This document shows, in pieces, positions 1-64,000 of a stretch of 64,000 nt of DNA. The notes under the pieces were generated by a model. It did no database searches. It was not told the DNA's origin and saw only the letters and a program-made list of their open reading frames with translations. This DNA comes from Verrucomicrobiota bacterium (lineage in GTDB: Bacteria > Verrucomicrobiota > Verrucomicrobiia > Opitutales > UBA953), in NCBI GenBank assembly GCA_003569205.1, contig BGOK01000014.1, positions 1 through 64,000 of the forward strand. The letters run 5' to 3'. Position numbers and translations under genes: made by a program. How positions within the stretch are numbered: the stretch's first letter is position 1; every line of letters starts with the position of its first letter.

Positions 1-66
1 GTACGCATAGGAGTGTACTTATAAAACCCCGTTAAGCCGCAATGGTTGCAGCAGCCTTACCCAAAG

Positions 67-93
67 AAAAACCCCGGTGACCCGGGGTTTTTA
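67..93 (-). terminator. Intrinsic terminator of the Lys/Ala/Pro-rich protein gene
   Basis: An inverted repeat (ACCCCGG ... CCGGGGT, loop around TGAC) is flanked by A-runs on the left and T-runs on the right. On the minus strand it lies about 20 bases after the stop codon at 111 and is followed by a U-run, the layout of a rho-independent terminator. It could act in both directions. Confidence 0.75.
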
Positions 94-110
94 GGGAGCG
101 TCGCGAGGGC

Positions 111-713
111 TTACTGCTTTTGCGGAGCCCCTTCGACCTTCACGCCGAAGACCTTGCCGTCCTTGGCGCCTTCTTCGGTGGGTGCAGGCTTCTTCTTTTT
201 ATCCGACTTAGCTGCGGGCTCTGCTTCGGTGGCGGCTTCTTCAGGAGCGGGCTTCTTCTTGGCCTTGCTGACTTCCTTGGCGGCGGCAGCCGTGCCGGCG
301 ACGCCCGCTTCAACGAGTTTAGCGGTACCTGGGGAGGGGGCGGCCGAATCGCCGCCGAGGCCCTGGAGGCGCTTGATTTCTTCCATGGCCGCTTTGGTCG
401 CTTCGTTGGCGATCTGCGTGGCGGCGTCGATGGTATTGCCGACGAGGGAGGCAGGGCTACCCGCCTCTGGTGCAGCGGGGCCTTCTTCGCCCTTCTTCTG
501 CTTGGGCTTGTCCGCAGACTCCTTCTTTGCGGCGGCGCCATCCGCTGCGGGGACCGCGTTACCTGCCGCATCGGTCTGCGTCGACGGCTTGCTCGGCTTC
601 GACTTCGCGCTCGGCTTCGACGGCGTGTTCTTCGAGGTCGTCGTATTGCCGTTGTTGTTGGCGGGCTGCGTGTTGGTCGCGGCGGCGAGCAGGGCGAGGA
701 CGAAGAGGTTCAT
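111..713 (-). CDS. Lys/Ala/Pro-rich secreted protein of unknown function
   Basis: About 200 residues from the ATG at 711-713, chosen because it gives a short hydrophobic leader (MNLFVLALLAAATNTQPA) ending in a plausible signal-peptidase site. A longer reading start would place hydrophilic residues before the leader. The mature part is low complexity: Ser/Pro/Lys repeats, then alternating Ala/Glu/Lys-rich stretches, with one predicted helical segment around residues 85-120 (TIDAATQIANEATKAAMEEI). No catalytic motif is visible and I recognise no family. Lysine-rich, proline-broken tails of this kind occur on periplasmic or surface proteins, but that is only an analogy. A terminator follows directly. 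Confidence 0.6.
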   Translation of the reverse strand: MNLFVLALLAAATNTQPANNNGNTTTSKNTPSKPSAKSKPSKPSTQTDAAGNAVPAADGAAAKKESADKPKQKKGEEGPAAPEAGSPASLVGNTIDAATQIANEATKAAMEEIKRLQGLGGDSAAPSPGTAKLVEAGVAGTAAAAKEVSKAKKKPAPEEAATEAEPAAKSDKKKKPAPTEEGAKDGKVFGVKVEGAPQKQ

Positions 714-805
714 AATACAAATACAACACCACGCCCCGGGTGAGGTTTCAATCCTTGTCGGGGTGAAAGGCGACCAAGCCGCCCCGAGGCCGGAGAAAAC
801 GCCCA

Positions 806-958
806 TTAATAGGCTAATTTCCACTTCTCACCCAGGAAAAGCCCTAGAAAAGGCACGCCGAGGAGCAGCTTAATCCATTCCTGGATAACCTTTAATACCG
901 TACACCCGCCGAGCAGAAGGGCTAAAATCGTTAGGATAGCGGTGTGAGCTCCAAGCAT
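806..958 (-). CDS. Possible 50-residue small membrane peptide
   Basis: A minus-strand reading frame from ATG at 956-958 to TAA at 806-808 encodes 50 residues. It begins MLGAHTAILTILALLLGGC, a hydrophobic leader with a lipobox-like LGGC, followed by a short amphipathic stretch and a second hydrophobic segment (LLLGVPFLGLFLGE). It lies just upstream of, and on the same strand as, the Lys/Ala/Pro-rich protein gene. No good ribosome-binding site is seen. The support is only length, composition and position, so it may be chance; no homologue is known to me. Confidence 0.33.
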   Translation of the reverse strand: MLGAHTAILTILALLLGGCTVLKVIQEWIKLLLGVPFLGLFLGEKWKLAY

Positions 959-1018
959 GCCTAAAAATTCCCATCTTTAACGGCTTGCAACGCTACGTTG
1001 TTCAGCAAATTCGGAGGC

Positions 1019-1665
1019 ATGCCTAAAATCAGTGAATTGTTCACTCAGAACTTAAACTGGTCAGAGGACATTCGCCGGAAGCGGCCCGAGTTCTTCGAGA
1101 CCCTCTCGAAGCAACAAAGCCCGAAGTTCCTCTGGATTGGTTGTGCGGATAGCCGGGTGCCTGCGAATGAAGTCGTCGGACTCCTTCCGGAGAGCTCTTC
1201 GTGCACCGTAACGTCGCTAACCTCGTCATCCACACCGACTTGAATTGCCTCTCCGTGCTGCAGTACGCTGTCGATGTCCTGCAGGTCGAGCACGTCATTA
1301 TTTGCGGTCACTACGGTTGTGGTGGCGTCCAGGCTTCGCTTGAACGCCGCAAACTAGGCCTCATCGACAACTGGTTGCGGCACATTCGCGACGTCCATCA
1401 TAAGCATGTCCTGGCCGTGGAGAACGTTCTCGGTCCCGCGAAGTTAGACACCCTCTGCGAGCTTAACGTCATCGAGCAGGCCTACAATGCCTGCCACACC
1501 ACGGTCGTCCAAGACGCGTGGGCGCGGGGGCAGAAGGTGCAAGTCCATGGCTGGATCTACGGCCTGCGCGATGGCCTCTTGAAAGACCTGGGGATGAACG
1601 TATCGGCACTCGAAGAAATTACCCCAGCCTATGGTAGGGCCTTGGCTCGTTACCATAAGGCTTAG
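1019..1665 (+). pseudogene. can: Beta-class carbonic anhydrase with one frameshift
   Basis: This encodes the zinc enzyme that interconverts CO2 and bicarbonate. The first part (MPKISELF..., WIGCADSRVPANEVVGLLP) has the first zinc Cys and the Asp-Arg pair. The second part, in another frame from about 1190, continues VHRNVANLVIHTDLNCLSV and CGHYGCGGV with the remaining His and Cys zinc ligands. It closely follows the Can type (about 220 residues). Joining the frames needs one extra G after the GG at 1189-1190, restoring LPGELFVHRNVANLV. All expected residues are present on both sides, so the break is very recent or a sequencing error. The ATG at 1019 was chosen over the TTG at 998 because MPKISELF fits the family start. 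Confidence 0.85.
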
Positions 1666-1719
1666 TCCCTGAGGCGCAGGGGCACTTGAGTGGCCCGCGG
1701 ATGCGGCTTGTTTTGGAGG

Positions 1720-2400
1720 ATGCTCCCCGAAGATCGCCCGCGTGAAAGATTGGCCCGGCTCGGTCCCAGAGCTTTGATGGATGAAGAACTCTTCGCCTTG
1801 CTCATCGGTGCGGGGACGAAGGGCTCCCCAGTGCAGCAAGTGTCGCAGGCGTTGTTAAAGGAAGCCGGCAGTTTGGCGATGATGGCGACCTGGGAAGCCG
1901 CTGACTTCGCGCGGGTGCGTGGACTGGGTCCGGCCAAGGCGGCGGAACTTTCCGCGGTGATGGAGTTGGCGCGGCGGATTCGTGAACGCGCGCAAGACCC
2001 CGGCGAGAAGTTAGACGCACCCTTAAAGGTCTGGGCGCGGATGGAGCCGTTGGCGGCTGGCCTCACCGTCGAAAAGTGTTGGGTTCTCTGCCTCAACCGA
2101 CGCAACCGTCTCCTCGCCTTGCATGAAGTCAGTTCGGGGACGGCGACGAGCGCGCTCCTGCATCCGCGGGAAGTTTTTAGGCAAGCGCTGCGGCACGGGG
2201 CCCCGGCCGCCATCGTCGCCCACAACCACCCCAGCGGGGACCCAACCCCGAGTGCGGCTGATCGCACCGTCACCCGGCAATTGGTCGAGGCGGGGCGGGT
2301 TGTGGGGGTGGAGTTGGTGGATCATGTGGTTATGGGCCGCCCCGAGGCTGATCCCGCGGGGAAAGGCTGGTTTAGCTTCGGTGAAGCGGGCTTGATTTAG
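1720..2400 (+). CDS. radC: RadC family JAB-domain protein
   Basis: 226 residues from ATG at 1720; a GTG at 1690 would add ten residues that do not resemble the family. The N-terminal helix-hairpin-helix-like region (RERLARLGPRALMDEELFALLIGAGTKG) and the C-terminal JAB/MPN domain are typical. The JAMM motif is intact: H168-N-H170-P-S-G-D174-P-T-P-S-A-A-D181. RadC-type proteins were once linked to DNA repair, but the biochemical role is unsettled. A GGAGG lies only one base before the ATG, too close for a normal ribosome-binding site. It follows the carbonic anhydrase gene by about 55 bases on the same strand. Confidence 0.88.
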   Translation: MLPEDRPRERLARLGPRALMDEELFALLIGAGTKGSPVQQVSQALLKEAGSLAMMATWEAADFARVRGLGPAKAAELSAVMELARRIRERAQDPGEKLDAPLKVWARMEPLAAGLTVEKCWVLCLNRRNRLLALHEVSSGTATSALLHPREVFRQALRHGAPAAIVAHNHPSGDPTPSAADRTVTRQLVEAGRVVGVELVDHVVMGRPEADPAGKGWFSFGEAGLI

Positions 2401-2437
2401 CGGAACTTCCCGATGGGCTTAAGGGTCTTACCCCAGC

Positions 2438-4744
2438 ATGCCCCTTGCTCGAGTTCTGAAAATTATCGGTGCCGTGTGCGCCGTTGGGTTGATCGCCGTC
2501 GGCGTTCGCCAGGGGCAGCGCTATTATAAGAAGAACCTCGCCGACCCGCGTTCGGGCGAAGTCGTCTACCGCGAAGACTGCCTCCGTTGCCATGGCCCGA
2601 TGGGGCAGGGCGTAGCGGGGAAGTCCGATGAACCCCTCCTCGGTGAGAAGTCCGTTGCCTTCCTCGCAAAATACATCGCTCGGGATATGCCTGAGGACGA
2701 CCCCGGCACCTTATCGCCCGCCGAAGCCCTCGCCTCCGCGCAATACATTCACGACGCCTTTTATTCGGCCGAAGCTCGCGCGCGGAATAACCCACCGCGC
2801 CTCGAGCTCGCGCACCTGACCGAACGGCAGTACCGCGAAAGCGTCACCGATCTCCTTGGCTCTTTCCGGCGCGGCAGTTCGACCCACGAGTCCGGTGGCT
2901 TAGCGGCGGTCTACCGCGGGCTCAAGGATGGGGACTCGACGAACACGGACAAGAATGAGGCCAAGTTCTTGGAGCGCGTCGACCCAGTCATTAGTTTTGA
3001 TTTTGGCACGAAGGCGCCGGCCGCCGGCTCGCGGGCGGAACAGTTTAAGATTAATTGGTCAGGCTCGCTCTTGGTGCCGGACACTGGTGAATACGATTTC
3101 CGTGTCACCACGCCTAATGGCGTCCGCGTCTACGTTAACCCACCGGCGAACGGCTCCGAAAAGAATGCTCTCATCGATCTCTGGGTGAGTTCGGCGATGC
3201 TGCGCAGCGGTCAGGGCCAAGTTTTCCTTTTGGGTGGCCGCAGCTACCCGCTGAAAGTCGAATTCTTCAAGTACAAGGATAAGACCGCCTCCATTAAACT
3301 GGAGTGGCGTCCGCCGGGTGGGGCTTGGACGGTTATTCCGGCCGAAAACCTCTCGCCAAAATTCTCCGCGAGCGTGGACGTCGTCTCGGTACCCTTCCCG
3401 CCCGACGACGCCAGCATGGGCTATGAGCGCGGCGTTTCGGTTTCCCGCGAATGGACGGAGGCTGTCGCCAAGGGAGGCCTCCAGGCCGCCGCTTTGCTGG
3501 CCCCGCACCTGCACGAATACGCGGGTACCACCGCGACCGCTCCGGACCGGGCGGAGAAGCTCAAAGCCTTCACGTGGCGCTTTGCTCAGTTGGCCTATCG
3601 CCGTCCGCTCACGGTGGAGCAGAAGGCCGACCTCGCCAAAATCTTTGTACCCGCAGTCACGCCCGAGATTGCCGCCAGGCGGGCGATTCTGCACGTGCTC
3701 TCCTCGCCGCACTTTCTGTATCCCGCCACTGGTACCCAGGATGATTACGCCGTCGCCACGCGGTTGGCGTTGGCCCTGTGGGATTCTTTGCCCGATGAAG
3801 CCCTCCTGAAGGTCGCCGCTCAGGGTGCGTTAAAGACGCCCGAGCAGGTGCGCGCGCAGGCGCAGCGGATGCAGAAGGACCCGCGGGCGAAGGCGAAGCT
3901 GCGGGACTTCCTCCACCATTGGTTGCACGTCGAGGAAGGGGCGGAAATTGCCAAGGACCAAGCCGCCTATCCGGGCTTTGATCCCGGGGTCGTGATGGAC
4001 CTCCGCACCTCCTTGGACCTCTTTGTTGAGGATGTCGTCTGGTCGGAGGCCTCGGACTACCGCCAGCTTCTGCTCAGTGACACGATTCTCATGAACGAGC
4101 GCTTGGCGAAGTTCTACGGCCAGAAGTTGCCCGAAGGCCATGGGTTCCGTCCGGTCAAGATGGATGCAGCGCAACGGGCGGGCGTCCTCACGCACCCGTA
4201 TCTCCTCGCCACGTTCTCCTACACCAAGTCGACCTCGCCGATTCACCGCGGTGTTTTCCTGTCGCGTAATATCTTGGGGCGCATGCTGAAGCCGCCACCC
4301 ATGGCGATTGCCTTCATGGACGACAAGTTTGACCCTTCGTTTACCATGCGGGAGAAGGTGACCGAACTCACCGCCAAGCCTGCCTGTCAGTCGTGCCACA
4401 TCACGATTAACCCGCTCGGGTTTAGTTTTGAACGCTTTGATGCTGTCGGGCGTATTCGTGAGACGGACAACGCTAAGCCGGTAAATACGGTCTCCCCCTA
4501 CATCGCCGCCGATGGTACGGAGTTAACCCTCACGGGCGCGCGCGATGTCGCGGTCCATGCCGCCGAGAGCCTGGCCGGGCAAACGGGCTTCGTCCGCAAT
4601 CTCTTCCAGACGATGGTTAAGCAGCCCACTACGGCCTACTCACCCGAACTACTGAGCCAGCTCACGGAACGTTTCCGTCGCGACCACTGTCACGTGCGCA
4701 ACCTCGCGATTGAGGTCGCGGTGGTCGCCGCCCTCCAGAAGTAA
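2438..4744 (+). CDS. DUF1592-type membrane-anchored cytochrome c protein with PA14-like domain
   Basis: 768 residues. An N-terminal membrane anchor (residues 8-24) is followed by a cytochrome c motif C48-L-R-C51-H52, then a PA14-like beta domain (about 170-310, from a long FDFGTKAP to RPPGGAWTVIPAENL stretch), then the DUF1592/DUF1588/DUF1585 block characteristic of Planctomycetes and Verrucomicrobia. The block contains a second CxxCH (CQSCH, near residue 650) and the hallmark LGFSFERFDAVGR. These proteins are extracytoplasmic; haem attachment is expected from the motifs and the biochemical role is unknown. The DUF1552 gene follows after 20 bases, a very common pairing, so they are probably co-transcribed and work together. 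Confidence 0.88.
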   Translation: MPLARVLKIIGAVCAVGLIAVGVRQGQRYYKKNLADPRSGEVVYREDCLRCHGPMGQGVAGKSDEPLLGEKSVAFLAKYIARDMPEDDPGTLSPAEALASAQYIHDAFYSAEARARNNPPRLELAHLTERQYRESVTDLLGSFRRGSSTHESGGLAAVYRGLKDGDSTNTDKNEAKFLERVDPVISFDFGTKAPAAGSRAEQFKINWSGSLLVPDTGEYDFRVTTPNGVRVYVNPPANGSEKNALIDLWVSSAMLRSGQGQVFLLGGRSYPLKVEFFKYKDKTASIKLEWRPPGGAWTVIPAENLSPKFSASVDVVSVPFPPDDASMGYERGVSVSREWTEAVAKGGLQAAALLAPHLHEYAGTTATAPDRAEKLKAFTWRFAQLAYRRPLTVEQKADLAKIFVPAVTPEIAARRAILHVLSSPHFLYPATGTQDDYAVATRLALALWDSLPDEALLKVAAQGALKTPEQVRAQAQRMQKDPRAKAKLRDFLHHWLHVEEGAEIAKDQAAYPGFDPGVVMDLRTSLDLFVEDVVWSEASDYRQLLLSDTILMNERLAKFYGQKLPEGHGFRPVKMDAAQRAGVLTHPYLLATFSYTKSTSPIHRGVFLSRNILGRMLKPPPMAIAFMDDKFDPSFTMREKVTELTAKPACQSCHITINPLGFSFERFDAVGRIRETDNAKPVNTVSPYIAADGTELTLTGARDVAVHAAESLAGQTGFVRNLFQTMVKQPTTAYSPELLSQLTERFRRDHCHVRNLAIEVAVVAALQK

Positions 4745-4764
4745 CCTTACCTGACCTACCCTTT

Positions 4765-6078
4765 ATGAACCTCCAAAATCGCCGCGACTTCCTCCGCAAG
4801 CTTGGCCTATCGGCCGCTGCGCTACCGCTACTCGGTGGCTTGACCTCCCTCCAGGCCGCTGAGCCGACCGCCGCCAAGCAGCGGGTGATCTTTGTCTTCT
4901 CGCCGAATGGCACGGTGCCGTCGGAGTTTTGGCCCGAAGGCGAGGGCAGTGCCTTTAAGCTAAAGCGGATTTTGCAGCCCTTGGCGCCGTTCAAGGATAA
5001 GATGCTCACGCTGAAGGGCGTGAATAATCTCGTCCGCGGCGATGGCGATTCGCACATGCGTGGCATGAGCTGCCTGCTCACCGGGATCGAACTCTTCCCG
5101 GGTAATATCATGGGCGGCGGCGGTCAGCCCGCGGGCTGGGCGCGCGGACCCTCCATCGACCAAGAAATCCGCCGCTTCCTCCAGTCGAAGCCTGCGACCA
5201 AGACCCGCATGGGTTCGCTCGAGATTGGCGTGTCCGTCGGCAATCGCGCCGACCCCTGGACGCGCTGGAGTTATGTCGGCGCCAACCAGCCCGTCGCCCC
5301 CATCTCTAATCCTTACGACCTCTTCGATAAGCTCTATGGCCAGATGAAGGAAAGCGAAAGCATGGTCTCCGTCCTCGACGGCCTCCGCGATGACCTCGCA
5401 ACGGTTTCGCGGGCGGTCGACGCCAAGGACCGCGGCTTGCTCGACCAGCATACGACGGCCTTACGCGATCTGGAGCGTAACATGAAGGAGCAACAGACCT
5501 CCGGCGCCTTGATTGTTCCTACTTCGCCGGCGATTGGTGTGACGATGGAGAACGATAACATCCCGGTCGTCACGAAGATGCAGACCGAACTCCTCGTCAG
5601 CGCCTTCCAGAACGATTTGGCCCGCGTGGCGACCTTCCAGTTCAGCAACTCCGTAGGTAGTATCCGTATGAAGTGGATCGGCATCGAGGAAGGTCACCAC
5701 TCGCTTTCGCACGACCCTGACTTGAATACTGGTTCGGTGGAGAAGCTCACGAAGATCAACACCTGGTTCGCCGAGCAGATTGCCTTCCTGGCTAAGCGCC
5801 TCCAAGAGACCCCGGAGCCCAATGGCACGGGATCGATGCTCGACCACACGACGATCATCTGGACGAACGAGCTCGGGAAGGGCAATAGCCATGCCCTTGA
5901 GGACATCCCTTGGGTACTCATTGGTGGCGGCTTAGGTTTCAAGACCGGCCGCGCCCTCAAATACACCAAGACCGCGCACAACCGGTTGCACCTCGCGCTG
6001 GCGCATGCCTTCGGCCATCGCTTGGACGCCTTCGGCAACCCAGCCCTGTGTAACGGCGGTCCTTTGAACCTGGGATGA
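4765..6078 (+). CDS. DUF1552 domain-containing secreted protein
   Basis: 437 residues with a twin-arginine-like signal (NRRDFLRKLGLSAAALPLLGG, then a cut near LQAAEP). The body matches DUF1552: VIFVFSPNGTVPSEFWP near the start, HMRGMSCLLTG, GHHSLSHDP, TTIIWTNELGKGNSH and a final NALCNGGPLNLG-like end. The fold resembles alkaline-phosphatase/sulfatase-like DUF1501 relatives, but the reaction is unknown. It is the regular partner of DUF1592 cytochrome proteins and starts 20 bases after one here. The leader (ACCTACCCTTTATG) has no Shine-Dalgarno sequence. Confidence 0.85.
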   Translation: MNLQNRRDFLRKLGLSAAALPLLGGLTSLQAAEPTAAKQRVIFVFSPNGTVPSEFWPEGEGSAFKLKRILQPLAPFKDKMLTLKGVNNLVRGDGDSHMRGMSCLLTGIELFPGNIMGGGGQPAGWARGPSIDQEIRRFLQSKPATKTRMGSLEIGVSVGNRADPWTRWSYVGANQPVAPISNPYDLFDKLYGQMKESESMVSVLDGLRDDLATVSRAVDAKDRGLLDQHTTALRDLERNMKEQQTSGALIVPTSPAIGVTMENDNIPVVTKMQTELLVSAFQNDLARVATFQFSNSVGSIRMKWIGIEEGHHSLSHDPDLNTGSVEKLTKINTWFAEQIAFLAKRLQETPEPNGTGSMLDHTTIIWTNELGKGNSHALEDIPWVLIGGGLGFKTGRALKYTKTAHNRLHLALAHAFGHRLDAFGNPALCNGGPLNLG

Positions 6079-6144
6079 AGGGAGGGGATGGGGAGGCCTG
6101 CGTGCTCAACCATCCCCCCATCCCCTATCCCCATCTGCTCTTTT

Positions 6145-6310
6145 AAAGGGTCCCCCGCCTGTGCCGGTTCCGATTGGAGCTCCAGTTTTTCCTGGATTAA
6201 GGTGGGTGGTACGTTGCCACGGCTCGGACGAGGCCGGTCGGGTCGCACCTCCCGATTATTATGTTCGTAGGAGACGGAGGCTGCCGCGGTTATCGAACAC
6301 TGCAGGGGAC
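6145..6310 (-). ncRNA. Candidate 6S-like structured RNA
   Basis: The minus strand of the 340-base gap between the DUF1552 gene and rsmE folds on inspection into a long, interrupted hairpin. A closing stem pairs GTCCCCTG (6303-6310) with CAGGCGGGGGAC (6150-6161). An inner stem pairs GGGAGGTG with CACCCACC, and an apical CGGC...GCCG hairpin sits within it. A small CCAG-GAAAAA-CTGG hairpin lies on the 3' side of the internal bulge. The size (about 160-170 bases), closing stem, open middle and 3'-side small hairpin resemble bacterial 6S RNA, which binds RNA polymerase. A promoter ends just before it. The fold was judged by eye; family membership is inferred. Confidence 0.42.
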
Positions 6311-6315
6311 AATCA

Positions 6316-6343
6316 CTAGTACAGAACCCGGACGGAAAATCAA
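6316..6343 (-). promoter_or_regulatory. Sigma70-like promoter for the candidate 6S-like RNA
   Basis: On the minus strand TTGATT (6338-6343) and TACTAG (6316-6321) are separated by 16 bases, close to the TTGACA/TATAAT consensus. The start point expected about seven bases downstream coincides with the 5' strand of the closing stem at 6310. Confidence 0.45.
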
Positions 6344-6418
6344 GTCTGCCCCGCAAAAAGACCACGGATTCTTGGCGGGGAGGATTGCCTAAAGCGTAGG
6401 CCCTGGCGCCAATCGAAC

Positions 6419-7174
6419 TTAGCGATGGTGGGCCAAGGCTTGCGTTATCACCACGCAGGCCAAAGCCGCATTTTCCGCGCGTAAGACGGTTGGGCCGAGC
6501 ACCACGGGACGGAATCCTGCGGCGCGGGCCGCCAAGTATTCGGCCGCGGTCAAATCTCCCTCGGGGCCGATGAGCCAAAGCACTTTCGTCGCGGACGCGA
6601 AGTCGAGTTCGCCGACGGGTTGCGCATCTAACTCCAGCGAACCGGTTAAGCGGAGTTCGCCCGGAGCGCAGGGTGGTAGCGCGGCGAGCCAAGCGTCGAA
6701 GCGCATCGGCGGGCCGATGTGTGCGAGCCAGGGGTGACCCGACTGCTTGCACGCCTCGACCGCCTGTTGTTGCCAGCGCATCGTGCGGGTACGGGCGCGA
6801 TCGGCATCGAGCTTCACCTCACAGCGGGCGGTTTCGAGCGGCACCACTTCGCTGGCGCCCGCCTCGCAGACGCCACGGACTAAGTCGTCCATCGTGCCGC
6901 CCTTGGGCATCCCTTGGGCGACGGTGATGGATGGGCGGACCCGTTCGACCATCCGCGTGCGGGTAACCTCGACAACGGAACCTTCACCATCGGCTGATTC
7001 CAATTTACCTTCTAGGAGATGGCCTTCGCCGTCGAGTAGCACCAGTGGGTCGCCGCGCCGGGCACGCAGGCTGCGGACCAAGTGGGCGCTCTCTTCGCCG
7101 GATAGGCTTAGGCGGGAGCCTGCCGCGGCGGTACGCGCTTGTGCGGGGTCGATCCAAGCACGGAGTGGGCTCAT
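6419..7174 (-). CDS. rsmE: 16S rRNA (uracil-1498-N3)-methyltransferase
   Basis: 251 residues, the normal family length. RsmE methylates U1498 of 16S rRNA using S-adenosylmethionine. An N-terminal PUA-like domain (SLSGEESAHLVRSLRARRGDPLVLLDGEG) is followed by a SPOUT methyltransferase domain ending in the knot motifs LIGPEGDLTAAE and VLGPTVLRAENAAL. Its ATG overlaps the stop of thiH by four bases (ATGA), so the two are translationally coupled at the end of the gcvT-gcvH-thiH operon. Confidence 0.93.
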   Translation of the reverse strand: MSPLRAWIDPAQARTAAAGSRLSLSGEESAHLVRSLRARRGDPLVLLDGEGHLLEGKLESADGEGSVVEVTRTRMVERVRPSITVAQGMPKGGTMDDLVRGVCEAGASEVVPLETARCEVKLDADRARTRTMRWQQQAVEACKQSGHPWLAHIGPPMRFDAWLAALPPCAPGELRLTGSLELDAQPVGELDFASATKVLWLIGPEGDLTAAEYLAARAAGFRPVVLGPTVLRAENAALACVVITQALAHHR

Positions 7175-8310
7175 GTCAGCTGCGCCTCCGGGCGATCGTA
7201 AGAAGGATCCCAGTCTTTCCAGACCGGTTCGAAGCCGGCGGTGCGGAGCATCGCGGCGATTTCGTTGGGCGAACGGCTGTCGTCGATGGCGAACTGTTCG
7301 AGTGACGCCTCGCGGCCCTCGGAGTACCCGCCGGGATTGGTATGCGAGCCAGCACTCATGGCGGTGATGCCCAACTTGCAGACCTGATCGCGGAAAGCTG
7401 GGCGTTCACGGGTGCTGAGCGTTAATTCTAATTCGCTATTAAATAGACGGAACGCACAGATCGCCTGAACGAGGTCGCGGTCGGTCATCTCAACCTTCGG
7501 TTCAATGTCGCCTTCGTGTGGGCGGATACGTGGGAAGGAGACGCTAAAGCGGCTGCGCCAGTGTTTGCGCTCGAGCCACTGCAAGTGGAGGGCCGTGAAG
7601 AAACATTCGGCGCGCCAGTCCTCGAGGCCGAAAAGAGCCCCGAGCCCGATCTTATGGACTCCGGCTTCGCCGACGCGATCCGGGGCGTCGAGGCGGTAGA
7701 GGAAGTCGGACTTCCGCCCTTTAGGGTGGTGGAGGTTATACGTCTCGCGGTGGTATGTTTCCTGATAGACCAGCACTGCGTTGAGCCCGTGCCGGCGGAG
7801 CTCGGCGTATTCCTCGGTCTCCAGCGGCTGGACCTCGATGGACAAGGATGCGAAGTGTGGGCGGAGTAGGTCGAGGGCCGATACGAAGAACGGCAGCGCC
7901 ACCTTCGTGGATTCACCAGTGAGCAGGAGCAAGTGGTCGAAGCCTAATTTCTTAAGGGCGCCGGCCTCGACGAGGATTTCGCCCGGACTCAGCGTGCGGC
8001 GGGCGACCTTATTGCCTGCGGAGAAGCCGCAATACGTGCAGATATTCTGGCACTCGTTCGAAAGATAAGCGGGCGCGAACAGTTGCATCGTGCGGCCGAA
8101 CCGGCGAACCGTCCGCGCTTGGCTGAGGCGAGCCATCTCCTCTAAGTGAGGGGCCGCTGCGGGTGAGATCAGCGCCTGGAAGTCCGCTAAGTCGCACACC
8201 CCTTGGGCCGCGCGGGCGAGGGCACGGCGGACGTCGGCGTCGGACTTTGCGTGCACGCCGGCCAGCACATCATCCCAAGGATGGGCGGCATGGACGGCGG
8301 CGAACGACAT
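7171..8310 (-). CDS. thiH: 2-iminoacetate synthase (radical SAM)
   Basis: 379 residues from the ATG at 8308-8310, chosen because longer starts run back into gcvH. ThiH cleaves tyrosine to give dehydroglycine (2-iminoacetate) for the thiazole of thiamine, plus p-cresol. The radical-SAM cluster motif is C87-QNI-C91-TY-C94, followed by GFSAGNKVARRTLSP; LLLLTGES and VLVYQETYHRETYNLHHP are typical of ThiH. No other thiazole genes (thiG, thiS, thiF) are in the window. It sits 29 bases after gcvH and overlaps rsmE by four bases, so it is part of a glycine-cleavage operon rather than a thi operon. Confidence 0.93.
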   Translation of the reverse strand: MSFAAVHAAHPWDDVLAGVHAKSDADVRRALARAAQGVCDLADFQALISPAAAPHLEEMARLSQARTVRRFGRTMQLFAPAYLSNECQNICTYCGFSAGNKVARRTLSPGEILVEAGALKKLGFDHLLLLTGESTKVALPFFVSALDLLRPHFASLSIEVQPLETEEYAELRRHGLNAVLVYQETYHRETYNLHHPKGRKSDFLYRLDAPDRVGEAGVHKIGLGALFGLEDWRAECFFTALHLQWLERKHWRSRFSVSFPRIRPHEGDIEPKVEMTDRDLVQAICAFRLFNSELELTLSTRERPAFRDQVCKLGITAMSAGSHTNPGGYSEGREASLEQFAIDDSRSPNEIAAMLRTAGFEPVWKDWDPSYDRPEAQLT

Positions 8311-8339
8311 GAAGAAAGTCGGCGTGTAGCCGAACGGGC

Positions 8340-8720
8340 TCAGAGCGTGGCGCTGTAGGCCGCAGCGTCGAGCAGCTGGGCCGCTTCGGCGGGATTCTTT
8401 AACTTCACGCGGATCATCCAAGCGCCGCCGTAGGGCTCGCGGTTGACGAGGTCGGGCGTGTCATTGAGCCCAGTGTTAGCCTCGACGATTTCCGCGGAGA
8501 CTGGGCTATAGAGGTCGGAAGCGGCCTTGACTGATTCCACCGTGCCGAAGACCTCGCCGGCGGCGAAGCTCTTACCCACCTTGGGGAGGTCGACGAACGT
8601 CACGTCACCCAGTGCGGCTTGCGCGTGGTCGGTGATGCCGATGGTGGCGGTGCCGTCGGCTTCGAGGCGGATCCATTCGTGTTCCTTGGTGTAGCGGAGA
8701 TGGGCGGGGACTTGGCTCAT
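8340..8720 (-). CDS. gcvH: Glycine cleavage system H protein
   Basis: 126 residues. GcvH is the lipoyl carrier that shuttles the aminomethyl group between the P, T and L proteins of the glycine cleavage complex. The lipoylated lysine is K65 in VESVKAASD, and the N-terminal [12 protein letters not shown] and central [12 protein letters not shown] are family signatures. It lies 27 bases downstream of gcvT. The P-protein gene is not in this window. Confidence 0.95.
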
Positions 8721-8747
8721 GGTGTGATGATATAGAAAGGGGACGGT

Positions 8748-9839
8748 TTATTTTACAAACGGTTCGACCGAGATGTGCAGCGGCAAGCGGGTGCCGCGGA
8801 TGTCGACGGTCAGTTCGGATGAACCCGTGAAGCCAGCGGCGACGAGGGCGGTACCGATGGGCTTATTGAGAACTGGGGAGAGGGTACCCGAGAGCACCTC
8901 GCCGACGGCGGTATCGCCAGCGAAGACGATGGCCCCTTGGCGGGCGATACGGCGATCATCGAGGGAGAACATGACCACAGAAGACGGCGGGCCGCCTTCG
9001 GCTTGGCGGCGGAGCGCTTCGCGGCCAATAAACTGGGCCTTCGTAAACTTCACCGTCCAGCCGAGGCCGGCTTGGATCGGGGAGATCCGTTCGGAGATCT
9101 CATGTCCGTAGAGCGGGTAACCTGCTTCGAGGCGAAGTGAGTCACGGGCGCCGAGGCCGGCGGGGATGAGCCCGAGCGGTTTGCCGGCAGCCAGAAGCGC
9201 GCGGGCGACTTGAGTCGCGGAAGCGGCTGGTAGGTAGATTTCAAAACCAGCGGACCCGGTGTAGCCCGTGCGGGAGACCACGCAACCGGAGGCGCCGGCC
9301 ACTTCTCCGACCAGGAAGCCGAAGCGGCGGATTGAGGCGAGGGGGAGGGAGGTCGTCAGTGCTAAGACCTGTTCGGCGAGGGGGCCTTGGATGGCGAGCT
9401 GCGCCCACGCGACACATTCATCGATGACCTCGACCTTCGCGGTGCCGATGAGCGTGCGCATCCAGGCGATGTCCTTCTGGGCGTTGGATGCGTTGAGGCA
9501 GATGAGGAATTCCGTTTCTGAGAAACGGTAGATGATCAAGTCGTCGACGCAGCCGCCGTCGGGCTGGCACATCAACGTGTAGCGGGCGGCGCCGGGCTTG
9601 AGCGTCGACAGCTCATTAGTCATGATACGGTCGAGGAACGCGGCGGCATCGCGGCCGCGGATACGCGCCTCGCCCATGTGCGAGACGTCGAAGAGCCCGG
9701 CCGTTTTGCGAACGGCCATGTGTTCTTCGATAATGCCGGTGTATTGCACGGGCATCTCCCAGCCGGCGAAGGGGACTAGGCGGCCGCCGAGTTCAGCGTG
9801 GAGGTCGTAGAGAGGCGTGCGGGCGAGCGTTTCCGACAT
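8748..9839 (-). CDS. gcvT: Glycine cleavage system aminomethyltransferase (T protein)
   Basis: 363 residues from the ATG at 9837-9839 (MSETLARTPLYDLH). A longer start at 9890 would run through the terminator of the upstream gene and is unlikely. GcvT transfers the one-carbon unit from the H-protein-bound intermediate to tetrahydrofolate. FAGWEMPVQYTGIIEEHMAVR, GLFDVSHMGEARIRG, RTGYTGSAGFEIYLP and the SGTLSPVLNKPIGTALV C-terminal barrel are diagnostic. It is the first gene of gcvT-gcvH-thiH-rsmE. Only about 35 bases lie between the preceding terminator and the start, so there is no room for a glycine riboswitch. Confidence 0.95.
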   Translation of the reverse strand: MSETLARTPLYDLHAELGGRLVPFAGWEMPVQYTGIIEEHMAVRKTAGLFDVSHMGEARIRGRDAAAFLDRIMTNELSTLKPGAARYTLMCQPDGGCVDDLIIYRFSETEFLICLNASNAQKDIAWMRTLIGTAKVEVIDECVAWAQLAIQGPLAEQVLALTTSLPLASIRRFGFLVGEVAGASGCVVSRTGYTGSAGFEIYLPAASATQVARALLAAGKPLGLIPAGLGARDSLRLEAGYPLYGHEISERISPIQAGLGWTVKFTKAQFIGREALRRQAEGGPPSSVVMFSLDDRRIARQGAIVFAGDTAVGEVLSGTLSPVLNKPIGTALVAAGFTGSSELTVDIRGTRLPLHISVEPFVK

Positions 9840-9875
9840 GACGTCAAGGTGCTGAGGTTTGGCCGCTCTTCCAAC

Positions 9876-9903
9876 AAAAAAGCCCGGCACAAGGCCGGGC
9901 TTT
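9876..9903 (-). terminator. Intrinsic terminator of the PEGA lipoprotein gene
   Basis: AGCCCGGC (9881-9888) pairs with GCCGGGCT (9894-9901) around a five-base loop. On the minus strand it is followed by a run of six U, 22 bases after the stop codon of the lipoprotein gene. It separates that gene from gcvT. Confidence 0.85.
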
Positions 9904-9925
9904 GCAGTAGAAGCACCTCAGGTGC

Positions 9926-11743
9926 TTACTGAGCGAATTCCTTACGGAGTTCGGAGAGCTGAGCCTTATACTCGTCTTCGCTGATGGCCTTGGTGCGGAC
10001 GCGTAGTTCGAGGAGGGCGACGCGGGTGTTCCGTTCGGCGTAGACGCGGCGCTTGGATTCGGCGATCGCTTCCTTGGCGCCCTTGGTCGCTTCGGCCAGT
10101 TTGGCTTCGGCATCGAGACGAGCATCAGCGAGGGCCTTTTCGGTCGCAGCCTTGTCGGCAGCCTTTTCAGCGTTGGCGGTTTCCTTGGTGTCGTTGAGGG
10201 CTTTCTCGGTCGCGGCGATAGCCTTGGCAGCGGCGTCCTTGGCTTCGGTGCTAGCCTTGTCGGCGTCGGCCTTGGCGGCAGCGATCTGCTTGGCAACGTC
10301 GGCTTGGAGTTCGGCGAGGCTCTTGTCGGCGCCGGCCTTGGCTTCGGCGAGGGCCTTTTCGGTCGCGGCGAGCTTTTCGTTAGCTTCCTTCAGCATGGCG
10401 TTGGCGTCAGCGAGGGACTTCTCGGCAGCGGCAGCGGCTTCCGCCTTGCTGTCGGCCTTAGCCTGTTCGAGTTGCTTGGAGAGTTCAGCGGCCTTCTTGT
10501 CCGCTTCTTCCTTGGCGTTGGCGAGGGACTTGTCGGCATTGGCATTGGCGGCAGCGAGGGCCTTGTCGGCATTGGCTTGGGCTTCGGCGAGGGCCTTGTC
10601 GGCATCGGCTTTGGCGGCAGCAGCGGCCTTCTCATTCGCGGCCTTCACGTCGTCGCGTTCCTGAGTGGCCTTACCGACGGCGACCTTCTGTTCTTCCAGG
10701 GCCTGTTGGATGGAGGCGAGCTGTTTGGCTGCATCGGCCTTAGCGGCGTTGACGCCGTTATTAGCGAGCTGGGACAGCTCTTCGTTGCGGCTGGTGAGGG
10801 CCTTGAGCACATCTTGCGAATTCTGCTGGGCGGCGGCGAGGGCGGCCTTCTCGGCGTTGAACTGGGCTTCCAGTTCGGTCACGCGTTCGGCGGCGGACTT
10901 ACCGCTGGAGGCGTTGCCGCGGGCGGTGGCGAGTTCGGCTTGGGCCTTGGCGACCTTGGCGTCAGACGCGGCGAAGGCGGCGGCGACTTCGTTCTTGGCC
11001 GCAGCGACCTGCTGGGCGAGGTCATTGGCGTTAGCGGTCTCGATCTTAGCTTCGAGGTTAGCGCGGCGCTGTTCGAGTTTGGCGAGGGTGGTCGCGGCTT
11101 CAGTGGCGGCGCCGGAATCGCGTTCAGCGAGGGCGGCCCGGAGGTTCGCTTCGGCTTCGGTGATTTTGGCTTCAGCAGCAGCGTCCGTGCCCTTAGCGGC
11201 GGACGAGCGAGCTTCATCGAGGGCCTTGCTGATGGCGTCGAGCTTGGTCTTGGAAGCAGTTTCGCGCGTTGCGAGGGCGGCCTTCACCTTTTGGGAGGCG
11301 TCGATGACGGCGGCGATATCGGACTTGAGGGAGCCAGAAGCTTCGGCGGTTTCGCCATTGGCCTTCTTCACGAGGCCCTTGAATTCGGCTTCGTCGCCTT
11401 CGGGAATAGAGACTTCGCCGGCGGCGGGCAGCTTGGTCAGCGTCATGTTAACCTTGGAGGGGAAGCCGAAGTCGAGCGAGCCACGGTCGTTGGTGCGGAG
11501 CGCCGGCTTTAGGTAGGCTACCTCAGGAGAGAAGCCGCCTTTGCCCACTACGAGTTCGTAGTTGGAGTTGCGATCGAGCGTGACGGTCGTCGGCGTGCGG
11601 CCGACGGCCACACCGTTCAGACGGACGGCTGCGCTCGTCGGATTGGATGTGACCGTGATCGTGTCAAGGAGCGCGGGGTCAATGGAGGTCGTGCAACCAG
11701 TGATACCGGCGCAAAGAACGAGGAGGGATACGGGGAGACGCAT
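9926..11743 (-). CDS. Lipoprotein with PEGA domain and long Ala-rich coiled coil
   Basis: 605 residues with a lipoprotein signal (MRLPVSLLVLCAGITGC, lipobox AGITGC). A PEGA-like beta domain follows at about residues 28-75 (ITVTSNPTSAAVRLNGVAVG, TPTTVTLD). From about residue 110 nearly to the end the protein is an almost uninterrupted Ala/Lys/Glu-rich helix with repeated units such as KALAEA and ADKALA, a clear long coiled coil of over 450 residues. No enzyme motif is visible. PEGA domains often sit in surface proteins. A structural or envelope-spanning role is plausible but inferred. The last part (RVYAERNTRVALLELRVRTKAISEDEYKAQL) is less repetitive and may be a small C-terminal domain. Confidence 0.78.
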   Translation of the reverse strand: MRLPVSLLVLCAGITGCTTSIDPALLDTITVTSNPTSAAVRLNGVAVGRTPTTVTLDRNSNYELVVGKGGFSPEVAYLKPALRTNDRGSLDFGFPSKVNMTLTKLPAAGEVSIPEGDEAEFKGLVKKANGETAEASGSLKSDIAAVIDASQKVKAALATRETASKTKLDAISKALDEARSSAAKGTDAAAEAKITEAEANLRAALAERDSGAATEAATTLAKLEQRRANLEAKIETANANDLAQQVAAAKNEVAAAFAASDAKVAKAQAELATARGNASSGKSAAERVTELEAQFNAEKAALAAAQQNSQDVLKALTSRNEELSQLANNGVNAAKADAAKQLASIQQALEEQKVAVGKATQERDDVKAANEKAAAAAKADADKALAEAQANADKALAAANANADKSLANAKEEADKKAAELSKQLEQAKADSKAEAAAAAEKSLADANAMLKEANEKLAATEKALAEAKAGADKSLAELQADVAKQIAAAKADADKASTEAKDAAAKAIAATEKALNDTKETANAEKAADKAATEKALADARLDAEAKLAEATKGAKEAIAESKRRVYAERNTRVALLELRVRTKAISEDEYKAQLSELRKEFAQ

Positions 11744-11865
11744 GGGACGGGGATAGGAAGCCGATTTTCCGTTGAAAAGGAGGCGGGGTTCAACCCCTAA
11801 AACGACCCTCGGCCCAAGGTTGACAGGCTCGGTTGCCCGAAAAGACTCCCTAACCCACGGGAAAC

Positions 11866-11938
11866 GCCAGCATAGCTCAGTTGGTAGAGCAGCCGCCTTG
11901 TAAGCGGCAGGTCATCGGTTCAAGTCCGATTGCTGGCT
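11866..11938 (+). tRNA. tRNA-Thr (anticodon UGU)
   Basis: A full cloverleaf can be drawn: acceptor GCCAGCA/TGCTGGC, D-arm GCTC...GAGC with AGTTGGTA loop, anticodon stem GCCGC/GCGGC with loop CTTGTAA (anticodon TGT, reads ACA), and T-arm ATCGG/CCGAT with TTCAAGT loop. The 3' CCA is not encoded. It is transcribed opposite to both neighbouring protein genes. Confidence 0.95.
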
Positions 11939-11950
11939 CCCTTGGACGAT

Positions 11951-12808
11951 TTAGCCTGCGGACCAGTTGGGTCCGCGGCGCAGGGCATCGGCCGTGCGTA
12001 CCACGGGTTGGAGGCTGGCCACGTCGTGCGCGCGAATCATCGCGCACCCTTGGGCGATGCCCCAGGTGACGGTGGCATGGTGGGCGACCTCGCGTTTGAG
12101 TGGGTCGGTTTCGCCGAGAACCAACCCGAGCGTGGATTTTCGGCTCGTCCCGAGCAGCACGGGGAAACCGAGCGCGACGAGTTGCGAGAGGTTGCGGACA
12201 AGCATCAGGTTTTGGGCGGGCGTCTTTCCGAAACCAAAACCAGGGTCGGTCCACAGTTGCTCTGGGCGGATGCCCGCAAGGCGGGCGAGGTGCAGCGAGC
12301 CTTGCAGGTCGCGGCTAAATTCAGGCCAAAAGTCCTTATAATCAGCCTCTTTTCGCCGATGCATGAGGATGAGTGGGCAACCGGCCCGAGCGCAAACTTG
12401 GGCCATCGGTGATTCGTCTCCCTGAAGGTTGTGCCGACCTCCCTCGACATCGTTGATGAGGTCGGCGCCCTCCGCGAGTGCAGCGGCGGCGACGTCGGCT
12501 TTATAGGTATCAATCGAGAGAGGTGTCTTCGGTAAGCGTCGGCGGAGGAGACGTAAAGTCGGCAGCAGGCGGTCGAGCTCCGCGCTTGCCTCGACGGGAT
12601 GGCTGCCTGGCCGGGTGGATTCGGCACCCAAGTCAAGGACGTCGGCGCCGGCGGCGATCAAGGCCTCCGCTTGTCGGAGGGCGTCCTCGGGCGTGGCCAA
12701 CTGCCCGCCGTCAGAAAAAGAGTCGGGCGTCAGGTTAAGGATACCCATCAAAAGGGTCCGCTCCCGCCAGGAGGGGAGGGGCGTGCCATGTGGACTGCGC
12801 CAAGACAT
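11951..12808 (-). CDS. folP: Dihydropteroate synthase
   Basis: 285 residues from ATG at 12806-12808. FolP condenses p-aminobenzoate with dihydropterin pyrophosphate in folate synthesis and is the sulfonamide target. The pterin-binding TIM barrel is marked by LLMGILNLTPDSFSDGG, GADVLDLGAESTRPG, LSIDTYKADVAAAAL, INDVEGG, DPGFGFGKT and the terminal RAHDVASLQPVVRTADAL. The family length is normal. The 3' end faces tRNA-Thr, 12 bases away on the opposite strand. Confidence 0.94.
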   Translation of the reverse strand: MSWRSPHGTPLPSWRERTLLMGILNLTPDSFSDGGQLATPEDALRQAEALIAAGADVLDLGAESTRPGSHPVEASAELDRLLPTLRLLRRRLPKTPLSIDTYKADVAAAALAEGADLINDVEGGRHNLQGDESPMAQVCARAGCPLILMHRRKEADYKDFWPEFSRDLQGSLHLARLAGIRPEQLWTDPGFGFGKTPAQNLMLVRNLSQLVALGFPVLLGTSRKSTLGLVLGETDPLKREVAHHATVTWGIAQGCAMIRAHDVASLQPVVRTADALRRGPNWSAG

Positions 12809-12939
12809 AGTCCAAGGGGGTAAGCGGCGGCAGTTTGGGTGCAACCTCCAAGGCTCCCGAGGGGTAGAAGCCGCTCCCGCCCTTTACATTAGGCGGCTTC
12901 ATAGGCATCACTAAAACATAAATTGTTGTATATCATATG

Positions 12940-12969
12940 TTTACAAACTTAACCTGTAATAAATAAATA
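12940..12969 (+). promoter_or_regulatory. Possible promoter of the cytochrome oxidase operon
   Basis: The AT-rich gap between folP and coxB contains TTTACA (12940-12945) and TAAATA (12964-12969), 18 bases apart, about 95 bases before the coxB start. The block stands out from the GC-rich surroundings, but the hexamers are imperfect. Confidence 0.35.
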
Positions 12970-13064
12970 CCATCGGCCAAGATTATGTCCTTAGACGTGG
13001 GCGGTGCTTGCAAATGACGACTTTTTTACGACTTTCCCTGCAGTTCGCTCTTCACGCTTCACCC

Positions 13065-14351
13065 ATGTTTTCTCGTCTTTTCCAACGGGTCGCCCTTTTC
13101 GTCGCCCCTTTCTGCCTCTTCCTCTTGAGCGGTTGCTCTAAGGAGGAGCTCACGGTGCGCCAGTCGACCTTGGACCCCAAGGGCCCGGTCGCCCAGATGC
13201 AGTATGATGTTTTCATGGACACGGTTTGGCTCGTCGTGGTCCTCTTCGTCTTGGTCGGCGGCCTGCTCGTGTATGCCGTGATTAAATTCCGCGCGCGTCC
13301 GGGCGACGAGAACAAGCCCGCTATCGTCGAAGAAGGCCACGGCAACCCGCTCATCGAAATCGGTCTCATCACCGCTTCGATTGGGGCACTGGTCTTTATC
13401 GCGATTCCCACCCTCAGCGCGATTTGGTACACGCACGACGTTCCTGACGAAGCTGTCCCGACCTCAAAACTCTCGGCTTGGTACCCGCGCGTCGGTGCCG
13501 ACGGGAAGGAAAATTACCCCAAGTCCGTCGAAGAGGAGGTGCTGATTGTCGATGTCATTGGCAAGCAGTGGTGGTTCCGCTTCGAGTACCCGCAGCTCGG
13601 CCTCACCAGCGATGCTAAGCACACCGTCCCGAATGAACTCGTGATTCCCCGGGGTAAGGCCGTCCGCATCAACCTGCGCTCCGAGGATGTGATTCACTCT
13701 TTCTGGATTCCGAAGATCGCTGGCAAGGTCGACCTTATGCCTGGCCGGAAGAATATCATGTGGATTCAGGCGGACCAAGTCGGCCACTACTATGGCCAGT
13801 GTGCTGAATTCTGCGGCGATTCGCACGCCTACATGCTCTTCCGCGTCGAAGTCGTCGAGCCCGCCGCTTTTGATGCGTGGGTGAAGGCCCAGAAGGCCCC
13901 GGCCCCTGAGCCGACGCCGGGCTCCAAGGCCGCTAAAGGTAAGGAAATTTTCGCCGCCAAGACCTGTGCCATGTGTCACAATGTCGGTGGCCAATTCGGT
14001 GCCGGAATGTTTGGCCCAGACCTCACGCACGTTGCCTCGCGCAAGTCGCTCGCGGGTGCTTGGCTCGATAACCGTGACCCCGTCGCCCAGCGCGCGCTGG
14101 AAAAGAAGGAGCAGAATACCGAAGCCTCGGTCGCCGTCGACCCAGCCATACTCAAGGCTAACCTCATCAAGTGGATTGGTTCATCCGGCACCTCGCACGG
14201 CGCGGACGGCAAGCTGTCGAAAGACGTGAAGCCAGGCAACCGCATGCACTACTACGCGATGTTCAATGTCGTTGGCCTCAATATCTCCAAGCAGCAGTTC
14301 ACCGCCGAGGAGCTCGACTACCTCGCCGAATACCTCCTCACCCTCAAGTAA
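13065..14351 (+). CDS. coxB: Cytochrome c oxidase subunit II with fused cytochrome c domain (caa3 type)
   Basis: 428 residues from ATG at 13065, which gives a lipoprotein signal (LFLLSGCSKEE). An upstream start at 13008 would add 19 residues before it. After the signal there are two membrane helices (about 50-75 and 95-115), then the cupredoxin domain with CuA ligands (H in DVIHSFWIP, C246-AEF-C250-GDS-H254), then a C-terminal cytochrome c with C301-AM-C304-H305. The subunit takes electrons from cytochrome c and passes them to subunit I. It heads a six-gene operon with 20-30-base spacings. No Shine-Dalgarno sequence is seen. Confidence 0.94.
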   Translation: MFSRLFQRVALFVAPFCLFLLSGCSKEELTVRQSTLDPKGPVAQMQYDVFMDTVWLVVVLFVLVGGLLVYAVIKFRARPGDENKPAIVEEGHGNPLIEIGLITASIGALVFIAIPTLSAIWYTHDVPDEAVPTSKLSAWYPRVGADGKENYPKSVEEEVLIVDVIGKQWWFRFEYPQLGLTSDAKHTVPNELVIPRGKAVRINLRSEDVIHSFWIPKIAGKVDLMPGRKNIMWIQADQVGHYYGQCAEFCGDSHAYMLFRVEVVEPAAFDAWVKAQKAPAPEPTPGSKAAKGKEIFAAKTCAMCHNVGGQFGAGMFGPDLTHVASRKSLAGAWLDNRDPVAQRALEKKEQNTEASVAVDPAILKANLIKWIGSSGTSHGADGKLSKDVKPGNRMHYYAMFNVVGLNISKQQFTAEELDYLAEYLLTLK

Positions 14352-14372
14352 CCCTTTCACCTTTCTACGCAG

Positions 14373-16418
14373 ATGTCCCACGATTCGCACCACGCCCCTG
14401 TCGCCGACAAGATGGAGCTCGCGCCTGAGCGCAGCGACCTCGGCCTGTTCCGCCCAGACCGCACGCGCGGCTTCTTTGACTGGTTGACCACCGTCGACCA
14501 CAAGAAAATCGGTATCATGTACGGTGCCTTCGCGATGCTCTTCTTCCTCGTGGGCGGCGTCGAGGCCTTGGCCATCCGTACGCAGTTGGCCCGCCCAGAC
14601 AATGATTTCGTCACGGCGCGCATGTATAATCAGCTGTTCACGATGCACGGCACCACGATGATCTTCCTCGGGGTCATGCCGCTCTCCGCGGCGTTCTTCA
14701 ACTTCCTCGTGCCGCTGCAAATTGGGGCCCGCGACGTCGCTTTCCCGCGCCTCAATGCCTTCTCGCTTTGGACTTTCGTGGCTGGCGCCATGGTGCTCAA
14801 CGGCAGCTGGCTCTTCGAGTTCGCCCACCTCGCGGGTTGGTTCGATAACTTCGCATGGCATAAAGCCTTGGTCTATACCGACTTTGTGCCCGCTAACGGT
14901 TGGTTCAGTTACGCCCCGCTCTCAGGTACCTTCGGCCAAGCCAACGCCGCCCTGCAGGCCCCGCGTTTCACCGGCGTCGGCACCGACTTCTGGATCATCG
15001 GCATCCAGATTCTCGGCATCGCCTCGCTGGCGGCTTCTTTCAACTTCATTTGCACCATCGTGAACATGCGCGCCAAGGGCATGACCATGATGCGCCTGCC
15101 AGTGTTTACCTGGATGGCGCTCGTCACTTCGATCCTCATCATCCTGGCCTTCCCGGCCATCACCGTTGCGCTCATTGAGCTGATGTTCGATCGCCAGTTC
15201 GGTGCGAACTTCTTCAACCCCTCGGCGGGCGGCCAGCCCGTCCTGTGGCAGCACCTCTTCTGGATCTTCGGTCACCCGGAAGTTTACATTCTCGTTCTCC
15301 CAGCGATGGGTATTATCTCCGAAATTTTGCCGACCTTCTCGGGCAAGGCCCTCTTCGGCTACCCGATTATCGTTTTCTCGGGTGCCGTCATCGGCTTCCT
15401 CGGCTTCGCCGTCTGGAGTCACCACATGTTCACCACCGGCCTCGGCCCGATCCCGACTGCCGCGTTCGCGCTCCTCACCATGGCCATTGCCGTGCCGACG
15501 GGCGTGAAGATTTTTAACTGGCTCGGTACAATCTGGGGTGGTCGCATTCGCTTCACTCCGCCGATGGTCCTCGCCCTCGGGTTCATCTGGATGTTCATGT
15601 GCGGCGGTTTCTCCGGCGTCATGCACTCGGCCGCTCCGGCCGACGCTCAACAGCAGGATAGCTACTTCGTCATCGCGCACTTTCACTACGTGCTCCTCGG
15701 CGGTGTGCTCCTCGGCCTGATGGCTGGCCTCTACTTCTGGTTCCCGAAAATCTTCGGTCGCATGCCCAACGCTGGTATCGCTTACCTGGCCACGGGCATG
15801 GTCATCCTCGGCTTCAACCTCGCCTTTGGTCCCATGCACTACCTGGGCCTCGCTGGCCAGCCGCGCCGCACGCATACCTACCACGCCGGCAACGGTTGGG
15901 AAACTTGGAACTACGTCGCGACCATCGGCGCCTTTATCCTCGGCCTCGGCGTCTTCTTGGCCTTTGTGAATTTGGTCTACACCGCCTTCAAGGGCGTCAA
16001 GTGCGCCAGCGATCCTTGGAATGGCCGCACGCTCGAGTGGTCACTGCCTTCCCCGGTGCCGGAGTATAATTTCGCCCGTAGCCCGATCATTGCCACCCGC
16101 GACGCGTTCTTCGAACACAAGCATGGCGTGCATAAGCTGGCCTACGAGAATGACGGTGGCGAAGCCGGTGTCCACATGCCCAGCCAATCTTGGTTCCCGC
16201 TTCTCGCTGGGACCGGCTTCCTCATCATTGGTTTCGGTATGCCGATGATGGCCATGGGCATGCCCCACGCTGGTTGGATGGTCGTCTCCGGCCTCGGTGT
16301 CATGTTCCTCGGCATCTGGCTCTGGGCCCTCGAAGGCCCCGGCGGCTATATGCTCAAGACCCCGGATGACCCGCACGGTGCCGCCGCTCAGGCCAAGGCC
16401 GCAGCCTCGGCCTACTAA
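14373..16418 (+). CDS. coxA: Cytochrome c oxidase subunit I
   Basis: 681 residues. This is the haem-copper catalytic subunit that reduces oxygen to water and pumps protons. Landmarks are the first haem a ligand in FTMHGTTMIFLGVMP, the CuB/Tyr crosslink motif GHPEVYILVLPAMGI near residue 300, SHHMFTTGLG with the CuB histidines near 350, and HFHYVLLGG near 435 with the haem a3 and haem a ligands. The C-terminal extension with two extra helices (about 600-665) is common in caa3-type enzymes. Confidence 0.96.
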   Translation: MSHDSHHAPVADKMELAPERSDLGLFRPDRTRGFFDWLTTVDHKKIGIMYGAFAMLFFLVGGVEALAIRTQLARPDNDFVTARMYNQLFTMHGTTMIFLGVMPLSAAFFNFLVPLQIGARDVAFPRLNAFSLWTFVAGAMVLNGSWLFEFAHLAGWFDNFAWHKALVYTDFVPANGWFSYAPLSGTFGQANAALQAPRFTGVGTDFWIIGIQILGIASLAASFNFICTIVNMRAKGMTMMRLPVFTWMALVTSILIILAFPAITVALIELMFDRQFGANFFNPSAGGQPVLWQHLFWIFGHPEVYILVLPAMGIISEILPTFSGKALFGYPIIVFSGAVIGFLGFAVWSHHMFTTGLGPIPTAAFALLTMAIAVPTGVKIFNWLGTIWGGRIRFTPPMVLALGFIWMFMCGGFSGVMHSAAPADAQQQDSYFVIAHFHYVLLGGVLLGLMAGLYFWFPKIFGRMPNAGIAYLATGMVILGFNLAFGPMHYLGLAGQPRRTHTYHAGNGWETWNYVATIGAFILGLGVFLAFVNLVYTAFKGVKCASDPWNGRTLEWSLPSPVPEYNFARSPIIATRDAFFEHKHGVHKLAYENDGGEAGVHMPSQSWFPLLAGTGFLIIGFGMPMMAMGMPHAGWMVVSGLGVMFLGIWLWALEGPGGYMLKTPDDPHGAAAQAKAAASAY

Positions 16419-16450
16419 TTACTTTTTCGTCACTCCCAACTTTTAGCACC

Positions 16451-17122
16451 ATGTCTCAAGCCGCCGACGCGACGCACGCGCACGCTCCCACCTCCACGGG
16501 GATCGAACACAAGAAGCTCATCATGTGGCTCTTCCTTGCTTCGGATTGCATGTTCTTCGGGACCCTGATCTCGACGCACTTGCTCTACCGTAAGCTCTAC
16601 CCGACGGGCTTCACGGACGCCGAAGGCCACCAGCAGTTCATCCAAAAGCTCTTCAACATCGAGCTGACGTCTTTCTCGACGTTCATCTTGCTGATGTCCT
16701 CGTTCCTGATGGCCCTCGCGGTGTCCGCGATGCACAAGGGCCAGTTAAAGTCCTTCCGCCGTAACGTCCTAGGCGTCATTTTATTTGGTCTCATCTTCCT
16801 GGGCTGTCAGGTCTATGAGTTCACGCACTTCTATCATCTAGGCCTGACGATTCAGAATAGTGTGTTCGGCTCGACGCTCTACGTCCTGACGGGCACGCAC
16901 GGCACCCACGTTGCCATCGGCATTCTCTGGCTCATCCTGCTCTACTTCTACAGCTTCACCGGCAAACTCACTGGCCACATGGCGGGCCTAGATGTCGAAG
17001 TTGCGGGCCTCTACTGGCACTTCGTCGACATTGTTTGGATTATCATCTTCACCGTCGTCTACCTCATCGAGTACCTCGGGCCGAGCGGCTTCTGGGGCAC
17101 GGGTCTGCCGCTCGCCCAATAA
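16451..17122 (+). CDS. coxC: Cytochrome c oxidase subunit III
   Basis: 223 residues with about five membrane helices. The short form matches bacterial subunit III (MWLFLASDCMFFGTLIST, GSTLYVLTGTHGTHVAIGILWL, VAGLYWHFVDIVWIIIFTVVYLIEYL). It helps stabilise the catalytic core. It lies 32 bases after coxA and 21 bases before the subunit IV gene. Confidence 0.95.
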   Translation: MSQAADATHAHAPTSTGIEHKKLIMWLFLASDCMFFGTLISTHLLYRKLYPTGFTDAEGHQQFIQKLFNIELTSFSTFILLMSSFLMALAVSAMHKGQLKSFRRNVLGVILFGLIFLGCQVYEFTHFYHLGLTIQNSVFGSTLYVLTGTHGTHVAIGILWLILLYFYSFTGKLTGHMAGLDVEVAGLYWHFVDIVWIIIFTVVYLIEYLGPSGFWGTGLPLAQ

Positions 17123-17143
17123 CCTCCTCGCCACCCTTACGCC

Positions 17144-17479
17144 ATGTCCGACGCCGTCGCCCACGACCCTGACTTCCTCACCGAGGAAGTCCGCCGTTAC
17201 CACCACTTTATCACGCTGGCCCTGTGGCTGGCTGCCATCACCGGCGCGGAGATCGTCCTGATCTTTTTGCCAGTGCCGATGCCGATTATCTTGACGGTGC
17301 TCTCGTTGATGTCCGCCATCAAGTTCTTCGCGGTCATCCTGTGGTTCATGCACTTGATTTACGACCATAAGCTCCTGTTCTGGATTTTCATGTGCGGACT
17401 GGTGCTCGCGTTCGCGACCTATGCGGCGTTACTGTCGTTATTCTCCGTCCAGGATATCGATACGAAGTGGTTTAGCTAA
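17144..17479 (+). CDS. Cytochrome c oxidase subunit IV (prokaryotic type)
   Basis: 111 residues with three membrane helices; the last two are separated by a short FMHLIYDHK loop. It matches the small prokaryotic subunit IV (COX4_pro type) that accompanies subunit III in caa3 and related operons. The sequence ILWFMHLIYDHKLLFWIFM is typical. Position within the operon supports the call. Confidence 0.9.
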   Translation: MSDAVAHDPDFLTEEVRRYHHFITLALWLAAITGAEIVLIFLPVPMPIILTVLSLMSAIKFFAVILWFMHLIYDHKLLFWIFMCGLVLAFATYAALLSLFSVQDIDTKWFS

Positions 17480-17488
17480 ACCCGGCTA

Positions 17489-17749
17489 ATGCGCCGACTG
17501 AGGCTCTTCCTGTTGGCTTGCCTGTGCGTTGGTGCAGGGTGCCGGTGGGAAGAGCTTCCTGCTTTTCAGGGGTTAACGCTGGGTTGCGGGCTGCTTTTCA
17601 AGTCGGTGGATAGTTTCACGCTGCCGGGGCTTGCCACGCGTTTGCGGGGTATACCGCTCGGGGCGGAAGCTCGCCGCCAGCATTGGTTCTCCAGGTTTGC
17701 AGCCGAGCCAGATTCGGATTGGCTGTTAACGTTGAGTAAACTCAAATGA
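17489..17749 (+). CDS. Small secreted protein between the subunit IV gene and ctaG
   Basis: 86 residues: an N-terminal signal with a lipobox-like end (LLACLCVGAGC) followed by about 65 residues containing no recognised motif. The stop overlaps the ctaG start by four bases (ATGA), so it is translated as part of the oxidase operon. In other caa3 operons a small SCO-like or haem-handling gene can occupy this place, but no CxxxC or haem motif remains here. I do not recognise the family. Confidence 0.65.
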   Translation: MRRLRLFLLACLCVGAGCRWEELPAFQGLTLGCGLLFKSVDSFTLPGLATRLRGIPLGAEARRQHWFSRFAAEPDSDWLLTLSKLK

Positions 17750-18525
17750 ACGTCCCGCTCCACTGGCATACCGAGCCGCTCCTCCTGCTCCTCGTCGTTG
17801 GGGTATCCTGGGCGTATGCACTCGCCTGCGGCCCGCTGCGCGCCCGCTGTGCCCCAGGGTTGCAGGCCTACCCGCGCAATTACGCGATCTGTTTCCATCT
17901 CGGCGTGGTGGTCGCCTACATTGCGGTGGGATCGCCGCTCGACCAGATTGGCGAAGCCTTTCTCTTCTCGGCGCACATGTTGCAGCACATGCTGCTTATC
18001 TATGTCGCCGCCCCGCTCATCATTCTTGGCCTGCCGCCGGAGTTGACGGATCCCTTCCTGGAAGCCCGGCCACGGTTGCTCAAGTTCACTCGGTTCCTAG
18101 TCCATCCCTTGGTGGCGGGCTTAATCTTTAATTTCAACTTCTCGGTTTGGCATTTTCCGGAACTGTATGAAGCCGCCTTACGCGACCGCACCCTCCACGT
18201 CATCGAACACTGGCTGATGTTCCTACCGGCGCTTCTCATGGTCTGGCCGCTCGTATCTCGCTCCCGCGTCCTACCCCGCATTAGCTTCGGTGGGGCCATG
18301 GTCTATTGCTTTGCGTTGATGATTGCGGACCTCCCCCTCTGGGCCGTGCTCATTTTCGGCGAGCAACCTATTTACGAGACCTACCGGCTGGCCCCGCGGA
18401 TTACTTCGCTGTCCGCCAGCTCGGATATGATTCTCGGGGCGGCTATCATGAAGGGCTTCAATGAAGTCTTCGCCTTGGTCAATATGGCCTTGGCGTTCTT
18501 CCTTTGGTACAAGCGCGACCGCTGA
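17746..18525 (+). CDS. ctaG: Cytochrome c oxidase assembly factor CtaG (caa3_CtaG family)
   Basis: 259 residues with about seven membrane helices. The caa3_CtaG family is needed for making active caa3 oxidase. Conserved histidines are in SAHMLQHMLLIYVAAPLIILGLP, NFSVWHFPELYEAALRD and LHVIEHWLMF. It overlaps the preceding small gene by four bases and closes the operon. The next gene, on the minus strand, ends only five bases away, with no clear terminator between them. Confidence 0.9.
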   Translation: MNVPLHWHTEPLLLLLVVGVSWAYALACGPLRARCAPGLQAYPRNYAICFHLGVVVAYIAVGSPLDQIGEAFLFSAHMLQHMLLIYVAAPLIILGLPPELTDPFLEARPRLLKFTRFLVHPLVAGLIFNFNFSVWHFPELYEAALRDRTLHVIEHWLMFLPALLMVWPLVSRSRVLPRISFGGAMVYCFALMIADLPLWAVLIFGEQPIYETYRLAPRITSLSASSDMILGAAIMKGFNEVFALVNMALAFFLWYKRDR

Positions 18526-18529
18526 GCAC

Positions 18530-19687
18530 TCAGTGCTTGGAGGCGCGGCGGAGCAGCACGACCGCCACCGTGACGACGAGGATGTTTGGTAGCCAGACCA
18601 AGAGGTCTGGACGGAAGGCTGGGTTCTTCACCCAACCCGCCGCTGAACTCAGGACGTAGTAGCTCAGCGCCACGATGAGGGCGAGGGCGGCGTTGACGAA
18701 GGTTTCGGAGCGGCCGACGCGAACCGCGAGCGGGACGGCGAGCAGTGCGAGCGAGAAGATGGAAAACGCGGAGGCGAGATGGGACATCAGTTGCGTGCGC
18801 GGCATCATCTGGCACTCCGCAAGTTGGGCGGGCGTGGCGTTGGGTGGCACCTGCCAGCCCTTATCCATGAGTTCGAGTAGCTCCGAGGTGGTATGCCAGC
18901 GCAGTTTCCGATCGTAGCCGCTGCCTTCTTTGAAGACGCCGCTCACGGGGAATTCCAGCGGAGCCTGGCCGGCCTCCTTGGTCACGGACGGAAACTTAAA
19001 GCCATCGTCGCCGGGCCGGCGGGTGTCGACTTGAGCGGAGATGGCAACCAAGCGTAGCACCGCGGACCCGTCGGGCTTATCGACCTTCGTCAGGCGGCCT
19101 TCGGCGGTATGGATAGTCTCGAAGAGACGACCCTCGGCGTCGAGGCGCCAGATCCAGAGGTCGCGGAGTACGGGGCCATTACGCTCGCGCGCTTGGATGA
19201 TCAGGCCCTTGAACTGACGGTTGATTTCTCCCGGCGTGATTAGGCTCGCGGGATTTTCCTTCACCGACCCCATCAAGACCCGGCGGTATTCGTCATTAGA
19301 GCGCGTGGCGACTTCGAGGTTAATCCACGCGGCACAAAGCGCGAGGGCCGCGGCGAGCCAGAGGGTGGGCGCGGCAATGCGGAGTAGGCTTAAGCCGCCG
19401 GCTTTCATCGCCGTCAGCTCATGTTGCGCGCCCATTCGCCCGAAAGTCATGAGCACTCCCGTGAGCATTCCCATCGGGAGCACGTAAGGGATGAGTCCAG
19501 GTAAGAGTAGGCCGACCAGTTCTAGGCCCTCGAAGGCGGTGACGCGACCAGTCGCGATGGCGTTGGCGACTTGGCTCAGGATGTTGCCAGCCGCCAGCAC
19601 AAAGATGAAGGCACCCGAGGCCACGCCGCCGGCGACGGCGGTCTCGGTCAAGACATGGCGATCTAGGATGCGCACACGTTTATCCAA
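18530..19687 (-). CDS. LptF/LptG family permease
   Basis: 385 residues with three N-terminal membrane helices, a large periplasmic domain (about 130-290) and three C-terminal helices: the LptF/LptG layout. The family forms the inner-membrane channel of the LPS export ABC transporter with LptB. GMLTGVLMTFGRMGAQHELTAMKAGGLSLLRI is the characteristic coupling region. Only one subunit is present here; whether it is LptF or LptG cannot be decided by eye. It lies 33 bases after batE on the same strand, so it is probably co-transcribed with the Bat operon. Confidence 0.88.
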   Translation of the reverse strand: MDKRVRILDRHVLTETAVAGGVASGAFIFVLAAGNILSQVANAIATGRVTAFEGLELVGLLLPGLIPYVLPMGMLTGVLMTFGRMGAQHELTAMKAGGLSLLRIAAPTLWLAAALALCAAWINLEVATRSNDEYRRVLMGSVKENPASLITPGEINRQFKGLIIQARERNGPVLRDLWIWRLDAEGRLFETIHTAEGRLTKVDKPDGSAVLRLVAISAQVDTRRPGDDGFKFPSVTKEAGQAPLEFPVSGVFKEGSGYDRKLRWHTTSELLELMDKGWQVPPNATPAQLAECQMMPRTQLMSHLASAFSIFSLALLAVPLAVRVGRSETFVNAALALIVALSYYVLSSAAGWVKNPAFRPDLLVWLPNILVVTVAVVLLRRASKH

Positions 19688-19720
19688 ACCGCCGACCGGA
19701 AATTGTCCAAGGCCAAAGCC

Positions 19721-20476
19721 TTAGGGCGCCCGTGGCTGGTCGAGGTTGACCGGTAAGGCACCGCCCCAGATGGGCTCCAGCTCCGTCGACTTCACCCAGC
19801 CCCCCTTGCCGTCGGCGGAGGTGACATAAGTGTGGCCGTTAAGTTTGCGGCCCGTGCGGAGGACGTCGCCCTCGGCGGTTCCGTTTAAGGCTTCACCGAG
19901 GACCGTCGGGGTCAGTTTGACTGGGACGTCCGTGCGGCGCACGACCGCGCGGCTGGCGAGGGTGTAAGCGCCGTAAAGTCCCGGGATGCTCAGGGCGAAC
20001 AAGGTCGCGCTGGTGATGAGGATGCGCTGAGTCCAATCGCCCATGGTTTGGCGGCGGAGCTTGGGGACGAGGACCGCTAAGAGCGTGCCCCAGAAGCCGA
20101 TGGCACCCAGGATCAGCCAGAGGTCCGCACCGAGGAAGGCCGCGTAGTTTTCGGACCAAGTCTGCGTGGGGCGATCGGTCCCGCCGGCGCCTAGCGCGTG
20201 CTTGATACCAGCTAAGGCCACGGGATTGCGCGGGCTCAAGAGCAAGGCTCGTTCCCAGCAGATCATCGCGCGCCCCTTGTGCCCCAGCTTCCACTCGGCG
20301 TTGCCGATGGCGGAGAGTAACTCGGCGGTGACTCCATCCGCTTCCGCTTGGGCGCGCCAAGTTTGAAGGGCCCCGACGAAGTCGCCGCGTTCGTAGGCGG
20401 CTTCACCCACGCCGGCCTGCAGGGGCGCGGTAGCACCCAAGACCCAGAGGGCGAGCAGTGATAGGTAGCGGCTCAT
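19721..20476 (-). CDS. BatE-like TPR and SH3-like membrane protein
   Basis: 251 residues: signal peptide, two TPR-like helical pairs (VGEAAYERGDFVGALQTWRAQAEADG, LLSAIGNAEWKLGHKGRAMICWERAL), two membrane helices near 120-175, then a C-terminal SH3-like segment (EGDVLRTGRKLNGHTYVTSADGKGGWVKSTELEPIW). The order TPR-TM-TM-SH3 is that of BatE of the Bacteroides aerotolerance operon. It overlaps batD by four bases. Bat proteins are linked to aerotolerance and envelope integrity; the molecular role is not known. Confidence 0.78.
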   Translation of the reverse strand: MSRYLSLLALWVLGATAPLQAGVGEAAYERGDFVGALQTWRAQAEADGVTAELLSAIGNAEWKLGHKGRAMICWERALLLSPRNPVALAGIKHALGAGGTDRPTQTWSENYAAFLGADLWLILGAIGFWGTLLAVLVPKLRRQTMGDWTQRILITSATLFALSIPGLYGAYTLASRAVVRRTDVPVKLTPTVLGEALNGTAEGDVLRTGRKLNGHTYVTSADGKGGWVKSTELEPIWGGALPVNLDQPRAP

Positions 20477-22152
20477 AGTTGTGCCTCCAACGTGTTGAGC
20501 ATTGCCTGGAGTTGCGCGTCCTCGGCGATAGTTTGGCGAGGGTCTTTCGCACCGTATTTTTCGCCATCGGCCGCCAGGAAGATGGCTTCAATCAGGGTGG
20601 GGCTCGCCGTCGGCAGGGCCCGGAGGATATCGCTTTGCGTGAGCGCGAGGGGCTCGGCCTTGAGGAGTGGGGCTGCGCCGGTGCGCAGGCCTTGGGTCAT
20701 CGCTCGAGCGTAGGCGGCGTAGTCTTGGCGACGGTAGGCGTCCTGCGCGGCGGCCCGGGCTCGACGGAGGTTAGCCCGGGCTCGGCGCCGGATGAGAAAC
20801 TCGGGGTGGGCGGCGAAGTAACCGACAACGCTGATGACCGCCGTGGCCAGTAAGAGCGCCACCAGAGCTCCGGTGTTGGATAACCAGAAGGGCTGAGAAG
20901 CCGCCAGAGGTTCAATCTTCGCCACGCCTTTCACGCCGGCGGCGACGGTCGGGGTGAGTAGTCCGGTAATCATCTTGGCCGCTGGGGTACCGACCTTGGC
21001 CGAGGGGTCGATTGTCACTAGCTCAACCTTGGCGGGGGCGTTGCCACTGACCTTCACCGCGACGGAGACGAACTCGACGGTCTCAAATTTTTTACTGTCG
21101 GGGTTGAAGGTCGGGAACCGGACGGCCGGGGTCTTGAGGTCGCCTGGGAGGCGCGGGACCAGCGTGTAGATGAAAGTGCGACGGCCTTCGCTGCGCCGCT
21201 GCCGCAGCTCAGAGGCCAGCGCGATATCCCAAGTATCCGTGCCGGGAATCTCCGGTGCGATGATGCGCTCTAAATTACCCTCTCCGACCAGCGTGAGTTT
21301 AAGTTTAATCGGCTCGCCGACCTCGGGGAAGCGGTTGGAGAGGTCGGGTGGCGTGATCTCCAGTTTACCAATCGAACCGCCCCAGTCAGCGGGCCGGCCG
21401 GTTTCGGGGACGTGTTCGACGGTCAGTTTACGGCGGAAGTTGAAAGGGCGGTCCCGCCCGGAGATATTGAGTGAGCTGATTCGGTCGCCAGTATTCACGA
21501 GCATGATGCCGCTCAGGCTGAACTCGCTTTGGCCCGCCCGAATCGGCGTGAGGTCAAAGGGCTTCATCAGGCCAAGCCCATCTTGCAGGGGCTGGGTGAA
21601 GGACGACCCTTCGGTTTGGAAGGTGAAGCCTTCAGCCTCGCATTCGAGCCCGAACGACCCCGTCACGGTCTCCTGTTCGCTGCCGCGCATGACGACGCCC
21701 CCTGCAATCTTCTCGCCGACATAAAAGGTGCGCTCAGGGAGGACGAGTTCGGCGCGGGCCCGGCCTTCTTTGCGGTAGCCGGTCTTGTTGCTGACGATGA
21801 GGGTGATGGCGGGCACCAGTACGACCTGCGAAGGGAAGCGGGCGTTGAAGGCTGGCAGGACGTAGTTACCCTCTTCTTCTGGGGCGACGCCCGAGAAGTT
21901 GAGCGTGGCCTCTGTCGCGTTGGCACGAAACACCTGCCCGGAATAGCGGAGAACCATCCCGCGCGGAGGCTTGATTTCTCTGCCGACCTGATTGGCCCCA
22001 CCGAGGATATCGTCGGACTCAATCCGCACCTGGAGGCGGAAGGGCTGGCCGGGCCCGCACACCGGTGGGGTGATTTCCCAGGTGATGTGGTTCTCGGCGC
22101 GGACGAGGCTGGCCGCGATAAAGCAGGCGAGGATGGCGAAGGCGGCGCGCAT
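20473..22152 (-). CDS. BatD-like protein
   Basis: 559 residues from ATG at 22150-22152, which begins a clear signal peptide (MRAAFAILACFIAASLVRAEN). A longer upstream reading to 22383 overlaps the preceding gene and is not used. Several beta-sandwich repeats follow, then one membrane helix near residues 435-455 (LVALLLATAVISVVGYF) and a cytoplasmic C-terminal domain (RAAAQDAYRRQDYAAYARAMTQGLR). VCGPGQPFRLQVRIES and EITPPDLSNRFPEVGEPIKLKLTLVGEGN resemble BatD/oxygen-tolerance proteins. The start is one base after the stop of the TPR gene. Confidence 0.78.
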   Translation of the reverse strand: MRAAFAILACFIAASLVRAENHITWEITPPVCGPGQPFRLQVRIESDDILGGANQVGREIKPPRGMVLRYSGQVFRANATEATLNFSGVAPEEEGNYVLPAFNARFPSQVVLVPAITLIVSNKTGYRKEGRARAELVLPERTFYVGEKIAGGVVMRGSEQETVTGSFGLECEAEGFTFQTEGSSFTQPLQDGLGLMKPFDLTPIRAGQSEFSLSGIMLVNTGDRISSLNISGRDRPFNFRRKLTVEHVPETGRPADWGGSIGKLEITPPDLSNRFPEVGEPIKLKLTLVGEGNLERIIAPEIPGTDTWDIALASELRQRRSEGRRTFIYTLVPRLPGDLKTPAVRFPTFNPDSKKFETVEFVSVAVKVSGNAPAKVELVTIDPSAKVGTPAAKMITGLLTPTVAAGVKGVAKIEPLAASQPFWLSNTGALVALLLATAVISVVGYFAAHPEFLIRRRARANLRRARAAAQDAYRRQDYAAYARAMTQGLRTGAAPLLKAEPLALTQSDILRALPTASPTLIEAIFLAADGEKYGAKDPRQTIAEDAQLQAMLNTLEAQL

Positions 22153-22153
22153 C

Positions 22154-23125
22154 TCAGTAATCCTTCTTCTTCGCCTCACTCGAAGGCTTGTTCCCGCCGG
22201 GGCTGTTGCCGGGTTTATCGCTGGTCGGCATCTTGCGGCCGAACTCACCCTTGAGGCTTTCGAGGGAACTCCGGGCTTCCTGTTCGGACATGCGCTTCTC
22301 TTGGCCTTCACGCGGATCGGTCTTCCCGCCCGTGCCACCCTTCGGTTTTTGCATGCCTTCAGGGAGGAAGTTCTCGTCGTCATCGCCTTCGCCTTCGGCG
22401 TTCTGCGGGAGTTTATCCGGCGGGATGCGCTTGGCTAATTCGCGAATGACCTCGCGGAGTTCTTCCTGCTTCTTCCGTTGGTCGGCGATGGTTTCTTCGA
22501 GCGCGAGGGTCTCTCTCTTGAGTGCGCGCAAGAGTTCTTCGATGGCCTCAGCATTCTGCAGTGAAGGCTGGTCTTGCGTATTAAGTTCGTGGGCGCTGCG
22601 GAAATCGCCGACGGAGCGGACCCAGCTGGCAATAACGCCCGCGCGCTTGGCGACCATGGCCTCTTCCTTGGGAATGAGTTTCTTGACGGTGCGGTAAGTC
22701 CCGATGCCACCGCCGAGGGCGGACACCGCCGGAACGTAGTCGGGCTCCTTGCCGTCCGCTTTGGCCTTATCGATGATTTCGATTTGGTCCTGCATATCCG
22801 AAATATCTGCGTCCGACGCCTCGAGGTAGGAGCGAGCGATGGAGAGTTCGGTAACGTCACCGACCGTCTTACCGCCGAGGGCGACCTTACCGCGGCCGAA
22901 CCGCACATGGCCGAGGTTATGCAGGGCGGGTAGGCGCAGCACATCGTCGTTGCGAGCCAGGGAGGCCCGTAGCGCTTCTTCCGCCCCAACGAGGTCGCCC
23001 TGCTGTAAGCGCAGCGTGCCGCGGTTGTGCAGTTCGCGGGTGTCGAGCAGGGCGAGTTCGTCGGGGGCCTTTTCGGCGGCGAAGGCCGTCGCCGCGATGA
23101 GGAGCAGGGGAAGAAGCGATTTCAT
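22154..23125 (-). CDS. BatC-like TPR protein
   Basis: 323 residues from ATG at 23123-23125, with a signal peptide (MKSLLPLLLIAATAFAAE). TPR-like units (LHNRGTLRLQQGDLVGAEEALRASLARND, LHNLGHVRFGRGKVA) are followed by a coiled coil (about 195-245) and a low-complexity Gly/Lys/Asp-rich tail ending in SSEAKKKDY. The position between a VWA gene and batD, and the TPR content, fit BatC, though it is larger than the textbook BatC. It overlaps the VWA gene by four bases. Confidence 0.7.
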   Translation of the reverse strand: MKSLLPLLLIAATAFAAEKAPDELALLDTRELHNRGTLRLQQGDLVGAEEALRASLARNDDVLRLPALHNLGHVRFGRGKVALGGKTVGDVTELSIARSYLEASDADISDMQDQIEIIDKAKADGKEPDYVPAVSALGGGIGTYRTVKKLIPKEEAMVAKRAGVIASWVRSVGDFRSAHELNTQDQPSLQNAEAIEELLRALKRETLALEETIADQRKKQEELREVIRELAKRIPPDKLPQNAEGEGDDDENFLPEGMQKPKGGTGGKTDPREGQEKRMSEQEARSSLESLKGEFGRKMPTSDKPGNSPGGNKPSSEAKKKDY

Positions 23126-24132
23126 CGGATGGGTGTGCGGCGGGTGGAAAGAAGCGATTCGAGGACGATCAAAGCGAGGGCTAGCGAAAGGAACCATTCT
23201 TCGCGCGGGACGCCGCGGCGCGTCGCGCCCGTGCCATCGGTGCCCGCTTGGATGGCGAGGCGGAGGGCTTCCATGCCTTCCCCCGCTTGGCCGAGCCGCA
23301 CGAAGCGGCCGCTGGTGATTTCTGCGACCTTGGTGAGGGTTTCTTCATCCAGTCGGCTGCGAATCTCTTCACCGCTGGAATCTTTGAGGGTGTCGGGCGA
23401 ACCCAGCGCGCTGATCACGGTAATCGGGCCGCCCGCGGGCGTACCGACGCCGATGCTGTGGACCACCAACCCTTCACGGGCGAGTTTCTTCGCCGCGTCG
23501 ATGCCGCCGGCCTCGAGGTCTTCCCCGTCGGTGAGCATCAAGACGAGTTTGCGGTTACGGTTCTTGGCGAAAGCCGCCTCGGCCTCTTCCAAGGCCCGGC
23601 CGATGTCCGTGCCAGGCACTTGGATGCTCGACGTGTCCGTCTCTTCCAGTGTGCGGAAGAACGCGTCGTAGTCGCGGGTCAAGGGGCACTGAAGGAAGGC
23701 TTGGCCGGAGAAAGCCACCAGGCCGACGCTGCCGGTGCCCTTGCGGCGCACGAAGTTCGCAATCGAAGCTTTGGCCCGCGCGAGGCGGTTGGGCCGCATG
23801 TCGGCGACGAGCATCGATTTGGAGACATCGAGGACGAAAACCACGTCTTCAGTGGTGGCGCGTTGCTCGGTGATTTCGACGCCCCAGCGCGGCCCGGCCA
23901 AGGCGACGCCGATGAGTGCGATGGCGGTGGTGACCGCGAGGTCCTTGCTGAAGCGACGGGTCGAGGAGTAGCCGGCAGTCAGGCGACTTAAGAGGCGCTC
24001 GGCCGCAAAGGACGCTAAGCCCTTCCGGCGGCGGTTCTCCGTCCAGCGTAGCCCAGCGAAGCCAGCGAGCGCGACGACGACGGTGACGGCGAGGAGCCAA
24101 GGGGTCTCAAAATGGAAGTCGGCGAAGTCCAT
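23122..24132 (-). CDS. VWA domain membrane protein, BatB-like
   Basis: 336 residues: two N-terminal membrane helices, a von Willebrand A domain with the MIDAS motif D102-VSKS (DVSKSMLVADMRPNRL), LTDGEDLEAGG and a final membrane helix near the C-terminus. It is the second of two VWA genes, 3 bases after batA, and overlaps the TPR gene. The conserved MIDAS residues suggest it binds metal and a protein partner. Bat VWA proteins are thought to act with a MoxR ATPase. Confidence 0.85.
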   Translation of the reverse strand: MDFADFHFETPWLLAVTVVVALAGFAGLRWTENRRRKGLASFAAERLLSRLTAGYSSTRRFSKDLAVTTAIALIGVALAGPRWGVEITEQRATTEDVVFVLDVSKSMLVADMRPNRLARAKASIANFVRRKGTGSVGLVAFSGQAFLQCPLTRDYDAFFRTLEETDTSSIQVPGTDIGRALEEAEAAFAKNRNRKLVLMLTDGEDLEAGGIDAAKKLAREGLVVHSIGVGTPAGGPITVISALGSPDTLKDSSGEEIRSRLDEETLTKVAEITSGRFVRLGQAGEGMEALRLAIQAGTDGTGATRRGVPREEWFLSLALALIVLESLLSTRRTPIR

Positions 24133-24135
24133 GGA

Positions 24136-25179
24136 TTAGGGCGCACGCGGACGGTAGAGCCCGAGGAGGAGTTCGGCCAGGAGCAGGGTGAAGGCGGCGA
24201 TAATCCAAGCGTAGCGGTGGCTCTCGAAGGTGACGCTCTCACGGATCTTCACCTCGGTGCGTTCGAGTCGGTTGATTTCCTCGTAGACGCGCGAGAGCTC
24301 GTCTTTATCCAAGGCCCGGAAGAAGCGGCCATTGGTCAGCTTCGCCATCTTATCCAGCATTTCGTAGTTCGCTGGGTTGATGGTCTGCATCGGAATCGTC
24401 TTACCGAAGGGATCGCGGATGATTTTGCCCGTGCGGATGTCGAACTGCGGCAGCACGGTGGGCTCATTCTTGCCTAGGCCGACCGTATACATGCGAATCC
24501 CGAGCGCCGCCGCGAGTTCAGCCGATGGCACCGGCAGGATTGCCTTGCTCATGTTATCGTCGCCGTCGGTGAGGAGAATGAGGACCTTCGAGTTCTTGCC
24601 CTTCAAGTTCTTCATTCGATCGAGTGCCATGGCCACGCCGTCACCAATCGCCGTGCCCGCTTCGCGGATGATGCCAATGTGCATGCGGTCGACGCCCTTA
24701 CTGACCCAGTCCCGGTTAATGGTAATCGGGCTGAGGAGGTAGGGCTTGCCGGAGAAGACCACGGCGCCGATACGGTCATCACTACGCTTCGCGATAAAAT
24801 CTTGGATAACCGTGTAGCTGGCCTGCCAGCGGGTAACTTCTTCCCGCGGCGTGCTCATGTCTAAAGCCATCATCGACCACGAAAGGTCAACCACGAGCAT
24901 GATGTCCAAGCCCTCGGTTTCCCGTTCAATTTCCTTACTGACGGTCCGGGGTCCGGCAATGGCGACGATGAGGGCCGCCACCGTGGCGAGACGCAGGAAG
25001 ACGCGCAGTGAGCCCGCCGCTTCGCGCACGGGTGAGGACACGGCGCGCAGGAGGCCGACATCGGGATAGAGTAGGGCCGCCGCTTGGCCGGATTTTCCAC
25101 GCAACCACGAGTAGAGTGGGAGTAACGCGAGGAAGATCAGCACCCACGGGTGTTCGAATTCGAAGCCAAGTTCGTTCAT
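24136..25179 (-). CDS. VWA domain membrane protein, BatA-like
   Basis: 347 residues: two N-terminal membrane helices, a VWA domain with the MIDAS motif D98-LSWS, a threonine/aspartate loop (GTAIGDGVAMALDRMKNLKG, LLTDGDDN), and a C-terminal membrane helix (residues about 325-342). The BatA family is normally about this length. It overlaps the DUF4381 gene by four bases and batB follows three bases after its stop. Confidence 0.86.
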   Translation of the reverse strand: MNELGFEFEHPWVLIFLALLPLYSWLRGKSGQAAALLYPDVGLLRAVSSPVREAAGSLRVFLRLATVAALIVAIAGPRTVSKEIERETEGLDIMLVVDLSWSMMALDMSTPREEVTRWQASYTVIQDFIAKRSDDRIGAVVFSGKPYLLSPITINRDWVSKGVDRMHIGIIREAGTAIGDGVAMALDRMKNLKGKNSKVLILLTDGDDNMSKAILPVPSAELAAALGIRMYTVGLGKNEPTVLPQFDIRTGKIIRDPFGKTIPMQTINPANYEMLDKMAKLTNGRFFRALDKDELSRVYEEINRLERTEVKIRESVTFESHRYAWIIAAFTLLLAELLLGLYRPRAP

Positions 25180-25694
25180 GGGCGGTTCGGGGCTGGAGCG
25201 GCGAAGGCCCGGCGCGAGGCTTCGACGCGCTGGACGGCTTCGCGCACTTGCGCGATGAGGATGTCAGGGGCCGCGGTCGCCCCCGCGAATTTCGCGAGGT
25301 CGGCGGTCTGTAAAGCGGTCAGCAAAAGGCTTTGGGCTGGCAGGTAAAGCGGTAGGGTTTCCAGCCGGGCGGCCAGTTCCTGCGTTGAGAGGCTAGCGGC
25401 GAGTTGCCCGTCGGTCGCCGCGAGGAAGTCCCGGAGGCCATGCGATACCAGCGCAGCGGCGGCGGGGCCAGCGGTGCGGGCGGCTTGTTGCAAGGTTTGT
25501 TCAAGAACCTGTTGGGCGGAGGTCAGCGCTGGCCGCTGGCGCCGGCGGCGGGCGACTTCCAGTAGTACAAGGGTCACGATTAAGGCGAAGCCAAAGGCAA
25601 CAGCGCCCCAATAGGATTCCCACCAGCCCGGCGGAATCGCGGCGTGCGGTCCTTGCAGCACCAGCGGGGTATCGTCGGCGGCGAGGAAAATCAT
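25176..25694 (-). CDS. DUF4381-like membrane protein of the Bat operon
   Basis: 172 residues with one membrane helix at about 28-46 (GAVAFGFALIVTLVLLEV) and a helical C-terminal domain (LEQTLQQAARTAGPAAAALVSHGLRDFLA, ELAARLETLPLYLP, LLTALQTADLAKFAG). The short PPGWWESY before the helix and the place between DUF58 and batA agree with DUF4381, which normally sits here. Both ends overlap neighbours by four bases. Confidence 0.75.
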   Translation of the reverse strand: MIFLAADDTPLVLQGPHAAIPPGWWESYWGAVAFGFALIVTLVLLEVARRRRQRPALTSAQQVLEQTLQQAARTAGPAAAALVSHGLRDFLAATDGQLAASLSTQELAARLETLPLYLPAQSLLLTALQTADLAKFAGATAAPDILIAQVREAVQRVEASRRAFAAPAPNRP

Positions 25695-26596
25695 CGGCGG
25701 CGACGACGCTCAAAGAAGCGGCTTAAGGTAGGAGCGACCGAGGCCTCGGCATCGAGGCGGACAACATCGACGCCGGCGCGGCCGAGGGCGGCACTGGTGG
25801 CGGCGAGCCGGGCTTGGGCGGCTGCGGTGAAGCGGGCGCGGAGGCTGGCCGAACTGGTATCGACCTCGCGGATCTCGCCGGTTTCGGCGTCTTCTAAAGC
25901 GACAATACCGACATCGGGCAGGGTGTGTTCGCGCTCATCAACGAGCTGTACGCAAGCGGTGTCATGGCGGGCGTTGAGCTCGCCCACGGCGGCAGCCATG
26001 GCGTCCTCGCCTTCGGCGCCGGCCAGGAAGTCGGAAACGACAAAGACCATCGCTCGGCGCTTGAGTGCGCGGGCGAGGCGGCGCATCGGTGTGGCGAAGG
26101 CTGTTCGTTTGGCGAGCGGCGGATGGTCGAGTACGTCGCGGATGAGGCGTAGGACGTGGCGCCGACCCTTCTTGGCGGGGATCCACAATTCTTCACGGTC
26201 AGTGAAGAGGAGAAGGCCGACCTTATCGCCGGCTTTAAGGGCGGAGACTGCGAGGGCGGCGGCCACTTCCGCAGCGCGTTCGCGTAAGGTCACGCGGCCG
26301 GAGCCGAAACCAGCGGAGCCAGAAATATCGACCGCGAGCACCATCGTCAGTTCGCGTTCCTCGCGGTAGAGGCGGATGAACGGCTTGCCGGTGCGGGCGG
26401 TGACATTCCAGTCGAGCGCGCGCACGTCGTCACCGGGCACATATTCGCGGAGCTCTTCGAAGTCCGTGCCGCGACCTTTGTAGCGCGAGAGGTAGGCACC
26501 GACCATCGCGTCGTTGACCATACGCATAGCCACAATCTCGACGCGCTGGGCGCGGCGGAGAGTGTCCTGGGCGGAAGTCGGGACGACGGGGTCCAC
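25691..26596 (-). CDS. DUF58 domain protein of the MoxR-Bat operon
   Basis: 301 residues with a GTG start at 26594-26596. DUF58 signature: YKGRGTDFEELREYVPGDDVRALDWNVTARTGKPFIRLYREERE. A VWA-like core follows with VLAVDISGSAGFGSG, which keeps DxSxS. It is the usual partner of MoxR ATPases. It starts 21 bases after moxR ends and overlaps the DUF4381 gene by four bases. Confidence 0.9.
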   Translation of the reverse strand: MDPVVPTSAQDTLRRAQRVEIVAMRMVNDAMVGAYLSRYKGRGTDFEELREYVPGDDVRALDWNVTARTGKPFIRLYREERELTMVLAVDISGSAGFGSGRVTLRERAAEVAAALAVSALKAGDKVGLLLFTDREELWIPAKKGRRHVLRLIRDVLDHPPLAKRTAFATPMRRLARALKRRAMVFVVSDFLAGAEGEDAMAAAVGELNARHDTACVQLVDEREHTLPDVGIVALEDAETGEIREVDTSSASLRARFTAAAQARLAATSAALGRAGVDVVRLDAEASVAPTLSRFFERRRRR

Positions 26597-26617
26597 GGGG
26601 CGTGAGCGGCGGGCGGA

Positions 26618-27586
26618 TTAAGGGACCTTCACCGCGTCGAGGACGCGGCGGACGATGGCGTCAGCGTCGACGCCTTCAGCGTCCGCTTCATACGTGAGGA
26701 TGAGGCGGTGACGGAGCACGTCGGGCGCGATATCCTTAATGTCCTGAGGGGTGACGTGGTCGCGGCCCTGTAGGAAGGCCCAGGCTTTAGCGGCGAGGGT
26801 CAAGTTAATCGTCGCGCGCGGGGAGGCGCCGAACTGCACGAGCTTCTTTAAGTCTGGGCCGCCTTCGTGGTGGCCGCGGGTGGCGAGCACGAGCGAGACG
26901 ATGTAGTCACGCACGGGGTCGGCGACATGGATGGCGTCGACGGCCTGGCGGGCTTCCATGATTTCCTGTTGGGAGATGACTGGGCTGACGTCGAGCTTCG
27001 GCGAAGTGGTCGCCATCGCGTCGAGGATCTTACGCTCTTCATCGCGGGTCGGGTAGCCGATATTCAGCTTCAGCATGAAACGGTCGACCTGCGCTTCGGG
27101 CAGCGGGTAGGTACCCTCTTGGTCGATTGGGTTCTGCGTGGCGAGGACGAGGAACGGCGTCGGCAGGCGGTGGGTTTCACCGCCGAGCGTGACTTGGCGC
27201 TCCTGCATCGCTTCGAGAAGAGCCGACTGCACTTTGGCGGGCGCGCGGTTGATTTCGTCGGCGAGGATGAAGTTCGCGAAGATCGGGCCCTTCTTCACGC
27301 TGTATTCACCAGACTTCGGGTCGTAGATCAGCGTGCCGACGATGTCGGCGGGCAAAAGGTCGGGCGTGAACTGAATGCGCGCGAAGTTTGCCTGGACGGT
27401 TTGGGCGAGCGTGCGGACGGAGAGCGTCTTGGCGAGGCCGGGGACGCCTTCGAGGAGGACGTGGCCGTTGCCGAGGAGGCCGATGAGCAGGCGGTCGACG
27501 AGGTATTGCTGGCCGACGACGACGCGAGCGACCTGTTCACGGAGTCGCGGCACCCAAGTGCCGGCGGCGTTGATGGTGTTAGACAT
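26618..27586 (-). CDS. MoxR family AAA+ ATPase
   Basis: 322 residues. Walker A is GVPGLAKT (47-54) and Walker B ends in AD110-E111-INRAP, followed by the sensor ATQNPIDQEGTYPLPEAQVDRF. These are the standard marks of the MoxR group, which act as chaperone-like ATPases for VWA proteins. It is the first gene of an eight- or nine-gene minus-strand operon (moxR, DUF58, DUF4381, batA, batB, batC, batD, batE, probably the LptF/G gene). Confidence 0.93.
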   Translation of the reverse strand: MSNTINAAGTWVPRLREQVARVVVGQQYLVDRLLIGLLGNGHVLLEGVPGLAKTLSVRTLAQTVQANFARIQFTPDLLPADIVGTLIYDPKSGEYSVKKGPIFANFILADEINRAPAKVQSALLEAMQERQVTLGGETHRLPTPFLVLATQNPIDQEGTYPLPEAQVDRFMLKLNIGYPTRDEERKILDAMATTSPKLDVSPVISQQEIMEARQAVDAIHVADPVRDYIVSLVLATRGHHEGGPDLKKLVQFGASPRATINLTLAAKAWAFLQGRDHVTPQDIKDIAPDVLRHRLILTYEADAEGVDADAIVRRVLDAVKVP

Positions 27587-27612
27587 AGGGGTGGGGGTAA
27601 AGGGGGTAGCGC

Positions 27613-27635
27613 AAAAACCGCGCGCAGCGGTTCTC
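27613..27635 (-). terminator. Intrinsic terminator of pyrG
   Basis: On the minus strand AACCGC and GCGGTT pair around TGCGC and are followed by U-rich sequence, about 55 bases after the pyrG stop. It separates pyrG from the moxR operon, whose promoter should lie in the 25 bases after it or overlap it. Confidence 0.7.
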
Positions 27636-27686
27636 CGCTCATAACTGACCTGACAGCGTCCAGTGGACCCTGATTCGTCTTCTTAC

Positions 27687-29453
<1,767 letters not shown>

Positions 29454-29573
29454 TCACGGTTCCCTCGCCCCCGCCTAATACCTCCCCCGCGCCCCCCGTC
29501 CGTGGTGGGCAGGGGCCGCTCTGCCGATTTGATGGTTCTTGATCCTTGGTCCCCCGTCCCAACCTCCCTCCCT

Positions 29574-30246
29574 ATGTCTGCAAGTTCCTATTGCTCCTCC
29601 TGTCGTCCCGCCTCGATCGGGAAGAAGGTCGTCATGGCCCTTTCTGGCCTCGTCCTCGCTGGCTTTGTGCTCGGTCACATGACGGGCAACCTCCTGATGT
29701 TCAAGGGCCCTGAGGCCATCAACGCTTATGCGGCCTGGTTACACGACAACCCCGGCCTCCTCTGGGGCGCGCGCATAGTGCTGATCCTCAGCACTATCGC
29801 TCATATTTGGACTGGCATTCTATTGACCTTGGAAAACCGTGCGGCCCGCGAGGGTGGTCCCGCCGTTGACGCGACCCGCCGGGCCAGCCTGTCCTCTCGC
29901 ACGATGCCCTACTCGGGTGTCGTGATCTTGGCGTTCTTGGTCTTCCACCTTCTTCACTTCACCTTCCGGCAGCTTGCCCTCGGTGGCGTCGATTTCGGCG
30001 ACAACGTTTATAAGATGGTGATTGCTGGCTTCACCCAACCGGCCGTGGCCGTTTTTCTACATCGTTAGCCTGATTCTACTCGGCCTGCACCTGAGCCATG
30101 GCGTCAGCAGCGTCTTCCAGACCCTTGGCCTGCGCAATGAGCGCTGGCGCTCCCGCCTCGACTGTGTCGCGAGCCTCTACGCCTGGATTCTCGTCCTTGG
30201 CTTCGTCTCCATCCCTCTCGCCGTCCTCTCCGGCTACTTGAAGTAA
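29574..30246 (+). pseudogene. sdhC: Succinate dehydrogenase cytochrome b subunit, one frameshift
   Basis: The first frame (from ATG at 29574, MSASSYCSSCRPASIGKKVVMALSGLVLAGFVLGHMTGN) carries about three helices and ends at a stop at 30066-30068. Another frame then continues YIVSLILLGLHLSHGVSSVFQTLG to a stop at 30246. Removing one T from the five-T run 30052-30056 restores AVAVFYIVSLILLGLHLSHG and a 223-residue five-helix protein of the Bacteroidetes/Chlamydiae type. The haem-ligand histidines in GHMTGN, AHIWTG, LLHF and LHLSHG are all present. It anchors SdhAB and passes electrons to quinone. The frame break is either an error or a recent mutation. Confidence 0.85.
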
Positions 30247-30251
30247 GTCCC

Positions 30252-32180
<1,929 letters not shown>

Positions 32181-32185
32181 TCACC

Positions 32186-32995
32186 ATGGTCCAGGACAAC
32201 GGAAAAGAACCCACCCTCGCGCTCAAACTGCGCGTCTGGCGCCAGCGTCGCGGGCAACCCGGCGCCTTCGAAGAGCATGCCCTCCCGGCCGTGCCGACTT
32301 CGGCCTCGTTCCTCGAGATGATGGACATGCTCAACGAGCAGCTCATCGCCCAGGGCAAGGACACCTTCGCCTTCGACCACGATTGCCGTGAAGGCATCTG
32401 TGGGATGTGTTCGATGACGATTAACGGCATGCCCCACGGCCCGATTCCGGGTGTGACGACCTGCCAGCTGCACATGCGCAACTTCCGCGATGGCGAGACG
32501 ATCACCGTCGAGCCGTGGCGCGCCCGCGCCTTCCCGGTGCTCAAGGACTTGGCCGTCGACCGTTCCGCTTTCGATAAGGTCATCCAGTCTGGCGGTTTCA
32601 TCACCGTCCGCACCGGCTCCGCCCCCGAAGCCAATAACATCCCGGTGCCCAAGCCCATCGCCGATGAGGCCATGGACGCCGCCGAGTGTATCGGTTGCGG
32701 TGCTTGCGTCGCCTCCTGCAAGAATGGTTCCGCGATGCTCTTCGTCGGTGCTAAGATCAACCACCTGAATATTCTCCCGCAAGGCCAGGCGGAGCGCGAC
32801 CGTCGCACCCTCGCTATGGTGAAGACCATGGACGACGCCGGCTTCGGCAACTGCACCAATTACGGCGAGTGCCAGGCGCATTGCCCGAAGAGCATCACGC
32901 TCGACGTCATCGCCAAGCTGAACCGCGACTACCTTCGGGCCCGCGTGAAGGAGTTCTTCTCTTCCACGGGTAAGCCCTCCAAGGGCGGAGACTAA
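32186..32995 (+). CDS. sdhB: Succinate dehydrogenase iron-sulfur subunit
   Basis: 269 residues from ATG at 32186. Three iron-sulfur clusters are indicated: the [2Fe-2S] motif CREGICGMC with a distal C in TTCQLH, the [4Fe-4S] motif [11 protein letters not shown], and the [3Fe-4S] motif [14 protein letters not shown]. The subunit carries electrons from SdhA to the membrane. It is intact, in contrast to sdhC and sdhA. A strong terminator follows 36 bases after the stop. Confidence 0.95.
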
Positions 32996-33030
32996 AAAGG
33001 CCGAGCCCCGTCGGGCTCACCGCCCAAAGA

Positions 33031-33057
33031 AAAGGGACGTCCAGTGGACGTCCCTTT
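33031..33057. terminator. Bidirectional terminator between sdhB and the DUF4956 gene
   Basis: AAAGGGACGTCC and GGACGTCCCTTT pair perfectly around AGT. The flanking A- and T-runs allow termination both of sdhB (plus) and of the minus-strand DUF4956 gene that ends at 33079. Confidence 0.9.
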
Positions 33058-33078
33058 TGCTTACTTGGCTGGGCGACC

Positions 33079-33843
33079 TTAGTCGCTGTCTTGCGCGACT
33101 TGGTCGTTCGCCTTGGTGATGAGCACGCGGTTATTGCCGTTGGCCATCTGCAGGGCGTTCGTGAAGAGGTTGAGCTCGGCGGGGTCGTTGAGCGTGATGT
33201 CGTAGACGAGCTCGGTCATCATGCCGGCCTGGATAGTCTCGGCCGAGATCAGCTCATGGCTGAGGGCGAACTGTTTAAAGGACTCGGCGAAGGCTTGGTC
33301 GTAGTTGAGGTCATTACCGACGCGGATACGGAGGACGTGAGAGCCGCGCTTGCTGCCGAAGATCGTGATGGTCCCGAGGACGTAGATGACGGCGCAGACG
33401 AGTGGCACCGTGATAAGGGCCAATTCATACTGGCGCGCCCCGACGGCTAGGCCGGTCGCCATAGCGAAGAAGATGAAGCCGATGTCGCGGGCCTGCGAGA
33501 CGGTCCGGCGGAAGCGGATGATGGAGAAGGCGGCAAACATACCGAACGCCATCTCTTTGTTTCCGTGCACCACCATAATCACCATGGTCACGACCGTGCC
33601 GAGGATGATGAGGGTGTTGACGTAGTCCTGCGAATACTTCGTGCCGCGGTAGGTAACCTTATAGAGCAGCGCAATCAGGCTGTTCAGCACGAAGCTGAAG
33701 AGGATGGCGAAGACGATCTCCTTTGCGGCAGGGGTTTGCAGTTGGGCGCCGGGGGCGAAAAGGGCATCGATGATACCGTCGCTATCGGCGACGGCTTGGG
33801 CTTGGGCAGCGAAGAGGGGGAGGAGCATAGTAAGTTTGGTCAA
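33079..33843 (-). CDS. DUF4956 domain membrane protein
   Basis: 254 residues with about four membrane helices in the first 155 residues, including VFAILFSFVLNSLIALLYKVTYRG and GMFAAFSIIRFRRTVSQARDIGFIFFAMATGLAVGA, a DUF4956 signature, then a soluble C-terminal domain. The N-terminus may be a signal peptide (MTKLTMLLPLFAAQAQA). It lies five bases downstream of the VTC-domain gene. DUF4956 proteins are regularly encoded beside VTC-domain and CotH proteins; the joint function is not established. Confidence 0.87.
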   Translation of the reverse strand: MTKLTMLLPLFAAQAQAVADSDGIIDALFAPGAQLQTPAAKEIVFAILFSFVLNSLIALLYKVTYRGTKYSQDYVNTLIILGTVVTMVIMVVHGNKEMAFGMFAAFSIIRFRRTVSQARDIGFIFFAMATGLAVGARQYELALITVPLVCAVIYVLGTITIFGSKRGSHVLRIRVGNDLNYDQAFAESFKQFALSHELISAETIQAGMMTELVYDITLNDPAELNLFTNALQMANGNNRVLITKANDQVAQDSD

Positions 33844-33848
33844 GGGGG

Positions 33849-34601
33849 TTAGGCGGCGAAAGCGAGGTGGCGACCGGCGACACGCAAGCCTTCGCTGTAT
33901 TTGCTGAATTGGTGGGGGTAGAGTTTCAGCCGGCTCAAGCGGGAGGCAAAGGTATAGGGCACGGCACCCGCGCCTTTGACTTCCATGATGCAGTGGTCGG
34001 CGGGCAGGACGTATTGGTTGAACTTCCGGTCGTCCACTACGGGCGTGAGGTCGTCGAAGCGTACCGCGATATCATGATCGAAAGTCACGCGGAGGGGTTC
34101 GCGGCCGAGGGCGTCTTCCTCTGGGAGGTGGAGGAAGTAGGCGTGGCGGTCGTAGCGCATCACGCAGCTGGGGCGGAACTCTTCGAGGGCCCGGAGGCGT
34201 TGGATTTCGGCCACGATGCGGAGGTCGTGCGCGGAGAAAGAGGCGTCTGGGGTCGCGCCTTGGGTCACGGCGAGTGCTTGCGCCAGCGTCGTCTGGATAC
34301 GGCGTTTCACCCCTCGGCCGTCGGACTTATGTTTCACCTCAATGAAGCTCGTGGGTGGGATGGCGCCGTCATCGGAGCCGTAGACGCGGACGCGGAGTTT
34401 GCGGCGCGAGGGGACGCCCCGCCAGTTATCCCAGTAGCAACGCAGGTCTGGCGCGTCGTAGTAGAGGCTGATGATCGGGTAGTGCCCATCGGAGCCACCA
34501 TGGGTGTCGGCGAGCAGCTGGTTGGCTAGCTGTCCGAGGAGCTCGTCGCGCTGGCTGCGGCGGATGAGAAACTTATACTCGAAGCGGTCGGCGGTATCCA
34601 T
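33849..34601 (-). CDS. VTC domain polyphosphate polymerase-like protein
   Basis: 250 residues from ATG at 34599-34601 (MDTADRFEYKFLIRRSQRDEL); a longer frame would run into the CotH gene. The VTC tunnel fold is indicated by basic and acidic strand motifs: RFEYKFLI, YYDAPDL, SRRKLRVRVYG, FIEVKHKSDGRGVKRRIQT, RPSCVMRYDRHAY and a closing IMEVKGAGAVP. The equivalent yeast VTC4 domain makes polyphosphate from ATP. The basic tunnel residues and the glutamates appear kept, so activity is plausible but not shown for this bacterial group. It sits between CotH and DUF4956 genes with gaps of about 5 bases. Confidence 0.85.
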   Translation of the reverse strand: MDTADRFEYKFLIRRSQRDELLGQLANQLLADTHGGSDGHYPIISLYYDAPDLRCYWDNWRGVPSRRKLRVRVYGSDDGAIPPTSFIEVKHKSDGRGVKRRIQTTLAQALAVTQGATPDASFSAHDLRIVAEIQRLRALEEFRPSCVMRYDRHAYFLHLPEEDALGREPLRVTFDHDIAVRFDDLTPVVDDRKFNQYVLPADHCIMEVKGAGAVPYTFASRLSRLKLYPHQFSKYSEGLRVAGRHLAFAA

Positions 34602-34605
34602 GGGC

Positions 34606-36237
34606 TTAGGGCAGGCGGGTGACGGTGAGGCTGCCGCGGTCGGCCCAGAGTTCGCCGGCTTCGCCCCGTAGTTCGATGACCAAGGTGGGGTCGGCATCGG
34701 TGACGGTGAAATCGACGCTGACACTTTTCCAAGGGGTGTCGCCGAGGAGGGGAGGGTTCTTGGCGTTATCGCTGCCACCCACGCCGGAGACGCGGAGGCG
34801 GCCGCCCTTCGCGTTATCGCCGGCGCCCGCTTTCACACCCTTCCACTGGAGCTTGCCTTCGAAGCGGTAGCGGCCGGGCGAGAGCGAGAGCGGCAGGCGC
34901 CAGTCGGCGCCTTTCTCCGCCCCGACTTTAACGTAAAGGCAATCCTTGCCACCGAGGTTCACTTCCTTGGCTTCGCCCTTATCGGTCGACCAGACCCAGA
35001 CGTAGTTCGCCGCGCCGAGGACGGCTTTACCGCCAGCGCCGCGGAGGCGGTAGGCGTCTTCGACCTGAGTCTTGACGCAGTCGAGGCGGGACTTGATCTG
35101 CCCCGCGGCGTCCTTGCCGCGTTGCTCGAAGCGTTTGGATTCTTCGGGATCAATGGGTCTCAGCTTCACCTTAAGGTCGGCGGCGATTTCGTTCGCCCGG
35201 CGCGGCCAGTCGATGGGCCGGAGGACCTTTTCATAGACGCCGAAGAACTGGGTCCGGGCCCGTTCGCGCATGGTCTTGTCGAAGAGGAGGGCGTTGGGCA
35301 CGGCCTTGGCGGGCGGTTTGAAGATATACCAGCGGGAGTCGCCGAAGACTTGGTCCATCCCGTGAAGGAGGAAGTAGAACTTCCCAGATCCGGGGTCTTC
35401 GTAGGTGCGATAATTATTCTGATTAAAGGAATACCCGTCCCAGTGGCAGAGCACCTGCTCCAGCGCGAGGTACCGGAAGTAGGCGTCGATATCTAAAATC
35501 TTATCCATGCGTTGGAGACGCTTGGCGGGGTCGGGTTCACCGAGGGCCCCGCAGAATTCAAGGAGGCGGGATTTTTCGGCCGGGTCGCCTTTATCGACTT
35601 CGAGGTTGGGGTTGATCTCGTTCAGGAAGCCCCCGTCGTACAGGTGACCGCTGGTGTTCTTGAAGAAGTAGCTCAGGAGTTCGCCGTTGAAGCCTTCTTT
35701 GAGCACGTACGTGCCGAGCACCTTATTGTTGAGCGTCACGTAGGCGTGCGTGCAGCGCGAGGCGACGATGCCAGCCTTGCGGGCCATCTCGCCGGCGAGT
35801 TGCTCATGCAGCATGGTGCCGTCCTGGGCGCAGTTATTGAGCTGGAATTTCGAAGAGCCTCGGAACTCTTGGTCCTTCTTAACCTTGTCAGTCCGAATCG
35901 AAAACCCGGGGCGGTCTTCGTTGATTTGCCGGAAGCTACCGGCGGATCCTTTGAGTTTGAGCGAGCAGTTATCTAAGGTTTGACCATTGGTTTCCTTGAG
36001 GGTGAACTTAACGAGGGAGCGGGGGTCTTTGGCCAGCGCCGCCATGCTTTCCGGCGGGATGAGGAGCGTTAGGCGGGGCACGAAGCCCGCGAAGAGGGCG
36101 TCGGGGAGGAGGTCGGGCGTCTTTGGCCCGATGACTGGCGCAGCGGGGACATCCGGGGCGCCGATGACGGGCGTCGCGGGGGCGGGCGCGGTTTGGGCAG
36201 AGGCCGCTGCCGTTAAGCACAGCCATGCCCACCACAC
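34606..36237 (-). CDS. CotH kinase-like secreted protein, copy 1
   Basis: About 543 residues from a GTG at 36235-36237 that begins a signal peptide (VWWAWLCLTAAASAQ); an ATG at 36336 would add 33 non-signal residues. After a Pro-rich linker the CotH-kinase-like domain runs from about residue 60 to 385. It has SLKLKGSAGSFRQINEDRPGF, KFQLNNCAQDGTMLHEQLAGEMARKAGI, HAYVTLNNKVLGTYVLKEG and the catalytic-like LHGMDQVFG. A C-terminal beta domain (about 430-543) resembles a carbohydrate-binding module. CotH phosphorylates spore-coat proteins in Bacillus. The target here is unknown. Confidence 0.8.
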   Translation of the reverse strand: MWWAWLCLTAAASAQTAPAPATPVIGAPDVPAAPVIGPKTPDLLPDALFAGFVPRLTLLIPPESMAALAKDPRSLVKFTLKETNGQTLDNCSLKLKGSAGSFRQINEDRPGFSIRTDKVKKDQEFRGSSKFQLNNCAQDGTMLHEQLAGEMARKAGIVASRCTHAYVTLNNKVLGTYVLKEGFNGELLSYFFKNTSGHLYDGGFLNEINPNLEVDKGDPAEKSRLLEFCGALGEPDPAKRLQRMDKILDIDAYFRYLALEQVLCHWDGYSFNQNNYRTYEDPGSGKFYFLLHGMDQVFGDSRWYIFKPPAKAVPNALLFDKTMRERARTQFFGVYEKVLRPIDWPRRANEIAADLKVKLRPIDPEESKRFEQRGKDAAGQIKSRLDCVKTQVEDAYRLRGAGGKAVLGAANYVWVWSTDKGEAKEVNLGGKDCLYVKVGAEKGADWRLPLSLSPGRYRFEGKLQWKGVKAGAGDNAKGGRLRVSGVGGSDNAKNPPLLGDTPWKSVSVDFTVTDADPTLVIELRGEAGELWADRGSLTVTRLP

Positions 36238-36408
36238 GTTAGTAGAACGTGACCGGACGGCGGGGTGGAGGTAAAGGGGACCAAACTGAGGTGGGCTGGG
36301 AGCCGTCAAAATGGCTCTGGGATTTAAGGGAGTCAACCCCTTGGAGCGATGGGTAATAAGGTCTATCCTTTATGAGGGACTCTGAAACTCTCTACTCAGC
36401 TGAGCGAC

Positions 36409-38112
36409 TCAAGGGAGCCGCACCAATTGCACGCTACTCCGATCAAGCCAGAGTTCGCCCGCGACGCCGGGCGGGAGTTCTACAATAATTGTAGGGTCGT
36501 TGTCGGTCACCGTGAAGTCGAGGCTCGTGGACTTCCAAGGGCTGTCCCCAAGGAAGGTCTGGTTCGTAGCGCCAGTCACATTGCCGGACAGACGGAGGCG
36601 CGCGCCTTTCGCACCATCCCCGCTCCCGGCCTTGATTCCCTTGTGCTGAATTTTTGCTTCCAGTCGGTAACGGCCTGGGCCGAGGCAAAGTGCGAGCCGT
36701 AACTCCGCGCGGCCCCCGGCGTTGGCCTGCAGGTAAAAGCACTCCTTCCCGGCGACGGTGGTCTCCTTGGCTTCACCTTTATCGGCCGAGGGGAACCAGA
36801 GGTAGTTGCCGAGGGCAGCCTTGCCGCCACTCGGTGAGCGGAGGCGGTAGGCGTCTTCGAATTGCGCCTTCACGAAATCCATGCGGGCGCGGACTTGCTT
36901 GGCACCATCCTTGCCCCGTTGCTCGAAGCTCTTGGCCTCCGCGGCATCGATGGATTGCAGCTTGGACTTAAGTTCCGCGGCCACCTGTTCGGTCCGCCGG
37001 CCCCAATCGATGGGCCGGATGACCTTTTCGTAGACGAGGAAACTCTGCTGGCGGAACCGTTCGCGGAGGGCCGGTGCGTCCTTGGCGGTCCAGAGCGCTT
37101 GCGACACGGCGGTGACGCTGGCGCCCGGGTAGAGCGGGGCATTCACGGGCGAGGAGTGGATGTAGGCCCGTGGACTGCTCTGCCCCCAAGAGTCGACGCC
37201 GAACACATTATCCATGCCGTGCATGATGAAGACGAATTTGCCATCATCGACGTTTTCGTAGACCCGGTAGTTGTTGGCTCGGTAGGAATAACCGTCCCCG
37301 TGCACCATGATATTTTCCATCACGAGGTGCCGGAGGTAGGCGTCGATATCCAAGATTTTGCCGACGCGGGCGATGCGCTTGGCAGCATCGGGTTCACCGA
37401 GGGACGCCGCCAACTCGGTCAGCCGGGATTTTTCGGCGGGGTCGCCGAGGTCACACTCGAGGTTGGGGTGGATGTCCTGGTGGAGCCCGCCGTCGTAGAG
37501 GTGGCCCGTGGTGTTCTTGAAGAAGTAGCGGAGGAATTCGGTATTGAAGCCTTCCTTTAAGACGTAGGTGCCTTGGACCTTCCCGTTCAGGGTGACGAAG
37601 GCATGGGTGCAGCGCGACGCCGGGATGCCGGCCTTGCGGGCCATCTCGCCCGCGATCTGCTCATGCAGGTAGGTATTATCTTGGGCGCAGTTATTGAGCT
37701 GGAACTTGGCTATGCCCCGGAACTCTTGCGTCTTCTTAACTTTATCGGTGCGGATGGAGAGCCCCGGGCGGTCTTGGTTAATCTGTCGGAGGCTACCGAC
37801 CGAACCTTTGATTTTAACCGAGCAGTTTTCGTAAGTCGCTCCACCGACTTCCTTCATCGTCATCGGGACGAGCGTCCGCGGGTCTTGCAGGAGCTTCGCG
37901 ATATTCTCCGGCGTGATGGTTAATTGGAGTTGAGGGACGGCCCCGGCGAAGAGGGCGTCGTTCGGTTGGTCGGGGACTTTCGGTCCCGGTGTCGGCACGG
38001 GCGGTACATCGGGTGCCCCGATGACGGGGGTGTCGGCGGCATGCATCGCTACGCTGGCCCAAGCAGAGGCCAAGGCGAGGAGTAGGAGTCGAGTGGAGGG
38101 CAGGGGCAACAC
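36409..38112 (-). CDS. CotH kinase-like secreted protein, copy 2
   Basis: 567 residues with a signal peptide (MLPLPSTRLLLLALASAWASVAMHAAD). It is a paralogue of the preceding gene: the same linker motif TPVIGAPDVPP, SVKIKGSVGSLRQINQDRPG, KFQLNNCAQDNTYLHEQIAGEMARKAGI, HGMDNVFG and the same C-terminal beta domain ending in LVRLP. The two copies are adjacent and tandem, separated by about 170 bases, so a local duplication is the likely origin. The second copy keeps the DN of the kinase motif where the first has DQ. Confidence 0.83.
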   Translation of the reverse strand: MLPLPSTRLLLLALASAWASVAMHAADTPVIGAPDVPPVPTPGPKVPDQPNDALFAGAVPQLQLTITPENIAKLLQDPRTLVPMTMKEVGGATYENCSVKIKGSVGSLRQINQDRPGLSIRTDKVKKTQEFRGIAKFQLNNCAQDNTYLHEQIAGEMARKAGIPASRCTHAFVTLNGKVQGTYVLKEGFNTEFLRYFFKNTTGHLYDGGLHQDIHPNLECDLGDPAEKSRLTELAASLGEPDAAKRIARVGKILDIDAYLRHLVMENIMVHGDGYSYRANNYRVYENVDDGKFVFIMHGMDNVFGVDSWGQSSPRAYIHSSPVNAPLYPGASVTAVSQALWTAKDAPALRERFRQQSFLVYEKVIRPIDWGRRTEQVAAELKSKLQSIDAAEAKSFEQRGKDGAKQVRARMDFVKAQFEDAYRLRSPSGGKAALGNYLWFPSADKGEAKETTVAGKECFYLQANAGGRAELRLALCLGPGRYRLEAKIQHKGIKAGSGDGAKGARLRLSGNVTGATNQTFLGDSPWKSTSLDFTVTDNDPTIIVELPPGVAGELWLDRSSVQLVRLP

Positions 38113-38224
38113 GCGCGGGGTCCGTGCATTCCATGCGGTCCGCGGGCGTAGTCAACCCGGCGGGTCTAGGGCATTTCAGTGAGTGGCGTATTGCCTCCGA
38201 CGGGGGACGTTCTCATAAGACGGC

Positions 38225-38968
38225 ATGCGTTCGCTCCTCGGCCTTTTCGCTTTCACCTCGCTCTGCCTGTTTTCCGGTTGCTCAGGCTCGCCCTATGCCC
38301 CGGCAGCCCAGGCCGCTTCGGGCCTGCACGATGGCTTGGTCCTCGTGGCGCCGGCCAAAGGCACGGTCATCATGCGCAGCCCGGCCAACAAGGTCGCGCT
38401 GCTCAAGGTCCCTTCCTACACCGAACGGGGCACGACCCTCGAAACCCCCGCCGCCGCTGCCGCTTCGTTCAGCCTCTTCAATGGCGTCGCGGGCACGCTG
38501 CAGGAAAATTCTGGCCTGCGTTTCCTCACCCTCCTCGGCGAGCCCGAGGGCCACAGCAATCCCTACCGCGTCGAAACGGGCGACGGTAACTACGAGCGTG
38601 GCTATTCGCTGATTGAGATGGAACTGCAGCGCGGTGGCCTCGACCTTGAAACGGGCTGGCTCAGTGCGCGTAGTGTTTGCTTGGTGCGCACCGAGGTGGG
38701 GCTCGTGAAATACGTGGCCGGCACGGTGGAAATCCGGCTGAGCCGTAATATCTCCGGCGAACCCGTCTTGACGGTGACCTGCCCGCGCGGCTCGGCGGAG
38801 GTTTCCTATGCGAACTTCACGAAGGACGCGGCTTATACTAAGGCGGTCGTGCGCGGTGGGTATATTCAGATTACGCAGAACCAGGTCGCCGGCCGCACCA
38901 CGGTCGTCGCAGGCGATGTCGCTCCAGCCAAGCCAGGGTCGGCGAAGGATGCTCCCGCCGCCAAGTAA
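38225..38968 (+). CDS. FecR-like lipoprotein
   Basis: 247 residues with lipobox LFSGC after MRSLLGLFAFTSLC. The body is beta-rich: FSLFNGVAGTLQENSGLRFLTLLGEPEG, ERGYSLIEMELQRGGLDLETGWLSARSVCLVRTEVGLVKYVAGTVEI, then a C-terminal Ala/Pro/Lys tail. The pattern resembles FecR-type domains, which sense or present signals in the periplasm, but the family assignment is tentative. It is convergent with the GH20 gene, whose stop is three bases away. Confidence 0.68.
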   Translation: MRSLLGLFAFTSLCLFSGCSGSPYAPAAQAASGLHDGLVLVAPAKGTVIMRSPANKVALLKVPSYTERGTTLETPAAAAASFSLFNGVAGTLQENSGLRFLTLLGEPEGHSNPYRVETGDGNYERGYSLIEMELQRGGLDLETGWLSARSVCLVRTEVGLVKYVAGTVEIRLSRNISGEPVLTVTCPRGSAEVSYANFTKDAAYTKAVVRGGYIQITQNQVAGRTTVVAGDVAPAKPGSAKDAPAAK

Positions 38969-38971
38969 GCT

Positions 38972-40717
38972 TTAGCCTAAGCCTAGTCCGGCGACGCTCT
39001 CGGCGAGTCCACCGCGGCGGGCGCGGGCTAGCCAAGTGTGTTCGAACCGTTCCCGCAGTTCGCGAGCCGCCGTGGCGATCAGCGGTTGACCGGAGGCACG
39101 GAGCAAGCCGGCACGCGCTAGTTCGAGGCCCACGGAGAGTTCGGTGCGTACGCGGTTATCTTGAATGGCGCCGACGAGGCTGGCACTCTCCTCGAGGTAA
39201 GCCAGCGAGCGTGTAAGTTCGGCGGGGGTGACGCCTGCGACGAAGCCCGCGAGGGCGGCGGGTTGGGCGGTGAGGAAATCCCAGCTGAGGCTCTTATTGC
39301 GATTGGCCTTGGCGATTTGGTTATCGAGCCGCCCTAGGTGCGTAAGCGCCGCGGCGACCGCGCGCGCGTCGTCGGCGGTGAGGCCGCCGAGTACTCGGCA
39401 GGCGGCGACGGTATCGGGCTCTTGGTTGGCGGTGAAACTCCAAGCTTGGGCTAAGCCTGCGGCCATCGGTAGCCACGCAGTCGGCCACGGTTGGTGCGTA
39501 CCGTTATCCCCCCAAGTGGTCACGAGCACGCCGCGGGCGCCGAGTTGGCGGGCGGCGCCGATCGCTTGAGTCTGATTCGTGAGCGCGTTATCGAGGCGCC
39601 CCGTAAAACTTTGCCAAGCGCTGGTGCCCGGGGCGACGAGGTAGGCGCGCCCGAGTTCTTGGAGTCGTCCACATTGCGTCTGGAAGGGATGGCCCGCGTC
39701 GTAACCCCAAACCACGGGTAAAGCGTTCTGCGGGGCGTCTTGGGCGAGGACGAGATCCTCGAGGAGAATATCGCCCCAGAACTGCGGGGTGTGTCCACGC
39801 TCCGCGGCGAGGGCACAGAGTTTGTGCAGATGGTCTAGGTAGACGCGGTGCTTACCGTGCGTTGCGACGGCTTCTTTACTGTAGCCTTGGCCGAGCTCCC
39901 ACGGTTCGTCGCCGCCGATGTTTACTTGGCGGCTGCGGAAACAGGGCAGGTAGTCGTCGAGCAGGCTGGCCACGAAGGCCAAGGACGCGTCGTCCGGCTT
40001 CAGTGTGCCGGGAAATTCTTTGAACTGTCCGGTCAGTGGGTGAATCCAGCCTTGGGGGCATTCGGCGAGCGCTCGGTAGCGTGGGTGGCGCAGCCAGCGC
40101 TCCATGTGCCCGAAGGTATTGAGGTTCGGGACGAGTTCGATGCCGAGCGCCGCGCCAGCCGCGTCGAGTTCGCGGATCTCCACCGGCGTCAGGGGCGAGG
40201 CGTCCTGCCAAGCATCCTCGTGACCAGGGAACGCGAAGGTATGTTCGACGTAGAGTTGGAGTTGGTTGACGCGTAGTTGTCCGAGTGCGCGGATGAGCGC
40301 GAGCAGCTCGGCTTGCGTCGGCACTTTACAGCGGGACACATCGAGCATGAACCCACGCACCGGGAGGTCGGGGCCGTCGACGATCTCGAGGCAGGGAAGG
40401 GCGTCCGGGTTCTGTGCGTGGATTTGGCGCAGCGTCTGCGCACCGTAGAGGAGGCCCGCCGCGCCACTGGCTTGGAGGCGGATGCCGTCAGGGCGGATGG
40501 CGAGGGTGTAGCTATCTGCGCCTAGGTGGGCGGAGTATTCGCTGCGGCAGGTAGCACTGGACTGGACAGCGAGCGCCGCTTGGGCTTCGGCGATGGTCGC
40601 GGGAAGGTTGACCAGAAATTGGGCCGTGGGGTGGGGCTGGGCTGGTACCGGCAAAAAGCCGTCACGCTGGCTCAATTCCCGTGGCCGGGGAAAAAGCGTG
40701 GGCAGGGCGGCAGGCAT
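38972..40717 (-). CDS. Glycoside hydrolase family 20 beta-N-acetylhexosaminidase
   Basis: 581 residues from ATG at 40715-40717. An N-terminal GH20b-like domain precedes the catalytic barrel. RGFMLDVSRCKVP starts the barrel, YVEHTFAFPGHEDAW follows, and the catalytic pair is D270-E271 in NIGGDEPWELG. GH20 enzymes remove terminal N-acetylhexosamines, with substrate assistance from the acetamide. No signal peptide is seen, so the protein may be cytoplasmic or use another route. The last 200 residues are helical. The catalytic residues are complete. Confidence 0.88.
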   Translation of the reverse strand: MPAALPTLFPRPRELSQRDGFLPVPAQPHPTAQFLVNLPATIAEAQAALAVQSSATCRSEYSAHLGADSYTLAIRPDGIRLQASGAAGLLYGAQTLRQIHAQNPDALPCLEIVDGPDLPVRGFMLDVSRCKVPTQAELLALIRALGQLRVNQLQLYVEHTFAFPGHEDAWQDASPLTPVEIRELDAAGAALGIELVPNLNTFGHMERWLRHPRYRALAECPQGWIHPLTGQFKEFPGTLKPDDASLAFVASLLDDYLPCFRSRQVNIGGDEPWELGQGYSKEAVATHGKHRVYLDHLHKLCALAAERGHTPQFWGDILLEDLVLAQDAPQNALPVVWGYDAGHPFQTQCGRLQELGRAYLVAPGTSAWQSFTGRLDNALTNQTQAIGAARQLGARGVLVTTWGDNGTHQPWPTAWLPMAAGLAQAWSFTANQEPDTVAACRVLGGLTADDARAVAAALTHLGRLDNQIAKANRNKSLSWDFLTAQPAALAGFVAGVTPAELTRSLAYLEESASLVGAIQDNRVRTELSVGLELARAGLLRASGQPLIATAARELRERFEHTWLARARRGGLAESVAGLGLG

Positions 40718-40836
40718 AATCCGAGGGTTAGGCCTGTTTAACGCTCGGGCAAGCCCTCCGTGGGCCCCTTTTATCGTTCGGTCTTGGAACAAGGAGCGAA
40801 AACCCTACATCTACACCTTCTACCCCCCTGCACCCT

Positions 40837-43800
40837 ATGGTACGCCCCACCCTAAGTCTCCTGTTCTTCGCTGCTGCCGCCCACGCGGTGCCCGAAGGCT
40901 TCACCATCCGTGAATTCGTCGGCACCACCCAGGAGCCCGAAATCTACCCGACGGCCGTCGCGGCCGCCGCTAACGGCGACGTTTATATTTCGTCCGACAA
41001 AAACGGTTCGCTCGGCCACATCAAGGGGATGGGCCGCATCCTCCTCGCCCGCGACACCAAGGGGGCTGGTCAGGCCGACGTGATGATCGAGTACGCCAAG
41101 GTGGAGTCGCCCCGTGGCGGTCACTGGGTGGGCGGCGTATTTTATCTGGTGAACCCTCCTTTCCTCACCGCCTTCCGGGACAAGGATGGCGACGGCAAAG
41201 CTGATGAACAGATTCTCTTAGTCGATGGCCTCGGCGGCGGGATTGAACACCCGCGTGGCGCTGACCACACCACCAACGGTTGCCGCATGGGCATCGATGG
41301 CTGGCTCTACATCTCGGTCGGCGACTTCGGCGCTGGTAACGAAAAGGAAAAGGCCGGCGCCAAGGGCCGCGACGGTAAGCGCGTGACGCTCTACGGCGGC
41401 GGCGTGATGCGCATTCGTCCCGATGGCTCTGAATTAGAAATCTACACCGAGATGACCCGTAATATCTGCGATACGGCTATCTCCCCGACGCTCGACCTCT
41501 TCTCCCGCGACAACACCAACGACGGTAAGGGCTGGAACACGCGCTTCCACCACTTCACGGCCCTCGCTAACGCTGGCTACCCTCGTCTGTACAAGAATTT
41601 CGATGACGAAACGGCCCGCCCGTTGGCGGACTACGGTGGCGGTTCTGGCACCGGTGGTCTCTACCTCAGCGAGCCCGGCTTCCCCAAGGGTTGGGGGGAG
41701 ACGCTCTTCACCTGCGATTGGACCACGGGCACGATTCACAATCACCCGATCAAGCAGTTCGAAGCGACGTTCATCACCCAGCAGCAGACTTTCCATAAGG
41801 TTAAGAACGCGACCGACATCGACGTCGACGGTAGCTCGCGCCTCTACATCGCCGACTGGCGCGCGGGTGGCTTCAGCTACCTCGGTAAGGGCAAGCAGCA
41901 GGGCATGATCCAGCAGGTCGTCGCCACGGGCGTGACCCCGAACAAGTATGTGGACGTGAACAAGGTCTCGGATGCCGAGCTCGTTAAGTTGCTCGCTTCC
42001 GACAGCGCTGTGCAGCGCCTCGAAGCCTCGCGTCGTCTCATCGATATCAAGAAGAGCGACCTAGCCCCCGCCGTCCTCGCTCTGGCGGGCGCCAGCAAGG
42101 CGCACCTCTATCACCGCGTCGCCGCGATTTTCACCTACAAGCAGATGCTGGGTAAGGATGCGACCCCGGGCCTCGTTGGCCTCACCAAGGATGACGCTGT
42201 CCGCGAGTTCGCCCTCCGCGCCCTCGCCGACCGTACCTCCGAAATCGCGGGCGTCCCCGTTCAGCCCTTCCTCGATGGCCTCAAGGATGCCAACCCACGC
42301 GTCCGTCTGCAGGCCCTCGTCGGTCTCCAGCGCCTCGGTGCCAAGGATGCCGCGGGTGCCATCGTCGACGCCGCCTCCACCTGGCCGGTCGACGAGTCCA
42401 AGGTCGAGGAAGGCGCGCACTACCGCCTCCCGCATACGGCCATCGCCGCCCTCGGTCACCTCGGCCATGCTAAGCCCATCATCGAAGCGGCCAAGGATCC
42501 GGCTAAGCGCTACATTGCGTTCCGCTCCTTGCAGCTGATTCACACCAACGACTCGGTGGACGGCCTCATCGCCCTCAGCACGACGGGTGATGCTGCCCTC
42601 CGGGCTGGCGCCATCGGTGCCCTCGCTCGCCTCTACCACGTTGAGAAGCCTTGGAACTATAAGGATTGGTGGAGCACCCGTCCGGATGACCGTGGCCCAT
42701 ACTTCATCCCAGCCGAATGGGAAGCCACCCCGCGCATCAAGGACGCCATCGAAGCCGCTTACGCCAAGCTCCCTGCCAACCTCCGCATGGCCGTTCTCGA
42801 AGTCCTCGCGAAGAACCGCATTGCCGTGACCTCGCTTAAGCTCGAGGGCTTGGACCCGATTCGCCTCGCCATGGCTACGCAGACGTTACGTCCGGCTGAC
42901 ATCGCTCTCCTCACCGATGCCGCGCTGTCCGCCAAGCGTCCCTGGAATGAGCGCTTTGATTGCTATAAGGCGCTCTCCAAGCTCGAAGGGAACGACGCCA
43001 TCGCCCCGCGCGTGCAGGTGCTCGCCGGTTGGTTGAAGGAAAAGGGCGCCCCCGCCGGCGTCGAGCAGGCCATCAACGACTTCGTCAACGACGGCCAGCG
43101 TGGCAACGAAGTGAAGCAGCTGCGTTCCCTCGCCAATAAGGCCGAAGACGCCAACTCCCGTATCCTCTGGCGCTCGCTCCTCACGGTGTTGAGCAGCCCG
43201 TTGACTAAGGAAGCCCAGAAGAAGGCCGTGCAAGCGGAGATTGATAAGAACCCGCGCGACATCGGCTTCTTCATGGCGATTTCTGACCTCGGCTTAAACG
43301 GTTTTGATAAGGCCATCGACGCTGCCATCGGCGGTGACAACACGATCCTCATCAACGCCGCCAAGGCCGCCCGCGAAGCTGGTAAGACTGCCGCCCAGCA
43401 TAAGGGCAAGCGCCTCGCTGAGCTCTCTCTCGCCGACGCGACCGCCGCGGGCCTGAAGGGGAAGGGTAACCTCAAGCTCGGCCAGAAGCTCTACACCCAA
43501 CAGGGTTGCGTGGCTTGTCACTCCATCGACCTCGCGGCTGAGCAGAAGGGTCCGTACCTCGGCTCCGCCGGCGCCAAGTTCTCCCGCGAGTATCTCGTGG
43601 AATCCGTGCTCCAGCCGCACAAGGTCGTCGCTCAAGGCTTCCAGACGATTATCTACCAGATGAAGGACGACTCGCAGCAGATGGGCTTCGTCACCGGTGA
43701 AGCCGATGGGATCATCACGCTCCGCAATATTGCCGGCCAGGTGACCAAGCTGAAGCGCGCCGATATCCGCAACGAACGTCGTGACACCAAGTCGATGATG

Positions 43801-43887
43801 CCGGAAAGCCTCGCCGCGGGTCTGACTGCCGAGGAGTTCAGTGCCATGATTGACTACCTCGCCTCCCTCAAGGCGATCGGCGGTTAA
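40837..43887 (+). CDS. Secreted beta-propeller, HEAT and haem-binding-domain protein
   Basis: 1016 residues with a short signal (MVRPTLSLLFFAAAAHA). The first 400 residues form a sorbosone-dehydrogenase-like beta-propeller (GRILLARDTKGAGQADVMIEYAKV, AFRDKDGDGKADEQILLVDGLGGGIEHP). HEAT repeats fill about 400-860. A C-terminal cytochrome c-like domain has C891-VA-C894-H895. This architecture is characteristic of Planctomycetes/Verrucomicrobia, the haem domain being the Pirellula/Verrucomicrobium type. It probably oxidises a sugar or related substrate in the periplasm, but the substrate is unknown. It stands alone, with a terminator directly after it. The leader is C-rich and has no Shine-Dalgarno sequence. 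Confidence 0.87.
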   Translation: MVRPTLSLLFFAAAAHAVPEGFTIREFVGTTQEPEIYPTAVAAAANGDVYISSDKNGSLGHIKGMGRILLARDTKGAGQADVMIEYAKVESPRGGHWVGGVFYLVNPPFLTAFRDKDGDGKADEQILLVDGLGGGIEHPRGADHTTNGCRMGIDGWLYISVGDFGAGNEKEKAGAKGRDGKRVTLYGGGVMRIRPDGSELEIYTEMTRNICDTAISPTLDLFSRDNTNDGKGWNTRFHHFTALANAGYPRLYKNFDDETARPLADYGGGSGTGGLYLSEPGFPKGWGETLFTCDWTTGTIHNHPIKQFEATFITQQQTFHKVKNATDIDVDGSSRLYIADWRAGGFSYLGKGKQQGMIQQVVATGVTPNKYVDVNKVSDAELVKLLASDSAVQRLEASRRLIDIKKSDLAPAVLALAGASKAHLYHRVAAIFTYKQMLGKDATPGLVGLTKDDAVREFALRALADRTSEIAGVPVQPFLDGLKDANPRVRLQALVGLQRLGAKDAAGAIVDAASTWPVDESKVEEGAHYRLPHTAIAALGHLGHAKPIIEAAKDPAKRYIAFRSLQLIHTNDSVDGLIALSTTGDAALRAGAIGALARLYHVEKPWNYKDWWSTRPDDRGPYFIPAEWEATPRIKDAIEAAYAKLPANLRMAVLEVLAKNRIAVTSLKLEGLDPIRLAMATQTLRPADIALLTDAALSAKRPWNERFDCYKALSKLEGNDAIAPRVQVLAGWLKEKGAPAGVEQAINDFVNDGQRGNEVKQLRSLANKAEDANSRILWRSLLTVLSSPLTKEAQKKAVQAEIDKNPRDIGFFMAISDLGLNGFDKAIDAAIGGDNTILINAAKAAREAGKTAAQHKGKRLAELSLADATAAGLKGKGNLKLGQKLYTQQGCVACHSIDLAAEQKGPYLGSAGAKFSREYLVESVLQPHKVVAQGFQTIIYQMKDDSQQMGFVTGEADGIITLRNIAGQVTKLKRADIRNERRDTKSMMPESLAAGLTAEEFSAMIDYLASLKAIGG

Positions 43888-43908
43888 GCGGGCCTCCCAG
43901 GTCTCCTC

Positions 43909-43933
43909 AAGGGCGCCTCCGGGCGCCCTTTTT
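43909..43933 (+). terminator. Intrinsic terminator of the beta-propeller protein gene
   Basis: AAGGGCGCC pairs with GGCGCCCTT around TCCG and is followed by TTT, 21 bases after the stop codon. A palindromic repeat (43946-43971) lies just beyond it. Confidence 0.9.
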
Positions 43934-43945
43934 GTTGGGAACGGG

Positions 43946-43971
43946 TAGGGGCAGCACCGCGTGCTGCCCTA
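43946..43971. repeat. Intergenic palindrome, family member A
   Basis: TAGGGGCAGCAC ... GTGCTGCCCTA, an inverted repeat with loop CGC (one G bulged). It shares the GCAC-NNN-GTGC heart and TAGGG/CCCTA ends with three palindromes at 49.8-51.0 kb, but lacks their conserved flank. Confidence 0.7.
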
Positions 43972-43980
43972 GCGAAAGGA

Positions 43981-44190
43981 TGGGGATGGGGGATAGCCAA
44001 TAGGTGATTGGTGATTGGGGATGGGGGATAGCCAATAGGTGATTGGGGATAGGGGGTGGGGGATAGAGCATTGGGGATAATGAATCCGGGTGGTGGCCCT
44101 TTACTTTCCCAACCCCCAACCCCCAACCCCCAACCCCCAACCCCTACTCCCTATCCCCTATCCCCTATTTTCCCTATCCCCTAGGCTGCC
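43981..44190. repeat. Low-complexity GGGGAT / CCCCCAA tract with direct repeats
   Basis: Two perfect 31-base copies starting TGGGGATGGGGGATAGCCAA stand 35 bases apart (43981 and 44016). The G-rich half is followed by a C-rich half with about five CCCCCAA units (44108-44145) and CCCTATC repeats to about 44185. No gene is seen in the stretch. The tract could form quadruplex or long hairpin structures. Confidence 0.85.
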
Positions 44191-44210
44191 CAGCGGGCCG
44201 CCTTATGACG

Positions 44211-44228
44211 TATCTTCCTATCAGGATA
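44211..44228. promoter_or_regulatory. Imperfect dyad before metK, possible operator
   Basis: TATCTTCCTATCAGGATA is an 18-base imperfect dyad (TATC.T...A.GATA) 53 bases before the metK ATG. It recalls the TATC-N-GATA dyads of the ArsR-type S-adenosylhomocysteine regulator SahR, which controls metK and ahcY in some bacteria. No regulator gene is nearby. Confidence 0.35.
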
Positions 44229-44280
44229 TTTAGATGCTCACTTGCCTTCAGGCCGATTCCCGTCTTGTTTCCCTGACCTT

Positions 44281-45462
44281 ATGGCACGCGCTGCTTCCTT
44301 CACGTTCTCCTCCGAATCCGTCGGTGAGGGTCACCCCGATAAGGTGGCTGACTCGATCTCCGACTCCGTCCTCGACGCTTGCTACGCCCAGGACCGTTTC
44401 TCCCGCGTCGCTTGCGAGACCTTGGTCAAGAGCGACCATGTGGTCATCGCCGGCGAACTCACCACCAAGGCCAAGGTCAATTTCGAAGAAGTGGTCCGCG
44501 CGGCCATCCGCGAGATCGGCTACGTGAACGACGACGACGTCTTCCATGCCGACAAGGTCTTCTTCACGAACCTGCTCACCAAGCAGTCGCCCGACATCGC
44601 CCAAGGCGTCGACGAGCGTAAGGCCGAAGGCAAGAAGCACGCCAAGATGGGCGCCGGCGACCAAGGCATCATGTTCGGTTACGCTTCCACCGAGACGCCT
44701 GAGCTCATGCCCGCACCGGTCATGTTCGCCCACCGCCTCAACCGTGAGCTCGCCCGCCTCCGTAAGTCCGGCGCGAAGGGCACCGAGTGGCTCCGCCCAG
44801 ATTGCAAGTCGCAGGTCGCCGTCCGCTACGAAGACGGCCGTCCGGTCGCCATCGAGAACGTCGTCATCTCCACCCAGCACACGGCCGACGTCTCGCACCG
44901 CCAGATCGAAAAGTTCTGCATCGAGCAGGTCATCCAGAAGGTCCTCCCGAAGGCCCTCGTCGGCAAGCGGACCGAATACCTCATCAACCCCACGGGCCGT
45001 TTCGTCGTCGGCGGACCCCAGGGCGATTGCGGCCTCACCGGCCGTAAGATCATCGTCGATTCCTACGGCGGCATGGGCCGTCACGGCGGCGGTGCTTTCT
45101 CGGGCAAGGACCCGACCAAGGTGGACCGTTCGGCCGCCTACATGGCCCGCTGGGTCGCTAAGCACATCGTTGCTTCGGGTGCCGCCGAACGTTGCGAACT
45201 CCAGGCTGCCTACGCCATCGGCCACCCGGAGCCGACCAGCCTGCACCTCGACACTTTCGGCACGGGCACGCTGTCCGACGCCCAGATCCTCGCGGCGGTG
45301 AAGAAGGTCTTCCTCTTCAACCCAGCCGAGATTATCCGTCAGCTCGATCTCCGTCGTCCAATCTACCGTGCCTCCACCCACTACGGCCACTTCGGCAAGC
45401 AGGGCCTGCCTTGGGAAACGACCACGAAGCTCCCCGCTTTCCTCAAAGCCCTCCACGCCTAA
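44281..45462 (+). CDS. metK: S-adenosylmethionine synthase
   Basis: 393 residues from ATG at 44281 ([28 protein letters not shown]); an upstream start would add 13 residues not found in the family. MetK makes S-adenosylmethionine from methionine and [22 protein letters not shown] and [23 protein letters not shown] are the ATP and metal loops. It lies 18 bases upstream of ahcY, making a two-gene methyl-cycle operon. No SAM riboswitch consensus was found in the leader. Confidence 0.96.
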
Positions 45463-45480
45463 TTTCTAATCTCTAACTCC

Positions 45481-46917
45481 ATGTACTCCCCCAATGCCCG
45501 CGCGTCCAAGAAGGTCGCCGATTTCAAAGTTGCCGACCTCAGCCTCGCTGAATGGGGCCGCAAGGAACTCCAAGTCGCCGAGCACGAAATGCCCGGCCTC
45601 ATGGCCCTGCGTGCCAAGTACGGCAAGAAGCAGCCCCTCAAGGGCGTGCGTATCGCCGGCTCCTTGCACATGACCATCCAGACGGCCGTGCTGATCGAGA
45701 CGCTTGCCGACCTCGGCGCCGATGTGCGCTGGGCCTCTTGCAATATCTTCTCCACGCAGGATCACGCGGCCGCGGCGATTGCCAAGGCTGGCGTGCCAGT
45801 CTTCGCCTGGAAGGGCGAGACGCTGGAAGAATACTGGGAGTGCACCATGCGCGCGCTCACCTGGCCCAACGGCGACGGCCCCGAGCTCATCGTCGACGAC
45901 GGTGGCGACGCCACGCTCCTCATCCACAAGGGCTACGAACTCGAGAACGGCTCCAAGTGGGTCAACACGAAGTCCGAGTCCGAAGAAGAGCAGATCATTA
46001 AGAACCTCCTCAAGAAGGTCGCCAAGGAGAAGCCTGGCCACTGGCATAAGGTCGTGAAGAGCTGGAAGGGCGTCTCGGAAGAGACCACCACCGGCGTGAA
46101 GCGTCTTTACCGCATGCTTGAAGAAGGCTCCTTGCTCGTCCCGACCATCAACGTCAACGACACCGCCACGAAGTCGAAGTTCGATAACCTCTATGGTTGT
46201 CGCGAATCCCTCGTTGACGGCATCAAGCGCGCGACCGACGTCATGATCGCGGGCAAGGTGGCCCTCGTCATCGGCTACGGCGACGTTGGCAAGGGTTCGG
46301 CCCTCTCCCTCCGTGGCCTCGGTGCCACCGTCCAGATTGCCGAAATCGACCCCATCTGTGCGTTACAAGCCGCGATGGAAGGCTACCGCGTCGTCACCGT
46401 CGAGGACACCCTCGGGACGGCGGATATCTACGTCACGGCGACGGGCAATAAGGACATCATCACCCTCGAGCACCTGACCAAGATGAAGGACCAGGCCATC
46501 GTCTGTAACATCGGCCACTTCGATAACGAAATTCAGGTGACCCGCCTCAACGCCTTCAAGGGCGCAAAGAAGGACACCATCAAGCCGATGGTTGACCGCT
46601 ATACCTTCAAGGATGGTCGCCAGATCTACATGCTCGCCGAAGGCCGCCTCGTGAACCTCGGTTGCGCCACCGGCCACCCGAGCTACGTGATGTCGACGTC
46701 GTTCACCAATCAGGTCCTCGCTCAGCTGCACCTCTGGGAAACGCGCGCCACGGCCAAGCCTAGCGTCGTCGTTTTACCGAAGCACCTCGACGAAGAAGTC
46801 GCTCGTCTACACCTCGGTAAGCTCGGCGCTAAGCTGACCCAGCTCTCGAAGGACCAAGCCTCCTACATCGGCGTGCAGGCGAATGGCCCCTTCAAGCCGG
46901 ATAATTATCGTTACTAA
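45481..46917 (+). CDS. ahcY: Adenosylhomocysteinase
   Basis: 478 residues. It splits S-adenosylhomocysteine to adenosine and homocysteine, relieving inhibition of methyltransferases. [32 protein letters not shown], the NAD-binding [15 protein letters not shown] and the C-terminal [24 protein letters not shown]-type end with PFKPDNYRY are diagnostic. The insertion of about 40 residues before residue 190 ([23 protein letters not shown]) belongs to the longer bacterial/plant form. The pyrimidine-rich leader lacks a Shine-Dalgarno sequence. Confidence 0.97.
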
Positions 46918-46931
46918 ACGCCCGACGAAAT

Positions 46932-47005
46932 TGGCAGGGAAGGAGGGAGTCGAACCCACGCCCGCGGATTTGGAGACCGCTGTGCTACCGTAACACTTCT
47001 TCCCC
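46932..47005 (-). tRNA. tRNA-Trp (anticodon CCA), atypical
   Basis: On the minus strand the acceptor GGGGAAG pairs with CTTCCCT (one G-U), the anticodon loop is CTCCAAA (anticodon CCA), the discriminator is G and CCA is encoded. Departures from a normal tRNA-Trp: A instead of U at position 8, a three-pair D-stem with a short loop, U-U at 31-39 and at 50-64, and a four-base variable loop. It may be a degenerate or rapidly evolving copy. It is the only tRNA-Trp seen in this window. Confidence 0.72.
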
Positions 47006-47051
47006 GTAGGGGGTGTATTAAGAGACCTAGCACGCAGGAAGCAATCAGAAC

Positions 47052-47080
47052 AGACCGCCCACCCGGGCGGTCTTTATGTT
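47052..47080 (+). terminator. Terminator downstream of ahcY / tRNA-Trp region
   Basis: AGACCGCCC pairs with GGGCGGTCT around ACCC, followed by TTATGTTTTT on the plus strand. It could end plus-strand transcription from metK-ahcY, although the tRNA lies between. Confidence 0.75.
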
Positions 47081-47099
47081 TTTGGGGTGGAACCGCCCT

Positions 47100-47220
47100 A
47101 GGAGCGCCCATCCCCTACCCCCCATCCCCCAACCCCCATCCCCTATCGCGTCCCCCTTACCCCTTACCCCCATCCCCTTACCCCTATCCCCTATCCCCTA
47201 ACTCGTCCCCCATCCCCTAA
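47100..47220. repeat. C-rich low-complexity tract (CCCCTATC / CCCCATC units)
   Basis: More than 110 bases of irregular CCCCTA, CCCCAT and CCCCTTA units fill the gap between the terminator and the end of the following gene, with no protein coding. The same units occur at 6085-6150, 44 kb, 49.6 kb and 50.0 kb. Confidence 0.8.
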
Positions 47221-47222
47221 TG

Positions 47223-48287
47223 TTACCTCGCCAACACCCACTTCATGGCGCTGAGTTCGCCGTCCCGGCGGACGCGTTTGAAGTATTCCTGGGAGGCGGC
47301 GGTGTCCATCTTCAGTGAGGTTTCGCTAAAAGCGGACGTCGTGGCTTTGATATCCGCATTCTTGGCTTCGAGTTCGGCGAGCCGTTCGCCCGCGGTCTGG
47401 CCGTTGCCACCCGTGGCGGTCAGCGGGTCGAGTTGCTCGAGGAAACTGCGTTCAATCGACATCCCCACGAGTTGGTCGATGAGGTAGGGCGCTTGGCTTT
47501 GCATCTTCTGGCCGAGGTCGAGCCCGACGAGTACCGTGGGGTGCGCGGCATCGTAATCTTCGGCTTTGATGAACTCGTCCTTCAAACTGTCGAGGTGCCG
47601 CGACACCTCGCGGATGGGTGTGAGCGTCGGACGCGTGAGGCCTGCCATCGCGGCGAGCTGAGCGCTCAGCGGGTCTTGGCCGGCGCTGAGGTAGGCCTGT
47701 TCGGTGCCCGCCATAATCTGCTCGGAGAAATCCGCCAGCGTGCCGTGGTCGAGCGAAGCGAGCAGCCCGTTAGCGGCTTCGCCATACTTGCCTTCGCTGA
47801 AAGACAGGTGCGCGCTGAGGTAATCGCCCAGCGCGTTATCGGGGCTGACGGCTTTGAAGGCTTCGAGGGCGGTGCGTCGTTCTTCGGGCGTGGCGCTCGG
47901 GCTGAGCGCGACTTCTAACTGCACGAGTGGATTCTCGGGGTAGGCGAGGGCGGCCTCTTGGAGGAACTCTAAGTCGCCCGAGAGGCGTGCGGCCACGATG
48001 AGGCTTTGGGCATCGCGTCCGCAGGAATCTACGTAGTCGTTGATCTGCGCCGGCGTCAGCTTGGGCGCGCCGTTCTTTTGGAACTCCGCCCACACTTCGG
48101 CCACGGTCTTGCCGCTGGCCGTCACGGCCTGCAGGTTGAGCGGCTGGGCTGAGCGGGCAGCGACCCGTTTCGTCGGGGGCGGCGGCTTGGTCTGCCACTT
48201 CTTATCCAGTTGCCGGAACGAAAGCACCCAAGCCCCGATCGCTAAGACGAGGGCTCCGATAAGGATGATGAGGGTGCGACGGCTCAA
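47223..48287 (-). CDS. Membrane-anchored protein with a TPR-like helical region
   Basis: 354 residues from TTG at 48285-48287, which overlaps the stop of the oxidoreductase gene as TTGA; a TTG at 48305 is a longer alternative. One N-terminal helix (TLIILIGALVLAIGAWVLSF) is followed by a Pro-rich linker and helical repeats (SLIVAARLSGDLEFLQEAALAYPENPLVQLEVAL, GDYLSAHLSFSEGKYGEAANGLL). The end (KRVRRDGELSAMKWVLAR) is basic. I do not recognise the family. The coupling to the Gfo/Idh/MocA gene suggests a joint role but does not define it. Confidence 0.72.
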   Translation of the reverse strand: MSRRTLIILIGALVLAIGAWVLSFRQLDKKWQTKPPPPTKRVAARSAQPLNLQAVTASGKTVAEVWAEFQKNGAPKLTPAQINDYVDSCGRDAQSLIVAARLSGDLEFLQEAALAYPENPLVQLEVALSPSATPEERRTALEAFKAVSPDNALGDYLSAHLSFSEGKYGEAANGLLASLDHGTLADFSEQIMAGTEQAYLSAGQDPLSAQLAAMAGLTRPTLTPIREVSRHLDSLKDEFIKAEDYDAAHPTVLVGLDLGQKMQSQAPYLIDQLVGMSIERSFLEQLDPLTATGGNGQTAGERLAELEAKNADIKATTSAFSETSLKMDTAASQEYFKRVRRDGELSAMKWVLAR

Positions 48288-49576
48288 AGCTTCTCCAGCG
48301 ACCAAGGCTTGCGCAGCTCGCGCGAGAGCATGCCCGTGGCGGTGGCGTCGTTGAACTTGCGGGTGGCGGCATCGAACTTGAGCTTACGGCCCGTGAAGAT
48401 GGCGGCGTTACCGAAGTGGCCGATGGCCGTGGCGTGGTGCGCCGCGAGGGCGTGCGAAATCGGCTTGCGGCGGGACTGGCAGCAATCGACGAATTCCTGG
48501 TAGTGGTCCGTCGTGCCAGGGCAGCGCCAAGCGTCAGGCCCGAGGTCCTTTTCCCAGAGGCCCTTGATGCTGGATTCTTGGCCGCCGCGGCGGATGAAGA
48601 GCGAACCCTTCTCGCCGGTGAATTTCACGCCTTCAAACTTACTGTTCACGTTCAGCTGCACGCCGTCGGCGTAGGTCAGCGTGTAGTCGTAGGTGCGGTG
48701 CGTATTCCACGGGGCTTCGCGGAGCTCGCCCGTGCCTTCGACGGCGACGGGGAATTCGGCGTCCTTACCGATGGCCCAAGCGGCGATATCGCCGTGGTGG
48801 CAGACCCAATCGAGCACCATGCCGCCGCCGAAATTGGTGTGCCAGCGCCAGTGGAAGTGGAACACGCGCGGATCGTATTCCATCCAAGCGGACGGGCCGA
48901 CCCAGAGGTCGTAATCGACTTCGACGGGCGGCTTCTCGCCGGGCTTAGGGGCGTCGGGGATTTTGTGGTTGTTCGTCGTGGTGCCGGCTTCGACGCGGAG
49001 GATTTTGCCGAGTTCGCCGTTGCGGATGATTTCGACGGCTCGGCGGAAGTTGCCCGTGGAGCGCTGCCACATACCGGTCTGCCAGACGCGGCCGTTGGCC
49101 TTCACGCTGTCGACGATGGCTTGGCCTTCGGCCCAGGTCTGTGCGAGCGGCTTCTCGCCGTAGACGTCAATCCCCGCCCGGAGGAACGCGCAGCTCATCA
49201 CGCCATGCCAGTGGTCGGGCAGGCCCATCACGGCCGCATCAGGCTTTTCCTTCGCGAGCAGTTCGCGGAAATCTTGATACTGCTTCGGGGCGGCTTGGCC
49301 GGCCTTCACGACAGCGTCGGAAGAAGATTTGAGCACGCGCTTGTCGATATCGCAGACGGCGATGACTTGGACGCCCTTCTTTGACATCAGGCTGCGCATG
49401 TCGCTGGCGCCTTGGCTCTTCAGGCCGATACCGGCCAGCTGTAGACGGTTGGAAGGAGCGACGGTGCCGTCCTTGCCCAGTGCGGACGCTGGGATGATGG
49501 AGGGGAAGCCGAGGGCGAAGCCGGCGAGGGTCGAGTTGCGTAGGAATGTGCGGCGATCAAGACGAGGGGTGGGCAT
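48284..49576 (-). CDS. Gfo/Idh/MocA family oxidoreductase with twin-arginine signal
   Basis: 430 residues with a Tat signal (LDRRTFLRNSTLAGFALGFPSIIPASALG). The NAD-binding domain has GLKSQGASDMRSLMSKKGVQVIAVCDIDKRV and the catalytic-like EKPLAQTWAEGQAIVD. The substrate domain includes MVLDWVCHHGDIAAWAIG, a typical metal or substrate site. Secreted Gfo/Idh/MocA members are abundant in Verrucomicrobia and Planctomycetes, where they probably act on sugars; the substrate here is unknown. The leader before its ATG is a long C-rich tract. Confidence 0.9.
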   Translation of the reverse strand: MPTPRLDRRTFLRNSTLAGFALGFPSIIPASALGKDGTVAPSNRLQLAGIGLKSQGASDMRSLMSKKGVQVIAVCDIDKRVLKSSSDAVVKAGQAAPKQYQDFRELLAKEKPDAAVMGLPDHWHGVMSCAFLRAGIDVYGEKPLAQTWAEGQAIVDSVKANGRVWQTGMWQRSTGNFRRAVEIIRNGELGKILRVEAGTTTNNHKIPDAPKPGEKPPVEVDYDLWVGPSAWMEYDPRVFHFHWRWHTNFGGGMVLDWVCHHGDIAAWAIGKDAEFPVAVEGTGELREAPWNTHRTYDYTLTYADGVQLNVNSKFEGVKFTGEKGSLFIRRGGQESSIKGLWEKDLGPDAWRCPGTTDHYQEFVDCCQSRRKPISHALAAHHATAIGHFGNAAIFTGRKLKFDAATRKFNDATATGMLSRELRKPWSLEKL

Positions 49577-49760
49577 GGAGGGTAGGGGATGGGGGATGGG
49601 GGATAGGGGAACTGGGGACAGGGGATGGGGGTAGGGGATAGGCGGGGAGGCCTAATGGGGTGAGGGGATTGAAGACGAAACTTAGGAGGAGGGAAGAGCA
49701 AGATGGGGGAAGGGAGGGGGACGAGGGGGAGGGGGGAAGGGGGGGAGAAGAGGCAGTGCA
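49577..49760. repeat. G-rich low-complexity tract with GGGGAT units
   Basis: Irregular GGGGAT, GGGGTAG and GGGGACA units, then Gly/Pro-unlike purine-rich sequence (GGGGGAGGGGGGAAGGGGG), fill this gap after the oxidoreductase start. No gene is seen. It is the reverse orientation of the C-rich tracts elsewhere. Confidence 0.8.
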
Positions 49761-49797
49761 AAGGTGCAAAGGTGGAAAAGTGGAAAAGTGTGAGCCA
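49754..49797. repeat. GTGCAAA / GTGGAAA array
   Basis: Tandem-like heptamers GTGCAAA, GTGCAAA, GTGGAAA, GTGGAAA lie between the G-rich tract and palindrome B. The same words occur in opposite orientation at 49889-50015 and 51054-51090. Confidence 0.6.
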
Positions 49798-49802
49798 TAA
49801 CA

Positions 49803-49837
49803 ATGGTAGGGTCGGCACTGCGTGCCGACCCTACCAT
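49803..49837. repeat. Intergenic palindrome, family member B
   Basis: A perfect 16-pair inverted repeat (ATGGTAGGGTCGGCAC with its complement, loop TGC), followed on the right by CGTTCCGGTCCC, a flank shared with member D and, reversed, with member C. Confidence 0.9.
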
Positions 49838-49888
49838 CGTTCCGGTCCCCCTTTGGCTCTTATTCCGGTCCCCGGTCCCCCTTCTCAG

Positions 49889-49945
49889 TTTTCCACGTTT
49901 GCACCTTTGCACAGGCCATCGGCTGATTTGCACTTTTACACTGTC
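49889..49945. repeat. GTGCAAA element with inner GCCGATGGCC, copy 1
   Basis: On the minus strand: GTGTAAAAGTGCAAA, then CAGCCGATGGCC, then TGTGCAAAGGTGCAAA. This matches 50939-50986 (copy 2) in the other orientation, giving a second dispersed repeat alongside the palindromes. Confidence 0.65.
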
Positions 49946-50061
49946 TCTCTATTGCCACCCTTCCCCTCTTCCCCCTTTGCACGTTTCCACTTTTGCACCG
50001 TTGCACTGTTTTGTGCCATCCCCTATCTCCTATCCCCATACCCCCCTATCCCCGTCCCCCT

Positions 50062-50826
50062 ATGCGTTCTTTGCTCGCCCTGCTTTTTGTCTCACTCGTC
50101 GCTTCGGCTGCTGAGCCGACCCGCGCCCTGGTCTATTCCCGTACGGCGGGCTTCCGTCACGGCGACTCCATTCCTCTAGGTAACAAGATGCTCGCCGCTC
50201 AATACAAGGCCGCTGGCTTAGAGGTCGATGTCTCGGAAGACCCCGCGGTTTTCACGGCTGAGAACCTGGCCCGCTACCGTTCGGTGGCCTTCATGAGCAC
50301 GACGGGTGATGTGATGACACCCCTCTTGGCCAAGACCGCGACGCCGGAGCAAAAGGCCGCTGCCGCCAAGCAAGGTGACGTGGCCCGTGAGGCTTTTCAG
50401 AAGTGGATGGAGAATGGTGGTTCGTTCGTCGGCATCCATGCCGCCAGCGACACCGAGTATAAGTGGCCTTGGTTCGGTAAGATGATCGGCGGGTATTTCG
50501 CTGGCCATCCGCAGATTCAGCCAGCCACCTTGCGCCCCATCGTAAAGGACCATCCATCTACCATCCATCTCCCCCCGGAGTGGAAGCGTAAGGATGAGTG
50601 GTATAACTTCCGCGACCTGCAGCCTGATAACGTCGTCCTGATTCTCTTGGACGAGTCCACCTACAAAGGCGGCAAGAACGGCGAGCGTCACCCGATTGCT
50701 TGGTGCAAGCCCGTCGGCAAGGGCCGGATGTTCTACACCGCAGGCGGCCACACTAAGGAATCCTTCGCCGAGGCAGACTTCATTCAGCACGTCAACGGCG
50801 GCCTCCTCTGGACGTTGGGGAAGTGA
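50062..50826 (+). CDS. ThuA-like secreted protein
   Basis: 254 residues from ATG at 50062, which starts a signal peptide (MRSLLALLFVSLVASAAEP); a longer upstream frame is repeat-derived. The ThuA fold (class I amidotransferase-like) is shown by RALVYSRTAGFRHGDSI, ARYRSVAFMSTTGDV, WMENGGSFVGIHAASDTEYKWPWFGKMIGGYFAGHP and RMFYTAGGHTKESFAE. ThuA takes part in trehalose use in rhizobia; in this phylum the secreted forms occur near Gfo/Idh/MocA and haem proteins, and the substrate is unclear. It faces the oxidoreductase gene across a divergent 485-base repeat-rich gap. Confidence 0.87.
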   Translation: MRSLLALLFVSLVASAAEPTRALVYSRTAGFRHGDSIPLGNKMLAAQYKAAGLEVDVSEDPAVFTAENLARYRSVAFMSTTGDVMTPLLAKTATPEQKAAAAKQGDVAREAFQKWMENGGSFVGIHAASDTEYKWPWFGKMIGGYFAGHPQIQPATLRPIVKDHPSTIHLPPEWKRKDEWYNFRDLQPDNVVLILLDESTYKGGKNGERHPIAWCKPVGKGRMFYTAGGHTKESFAEADFIQHVNGGLLWTLGK

Positions 50827-50910
50827 ATAGTTAGGGGGCTGGTTGGCTAGAGTATGGTTGGCTAGGGGAATGAGGGCAGGCCGAAAAGGGAGACCGGGGA
50901 CCGGAATGAT

Positions 50911-50940
50911 GGTAGGGACTGCACCATGTGCAGTCCCTCA
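50911..50940. repeat. Intergenic palindrome, family member C
   Basis: AGGGACTGCAC pairs with GTGCAGTCCCT around CAT. The left flank, read on the minus strand, is ATCATTCCGGTCCCCGG, matching the right flanks of members B and D, so C is inverted relative to them. Confidence 0.85.
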
Positions 50941-50986
50941 AGTGCAAACGTGCAAAACGGCCGAAGGCCTGTGTAAAAGTGCAAAA
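50939..50986. repeat. GTGCAAA element with inner GCCGAAGGCC, copy 2
   Basis: AAGTGCAAACGTGCAAAACG, then GCCGAAGGCC, then TGTGTAAAAGTGCAAAA. It is the inverted counterpart of copy 1 at 49889-49945. Confidence 0.65.
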
Positions 50987-50999
50987 GGTCTTTATAATT

Positions 51000-51030
51000 G
51001 GTAGCGTCAGCACTGCGTGCTGACCTAGCC
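51000..51030. repeat. Intergenic palindrome, family member D
   Basis: GTCAGCAC pairs with GTGCTGAC around TGC. Further out GGTAG and CTAGCC continue the repeat imperfectly. The right flank is CTCGTTCCGGTTCCC, close to member B. Confidence 0.8.
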
Positions 51031-51049
51031 CTCGTTCCGGTTCCCTTCT

Positions 51050-52708
51050 TCATACCTTTCCACTTTCGCACGTTTCCACTTTTGCACGGTCCTCATCCGC
51101 GGCCCCGTCTGCCGCCTTCTTCCCATTCAACAACATCCCGACCCAAGTGCGGCGGATGAGGAAGTGATTAATGAGGAGGAGTGAGCCAAAGGTGAGTGAG
51201 CAAACGAGCCCGCATTTGACGATGGGCCAGAGCTTCCAATTAACCATCCAGAGTTGGAGGGCGATGACGAGTGGGAGGTGCGCAATATACATCCAGAGCG
51301 AGGCATCGGCGAGGGTGCGCACGGCGGCGATCGGCTTGGAGAAGTGCGCGGTAAAGAGGTCGAGCAAGGTAAAGGTCATGCCCCAAGCCACGCAGGCTTG
51401 TAGTCCACAGCTCACGAAGTGGATGGCGGGGTTGCTCGACCACGCTGAAAAGAATGCGAGCGGGAGGACGATGAACGTGAGGGCGGGGAGTTGAATCCAC
51501 GCTAACCAAGGAATCCGCGCTGGCTCGCAACCGCGGATTCGCATGGCTGCCCCGAAGGCGAAGAAGAAGCCGAAGAAGACCAACGTGGCGGGTTTCTCGA
51601 GGACGGACATCTCACCGTCGATCCCGAAGCCGATATCTTTGCGCGCCCACCAGAAGAGTAACGTCGTGACGGGCAGCAGCCAGAGTAGTCGCGTCCATTC
51701 GGCCAACATCCAGCGCGGCATCGCTGGCAAGTTCCAGCGCTCATTGACCCAGGCCCACAAGCCGAAGGCGAGCGTGAGAATCATCAGCACCCACATGAAC
51801 CACAGGTGGCTGAGCCAAGGACGATGCAGGGCGGCCGTGAGTTGGCTCCAGCGCTGCTGTCCTGCCTTGCCCGGCTCCAGTAACCCGAGGACGGCGCGGC
51901 GCCCTTGTTTCATCTGCTCCTCGGTGTGCTTCAATCCCAGCTGTCCGTAGATTTGCCACGACTCGTTTTCATCCCGAGTCGTCAGTTGAGCGGCCGTCTT
52001 CCCGTCGTCGTTCTTGGCCTGCAGTACCTCGTCAGCCCACGGGCGACCACGCGCGGATTCTACGATTACCTGGGCGGCTTCGGTTTGGCCAAAGCGAGCC
52101 GCGGCATGGAGCGCGTGTTCGCCATGCAGCCGCGCCAGCATCGTTTCTGCGGGGCGGCCATTGTTGCGCTTGAGTAAGGCTTTAAGCGCCTCGGTCTGCC
52201 CGAGTGCGGCCGCCAAGTATTGCGCATTACCGAGATCGGAATCGTCGGGGGCGATTTTCTGCAGCGCGGTCAGATCGCCTTGCCGGACGGCTGCGTAGAC
52301 TCCGTCGGTCAATTGGGCGGCCCCCCGCGAGCGGAGCGCTTTCTGTTCAAGGCCCACACTCGAGACCCAGTGCGTGAGCGGCAGGAAGGCGACCGCGGCC
52401 AAGGCAAAGGGAATGAGGAGTCGACGTAGCCGTCGCTTCACCATGCCGGTGGCCCCGTCGCGGCGCAGCACCATTGCGGTGAAGTAACCCGCAAGCACAA
52501 AAAAGAGTTCCATGCGCCAGCCGTGGATGAAGGCCCACGCGGCGGTCAGCAGGACGCTTTCACCGCGGTCTTGGACGACCCAGTATGGCCCCATATACGC
52601 CATGCACGCGTGCAGGACGATGCCCAAGAGCATCGCGAAACCGCGGAGGGCGTCGAAGTCGTGCCGACGTTCGTCGGGCAGGCTGGGCGGGAGCGTCGCC
52701 ACCCGCAC
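51050..52708 (-). CDS. Acyltransferase-3 family protein with ankyrin-like insertion
   Basis: 552 residues; the GTG start at 52706-52708 follows the stop of the HEAT gene directly (TAAGTG). The acyltransferase-3 fold is shown by FDALRGFAMLLGIVLHACMAYMG with the conserved R and H, AFIHGWRMELFFVLAGYFTAMVLRR, then about ten membrane helices. Between helices near residue 115 and 300 lies a soluble insertion of about 140 residues with ankyrin-like helical pairs (VYAAVRQGDLTALQKIAPDD, NAQYLAAALGQTEALKALLKR, EHALHAAARFGQTEAAQVIVE). Such enzymes move acyl groups onto envelope sugars; the insert is unusual. The 3' end lies in a repeat-rich region. Confidence 0.85.
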   Translation of the reverse strand: MRVATLPPSLPDERRHDFDALRGFAMLLGIVLHACMAYMGPYWVVQDRGESVLLTAAWAFIHGWRMELFFVLAGYFTAMVLRRDGATGMVKRRLRRLLIPFALAAVAFLPLTHWVSSVGLEQKALRSRGAAQLTDGVYAAVRQGDLTALQKIAPDDSDLGNAQYLAAALGQTEALKALLKRNNGRPAETMLARLHGEHALHAAARFGQTEAAQVIVESARGRPWADEVLQAKNDDGKTAAQLTTRDENESWQIYGQLGLKHTEEQMKQGRRAVLGLLEPGKAGQQRWSQLTAALHRPWLSHLWFMWVLMILTLAFGLWAWVNERWNLPAMPRWMLAEWTRLLWLLPVTTLLFWWARKDIGFGIDGEMSVLEKPATLVFFGFFFAFGAAMRIRGCEPARIPWLAWIQLPALTFIVLPLAFFSAWSSNPAIHFVSCGLQACVAWGMTFTLLDLFTAHFSKPIAAVRTLADASLWMYIAHLPLVIALQLWMVNWKLWPIVKCGLVCSLTFGSLLLINHFLIRRTWVGMLLNGKKAADGAADEDRAKVETCESGKV

Positions 52709-53485
52709 TTATTTATCGGAGGGCTTTTCGAGCTTCACGATCAGCCGTTCCAGCGCGGCCTTGGTCGCGGCATTCGAGACTTTCGCCGCGGCGGCCTTCA
52801 AGGCCGGGATGTCTTCGGGGCGGGCGAGTTTGAGCAACGCCTTCTGCGCTTCGAGGCGAAGGGTCTCGTCGGTAAGTAACGTGCAGAGGCTTGGGCTGAC
52901 CGCGCGGTTGTTGCGGATGATGGCGGCCTTGATCAGCGCAGTGCGGCTCGCGGAATCGAGTTTCGGGTCGAGGATGCCCGCGTTAAAGGCGTCGGTCACG
53001 CCAGGGCCAGCGGTCTTGGCCAGCGCGGCGATGCTATCCTCGTTCAGGGCTTCATCCTTCGCGAGTTCGGCGAGAATGGGTACGGCCTTCGCACCACCGA
53101 TTTCGGCTAAGGCGAGGGCGGCCTCCGCTCGGAGTGGCGAGTCCTTTTGCCCAGCGAGGGCGGCGACCTGCGCGGCGGTCGTGGTGGCCTTTGCTTCTGC
53201 CAGTGCCGCGAGGAGGAGGCGGGCGGTGGCGAGGTCGACCTTCCCAAGCACGGCGCCGACTTGTCCCGCTAACGGTGCGGTGGGTTCGTCCACGAGGCGT
53301 TCACGGAGATCATCGATGGCGGCCCGGCGAATTTCCACGACCGGGTCGGTGAGCGCGGGGAGCGCGGAGGCCTTGCCCTGACGGAAGGCCTTCAAGGCTT
53401 CGGTATACTTAGCGTGGTCGAGCGTCGCGGTCTCGGCGGCACTCGCGACGGCGGCGAAGAGGAGGAGGGCAGGGAGGAGGCGCAT
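52709..53485 (-). CDS. Secreted HEAT-repeat protein
   Basis: 258 residues with a signal peptide (MRLLPALLLFAAVASAAE). About six HEAT-like helical pairs follow, e.g. PALTDPVVEIRRAAIDDLRERL, SPLRAEAALALAEIGGAKAVPILAELAKD and ALLKLARPEDIPALKAAAAKV. No enzyme motif. Secreted HEAT proteins are common in this phylum and probably hold protein partners. It abuts the acyltransferase gene with no space, so they form an operon. Confidence 0.8.
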   Translation of the reverse strand: MRLLPALLLFAAVASAAETATLDHAKYTEALKAFRQGKASALPALTDPVVEIRRAAIDDLRERLVDEPTAPLAGQVGAVLGKVDLATARLLLAALAEAKATTTAAQVAALAGQKDSPLRAEAALALAEIGGAKAVPILAELAKDEALNEDSIAALAKTAGPGVTDAFNAGILDPKLDSASRTALIKAAIIRNNRAVSPSLCTLLTDETLRLEAQKALLKLARPEDIPALKAAAAKVSNAATKAALERLIVKLEKPSDK

Positions 53486-53607
53486 AAGGCGTCGGGGTAA
53501 GTTAGGACGTGGACGAACGGAGTAAAGAGTAGGCCGAGCCCCGATAATCCTTGGGGCGGTCGTTCTTTTCGCTTTCTCACCCCTGTTTCTCCCTCCAACC
53601 TCCCCGC

Positions 53608-54600
53608 ATGTCCGATACGCTCCAGACGCTTCGTGAAAGCAAATCCCTGCCCGTGGGTTCCCGTTTCCAGGCCATCTGTGCCATGGGCGAGGTGTCCACC
53701 AAGACGGCCAAGACTGGCACGTCCTACCATGAGGTGACGCTCGCCGACGCGACCGATGACTTTAAAGCCCGCGTCTTTAGCGACTCGCCCAACAAGCCGA
53801 TCCTGCTGGCCCTTAAGCCCGGCTCCATTCTCCGCGTCACTGGGACGGTCGGCGAATACATGGGCCGCCCCGACCTCAAGATGGAAACGCTTGCCGCGAT
53901 TACTGACGCCGAGAAGTCCGACCCCGCCGTGATGGGTCGCCTGACGCCCGTCTCCCAACACGACCCGCTGAAGATGCGCGCCGAGCTCGCCGGCATCATC
54001 AGCCGCATCCCGCACGAGGGCTTGCGGGCCACGGTGGAATCCGTCCTCGAAGAACATGGTGAGCGTTTCTACGAAGCCGTCGCCGCCCTCGGTATGCACC
54101 ACGCCTATCGCCACGGCCTACTCGAGCACACGCTACGCATGGCCAAGTGCGCCGAGGCTTTGTTGCCGCTCTACACGAAGGTCGACCACTCGCTTGCCGT
54201 TGCTGGTACCATTTTGCACGACCTCGGTAAGGTCCAGGAATATTCCCGCCTCGAGCCCGGTATGGCCAAGGCTGGCTTCACCCGTGCTGGCAACCTGCAC
54301 GGCCACCTCGTCCTCGGTGCCTTCATCGTCCGCACGCATGGCACCAAGGTCGGCCTGGAGGCTTCGCTCCTCGAACGCCTCGAGCACATCCTACTCTCGC
54401 ACCACACCATGCGCGAATACGGTGCCGCCGCCATTCCTTCGACCCCTGAGGCCGTCTTCGTCGCTCGCATCGATGACCTCGACGCTAAGTTGTCCGCCGT
54501 CGAGGAAGAGCTCCGCAAGGCCCCGCCCGGCGTAGAGTTCATGCAGTTGCGTGCCATCGACGGCCAGTTGTTGATCACGCCGCCGAAGACGGGTCGCTAA
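53608..54600 (+). CDS. OB-fold plus HD domain protein, YhaM-like
   Basis: 330 residues from ATG at 53608; an upstream start at 53551 adds residues unlike the family. An N-terminal OB-fold (VGSRFQAICAMGEVSTKTAKTGTSYHEVTLADATDDFKARVF) precedes an HD domain with HHAYRHGLLEHTLRMAKCAEALL, LHDLGKVQEYSRL (H204-D205) and LSHHTMREYGAA. This is the layout of YhaM-like 3'-5' exoribonucleases, though the tail differs. It lies three bases before queA. Confidence 0.82.
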   Translation: MSDTLQTLRESKSLPVGSRFQAICAMGEVSTKTAKTGTSYHEVTLADATDDFKARVFSDSPNKPILLALKPGSILRVTGTVGEYMGRPDLKMETLAAITDAEKSDPAVMGRLTPVSQHDPLKMRAELAGIISRIPHEGLRATVESVLEEHGERFYEAVAALGMHHAYRHGLLEHTLRMAKCAEALLPLYTKVDHSLAVAGTILHDLGKVQEYSRLEPGMAKAGFTRAGNLHGHLVLGAFIVRTHGTKVGLEASLLERLEHILLSHHTMREYGAAAIPSTPEAVFVARIDDLDAKLSAVEEELRKAPPGVEFMQLRAIDGQLLITPPKTGR

Positions 54601-54603
54601 GCG

Positions 54604-55680
54604 ATGGACGTCGCGGAGCTGGATTTCGACCTGCCTCCGGAACGGATTGCCGCCGAGCCCGCTGCCCGGCGCGATGGCTCACGTCTACTTGTGGTCCGCC
54701 GCGCGACGCGCACCATCGAGCACCACCGCTTTGCTGACTTACCGTCGCTGTTGCCGCCGGGCACGACGCTTTTCCGTAATAACGTCCGTGTCCTCAAAGC
54801 TCGCCTTACCGGCGTCCGGCCGACGGGCGGTAAGGTTGAGTGCCTCTTGCTCAACCCCACGGGCGAGCCCAACGAGTGGCGCTGTATGCTGCGTCCGGGC
54901 AAGCGCGCGGCCGACCCCGCCGGTTTCTTCGTCGATGGCCATCACGCCGTCGTCACACGCACGGAGGAGGGCGGGGCTTACCTCGTGCGCTTCACCTTGC
55001 CGGCCGGACTGACCGTCCTGCAGTTAGCGGATCGCGTCGGCGAACTACCGTTGCCGCCTTACATCGTGGAAGCCCGGAAGGATCGGGGCCTTACGCCGAC
55101 GGATGATGCCGCGCGTTATCAGACCGTCTATGCGGATGCCTCCGCCACGCGTGCCGTCGCCGCGCCGACGGCGGGCCTGCACTTCACGCCCGAACTCCTC
55201 GCACAGTTGCTCGCCGGTGGTCACGAGTCCTTCAACCTCACGCTCGATGTCGGGGCGGGGACTTTTCAACCCATTCAAGTGTCGGACCTCACGCAGCACG
55301 TGATGCACCGCGAGACCTACGCCATCCCCGCTCGGACCTTGGCCGCCTTGCGCGACCGCCGTCCGCGCTTGGCGGTGGGTACGACTACGATTCGTTCCGC
55401 CGAGGACTGTCTGCGGAAATGCGGAGACTTCGCCGCGGCTCCCGCGGGCGATTGGCAAGCCGAGTCCGCGCTCTTTTTACGTCCGGGGGATACCATTGGT
55501 TGCGCGGAGATTCTCCTCACGAACTTTCACTTACCCCGGTCCACGCTACTCTGCTTGGTCGCGGCGTTCCTGACCCCGGGTCAACCCGAGGGGCTCGCTT
55601 GGCTCAAGGAAATCTACGCCGAGGCCATCCGCGCCGAGTACCGTTTCTTCAGTTACGGCGACGCGATGCTGATACTCTAA
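54604..55680 (+). CDS. queA: S-adenosylmethionine:tRNA ribosyltransferase-isomerase
   Basis: 358 residues. QueA adds the epoxycyclopentane ring to the preQ1 base at the wobble position of certain tRNAs. Motifs are [77 protein letters not shown] and [16 protein letters not shown]. The length and motifs are normal. It sits three bases after the OB/HD gene, so the two are coupled. Confidence 0.95.
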
Positions 55681-55734
55681 AGCTCGACGCGGCTCACCCT
55701 TGCCCTTCGCACAGAGTTCTCCTAGGTTGCCGCC

Positions 55735-56469
55735 ATGTCCAAGCTGCACGACGAACTTAAAGTCCGCCTCAATGGCTGGGACTGGATTGTCTTCGTCGTC
55801 GCCCTCGGGGCCTTGCTCTTGGTCTTGCTCGAGACCTTCATGGTGCTGTCGGCCCCGACCTTGGCGGTCTTCCGCTGGATCGACAACGCCGCCTGCGGGA
55901 TCTTCTTCATCGACGTCCTCGTGCGTTGGCGCCGGATGGGTTGGTCGGCCGAGTTCTGGCGCTGGGGCTGGGTGGACCTCCTAGCGGCAATTCCCTTTGA
56001 TGCCGCCTTCCGCACCCTGCAGATCCTCCGCGTCTACCGCATCCTCCGCGTCCTGCGTATTCTCTATAAGCTCCAGGAACTCACCACGGGCACCACGCTG
56101 AACGAGCGCCTCTTGGCGCTGCCGGGCGTGGCGTTGGTCATGATTGTCTTCAGCACCGCCCTCATGGTTCAGGCCGAACGGCACGCCCCGGGCGCCACTA
56201 TTAAGTCAGGCGGAGATGCCCTCTGGTGGGCGCTCACCACCGTCACCACCGTCGGGTATGGGGACACCTACCCCGTCACCACCGAAGGCCGCATCATCGC
56301 CGCTGGCCTCATGCTAGTGGGCATCGCCCTCTTCGGTTCCATTTCTGCCATTGTCACCTCTAAGCTCATCCTCCCCAAGGAGACCAAGGACCACGAAGAA
56401 CTCCGCCGCGAAGTCCGCGCCCTCCACGGCGAAATCCGCGAACTCCGGGACGAGTTGAGGAAGAAGTAA
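55735..56469 (+). CDS. Voltage-gated-type potassium channel
   Basis: 244 residues with about six membrane helices. The pore has the selectivity filter TTVGYGDTYP (near residues 169-178) and a charged S4-like helix with regularly spaced arginines at about 95-115 (FRTLQILRVYRILRVLRILYKL). A C-terminal coiled coil (about 218-244) probably supports tetramers. It belongs to the Kv-like ion transport group. It lies 54 bases after queA, with no obvious terminator between them. Confidence 0.9.
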   Translation: MSKLHDELKVRLNGWDWIVFVVALGALLLVLLETFMVLSAPTLAVFRWIDNAACGIFFIDVLVRWRRMGWSAEFWRWGWVDLLAAIPFDAAFRTLQILRVYRILRVLRILYKLQELTTGTTLNERLLALPGVALVMIVFSTALMVQAERHAPGATIKSGGDALWWALTTVTTVGYGDTYPVTTEGRIIAAGLMLVGIALFGSISAIVTSKLILPKETKDHEELRREVRALHGEIRELRDELRKK

Positions 56470-56475
56470 CGCTGA

Positions 56476-57969
56476 CTACTCCCGCGCGATGACGGTGCGG
56501 ACTTTGGTTTGGCGTTCGAGGGCGCGGAATTCGGAGAGGCGGATGGCGTCCGTGCGGTCGATGAGGACGAAGACTTCCTTGCCCCGGAGGAAACGGCGCG
56601 GGCTGTAGGGAGTCTTGGTGCGTTCGGCTCCCTTGGTCGTTGGTTCCGGCCCGAGCTTAAAGTCTTCCTTGGCGTCGGCGGGGAGTTTGGGCGGGATGAC
56701 CTGCCACTCGTAGATTAACTCGAGCGCATTGTAGCTGGGGTCGTCCTTCGCTTCGCGGTGCGGCGCACTGTCCGTCAGGTCGGCCGCGGAGTTAGCAATC
56801 CACGGGGTGCCGAGGATGATGAACTTCTTCGGCGTCGGTGCCGGGAGCCATGGGGCGGTCTCGGGGGCGGTGATCGGCAAGTAGGCCGTGCGGATTTCGC
56901 CGAGCTTAGCTTGAGCGCTCAGCGTGAGGTCAGCGTTTTCCCAGCGTTGGGTAAAGCGGGCGATAAGTTCCGCGCCAGCCGGTCCCGTCAGCACTGCCGC
57001 ACAGGCAAGTCCGTTCACGGGCTCACGTCCATACTTACGCCCCCCGACGATCCACGCACGGTCATCGGCGAGGAGGTACGCCGCCCCGGGCGAGACGCGA
57101 ACTTTCACGCCCGCGGTGAGGAGCTTGCGCAAGGTGTCCACTTGCGGGGAGCGGGCAGGGAGGAGCACACGGACATCACACGCGGGGTCCTTCGCTTTGT
57201 CGGTGAGTTGGGTGAGGAGCGCCGCGTCGGCGTCCAGCGATTCCAGGGCGACCCAAAGTTTTTCCTGCGCACCGGTTACGAACGCGGTGCGAGCATCGGC
57301 CACTTCCAGTCGAGCCACCGGCTTAGCGGGTGGCTTCACGATGGGGCGGACGTCGATGGGGACACCGGCAATCACGCGCTGCGCGGGGAAGGCGACCGGC
57401 TGCTCGGCTTTACCGGCCCCTGCGCGCGAGAGTCGGTTGAGCCCATGTCGCCACCAGCCTAGTGCAAAGAGCCGTTGGAGGTTCGGAGCCAGCATGGGTT
57501 CATCCACGCAGAGGCCCTCGCCCGATTCCAAGAACGCCCGCGGCTGCGCCGAGGCGGCATCGATGAGTAGGAGCGCGGGATGGAAAGTCGTTGTGCTTTG
57601 CAACGTTGCGCCGGAGGTCGCCAGGAAATCGAGCGCCGCCAAGTGGACCTTCTTTTCATCGGGCTTCAGTTCGGGCCCTTGGCCTTCGGTCGTAATAATA
57701 TAAACGCGGACCTGACGTTGCTTGGCCGCTTGCGCGAGGGCGGCGACGAGCGCGGCATGCGTCAGGGTTGGCAGCGACAGGTGCACCGTGGTCTGGGCGC
57801 TACCGATGGCCGTGATCCACGCATTCAGCCAAGCCGCGCGTTGCGTGTAGACGTGCGGACCTTCTGGCGTGGCCGTCGGCTCGCCGGCGCGCTTTAGCCA
57901 GATATCTCCGACCACGCGTTCGTGGTAGCGGAAGGGCTCCGAAGTGCGAGTGAGCGGAGGAATGCTCAT
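56476..57969 (-). CDS. Phospholipase-D-like protein lacking catalytic HxK motifs
   Basis: 497 residues of no firmly known family. Two stretches resemble the PLD strand-helix units: ITAIGSAQTTVHLSLPTLTH, where an HxK should follow but HPALLLID (FHPALLLID) is found, and a second unit with DTLRKLLTAGVKVRVSPGAAYLLADDRAWIVGG, where the expected histidine is also gone. Between them lies VRVYIITTEGQGPEL, typical of the PLD core. The C-terminus (ALERQTKVRTVIARE) is plain. It probably has no nuclease activity by this route. Its start overlaps the upstream gene by four bases, so it is the third gene of a coupled set. Confidence 0.6.
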   Translation of the reverse strand: MSIPPLTRTSEPFRYHERVVGDIWLKRAGEPTATPEGPHVYTQRAAWLNAWITAIGSAQTTVHLSLPTLTHAALVAALAQAAKQRQVRVYIITTEGQGPELKPDEKKVHLAALDFLATSGATLQSTTTFHPALLLIDAASAQPRAFLESGEGLCVDEPMLAPNLQRLFALGWWRHGLNRLSRAGAGKAEQPVAFPAQRVIAGVPIDVRPIVKPPAKPVARLEVADARTAFVTGAQEKLWVALESLDADAALLTQLTDKAKDPACDVRVLLPARSPQVDTLRKLLTAGVKVRVSPGAAYLLADDRAWIVGGRKYGREPVNGLACAAVLTGPAGAELIARFTQRWENADLTLSAQAKLGEIRTAYLPITAPETAPWLPAPTPKKFIILGTPWIANSAADLTDSAPHREAKDDPSYNALELIYEWQVIPPKLPADAKEDFKLGPEPTTKGAERTKTPYSPRRFLRGKEVFVLIDRTDAIRLSEFRALERQTKVRTVIARE

Positions 57970-59132
57970 GGCGCATCCTCCCAGAGGAGGAGGTCGTAGG
58001 CTTCGAGCAGCGCCGCGCGGCTGCCGTCAGTCGGCCCAGTAGACGGTTGTTGGGCGAGGGCGGCCGCGAGTTCGTGTAAGGACCGGGGACGATAGGCGGG
58101 AATTTTCTGTCGCGCCGCTTCGCCGGCTTTGGCCGCCGCGGCGGGCGTGCGTTCGCTCCCGAGGGCGCGGACCTGAAGCCATAAGCCCCAGGCGTCGACA
58201 TCTTCCGCGCGCGGGACGAGGGCGACTTCAATCGGTTCCACTTCGAAGACCCCGAGGTCAAATTGGCCGGGCACGCGGAGGAGCGCGGTGAAACTTTGCT
58301 GGTGGCGAAGTCGGAAACTCAGGCGGGCCTCGGTCGACAGCGCCGCAAAGGGCACGGAGAGACCCGCCGATAATTCGCGCGGGGCCGCGCCCGCCGAGAG
58401 CACGAGGGCTAGCAAATCGCCGTAGGTTTGGTCCGCGCGGCGTTGCAGCGAGGAAACGAGGCGCACGTCCACCGCGGTCGCCGCCTTCTCGCCCTTGCCT
58501 TCCTTGCGTTCGGAAAACACCCGGAGACGGAAAGGCCCCGTGTGGTCTGGGGCCAGTTCGAGTTCGATGATCAACTCTTGTGGCGTCGGGAGCACGCGCA
58601 CGACATCGGCGGTGCGGACCACCACGAAAGGCGTGTTGGGTTGCAGTAAGGAACGGCCGCAGGCGCCGGGCTCCGTGGCGAGCAGTTCCTCCAGCGGAAT
58701 CGTTTCGCCGGCGCTGGCCTCCCGGCGTTCTTCGAGGTGCAGCACGTGGTGGCCAGCGAGGAGCGGTTCGTCGGCGACGGCGAAGCGGAATAACCCTTGC
58801 TGGGCTTCAGTGGATACCCCGAGTTGGGCCGCGGCCGCGCCCAAGGTACTGAGCGCATAAGTCGGGAGCTCCGGTGAGCCGGTTGCGGTCAGCATCCCGC
58901 AGTGCACCGCCTGCTCGAGCCACGTCCGCGCGGCGGCGACCGAGAGCGGGAGCAGGTGCTGTGAAATATCTTCGGGCGTCAGGGGGCGGGACTGCTGTGC
59001 GCGTTCGCTTGCGAGCCGCAGCATCGGCAACCACTCGGTTTGCGCCGATGGCACCTGGACGGCGGCCATCGTCTCCAGCCACCGGACGGTGAACGCTCGG
59101 CGGAGGCGTAAGGTCGGCAGGCGGGCACTCAT
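57966..59132 (-). CDS. Protein of unknown function with possible winged-helix region
   Basis: 388 residues without a recognised family. The N-terminal part has a helical region, LTPEDISQHLLPLSVAAARTWLEQAVHCGMLTATGSPELPTYALSTLGA, which looks like a winged-helix unit (three helices then a wing). The middle and C-terminal parts are beta-rich (PFRLRVFSERKEGKG, VRLVSSLQRRADQTYGDLLALV) and then Ala/Pro-rich. No catalytic motif is seen. Both ends overlap their neighbours by four bases, so it is the middle member of the three-gene set. Confidence 0.6.
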   Translation of the reverse strand: MSARLPTLRLRRAFTVRWLETMAAVQVPSAQTEWLPMLRLASERAQQSRPLTPEDISQHLLPLSVAAARTWLEQAVHCGMLTATGSPELPTYALSTLGAAAAQLGVSTEAQQGLFRFAVADEPLLAGHHVLHLEERREASAGETIPLEELLATEPGACGRSLLQPNTPFVVVRTADVVRVLPTPQELIIELELAPDHTGPFRLRVFSERKEGKGEKAATAVDVRLVSSLQRRADQTYGDLLALVLSAGAAPRELSAGLSVPFAALSTEARLSFRLRHQQSFTALLRVPGQFDLGVFEVEPIEVALVPRAEDVDAWGLWLQVRALGSERTPAAAAKAGEAARQKIPAYRPRSLHELAAALAQQPSTGPTDGSRAALLEAYDLLLWEDAP

Positions 59133-60784
59133 CGCAGTACCTCCAGCCGGGAGTTGAGGCTACTGCCCCGTGGCAGGCCGGAATGGTAGACGAGTTCGGA
59201 GCGACCAGTGCCCGTATCAGCGCGCACGCCGTGGTGCAGCACTTCGGTGACGGAGGGTAACGTCCGCTCGAGGAGCGTGAGCAGTGCGCGCGGTTCCCAG
59301 AGCGGTTTCTCGAAGGGAAAGATACAGCGGAGGTCTAACAGTAAAGCGCGGGCATACTCGCCGCGGGCGGCGTCCGCGTGGCGTTGGGCGTGCAGGCCGC
59401 GGAGGTTATCGGCCGTGCGGAGGGACCAGCTGAGTAGGATGACCGGACGAGGCTTCGCGACGCGGCCGCGCGTCTTGGGAGCCTTCATGCGCACCGCCAG
59501 CGCGGTGAAGACGGCGCTGGGTGCATCGGTCACGACGAGGCGGAAGTCGGTCGACAGGCGGGCGAGGAGATCTGTCTGTTCCACGCAAGCGCGCGTAGTC
59601 ACGATGACGTTGATCTCCGTTGCGGGCGCGCTCCAGCTTTCCGCCGCCGCTTCAGTGAGTGGGCAGACCGCGACGGTGAGTTGGCGGGAACGCAGGTATT
59701 GCACCGCACGCGTGAGTGCGGGAGCGTCTTCACCAGAAGTCTCGAGGACGAGCAGTACCTTGCGTCGCCCATAGGCGTCGGCGAGTTCGGCGTCTTCATC
59801 TTCCGCGGAACCGTCTTTGCCCACGCAAGCTTTGTAGGCCAGTTCGGCTTGGAGTTCAGTGAAGTGTCCCGCCCGCTCCGCTTCGGCGGCGGCGAGGGTG
59901 GCTAGTTCGGTGCGGCCTGGAGTGGTCGGTTGTTCGGCGTTATTTCCGATCAACGTCCATTTCGTGGCGTGGACGGCGAGCGGTAGGAAGTCGGCGAACG
60001 TCAGCTGGGCGGCGTCGACCACGACGAGTTGATCGAAACCCTCGGCCTCGCGGGCGAGCAGGGCGGGCCGCAGTGCGGGGAGGCGGGTGAGTCCGTCGAA
60101 CGTCCCGAACGTCAGGTTCGCTGAAGTGAACGCCACGCGCTCGGCCTCATCGCGTTTGAGCAGCACGGGGCCGACCCTCAGTAAAGTTGCGATGCGTGCT
60201 TCGAGGGTGAACGTGCGGAATTTCTCACTACCGACTTCGCCGAGCGCGAGCAGGCGCAGTGGTGCGACGAGGCGGGCCCCCTCTGGATGGGCGAGTACTG
60301 TGTTCAGCACGGCTTCCAGTTCGTGGCCAGTCGCGGCCGTCAACAGAACGCGTTGCCCCCGGCGGAGCCCTTGGAGAATTAATTCAGCCGTCGCGCGGGT
60401 GCGGGCGGGGCCGGCGGCAGCGTCGAGGAGAGCGAAGTCAGGCGAGCCGATCGCCTTACGGACGAATTCACGGGCGGCGGTTTCGGTCGGTGCGAGGACC
60501 TGCCAGGCCTCGGCCTCATGGCCGACTTGGAGGGCTTGGGCGTCGCCCCAGCTCTTGGGTTCGGGGTTAAACAGGTTAAGCAGGGGCAGGTGACCGGATT
60601 CCCACCGCTGCAGCAGTCGGCGGAGGGCGGTGGCTCGCCGGAGGGCTGGCTGACGGGCGGGCCGGGCCGCGAGGAAGACCGTATCGCCATTGGCTATCTT
60701 CGTGAGCAGGGTGGCACCGTCGGGCCCCGGGGTGGGGCGAATTACCAATATTAACGGGTCACGGAGGCCTTCGATCCGTTCCAC
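59129..60784 (-). CDS. Degenerate UPF1-like superfamily-1 helicase relative
   Basis: 551 residues from a GTG at 60782-60784, but the same frame continues upstream through PEVIVLRFEAAEEAEEARRH without a stop, so the gene is longer. The match to AAA_11/AAA_12-type helicases is visible in order: a P-loop position with AAAGPARTRATAEL (about 122-134) in place of GPPGTGKT, followed by LRRGQRVLLTAATGHELEAVL, like the usual ...RVLVTAPSNAAVDNVL; a Walker-B-like DQLVVVDAAQ (251-260) in place of DEAxQ; and TLIGNNAEQ in place of GDxxQLPP. The P-loop lysine and the Walker-B Glu are missing, so ATPase activity is unlikely. It opens a coupled three-gene set. Confidence 0.62.
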   Translation of the reverse strand: MERIEGLRDPLILVIRPTPGPDGATLLTKIANGDTVFLAARPARQPALRRATALRRLLQRWESGHLPLLNLFNPEPKSWGDAQALQVGHEAEAWQVLAPTETAAREFVRKAIGSPDFALLDAAAGPARTRATAELILQGLRRGQRVLLTAATGHELEAVLNTVLAHPEGARLVAPLRLLALGEVGSEKFRTFTLEARIATLLRVGPVLLKRDEAERVAFTSANLTFGTFDGLTRLPALRPALLAREAEGFDQLVVVDAAQLTFADFLPLAVHATKWTLIGNNAEQPTTPGRTELATLAAAEAERAGHFTELQAELAYKACVGKDGSAEDEDAELADAYGRRKVLLVLETSGEDAPALTRAVQYLRSRQLTVAVCPLTEAAAESWSAPATEINVIVTTRACVEQTDLLARLSTDFRLVVTDAPSAVFTALAVRMKAPKTRGRVAKPRPVILLSWSLRTADNLRGLHAQRHADAARGEYARALLLDLRCIFPFEKPLWEPRALLTLLERTLPSVTEVLHHGVRADTGTGRSELVYHSGLPRGSSLNSRLEVLR

Positions 60785-60912
60785 CCGCAGGCCGGGGGCC
60801 GCTTGGAAGCCTTCGGCGGCGGTGGCATGGAGCGTAAAAGTGTTGGTTTCGCCCCAAGCCAGCCGCAGGGCATGGCGGCGGGCCTCCTCGGCCTCCTCGG
60901 CGGCCTCGAACC

Positions 60913-61347
60913 TTAAAACGATGACCTCAGGGTGTTCGCCCTGGGGGAGGGGGGGAGGGCTCCCGTGGCTTCGGCGTGGGCCCAGGCCGCTTCGGTCTGC
61001 CTAATGGTCGCCGCCGAGCAGGGGGTGACGAGCCAGGCCCGGGTCAGCCGCTCCGCCTCGCCCTCCGCTGCTTGGAGGAGGCTAGCCAACTCTACCCCCG
61101 CACTCTCGGTATAGACGGGGGCGGTCCGCCGGCGCGGGTCATCCAGCTTCCTTAAATCCAGCCCGGCATGCTTTAAACGGGCCGTTTCGGCCAATTGGGC
61201 GGCTAAACGGACCCGGCAGGGGTCCAAAGGGGCTGGGGTTGGACTGGGGGTGGGGGAGGCCAAGGCGGGGGGCGGAAAACCGGAGGGGAAGGGCGAGCAA
61301 AGCGATAACCCTAGCCGGAGGGAAGCGGGAAAGCGCCCAGATGGCAC
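60913..61347 (-). CDS. Likely N-terminal part of the degenerate helicase, out of frame
   Basis: 144 residues from a GTG at 61345-61347; a later start is also possible. The Ala/Glu/Arg-rich helical sequence (RVRLAAQLAETARLKHAGLDL, ELASLLQAAEGEAERLTRAW) looks coding. It ends in GALPPSPRANTLRSSF, just where the helicase frame reads PQGEHPEVIVLRF. One more C in the minus-strand C7 run (60949-60955) would join them. Together they would form a protein of about 740 residues. Confidence 0.5.
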   Translation of the reverse strand: MPSGRFPASLRLGLSLCSPFPSGFPPPALASPTPSPTPAPLDPCRVRLAAQLAETARLKHAGLDLRKLDDPRRRTAPVYTESAGVELASLLQAAEGEAERLTRAWLVTPCSAATIRQTEAAWAHAEATGALPPSPRANTLRSSF

Positions 61348-61778
61348 CGCCCCCTCGGACCGACTCGTGCGGACCCCACGGCGCCATCGACCGAAATATT
61401 AACGATTAAACAATCATATAAACATACTATTACGTAAAAATAATCATTTACGGGCGCGCGAGGGAAGTTGATCCCAGGGTAACAGGCCGGGGGCTTGATC
61501 TACCAATCATGGGTATGAAACCTCATATAACTGCCATAAACCCCCCTAATTCGGGTTGAAGTATTCTCCTTAATACTTAATCATCAACCTACCCAAAATT
61601 GATTTCTCTCCGTATACCCCGGCCGGCTCCTTTCTGCTATATTCTACAACGAATATACCTCCGACCATCTTTGCCTCTTAGCCGACCCCCTTTCGTCACC
61701 AATTTCTAAATACACCCCCGGCGTCCGACCATTCGCGACGACGCCACCCCCACCTTCCCTCCCCCAATCTTTACTCAA
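61348..61778. other. 431-base gap without recognised gene, AT-rich
   Basis: This AT-rich stretch separates the helicase set (minus) from the beta-repeat protein (plus), so it should hold divergent promoters. A seven-pair hairpin AAGTATT / AATACTT lies at 61559-61578. TATATT near 61640 could be a -10 box, but no matching -35 was found. No tRNA or riboswitch consensus was recognised. Confidence 0.5.
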
Positions 61779-64000
61779 ATGAAACGCAGTCGTTCCCCGA
61801 AGTTAATTTCCCGCGCGTGCCTCTTCGCCGCCGCCGCCCTCCTCACCGTCGGTGCGCCGCCGAGTGCGCGCGCCGCCAACATCTTCTTCGACCAGAACGG
61901 CACGGCCGCCGGCACCGGCGCGACAGGGGCGGCCTCGTTCAACGGCGCCTTCTGGGTCAACGCCGTCGCGGCCACGACGATCCCTGGCACCGCGGCCGCC
62001 GCGGCTTACACTTTCACCAGTGCTGACGTCGCTTACTTCATCGGCGGAACGGTGCAGACGATCACGTTAGCTTCGGCTACGACGCTCAACGGCATCAACG
62101 ATCAGACGGGGATGACCTTTACGGGCAGTACCTTCACGCTCGCGGGCACGGCGCCGTCGATCAACGTCTTGACGGCCAAGACCACCACCATCAGCTCCAT
62201 CCTTGCAGGCACAGCTGGTCTGACGAAAGCGGGTGCAGGCACGTTGGTGCTCTCTGGCACGAACACCTATACGGGCGGCACGTTCCTGACCGCAGGCAAG
62301 TTGTCTGCCGGCGTGGATGCTAACCTTGGTGCGACCGCTGGTGGCCTGACCTTTAACACCGGCACTTTGCTTTCCTCTGGCACCTTCTCCACTGCGCGCG
62401 CCGTCACCATGACGGGCGCAGGCACGATCGAAGTCGCCGCTTCGCAGAACCTCACGATGACGGGCGTTATCGCGGGTGCGGGTGCGCTCACGAAGACGGG
62501 CGCAGGCATCTTAACGCTTAATGGTGCCAACACCTATACGGGTGCTACGGCCGTCAGTGCTGGCACGCTCGTCCGTGCGAATACCTACGCTGCAGCTGCT
62601 CAATCCGTAGCTTCAGGCGCGGTCCTCGAATTCGCGGTCGCCACTGGAAACCGCGATTCCGCGGCGACCACTTTCACTGGTGCGGGCACTCTGCGCAAGA
62701 CGGGCGCCGGCGGCCTCCTCTGGGGTACAGGTGCCGCGACTTTCTCGCTCGGGTCAGGCGCGCTCATCGACGTTCAGGCCGGCACTTTCACTGGCGGTTC
62801 CAACGCCAACGAGGTCTGGACCGCTAACCTCTCCGACCTGAATGTCGCGACGGGCGCGATCTTCACCACGGTCGAAGCGAACGCTCGCGTGAATAAGATT
62901 ACCGGCGCCGGAACTATCAAGACCGGCTACACTGGGTCCGGCTACCTAAACCTAACCATCGGCGTCGATAACGGCAGCAGCACCTTTGCCGGTGTCATCG
63001 CCAACGATGTAGCCGCGGGCAATCTCGTGAAGATTGGCACTGGCACGATCACCCTAACCGGCACGAACACCTACACCGGCAGCACCACCATCAACGCTGG
63101 TAAACTGTCGATCGGCGCGGATCTTAACCTCGGTGCGGCCCCGACGGCGGCCACGGCTGGTAAGCTCACTTTCGATACTGGAGGCTTGTTGAACACGACG
63201 GCCACGATGACGCTTAACACCTTCCGTGGCACCGCTCTGACGGGTAACGGCGGCTTCGACGTCAACTCCGGCACGACCCTCAGCTACGCCGGCATCATCG
63301 CGGGTGCGGGCGTCTTGCAGAAGACCGGTGCGGGTGCCCTCATTATCACGGGCACCAACACCTTCACGGGTGGCGTCAACCTGATTGGCGGTTCGCTCCA
63401 GATCGATAACGCGAACCGTTTCGGCACGAACGGCGCGATGAATTTCAATAACGGCGCGAAGCTCATCACCACCGCCAACATCACCTTAGCGGGTGCCAAT
63501 ACCTTTACCGGTAACGGCGAAATTTCGCCGAACTCGGGCACGATTTTGATTGTTAGTGGTGCCTATTCTGGCGTCGGTTCTCTCACGATGAGCGGTGCCG
63601 GCACGCTCGTGCTTTCCGGTACCAGCTCCTACACGGGCGGCACCAACATCACCGCGGGCGCCATCCAAGTCGCCGCCGATGCCAACCTGGGCGGCGCCGC
63701 GGGCACACTCTCATTCAATAATGATGGCCGGCTCCGTTCGACGGGCACGTTCACCACCGCTCGCGCCGTCACGATGACCGGTGCTGGCACTTTCAACATC
63801 GATGCCGACCAAACCGTCACCATCTCGGGTGTCGTCAGCGGCGCTGGCCTAATCACCAAGATGGGCTCGGGCACGCTCCTGCTCACCGGCACCAATACTT
63901 TCACCAGCAAGTTGAACGTGACGGGTGGGACCCTCGGTGCGAGCTCGTCCGCTGCTTTGGGCGCTGTTCCGGCAGCCTTCACCGCCGATTGGGCGACCTT
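61779..64000 (+). CDS. Autotransporter-associated beta-strand repeat protein, 5' part
   Basis: The reading frame begins at ATG 61779 and continues without a stop to the window edge (over 740 residues), so the gene is incomplete. It starts with a long basic signal peptide (MKRSRSPKLISRACLFAAAALLTVGAP, then ARAAN). The rest is Gly/Thr/Ala-rich with repeated units of the beta-strand-repeat type: GAGTLVLSGTNTYTGG, TKTGAGILTLNGANTYTG, GTGTITLTGTNTYTGS, GAGALIITGTNTFTGG and GAGTLVLSGTSSYTGG. Proteins of this type form a parallel beta-helix and may be surface-exposed or released; a C-terminal anchoring domain would lie beyond the window. Confidence 0.87.
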   Translation, partial: MKRSRSPKLISRACLFAAAALLTVGAPPSARAANIFFDQNGTAAGTGATGAASFNGAFWVNAVAATTIPGTAAAAAYTFTSADVAYFIGGTVQTITLASATTLNGINDQTGMTFTGSTFTLAGTAPSINVLTAKTTTISSILAGTAGLTKAGAGTLVLSGTNTYTGGTFLTAGKLSAGVDANLGATAGGLTFNTGTLLSSGTFSTARAVTMTGAGTIEVAASQNLTMTGVIAGAGALTKTGAGILTLNGANTYTGATAVSAGTLVRANTYAAAAQSVASGAVLEFAVATGNRDSAATTFTGAGTLRKTGAGGLLWGTGAATFSLGSGALIDVQAGTFTGGSNANEVWTANLSDLNVATGAIFTTVEANARVNKITGAGTIKTGYTGSGYLNLTIGVDNGSSTFAGVIANDVAAGNLVKIGTGTITLTGTNTYTGSTTINAGKLSIGADLNLGAAPTAATAGKLTFDTGGLLNTTATMTLNTFRGTALTGNGGFDVNSGTTLSYAGIIAGAGVLQKTGAGALIITGTNTFTGGVNLIGGSLQIDNANRFGTNGAMNFNNGAKLITTANITLAGANTFTGNGEISPNSGTILIVSGAYSGVGSLTMSGAGTLVLSGTSSYTGGTNITAGAIQVAADANLGGAAGTLSFNNDGRLRSTGTFTTARAVTMTGAGTFNIDADQTVTISGVVSGAGLITKMGSGTLLLTGTNTFTSKLNVTGGTLGASSSAALGAVPAAFTADWAT

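Follow-up and report, generated by a model that had tools for sequence, protein, structure and literature searches.

In the published passages on the CnuH family, a UPF1-like helicase usually shares its operon with a wHTH, of a type called elongated, that is fused to effectors, and in Type III-C the effector has two PLD domains (PMC11090510). Bell et al. 2024 predict that the target is RNA (PMC11090510). A UPF1-like helicase is likewise paired with a PLD protein in Mokosh (MkoA/MkoB/MkoC), which is defined by MkoA and MkoB in type I and by MkoC in type II. Retention of inactivated domains is exemplified by RecC and AddB, in which an inactivated SF1 helicase domain (in RecC also a nuclease domain) is kept for DNA binding, as stated in the relevant parts of two reports (PMC1185551, PMC4824097).

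Here we describe a set of three genes, A, B and C, from the window, i.e., the whole stretch of 64,000 nucleotides of a Verrucomicrobiota genome that was analysed. The trio resembles the CnuH-CnuE module of CoCoNuT Types II and III, where a UPF1-like SF1 helicase is followed by a wHTH and an effector (PMC11090510), and it appears to fit this CnuH/CnuE-like pattern, with a UPF1-like helicase gene followed on one strand by wHTH and nuclease-type genes. It differs from CoCoNuTs in that B is not fused to C, catalytic function is gone and the McrB/CnuB GTPase or CnuC is missing, neither being found in the trio or among its flanking genes. Unlike Mokosh, it has no kinase part. The likeness to RecC and AddB, inactivated helicase and nuclease domains being retained in all of them, is one of principle only: RecC keeps both motor domains and has active partner subunits, whereas A lacks RecA2 and the set encodes no active partner. 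Since RecC retains both motor domains, RecC-like strand scanning by the trio is less likely. The claim of the original prediction that no system with this makeup had been described is not supported: CnuH-type operons have been published (PMC11090510), and intact relatives with the same gene order exist on plasmids and, as more distant kin, in the genus.

Organisation of the locus

The features of the set, in window coordinates, are as follows.

60934-61257, minus strand: N-terminal part of gene A, helical, about 100 aa, in a frame that differs from the rest of A (profile match)
59129-60784, minus strand: main part of gene A, a UPF1/IGHMBP2-like helicase in degenerate form, comprising the RecA1 region and the C-terminal part but no RecA2; frame open to 61000
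60398-60421, minus strand: degenerate Walker A, AAAGPART where GPPGSGKT is expected (sequence and alignment)
60008-60025, minus strand: degenerate Walker B, VVVDAA where IIDEAS is expected (sequence and alignment)
57966-59132, minus strand: gene B, 388 aa, with an N-terminal winged helix, homologous to the second gene of intact operons
58821-59033, minus strand: predicted winged-helix region of B, residues 34-104 (model and Foldseek)
56476-57969, minus strand: gene C, 497 aa, tandem PLD-like with degenerate motifs (Pfam and profiles)
57559-57582, minus strand: first PLD motif of C, HPALLLID, H and D kept and K lost (alignment)
57064-57084, minus strand: second PLD motif of C, AAYLLAD, H and K lost (alignment)

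The genes lie on one strand and overlap as predicted, by a 4-bp ATGA at both the A/B and the B/C junction. Both ATGA junctions are present in all five clade-1 genomes (the window, G009, G017, G025 and G072); G058 and G059 have the ATGA at the B/C junction and a gap of a few bp between A and B. B and C are each preceded by a GGAGG-like sequence located within the coding sequence of the upstream neighbour. The end proposed for the set at 61347 did not stand, this position being a GTG in a frame other than that of the helicase ORF.

In the window the trio is flanked by an ion channel gene and an autotransporter-like ORF, and no known defence gene was found among the ten Pfam-named ORFs at 34.6-52.7 kb. 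C faces the ion-channel gene and queA in the window, G009, G025 and G072, while the ion-channel gene lies about 7.6 kb (G058) and about 9.3 kb (G059) beyond C. A comes after an MR_MLE-MFS-DHDPS gene run in both G058 and G072, with one extra gene intervening in G058. That the two clades have this neighbourhood in common is consistent with vertical inheritance rather than with recent transfer.

Gene A, a helicase descendant without Walker residues and RecA2

Gene A is kin to the UPF1/IGHMBP2-like SF1 helicases through its RecA1 core: it descends from a helicase but, judged by its motifs, is no longer one. The helicase resemblance noted earlier is borne out by a match of TIGR00376 (IGHMBP2 family) to A (E=1.4e-6) and by a match of the A profile to SMUBP-2 in the PDB (E=2.7e-6). 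A Pfam scan of the window's A gave no match and a PADLOC scan hit 0 families. The whole-protein predicted models are poor (mean pLDDT 47.8 for B, and 49.8), and Foldseek on the model of A returned mixed SF1/SF2 helicases with TM <0.3, which is weak support only. The NCBIfam model PLuB_AAA (E=0.001) was set aside as unspecific because it matches 160/194 genomes of the phylum and 11/14 controls; nothing relevant under this name was found in the literature searched.

The sequences AAAGPARTR and DAAQ, reported to take the place of the P-loop and of Walker B, are both present in A. The Walker A lysine is absent in all seven readable copies (AAAGPAR, APPGPAR, APAGPAR, ASAGSAR) and the DE pair of Walker B is lost in all eight; in the window's VVVDAAQ, the aspartate aligns to the Walker B glutamate column, not to the aspartate column. 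These losses are common to two clades that are about 45% identical in A, hence they are older than the clade split.

A loss that the original prediction had not seen is that of RecA2. In a joint alignment with intact helicases, motifs IV-VI have no counterpart in A: the degenerate proteins reach 1-2 residues past the column where motif IV starts (5/5 rows), compared with 208-236 residues for the intact ones (4 rows). In clade 1 the stop of A overlaps the start of B, so the absence of RecA2 is not a sequencing truncation. ATP-driven movement by a protein of such sequence, devoid of Walker residues and RecA2, is very unlikely.

The homologues of A are single reading frames (about 700-734 aa by one count, 725-745 aa by another), while the window copy is split over two; relatives with an unbroken frame are G009, G017, G072, G058, G059 and G014. 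Profile searches placed the N-terminal ~100 residues at 60934-61257 (E=1.7e-37 over profile positions 16-124, and E=5.2e-35 in a second search) and the remainder at 59132-60994, in separate frames. When aligned as DNA with its relatives, the window's A is one base short in a C-rich stretch, apparently through a one-base frameshift that is either a recent real mutation or an error in the MAG consensus.

Gene C, a tandem PLD protein with degenerate motifs

By profile C belongs to the PLD superfamily (Pfam PLDc_2, E=1.2e-10). It had been said to lack the HxK histidines, which is right for the second motif, whose H and K are both gone in the window and which is lost in 7/7 copies, and wrong for the first HxKxxxxD, in which H130 and D137 are kept in 8/8 copies and the lysine is lost in 7/8. 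The first motif reads HPA, HPT or HPV in clade 1, HAQ in G058 and G014, and a complete HAKFLVVD in G059. The second motif was thus lost before the clade split, and the first later and more than once. Cutting by C, judged from its incomplete HKD motifs, is unlikely in seven of the eight species. With one PLD motif still complete, activity of C is possible in G059.

Checked across the degenerate copies, the motif losses are shared for Walker A (7/7), Walker B (8/8) and the second PLD motif (7/7), and not for the first PLD motif, which G059 keeps. The window copy is not the only one decayed, the losses being found in orthologues of both clades. Between clades, conservation in A and C is shifted away from the catalytic motifs. 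Invariant positions make up 32 of the 50 columns at residues 448-497 of A and 28 of 50 at residues 391-440 of C, as against 5 and 3 in the 25-column bins that hold the two PLD motifs.

Gene B, a putative winged-helix protein

The winged helix suggested for B was recovered in the predicted model at residues 31-100 (block pLDDT 68-86, against 47.8 for the whole model), and Foldseek assigned it to ArsR/MarR-type folds with a probability of 1.00 and a best E of only 0.015. Single-profile HMMER searches of B against four intact B proteins gave weak matches (2e-5, 2.9e-4, 0.0096 and 0.16).

Intact relatives on plasmids and in the genus

One genome of the same genus, G067, carries an intact relative on an 8.8-kb contig, with genes for an 847-aa helicase, a 390-aa protein, a 371-aa PLD protein (HAKLILVD) and an EVE-AAA_5 (McrB-like) protein. 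The helicase motifs are complete (GPAGSGKT, LDEAS, GDPYQLAP, QHRMDH, DSCQGHEAD, NVALTRAR). The degenerate set matches it at E=1.7e-15 (A), 0.034 (B) and 5.8e-4 (C; 0.0036 in a second comparison), as a distant relative. By eye, the EVE-McrB protein beside this copy (locus L126) has NTAD, i.e., NxxD, whereas CoCoNuTs have NxD.

A plasmid search with the G067 helicase uncovered operons in Vibrio rumoiensis (NZ_AP018688.1), V. aerogenes (NZ_AP024863.1) and Pontibrevibacter nitratireducens (NZ_CP049815.1), encoding, in this order of hosts, a helicase of 909, 908 and 843 aa, a second protein of 369, 369 and 365 aa and a PLD protein of 510, 510 and 506 aa. Their three genes are homologous one by one to those of the window, stand in identical order with similar lengths for B and C, and show the same 4-bp overlap between helicase and B. 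They differ from the trio in a helicase with all motifs and RecA2, in a PLD protein with both HxKxxxxD motifs, and in an added fourth gene for a sigma-54-interacting regulator (sigma-54/CARF-type); that of V. rumoiensis, the only copy scanned, is RtcR_PspF1, CARF-AAA-HTH (PADLOC E=5.8e-207). Further intact copies were found neither in IMG/VR nor, by DNA search, in E. coli genomes, and the B protein of G067 had no match among plasmids and phages.

The A profile scored 131-133 bits (Vibrio) and 109 bits on the plasmid helicases vs 80 on G067, the C profile 68 and 49 bits on the plasmid PLD proteins vs 12, and the B profile 19.5 and 15.7 bits on plasmid B proteins vs 10.7, with just 6.7 for V. 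rumoiensis; reversed decoys gave E of at least 3. Profile-profile comparison of degenerate with intact families gave 1e-28 for A, 1.2e-9 for B and 7.7e-16 for C, and 0.68, 0.6 and 0.5 for three mismatched controls. B thus has a homologue in the second gene of these operons, and the set derives from an operon of the plasmid kind rather than from the intact copy of the genus itself.

Mokosh was considered as a parent on account of PADLOC matches and of a match of the A profile to an MkoA-type protein in another genome, G330. It was rejected as specific kin because the C profile does not match the MkoB of G330 (E=6.8), because the MkoB model matches 22/315 genomes of the class, mostly through ordinary PLD proteins of about 500 aa, and because the operons on plasmids are a much closer fit. 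On the intact helicase of V. rumoiensis the MkoA model gives E=3.6e-81. Within the degenerate set, the window's C matched MkoC at E=0.026, and fragments gave unspecific matches to MkoA (A of L016, 2e-4) and MkoB (C of L039, 1.2e-7). The proposed likeness to DISARM survives for the PLD part, since DrmC is the family that PADLOC ranks first for the intact PLD protein (E=8.9e-29), and not for the other two: in PADLOC, neither DrmA (an SF2/YprA helicase) nor DrmB (DUF1998) matched the helicases or B. DISARM is related to the set through the PLD part only, and on these comparisons the trio is neither a CoCoNuT, a Mokosh nor a DISARM system.

Distribution and selection

The degenerate set is present in 8/55 genomes of the genus; 47/55 are without it, many of them incomplete. 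These counts, like those that follow, come from samples in which many genomes are incomplete MAGs. B was found in 8/55 genomes and A in 9/55, where the additional match is to G067 with its intact helicase. C was found in 5/57 genomes of a relatives sample and additionally in G058, G059 and G072 through their loci; in G014 the contig ends within it. Beyond the genus, A matched a single genome of a 335-genome class sample (the MkoA-type protein of G330, E=6.1e-5). B matched two more in a 372-genome order sample (E=6.7e-4 and 0.0023), both judged chance as the ORFs look glycoside-type and SNF2-type, and C matched seven more in a 384-genome class sample, reaching the second PLD domain only. Carriage of the degenerate set by plasmids or viruses was not detected: the window's C was absent from plasmids, its A (623 aa) from phages, and the profiles of B and C had no match in IMG/VR.

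The narrow distribution and the frameshifted A of the window are also compatible with a declining function. Slow pseudogenisation, in which activity was lost once, the set lingered and the window frameshift is the next step, would further account for the way in which the first PLD motif disappeared step by step among the species. It is nonetheless an unlikely account. Over four pairs per gene, dN/dS (Nei-Gojobori) is 0.09-0.28 in all 12 pairs that do not involve the window, and even in the N-terminal piece that precedes the frameshift, pN/pS measured on 87 codons against three relatives is 0.28-0.35; none of the seven aligned copies has an interrupted B or C frame, and the Walker losses antedate the split of the two clades. 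The deepest pairs, window vs L038/L039, give a higher pN/pS of 0.56-0.67, at saturation of the synonymous sites. These sequence comparisons show purifying selection acting on A, B and C, and catalytic losses common to orthologues rather than confined to one decayed copy. The suggestion of a coupled set that keeps its scaffold and loses catalysis is upheld accordingly by the shared losses and the selection on them.

A proposed non-catalytic descendant of a helicase-PLD operon

We propose that A-B-C is a vertically inherited, inactivated derivative of an operon for a UPF1-like helicase, a winged-helix protein and a tandem PLD protein, now acting by non-catalytic binding, and give this statement as a whole a probability of about 0.6. 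Its two parts differ in strength: descent from such an operon, gene by gene and in order, is very probable from the profile comparisons, while a present role in non-catalytic binding stands at about even odds. The trio has kept its overlapping expression and, to the extent that profiles reveal them, its folds, and it has new surfaces that are conserved. The ancestral proteins probably formed a complex; A, B and C may do so still, and this complex would bind a nucleic acid or protein partner as a sensor, decoy or regulator, with no unwinding or cutting. A role in binding or assembly would be the most economical reading of the trio. The ancestral operon was presumably a defence system, considering the CoCoNuT literature and the McrB neighbour of the intact copy.

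The set could instead act as a dead decoy, poisoning or titrating incoming plasmid-borne intact helicase-PLD systems and sparing the host their toxicity. Inactive complex subunits are natural dominant negatives, and intact homologues do exist on plasmids and, beside EVE-McrB, within the genus. We nevertheless regard this as improbable: co-occurrence or interaction is nowhere evident in the data examined, and the intact copy of the genus is distant (C vs the G067 PLD protein, E=0.0036). Cryptic enzymatic activity, e.g., a phosphodiesterase in C acting through the first motif or the conserved C-terminal segment, could draw on the HAKFLVVD of G059, the invariant H130 and D137 and the strong conservation of C 391-440, and is quite improbable given the loss of the HxK lysine in 7/8 copies and of the second motif in 7/7, and an A protein without Walker residues and RecA2.

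Individual subunits without activity are already known, among them RecC, AddB and the inactivated nuclease domains in some defence proteins; no report of a whole-operon pseudoenzyme system was found in the literature searched. We tentatively suggest, at somewhat less than even odds, that a defence-type operon was domesticated in one freshwater lineage of Verrucomicrobia into a purely non-catalytic complex, its motor, adaptor and nuclease all inactivated and RecA2 deleted, while selection maintained the overlapping order of the genes and new surfaces.

Every recognisable enzyme of the trio has been inactivated and one motor domain lost, but all three proteins remain under selection; that both enzymes are dead and the set is kept by selection suggests a new role that does not involve cutting. 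G059 offers a copy with one complete PLD motif. As the trio has intact cousins that can be named, it poses directly the question of what a helicase-wHTH-PLD assembly does without cutting and unwinding, and it may serve as a case for how a mobile defence-type system becomes a resident chromosomal one.

Genes surrounding the degenerate helicase set

Gene A, which encodes the degenerate UPF1/IGHMBP2-like helicase, is flanked by an autotransporter-like ORF, listed here with other window genes:

61779-63998, continuing past the window edge, divergent from gene A: long, repeat-rich autotransporter-like ORF
51050-52708: acyltransferase-3 protein that also carries an ankyrin-repeat region (Ank_2, residues 139-218)
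40837-43887: 1016-aa protein combining DUF7133 and HEAT repeats with a cytochrome c domain at its C-terminus
34606-38112, minus strand: two adjacent CotH-kinase-domain genes (PF08757)

Comparable autotransporter-like ORFs occur in two same-genus genomes that carry the degenerate set: in G009 they precede A, and in G017 they share a contig with A. Ank_2 lies between two Acyl_transf_3 stretches or adjoins the first one.

Related helicases and defence-type clusters

Besides A, the only TIGR00376 match in the window's genome is a 776-aa RecD2-like helicase (L102, G000:C5, around 91536-91724), whose GGPGTGKT and IDES motifs are both intact. The same-genus genome G067 encodes an intact UPF1-like helicase, a 390-aa protein and a PLD protein, followed by an EVE-McrB-like gene (L126, G067:C208, 11-7213); the contig stops short of any McrC. 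Another Verrucomicrobiae genome, G330, bears a cluster in which DrmA, MkoB-like, MkoA and DrmMI matches and an AbiEii-like gene adjoin one another (L044, G330:C23, 262-14863).
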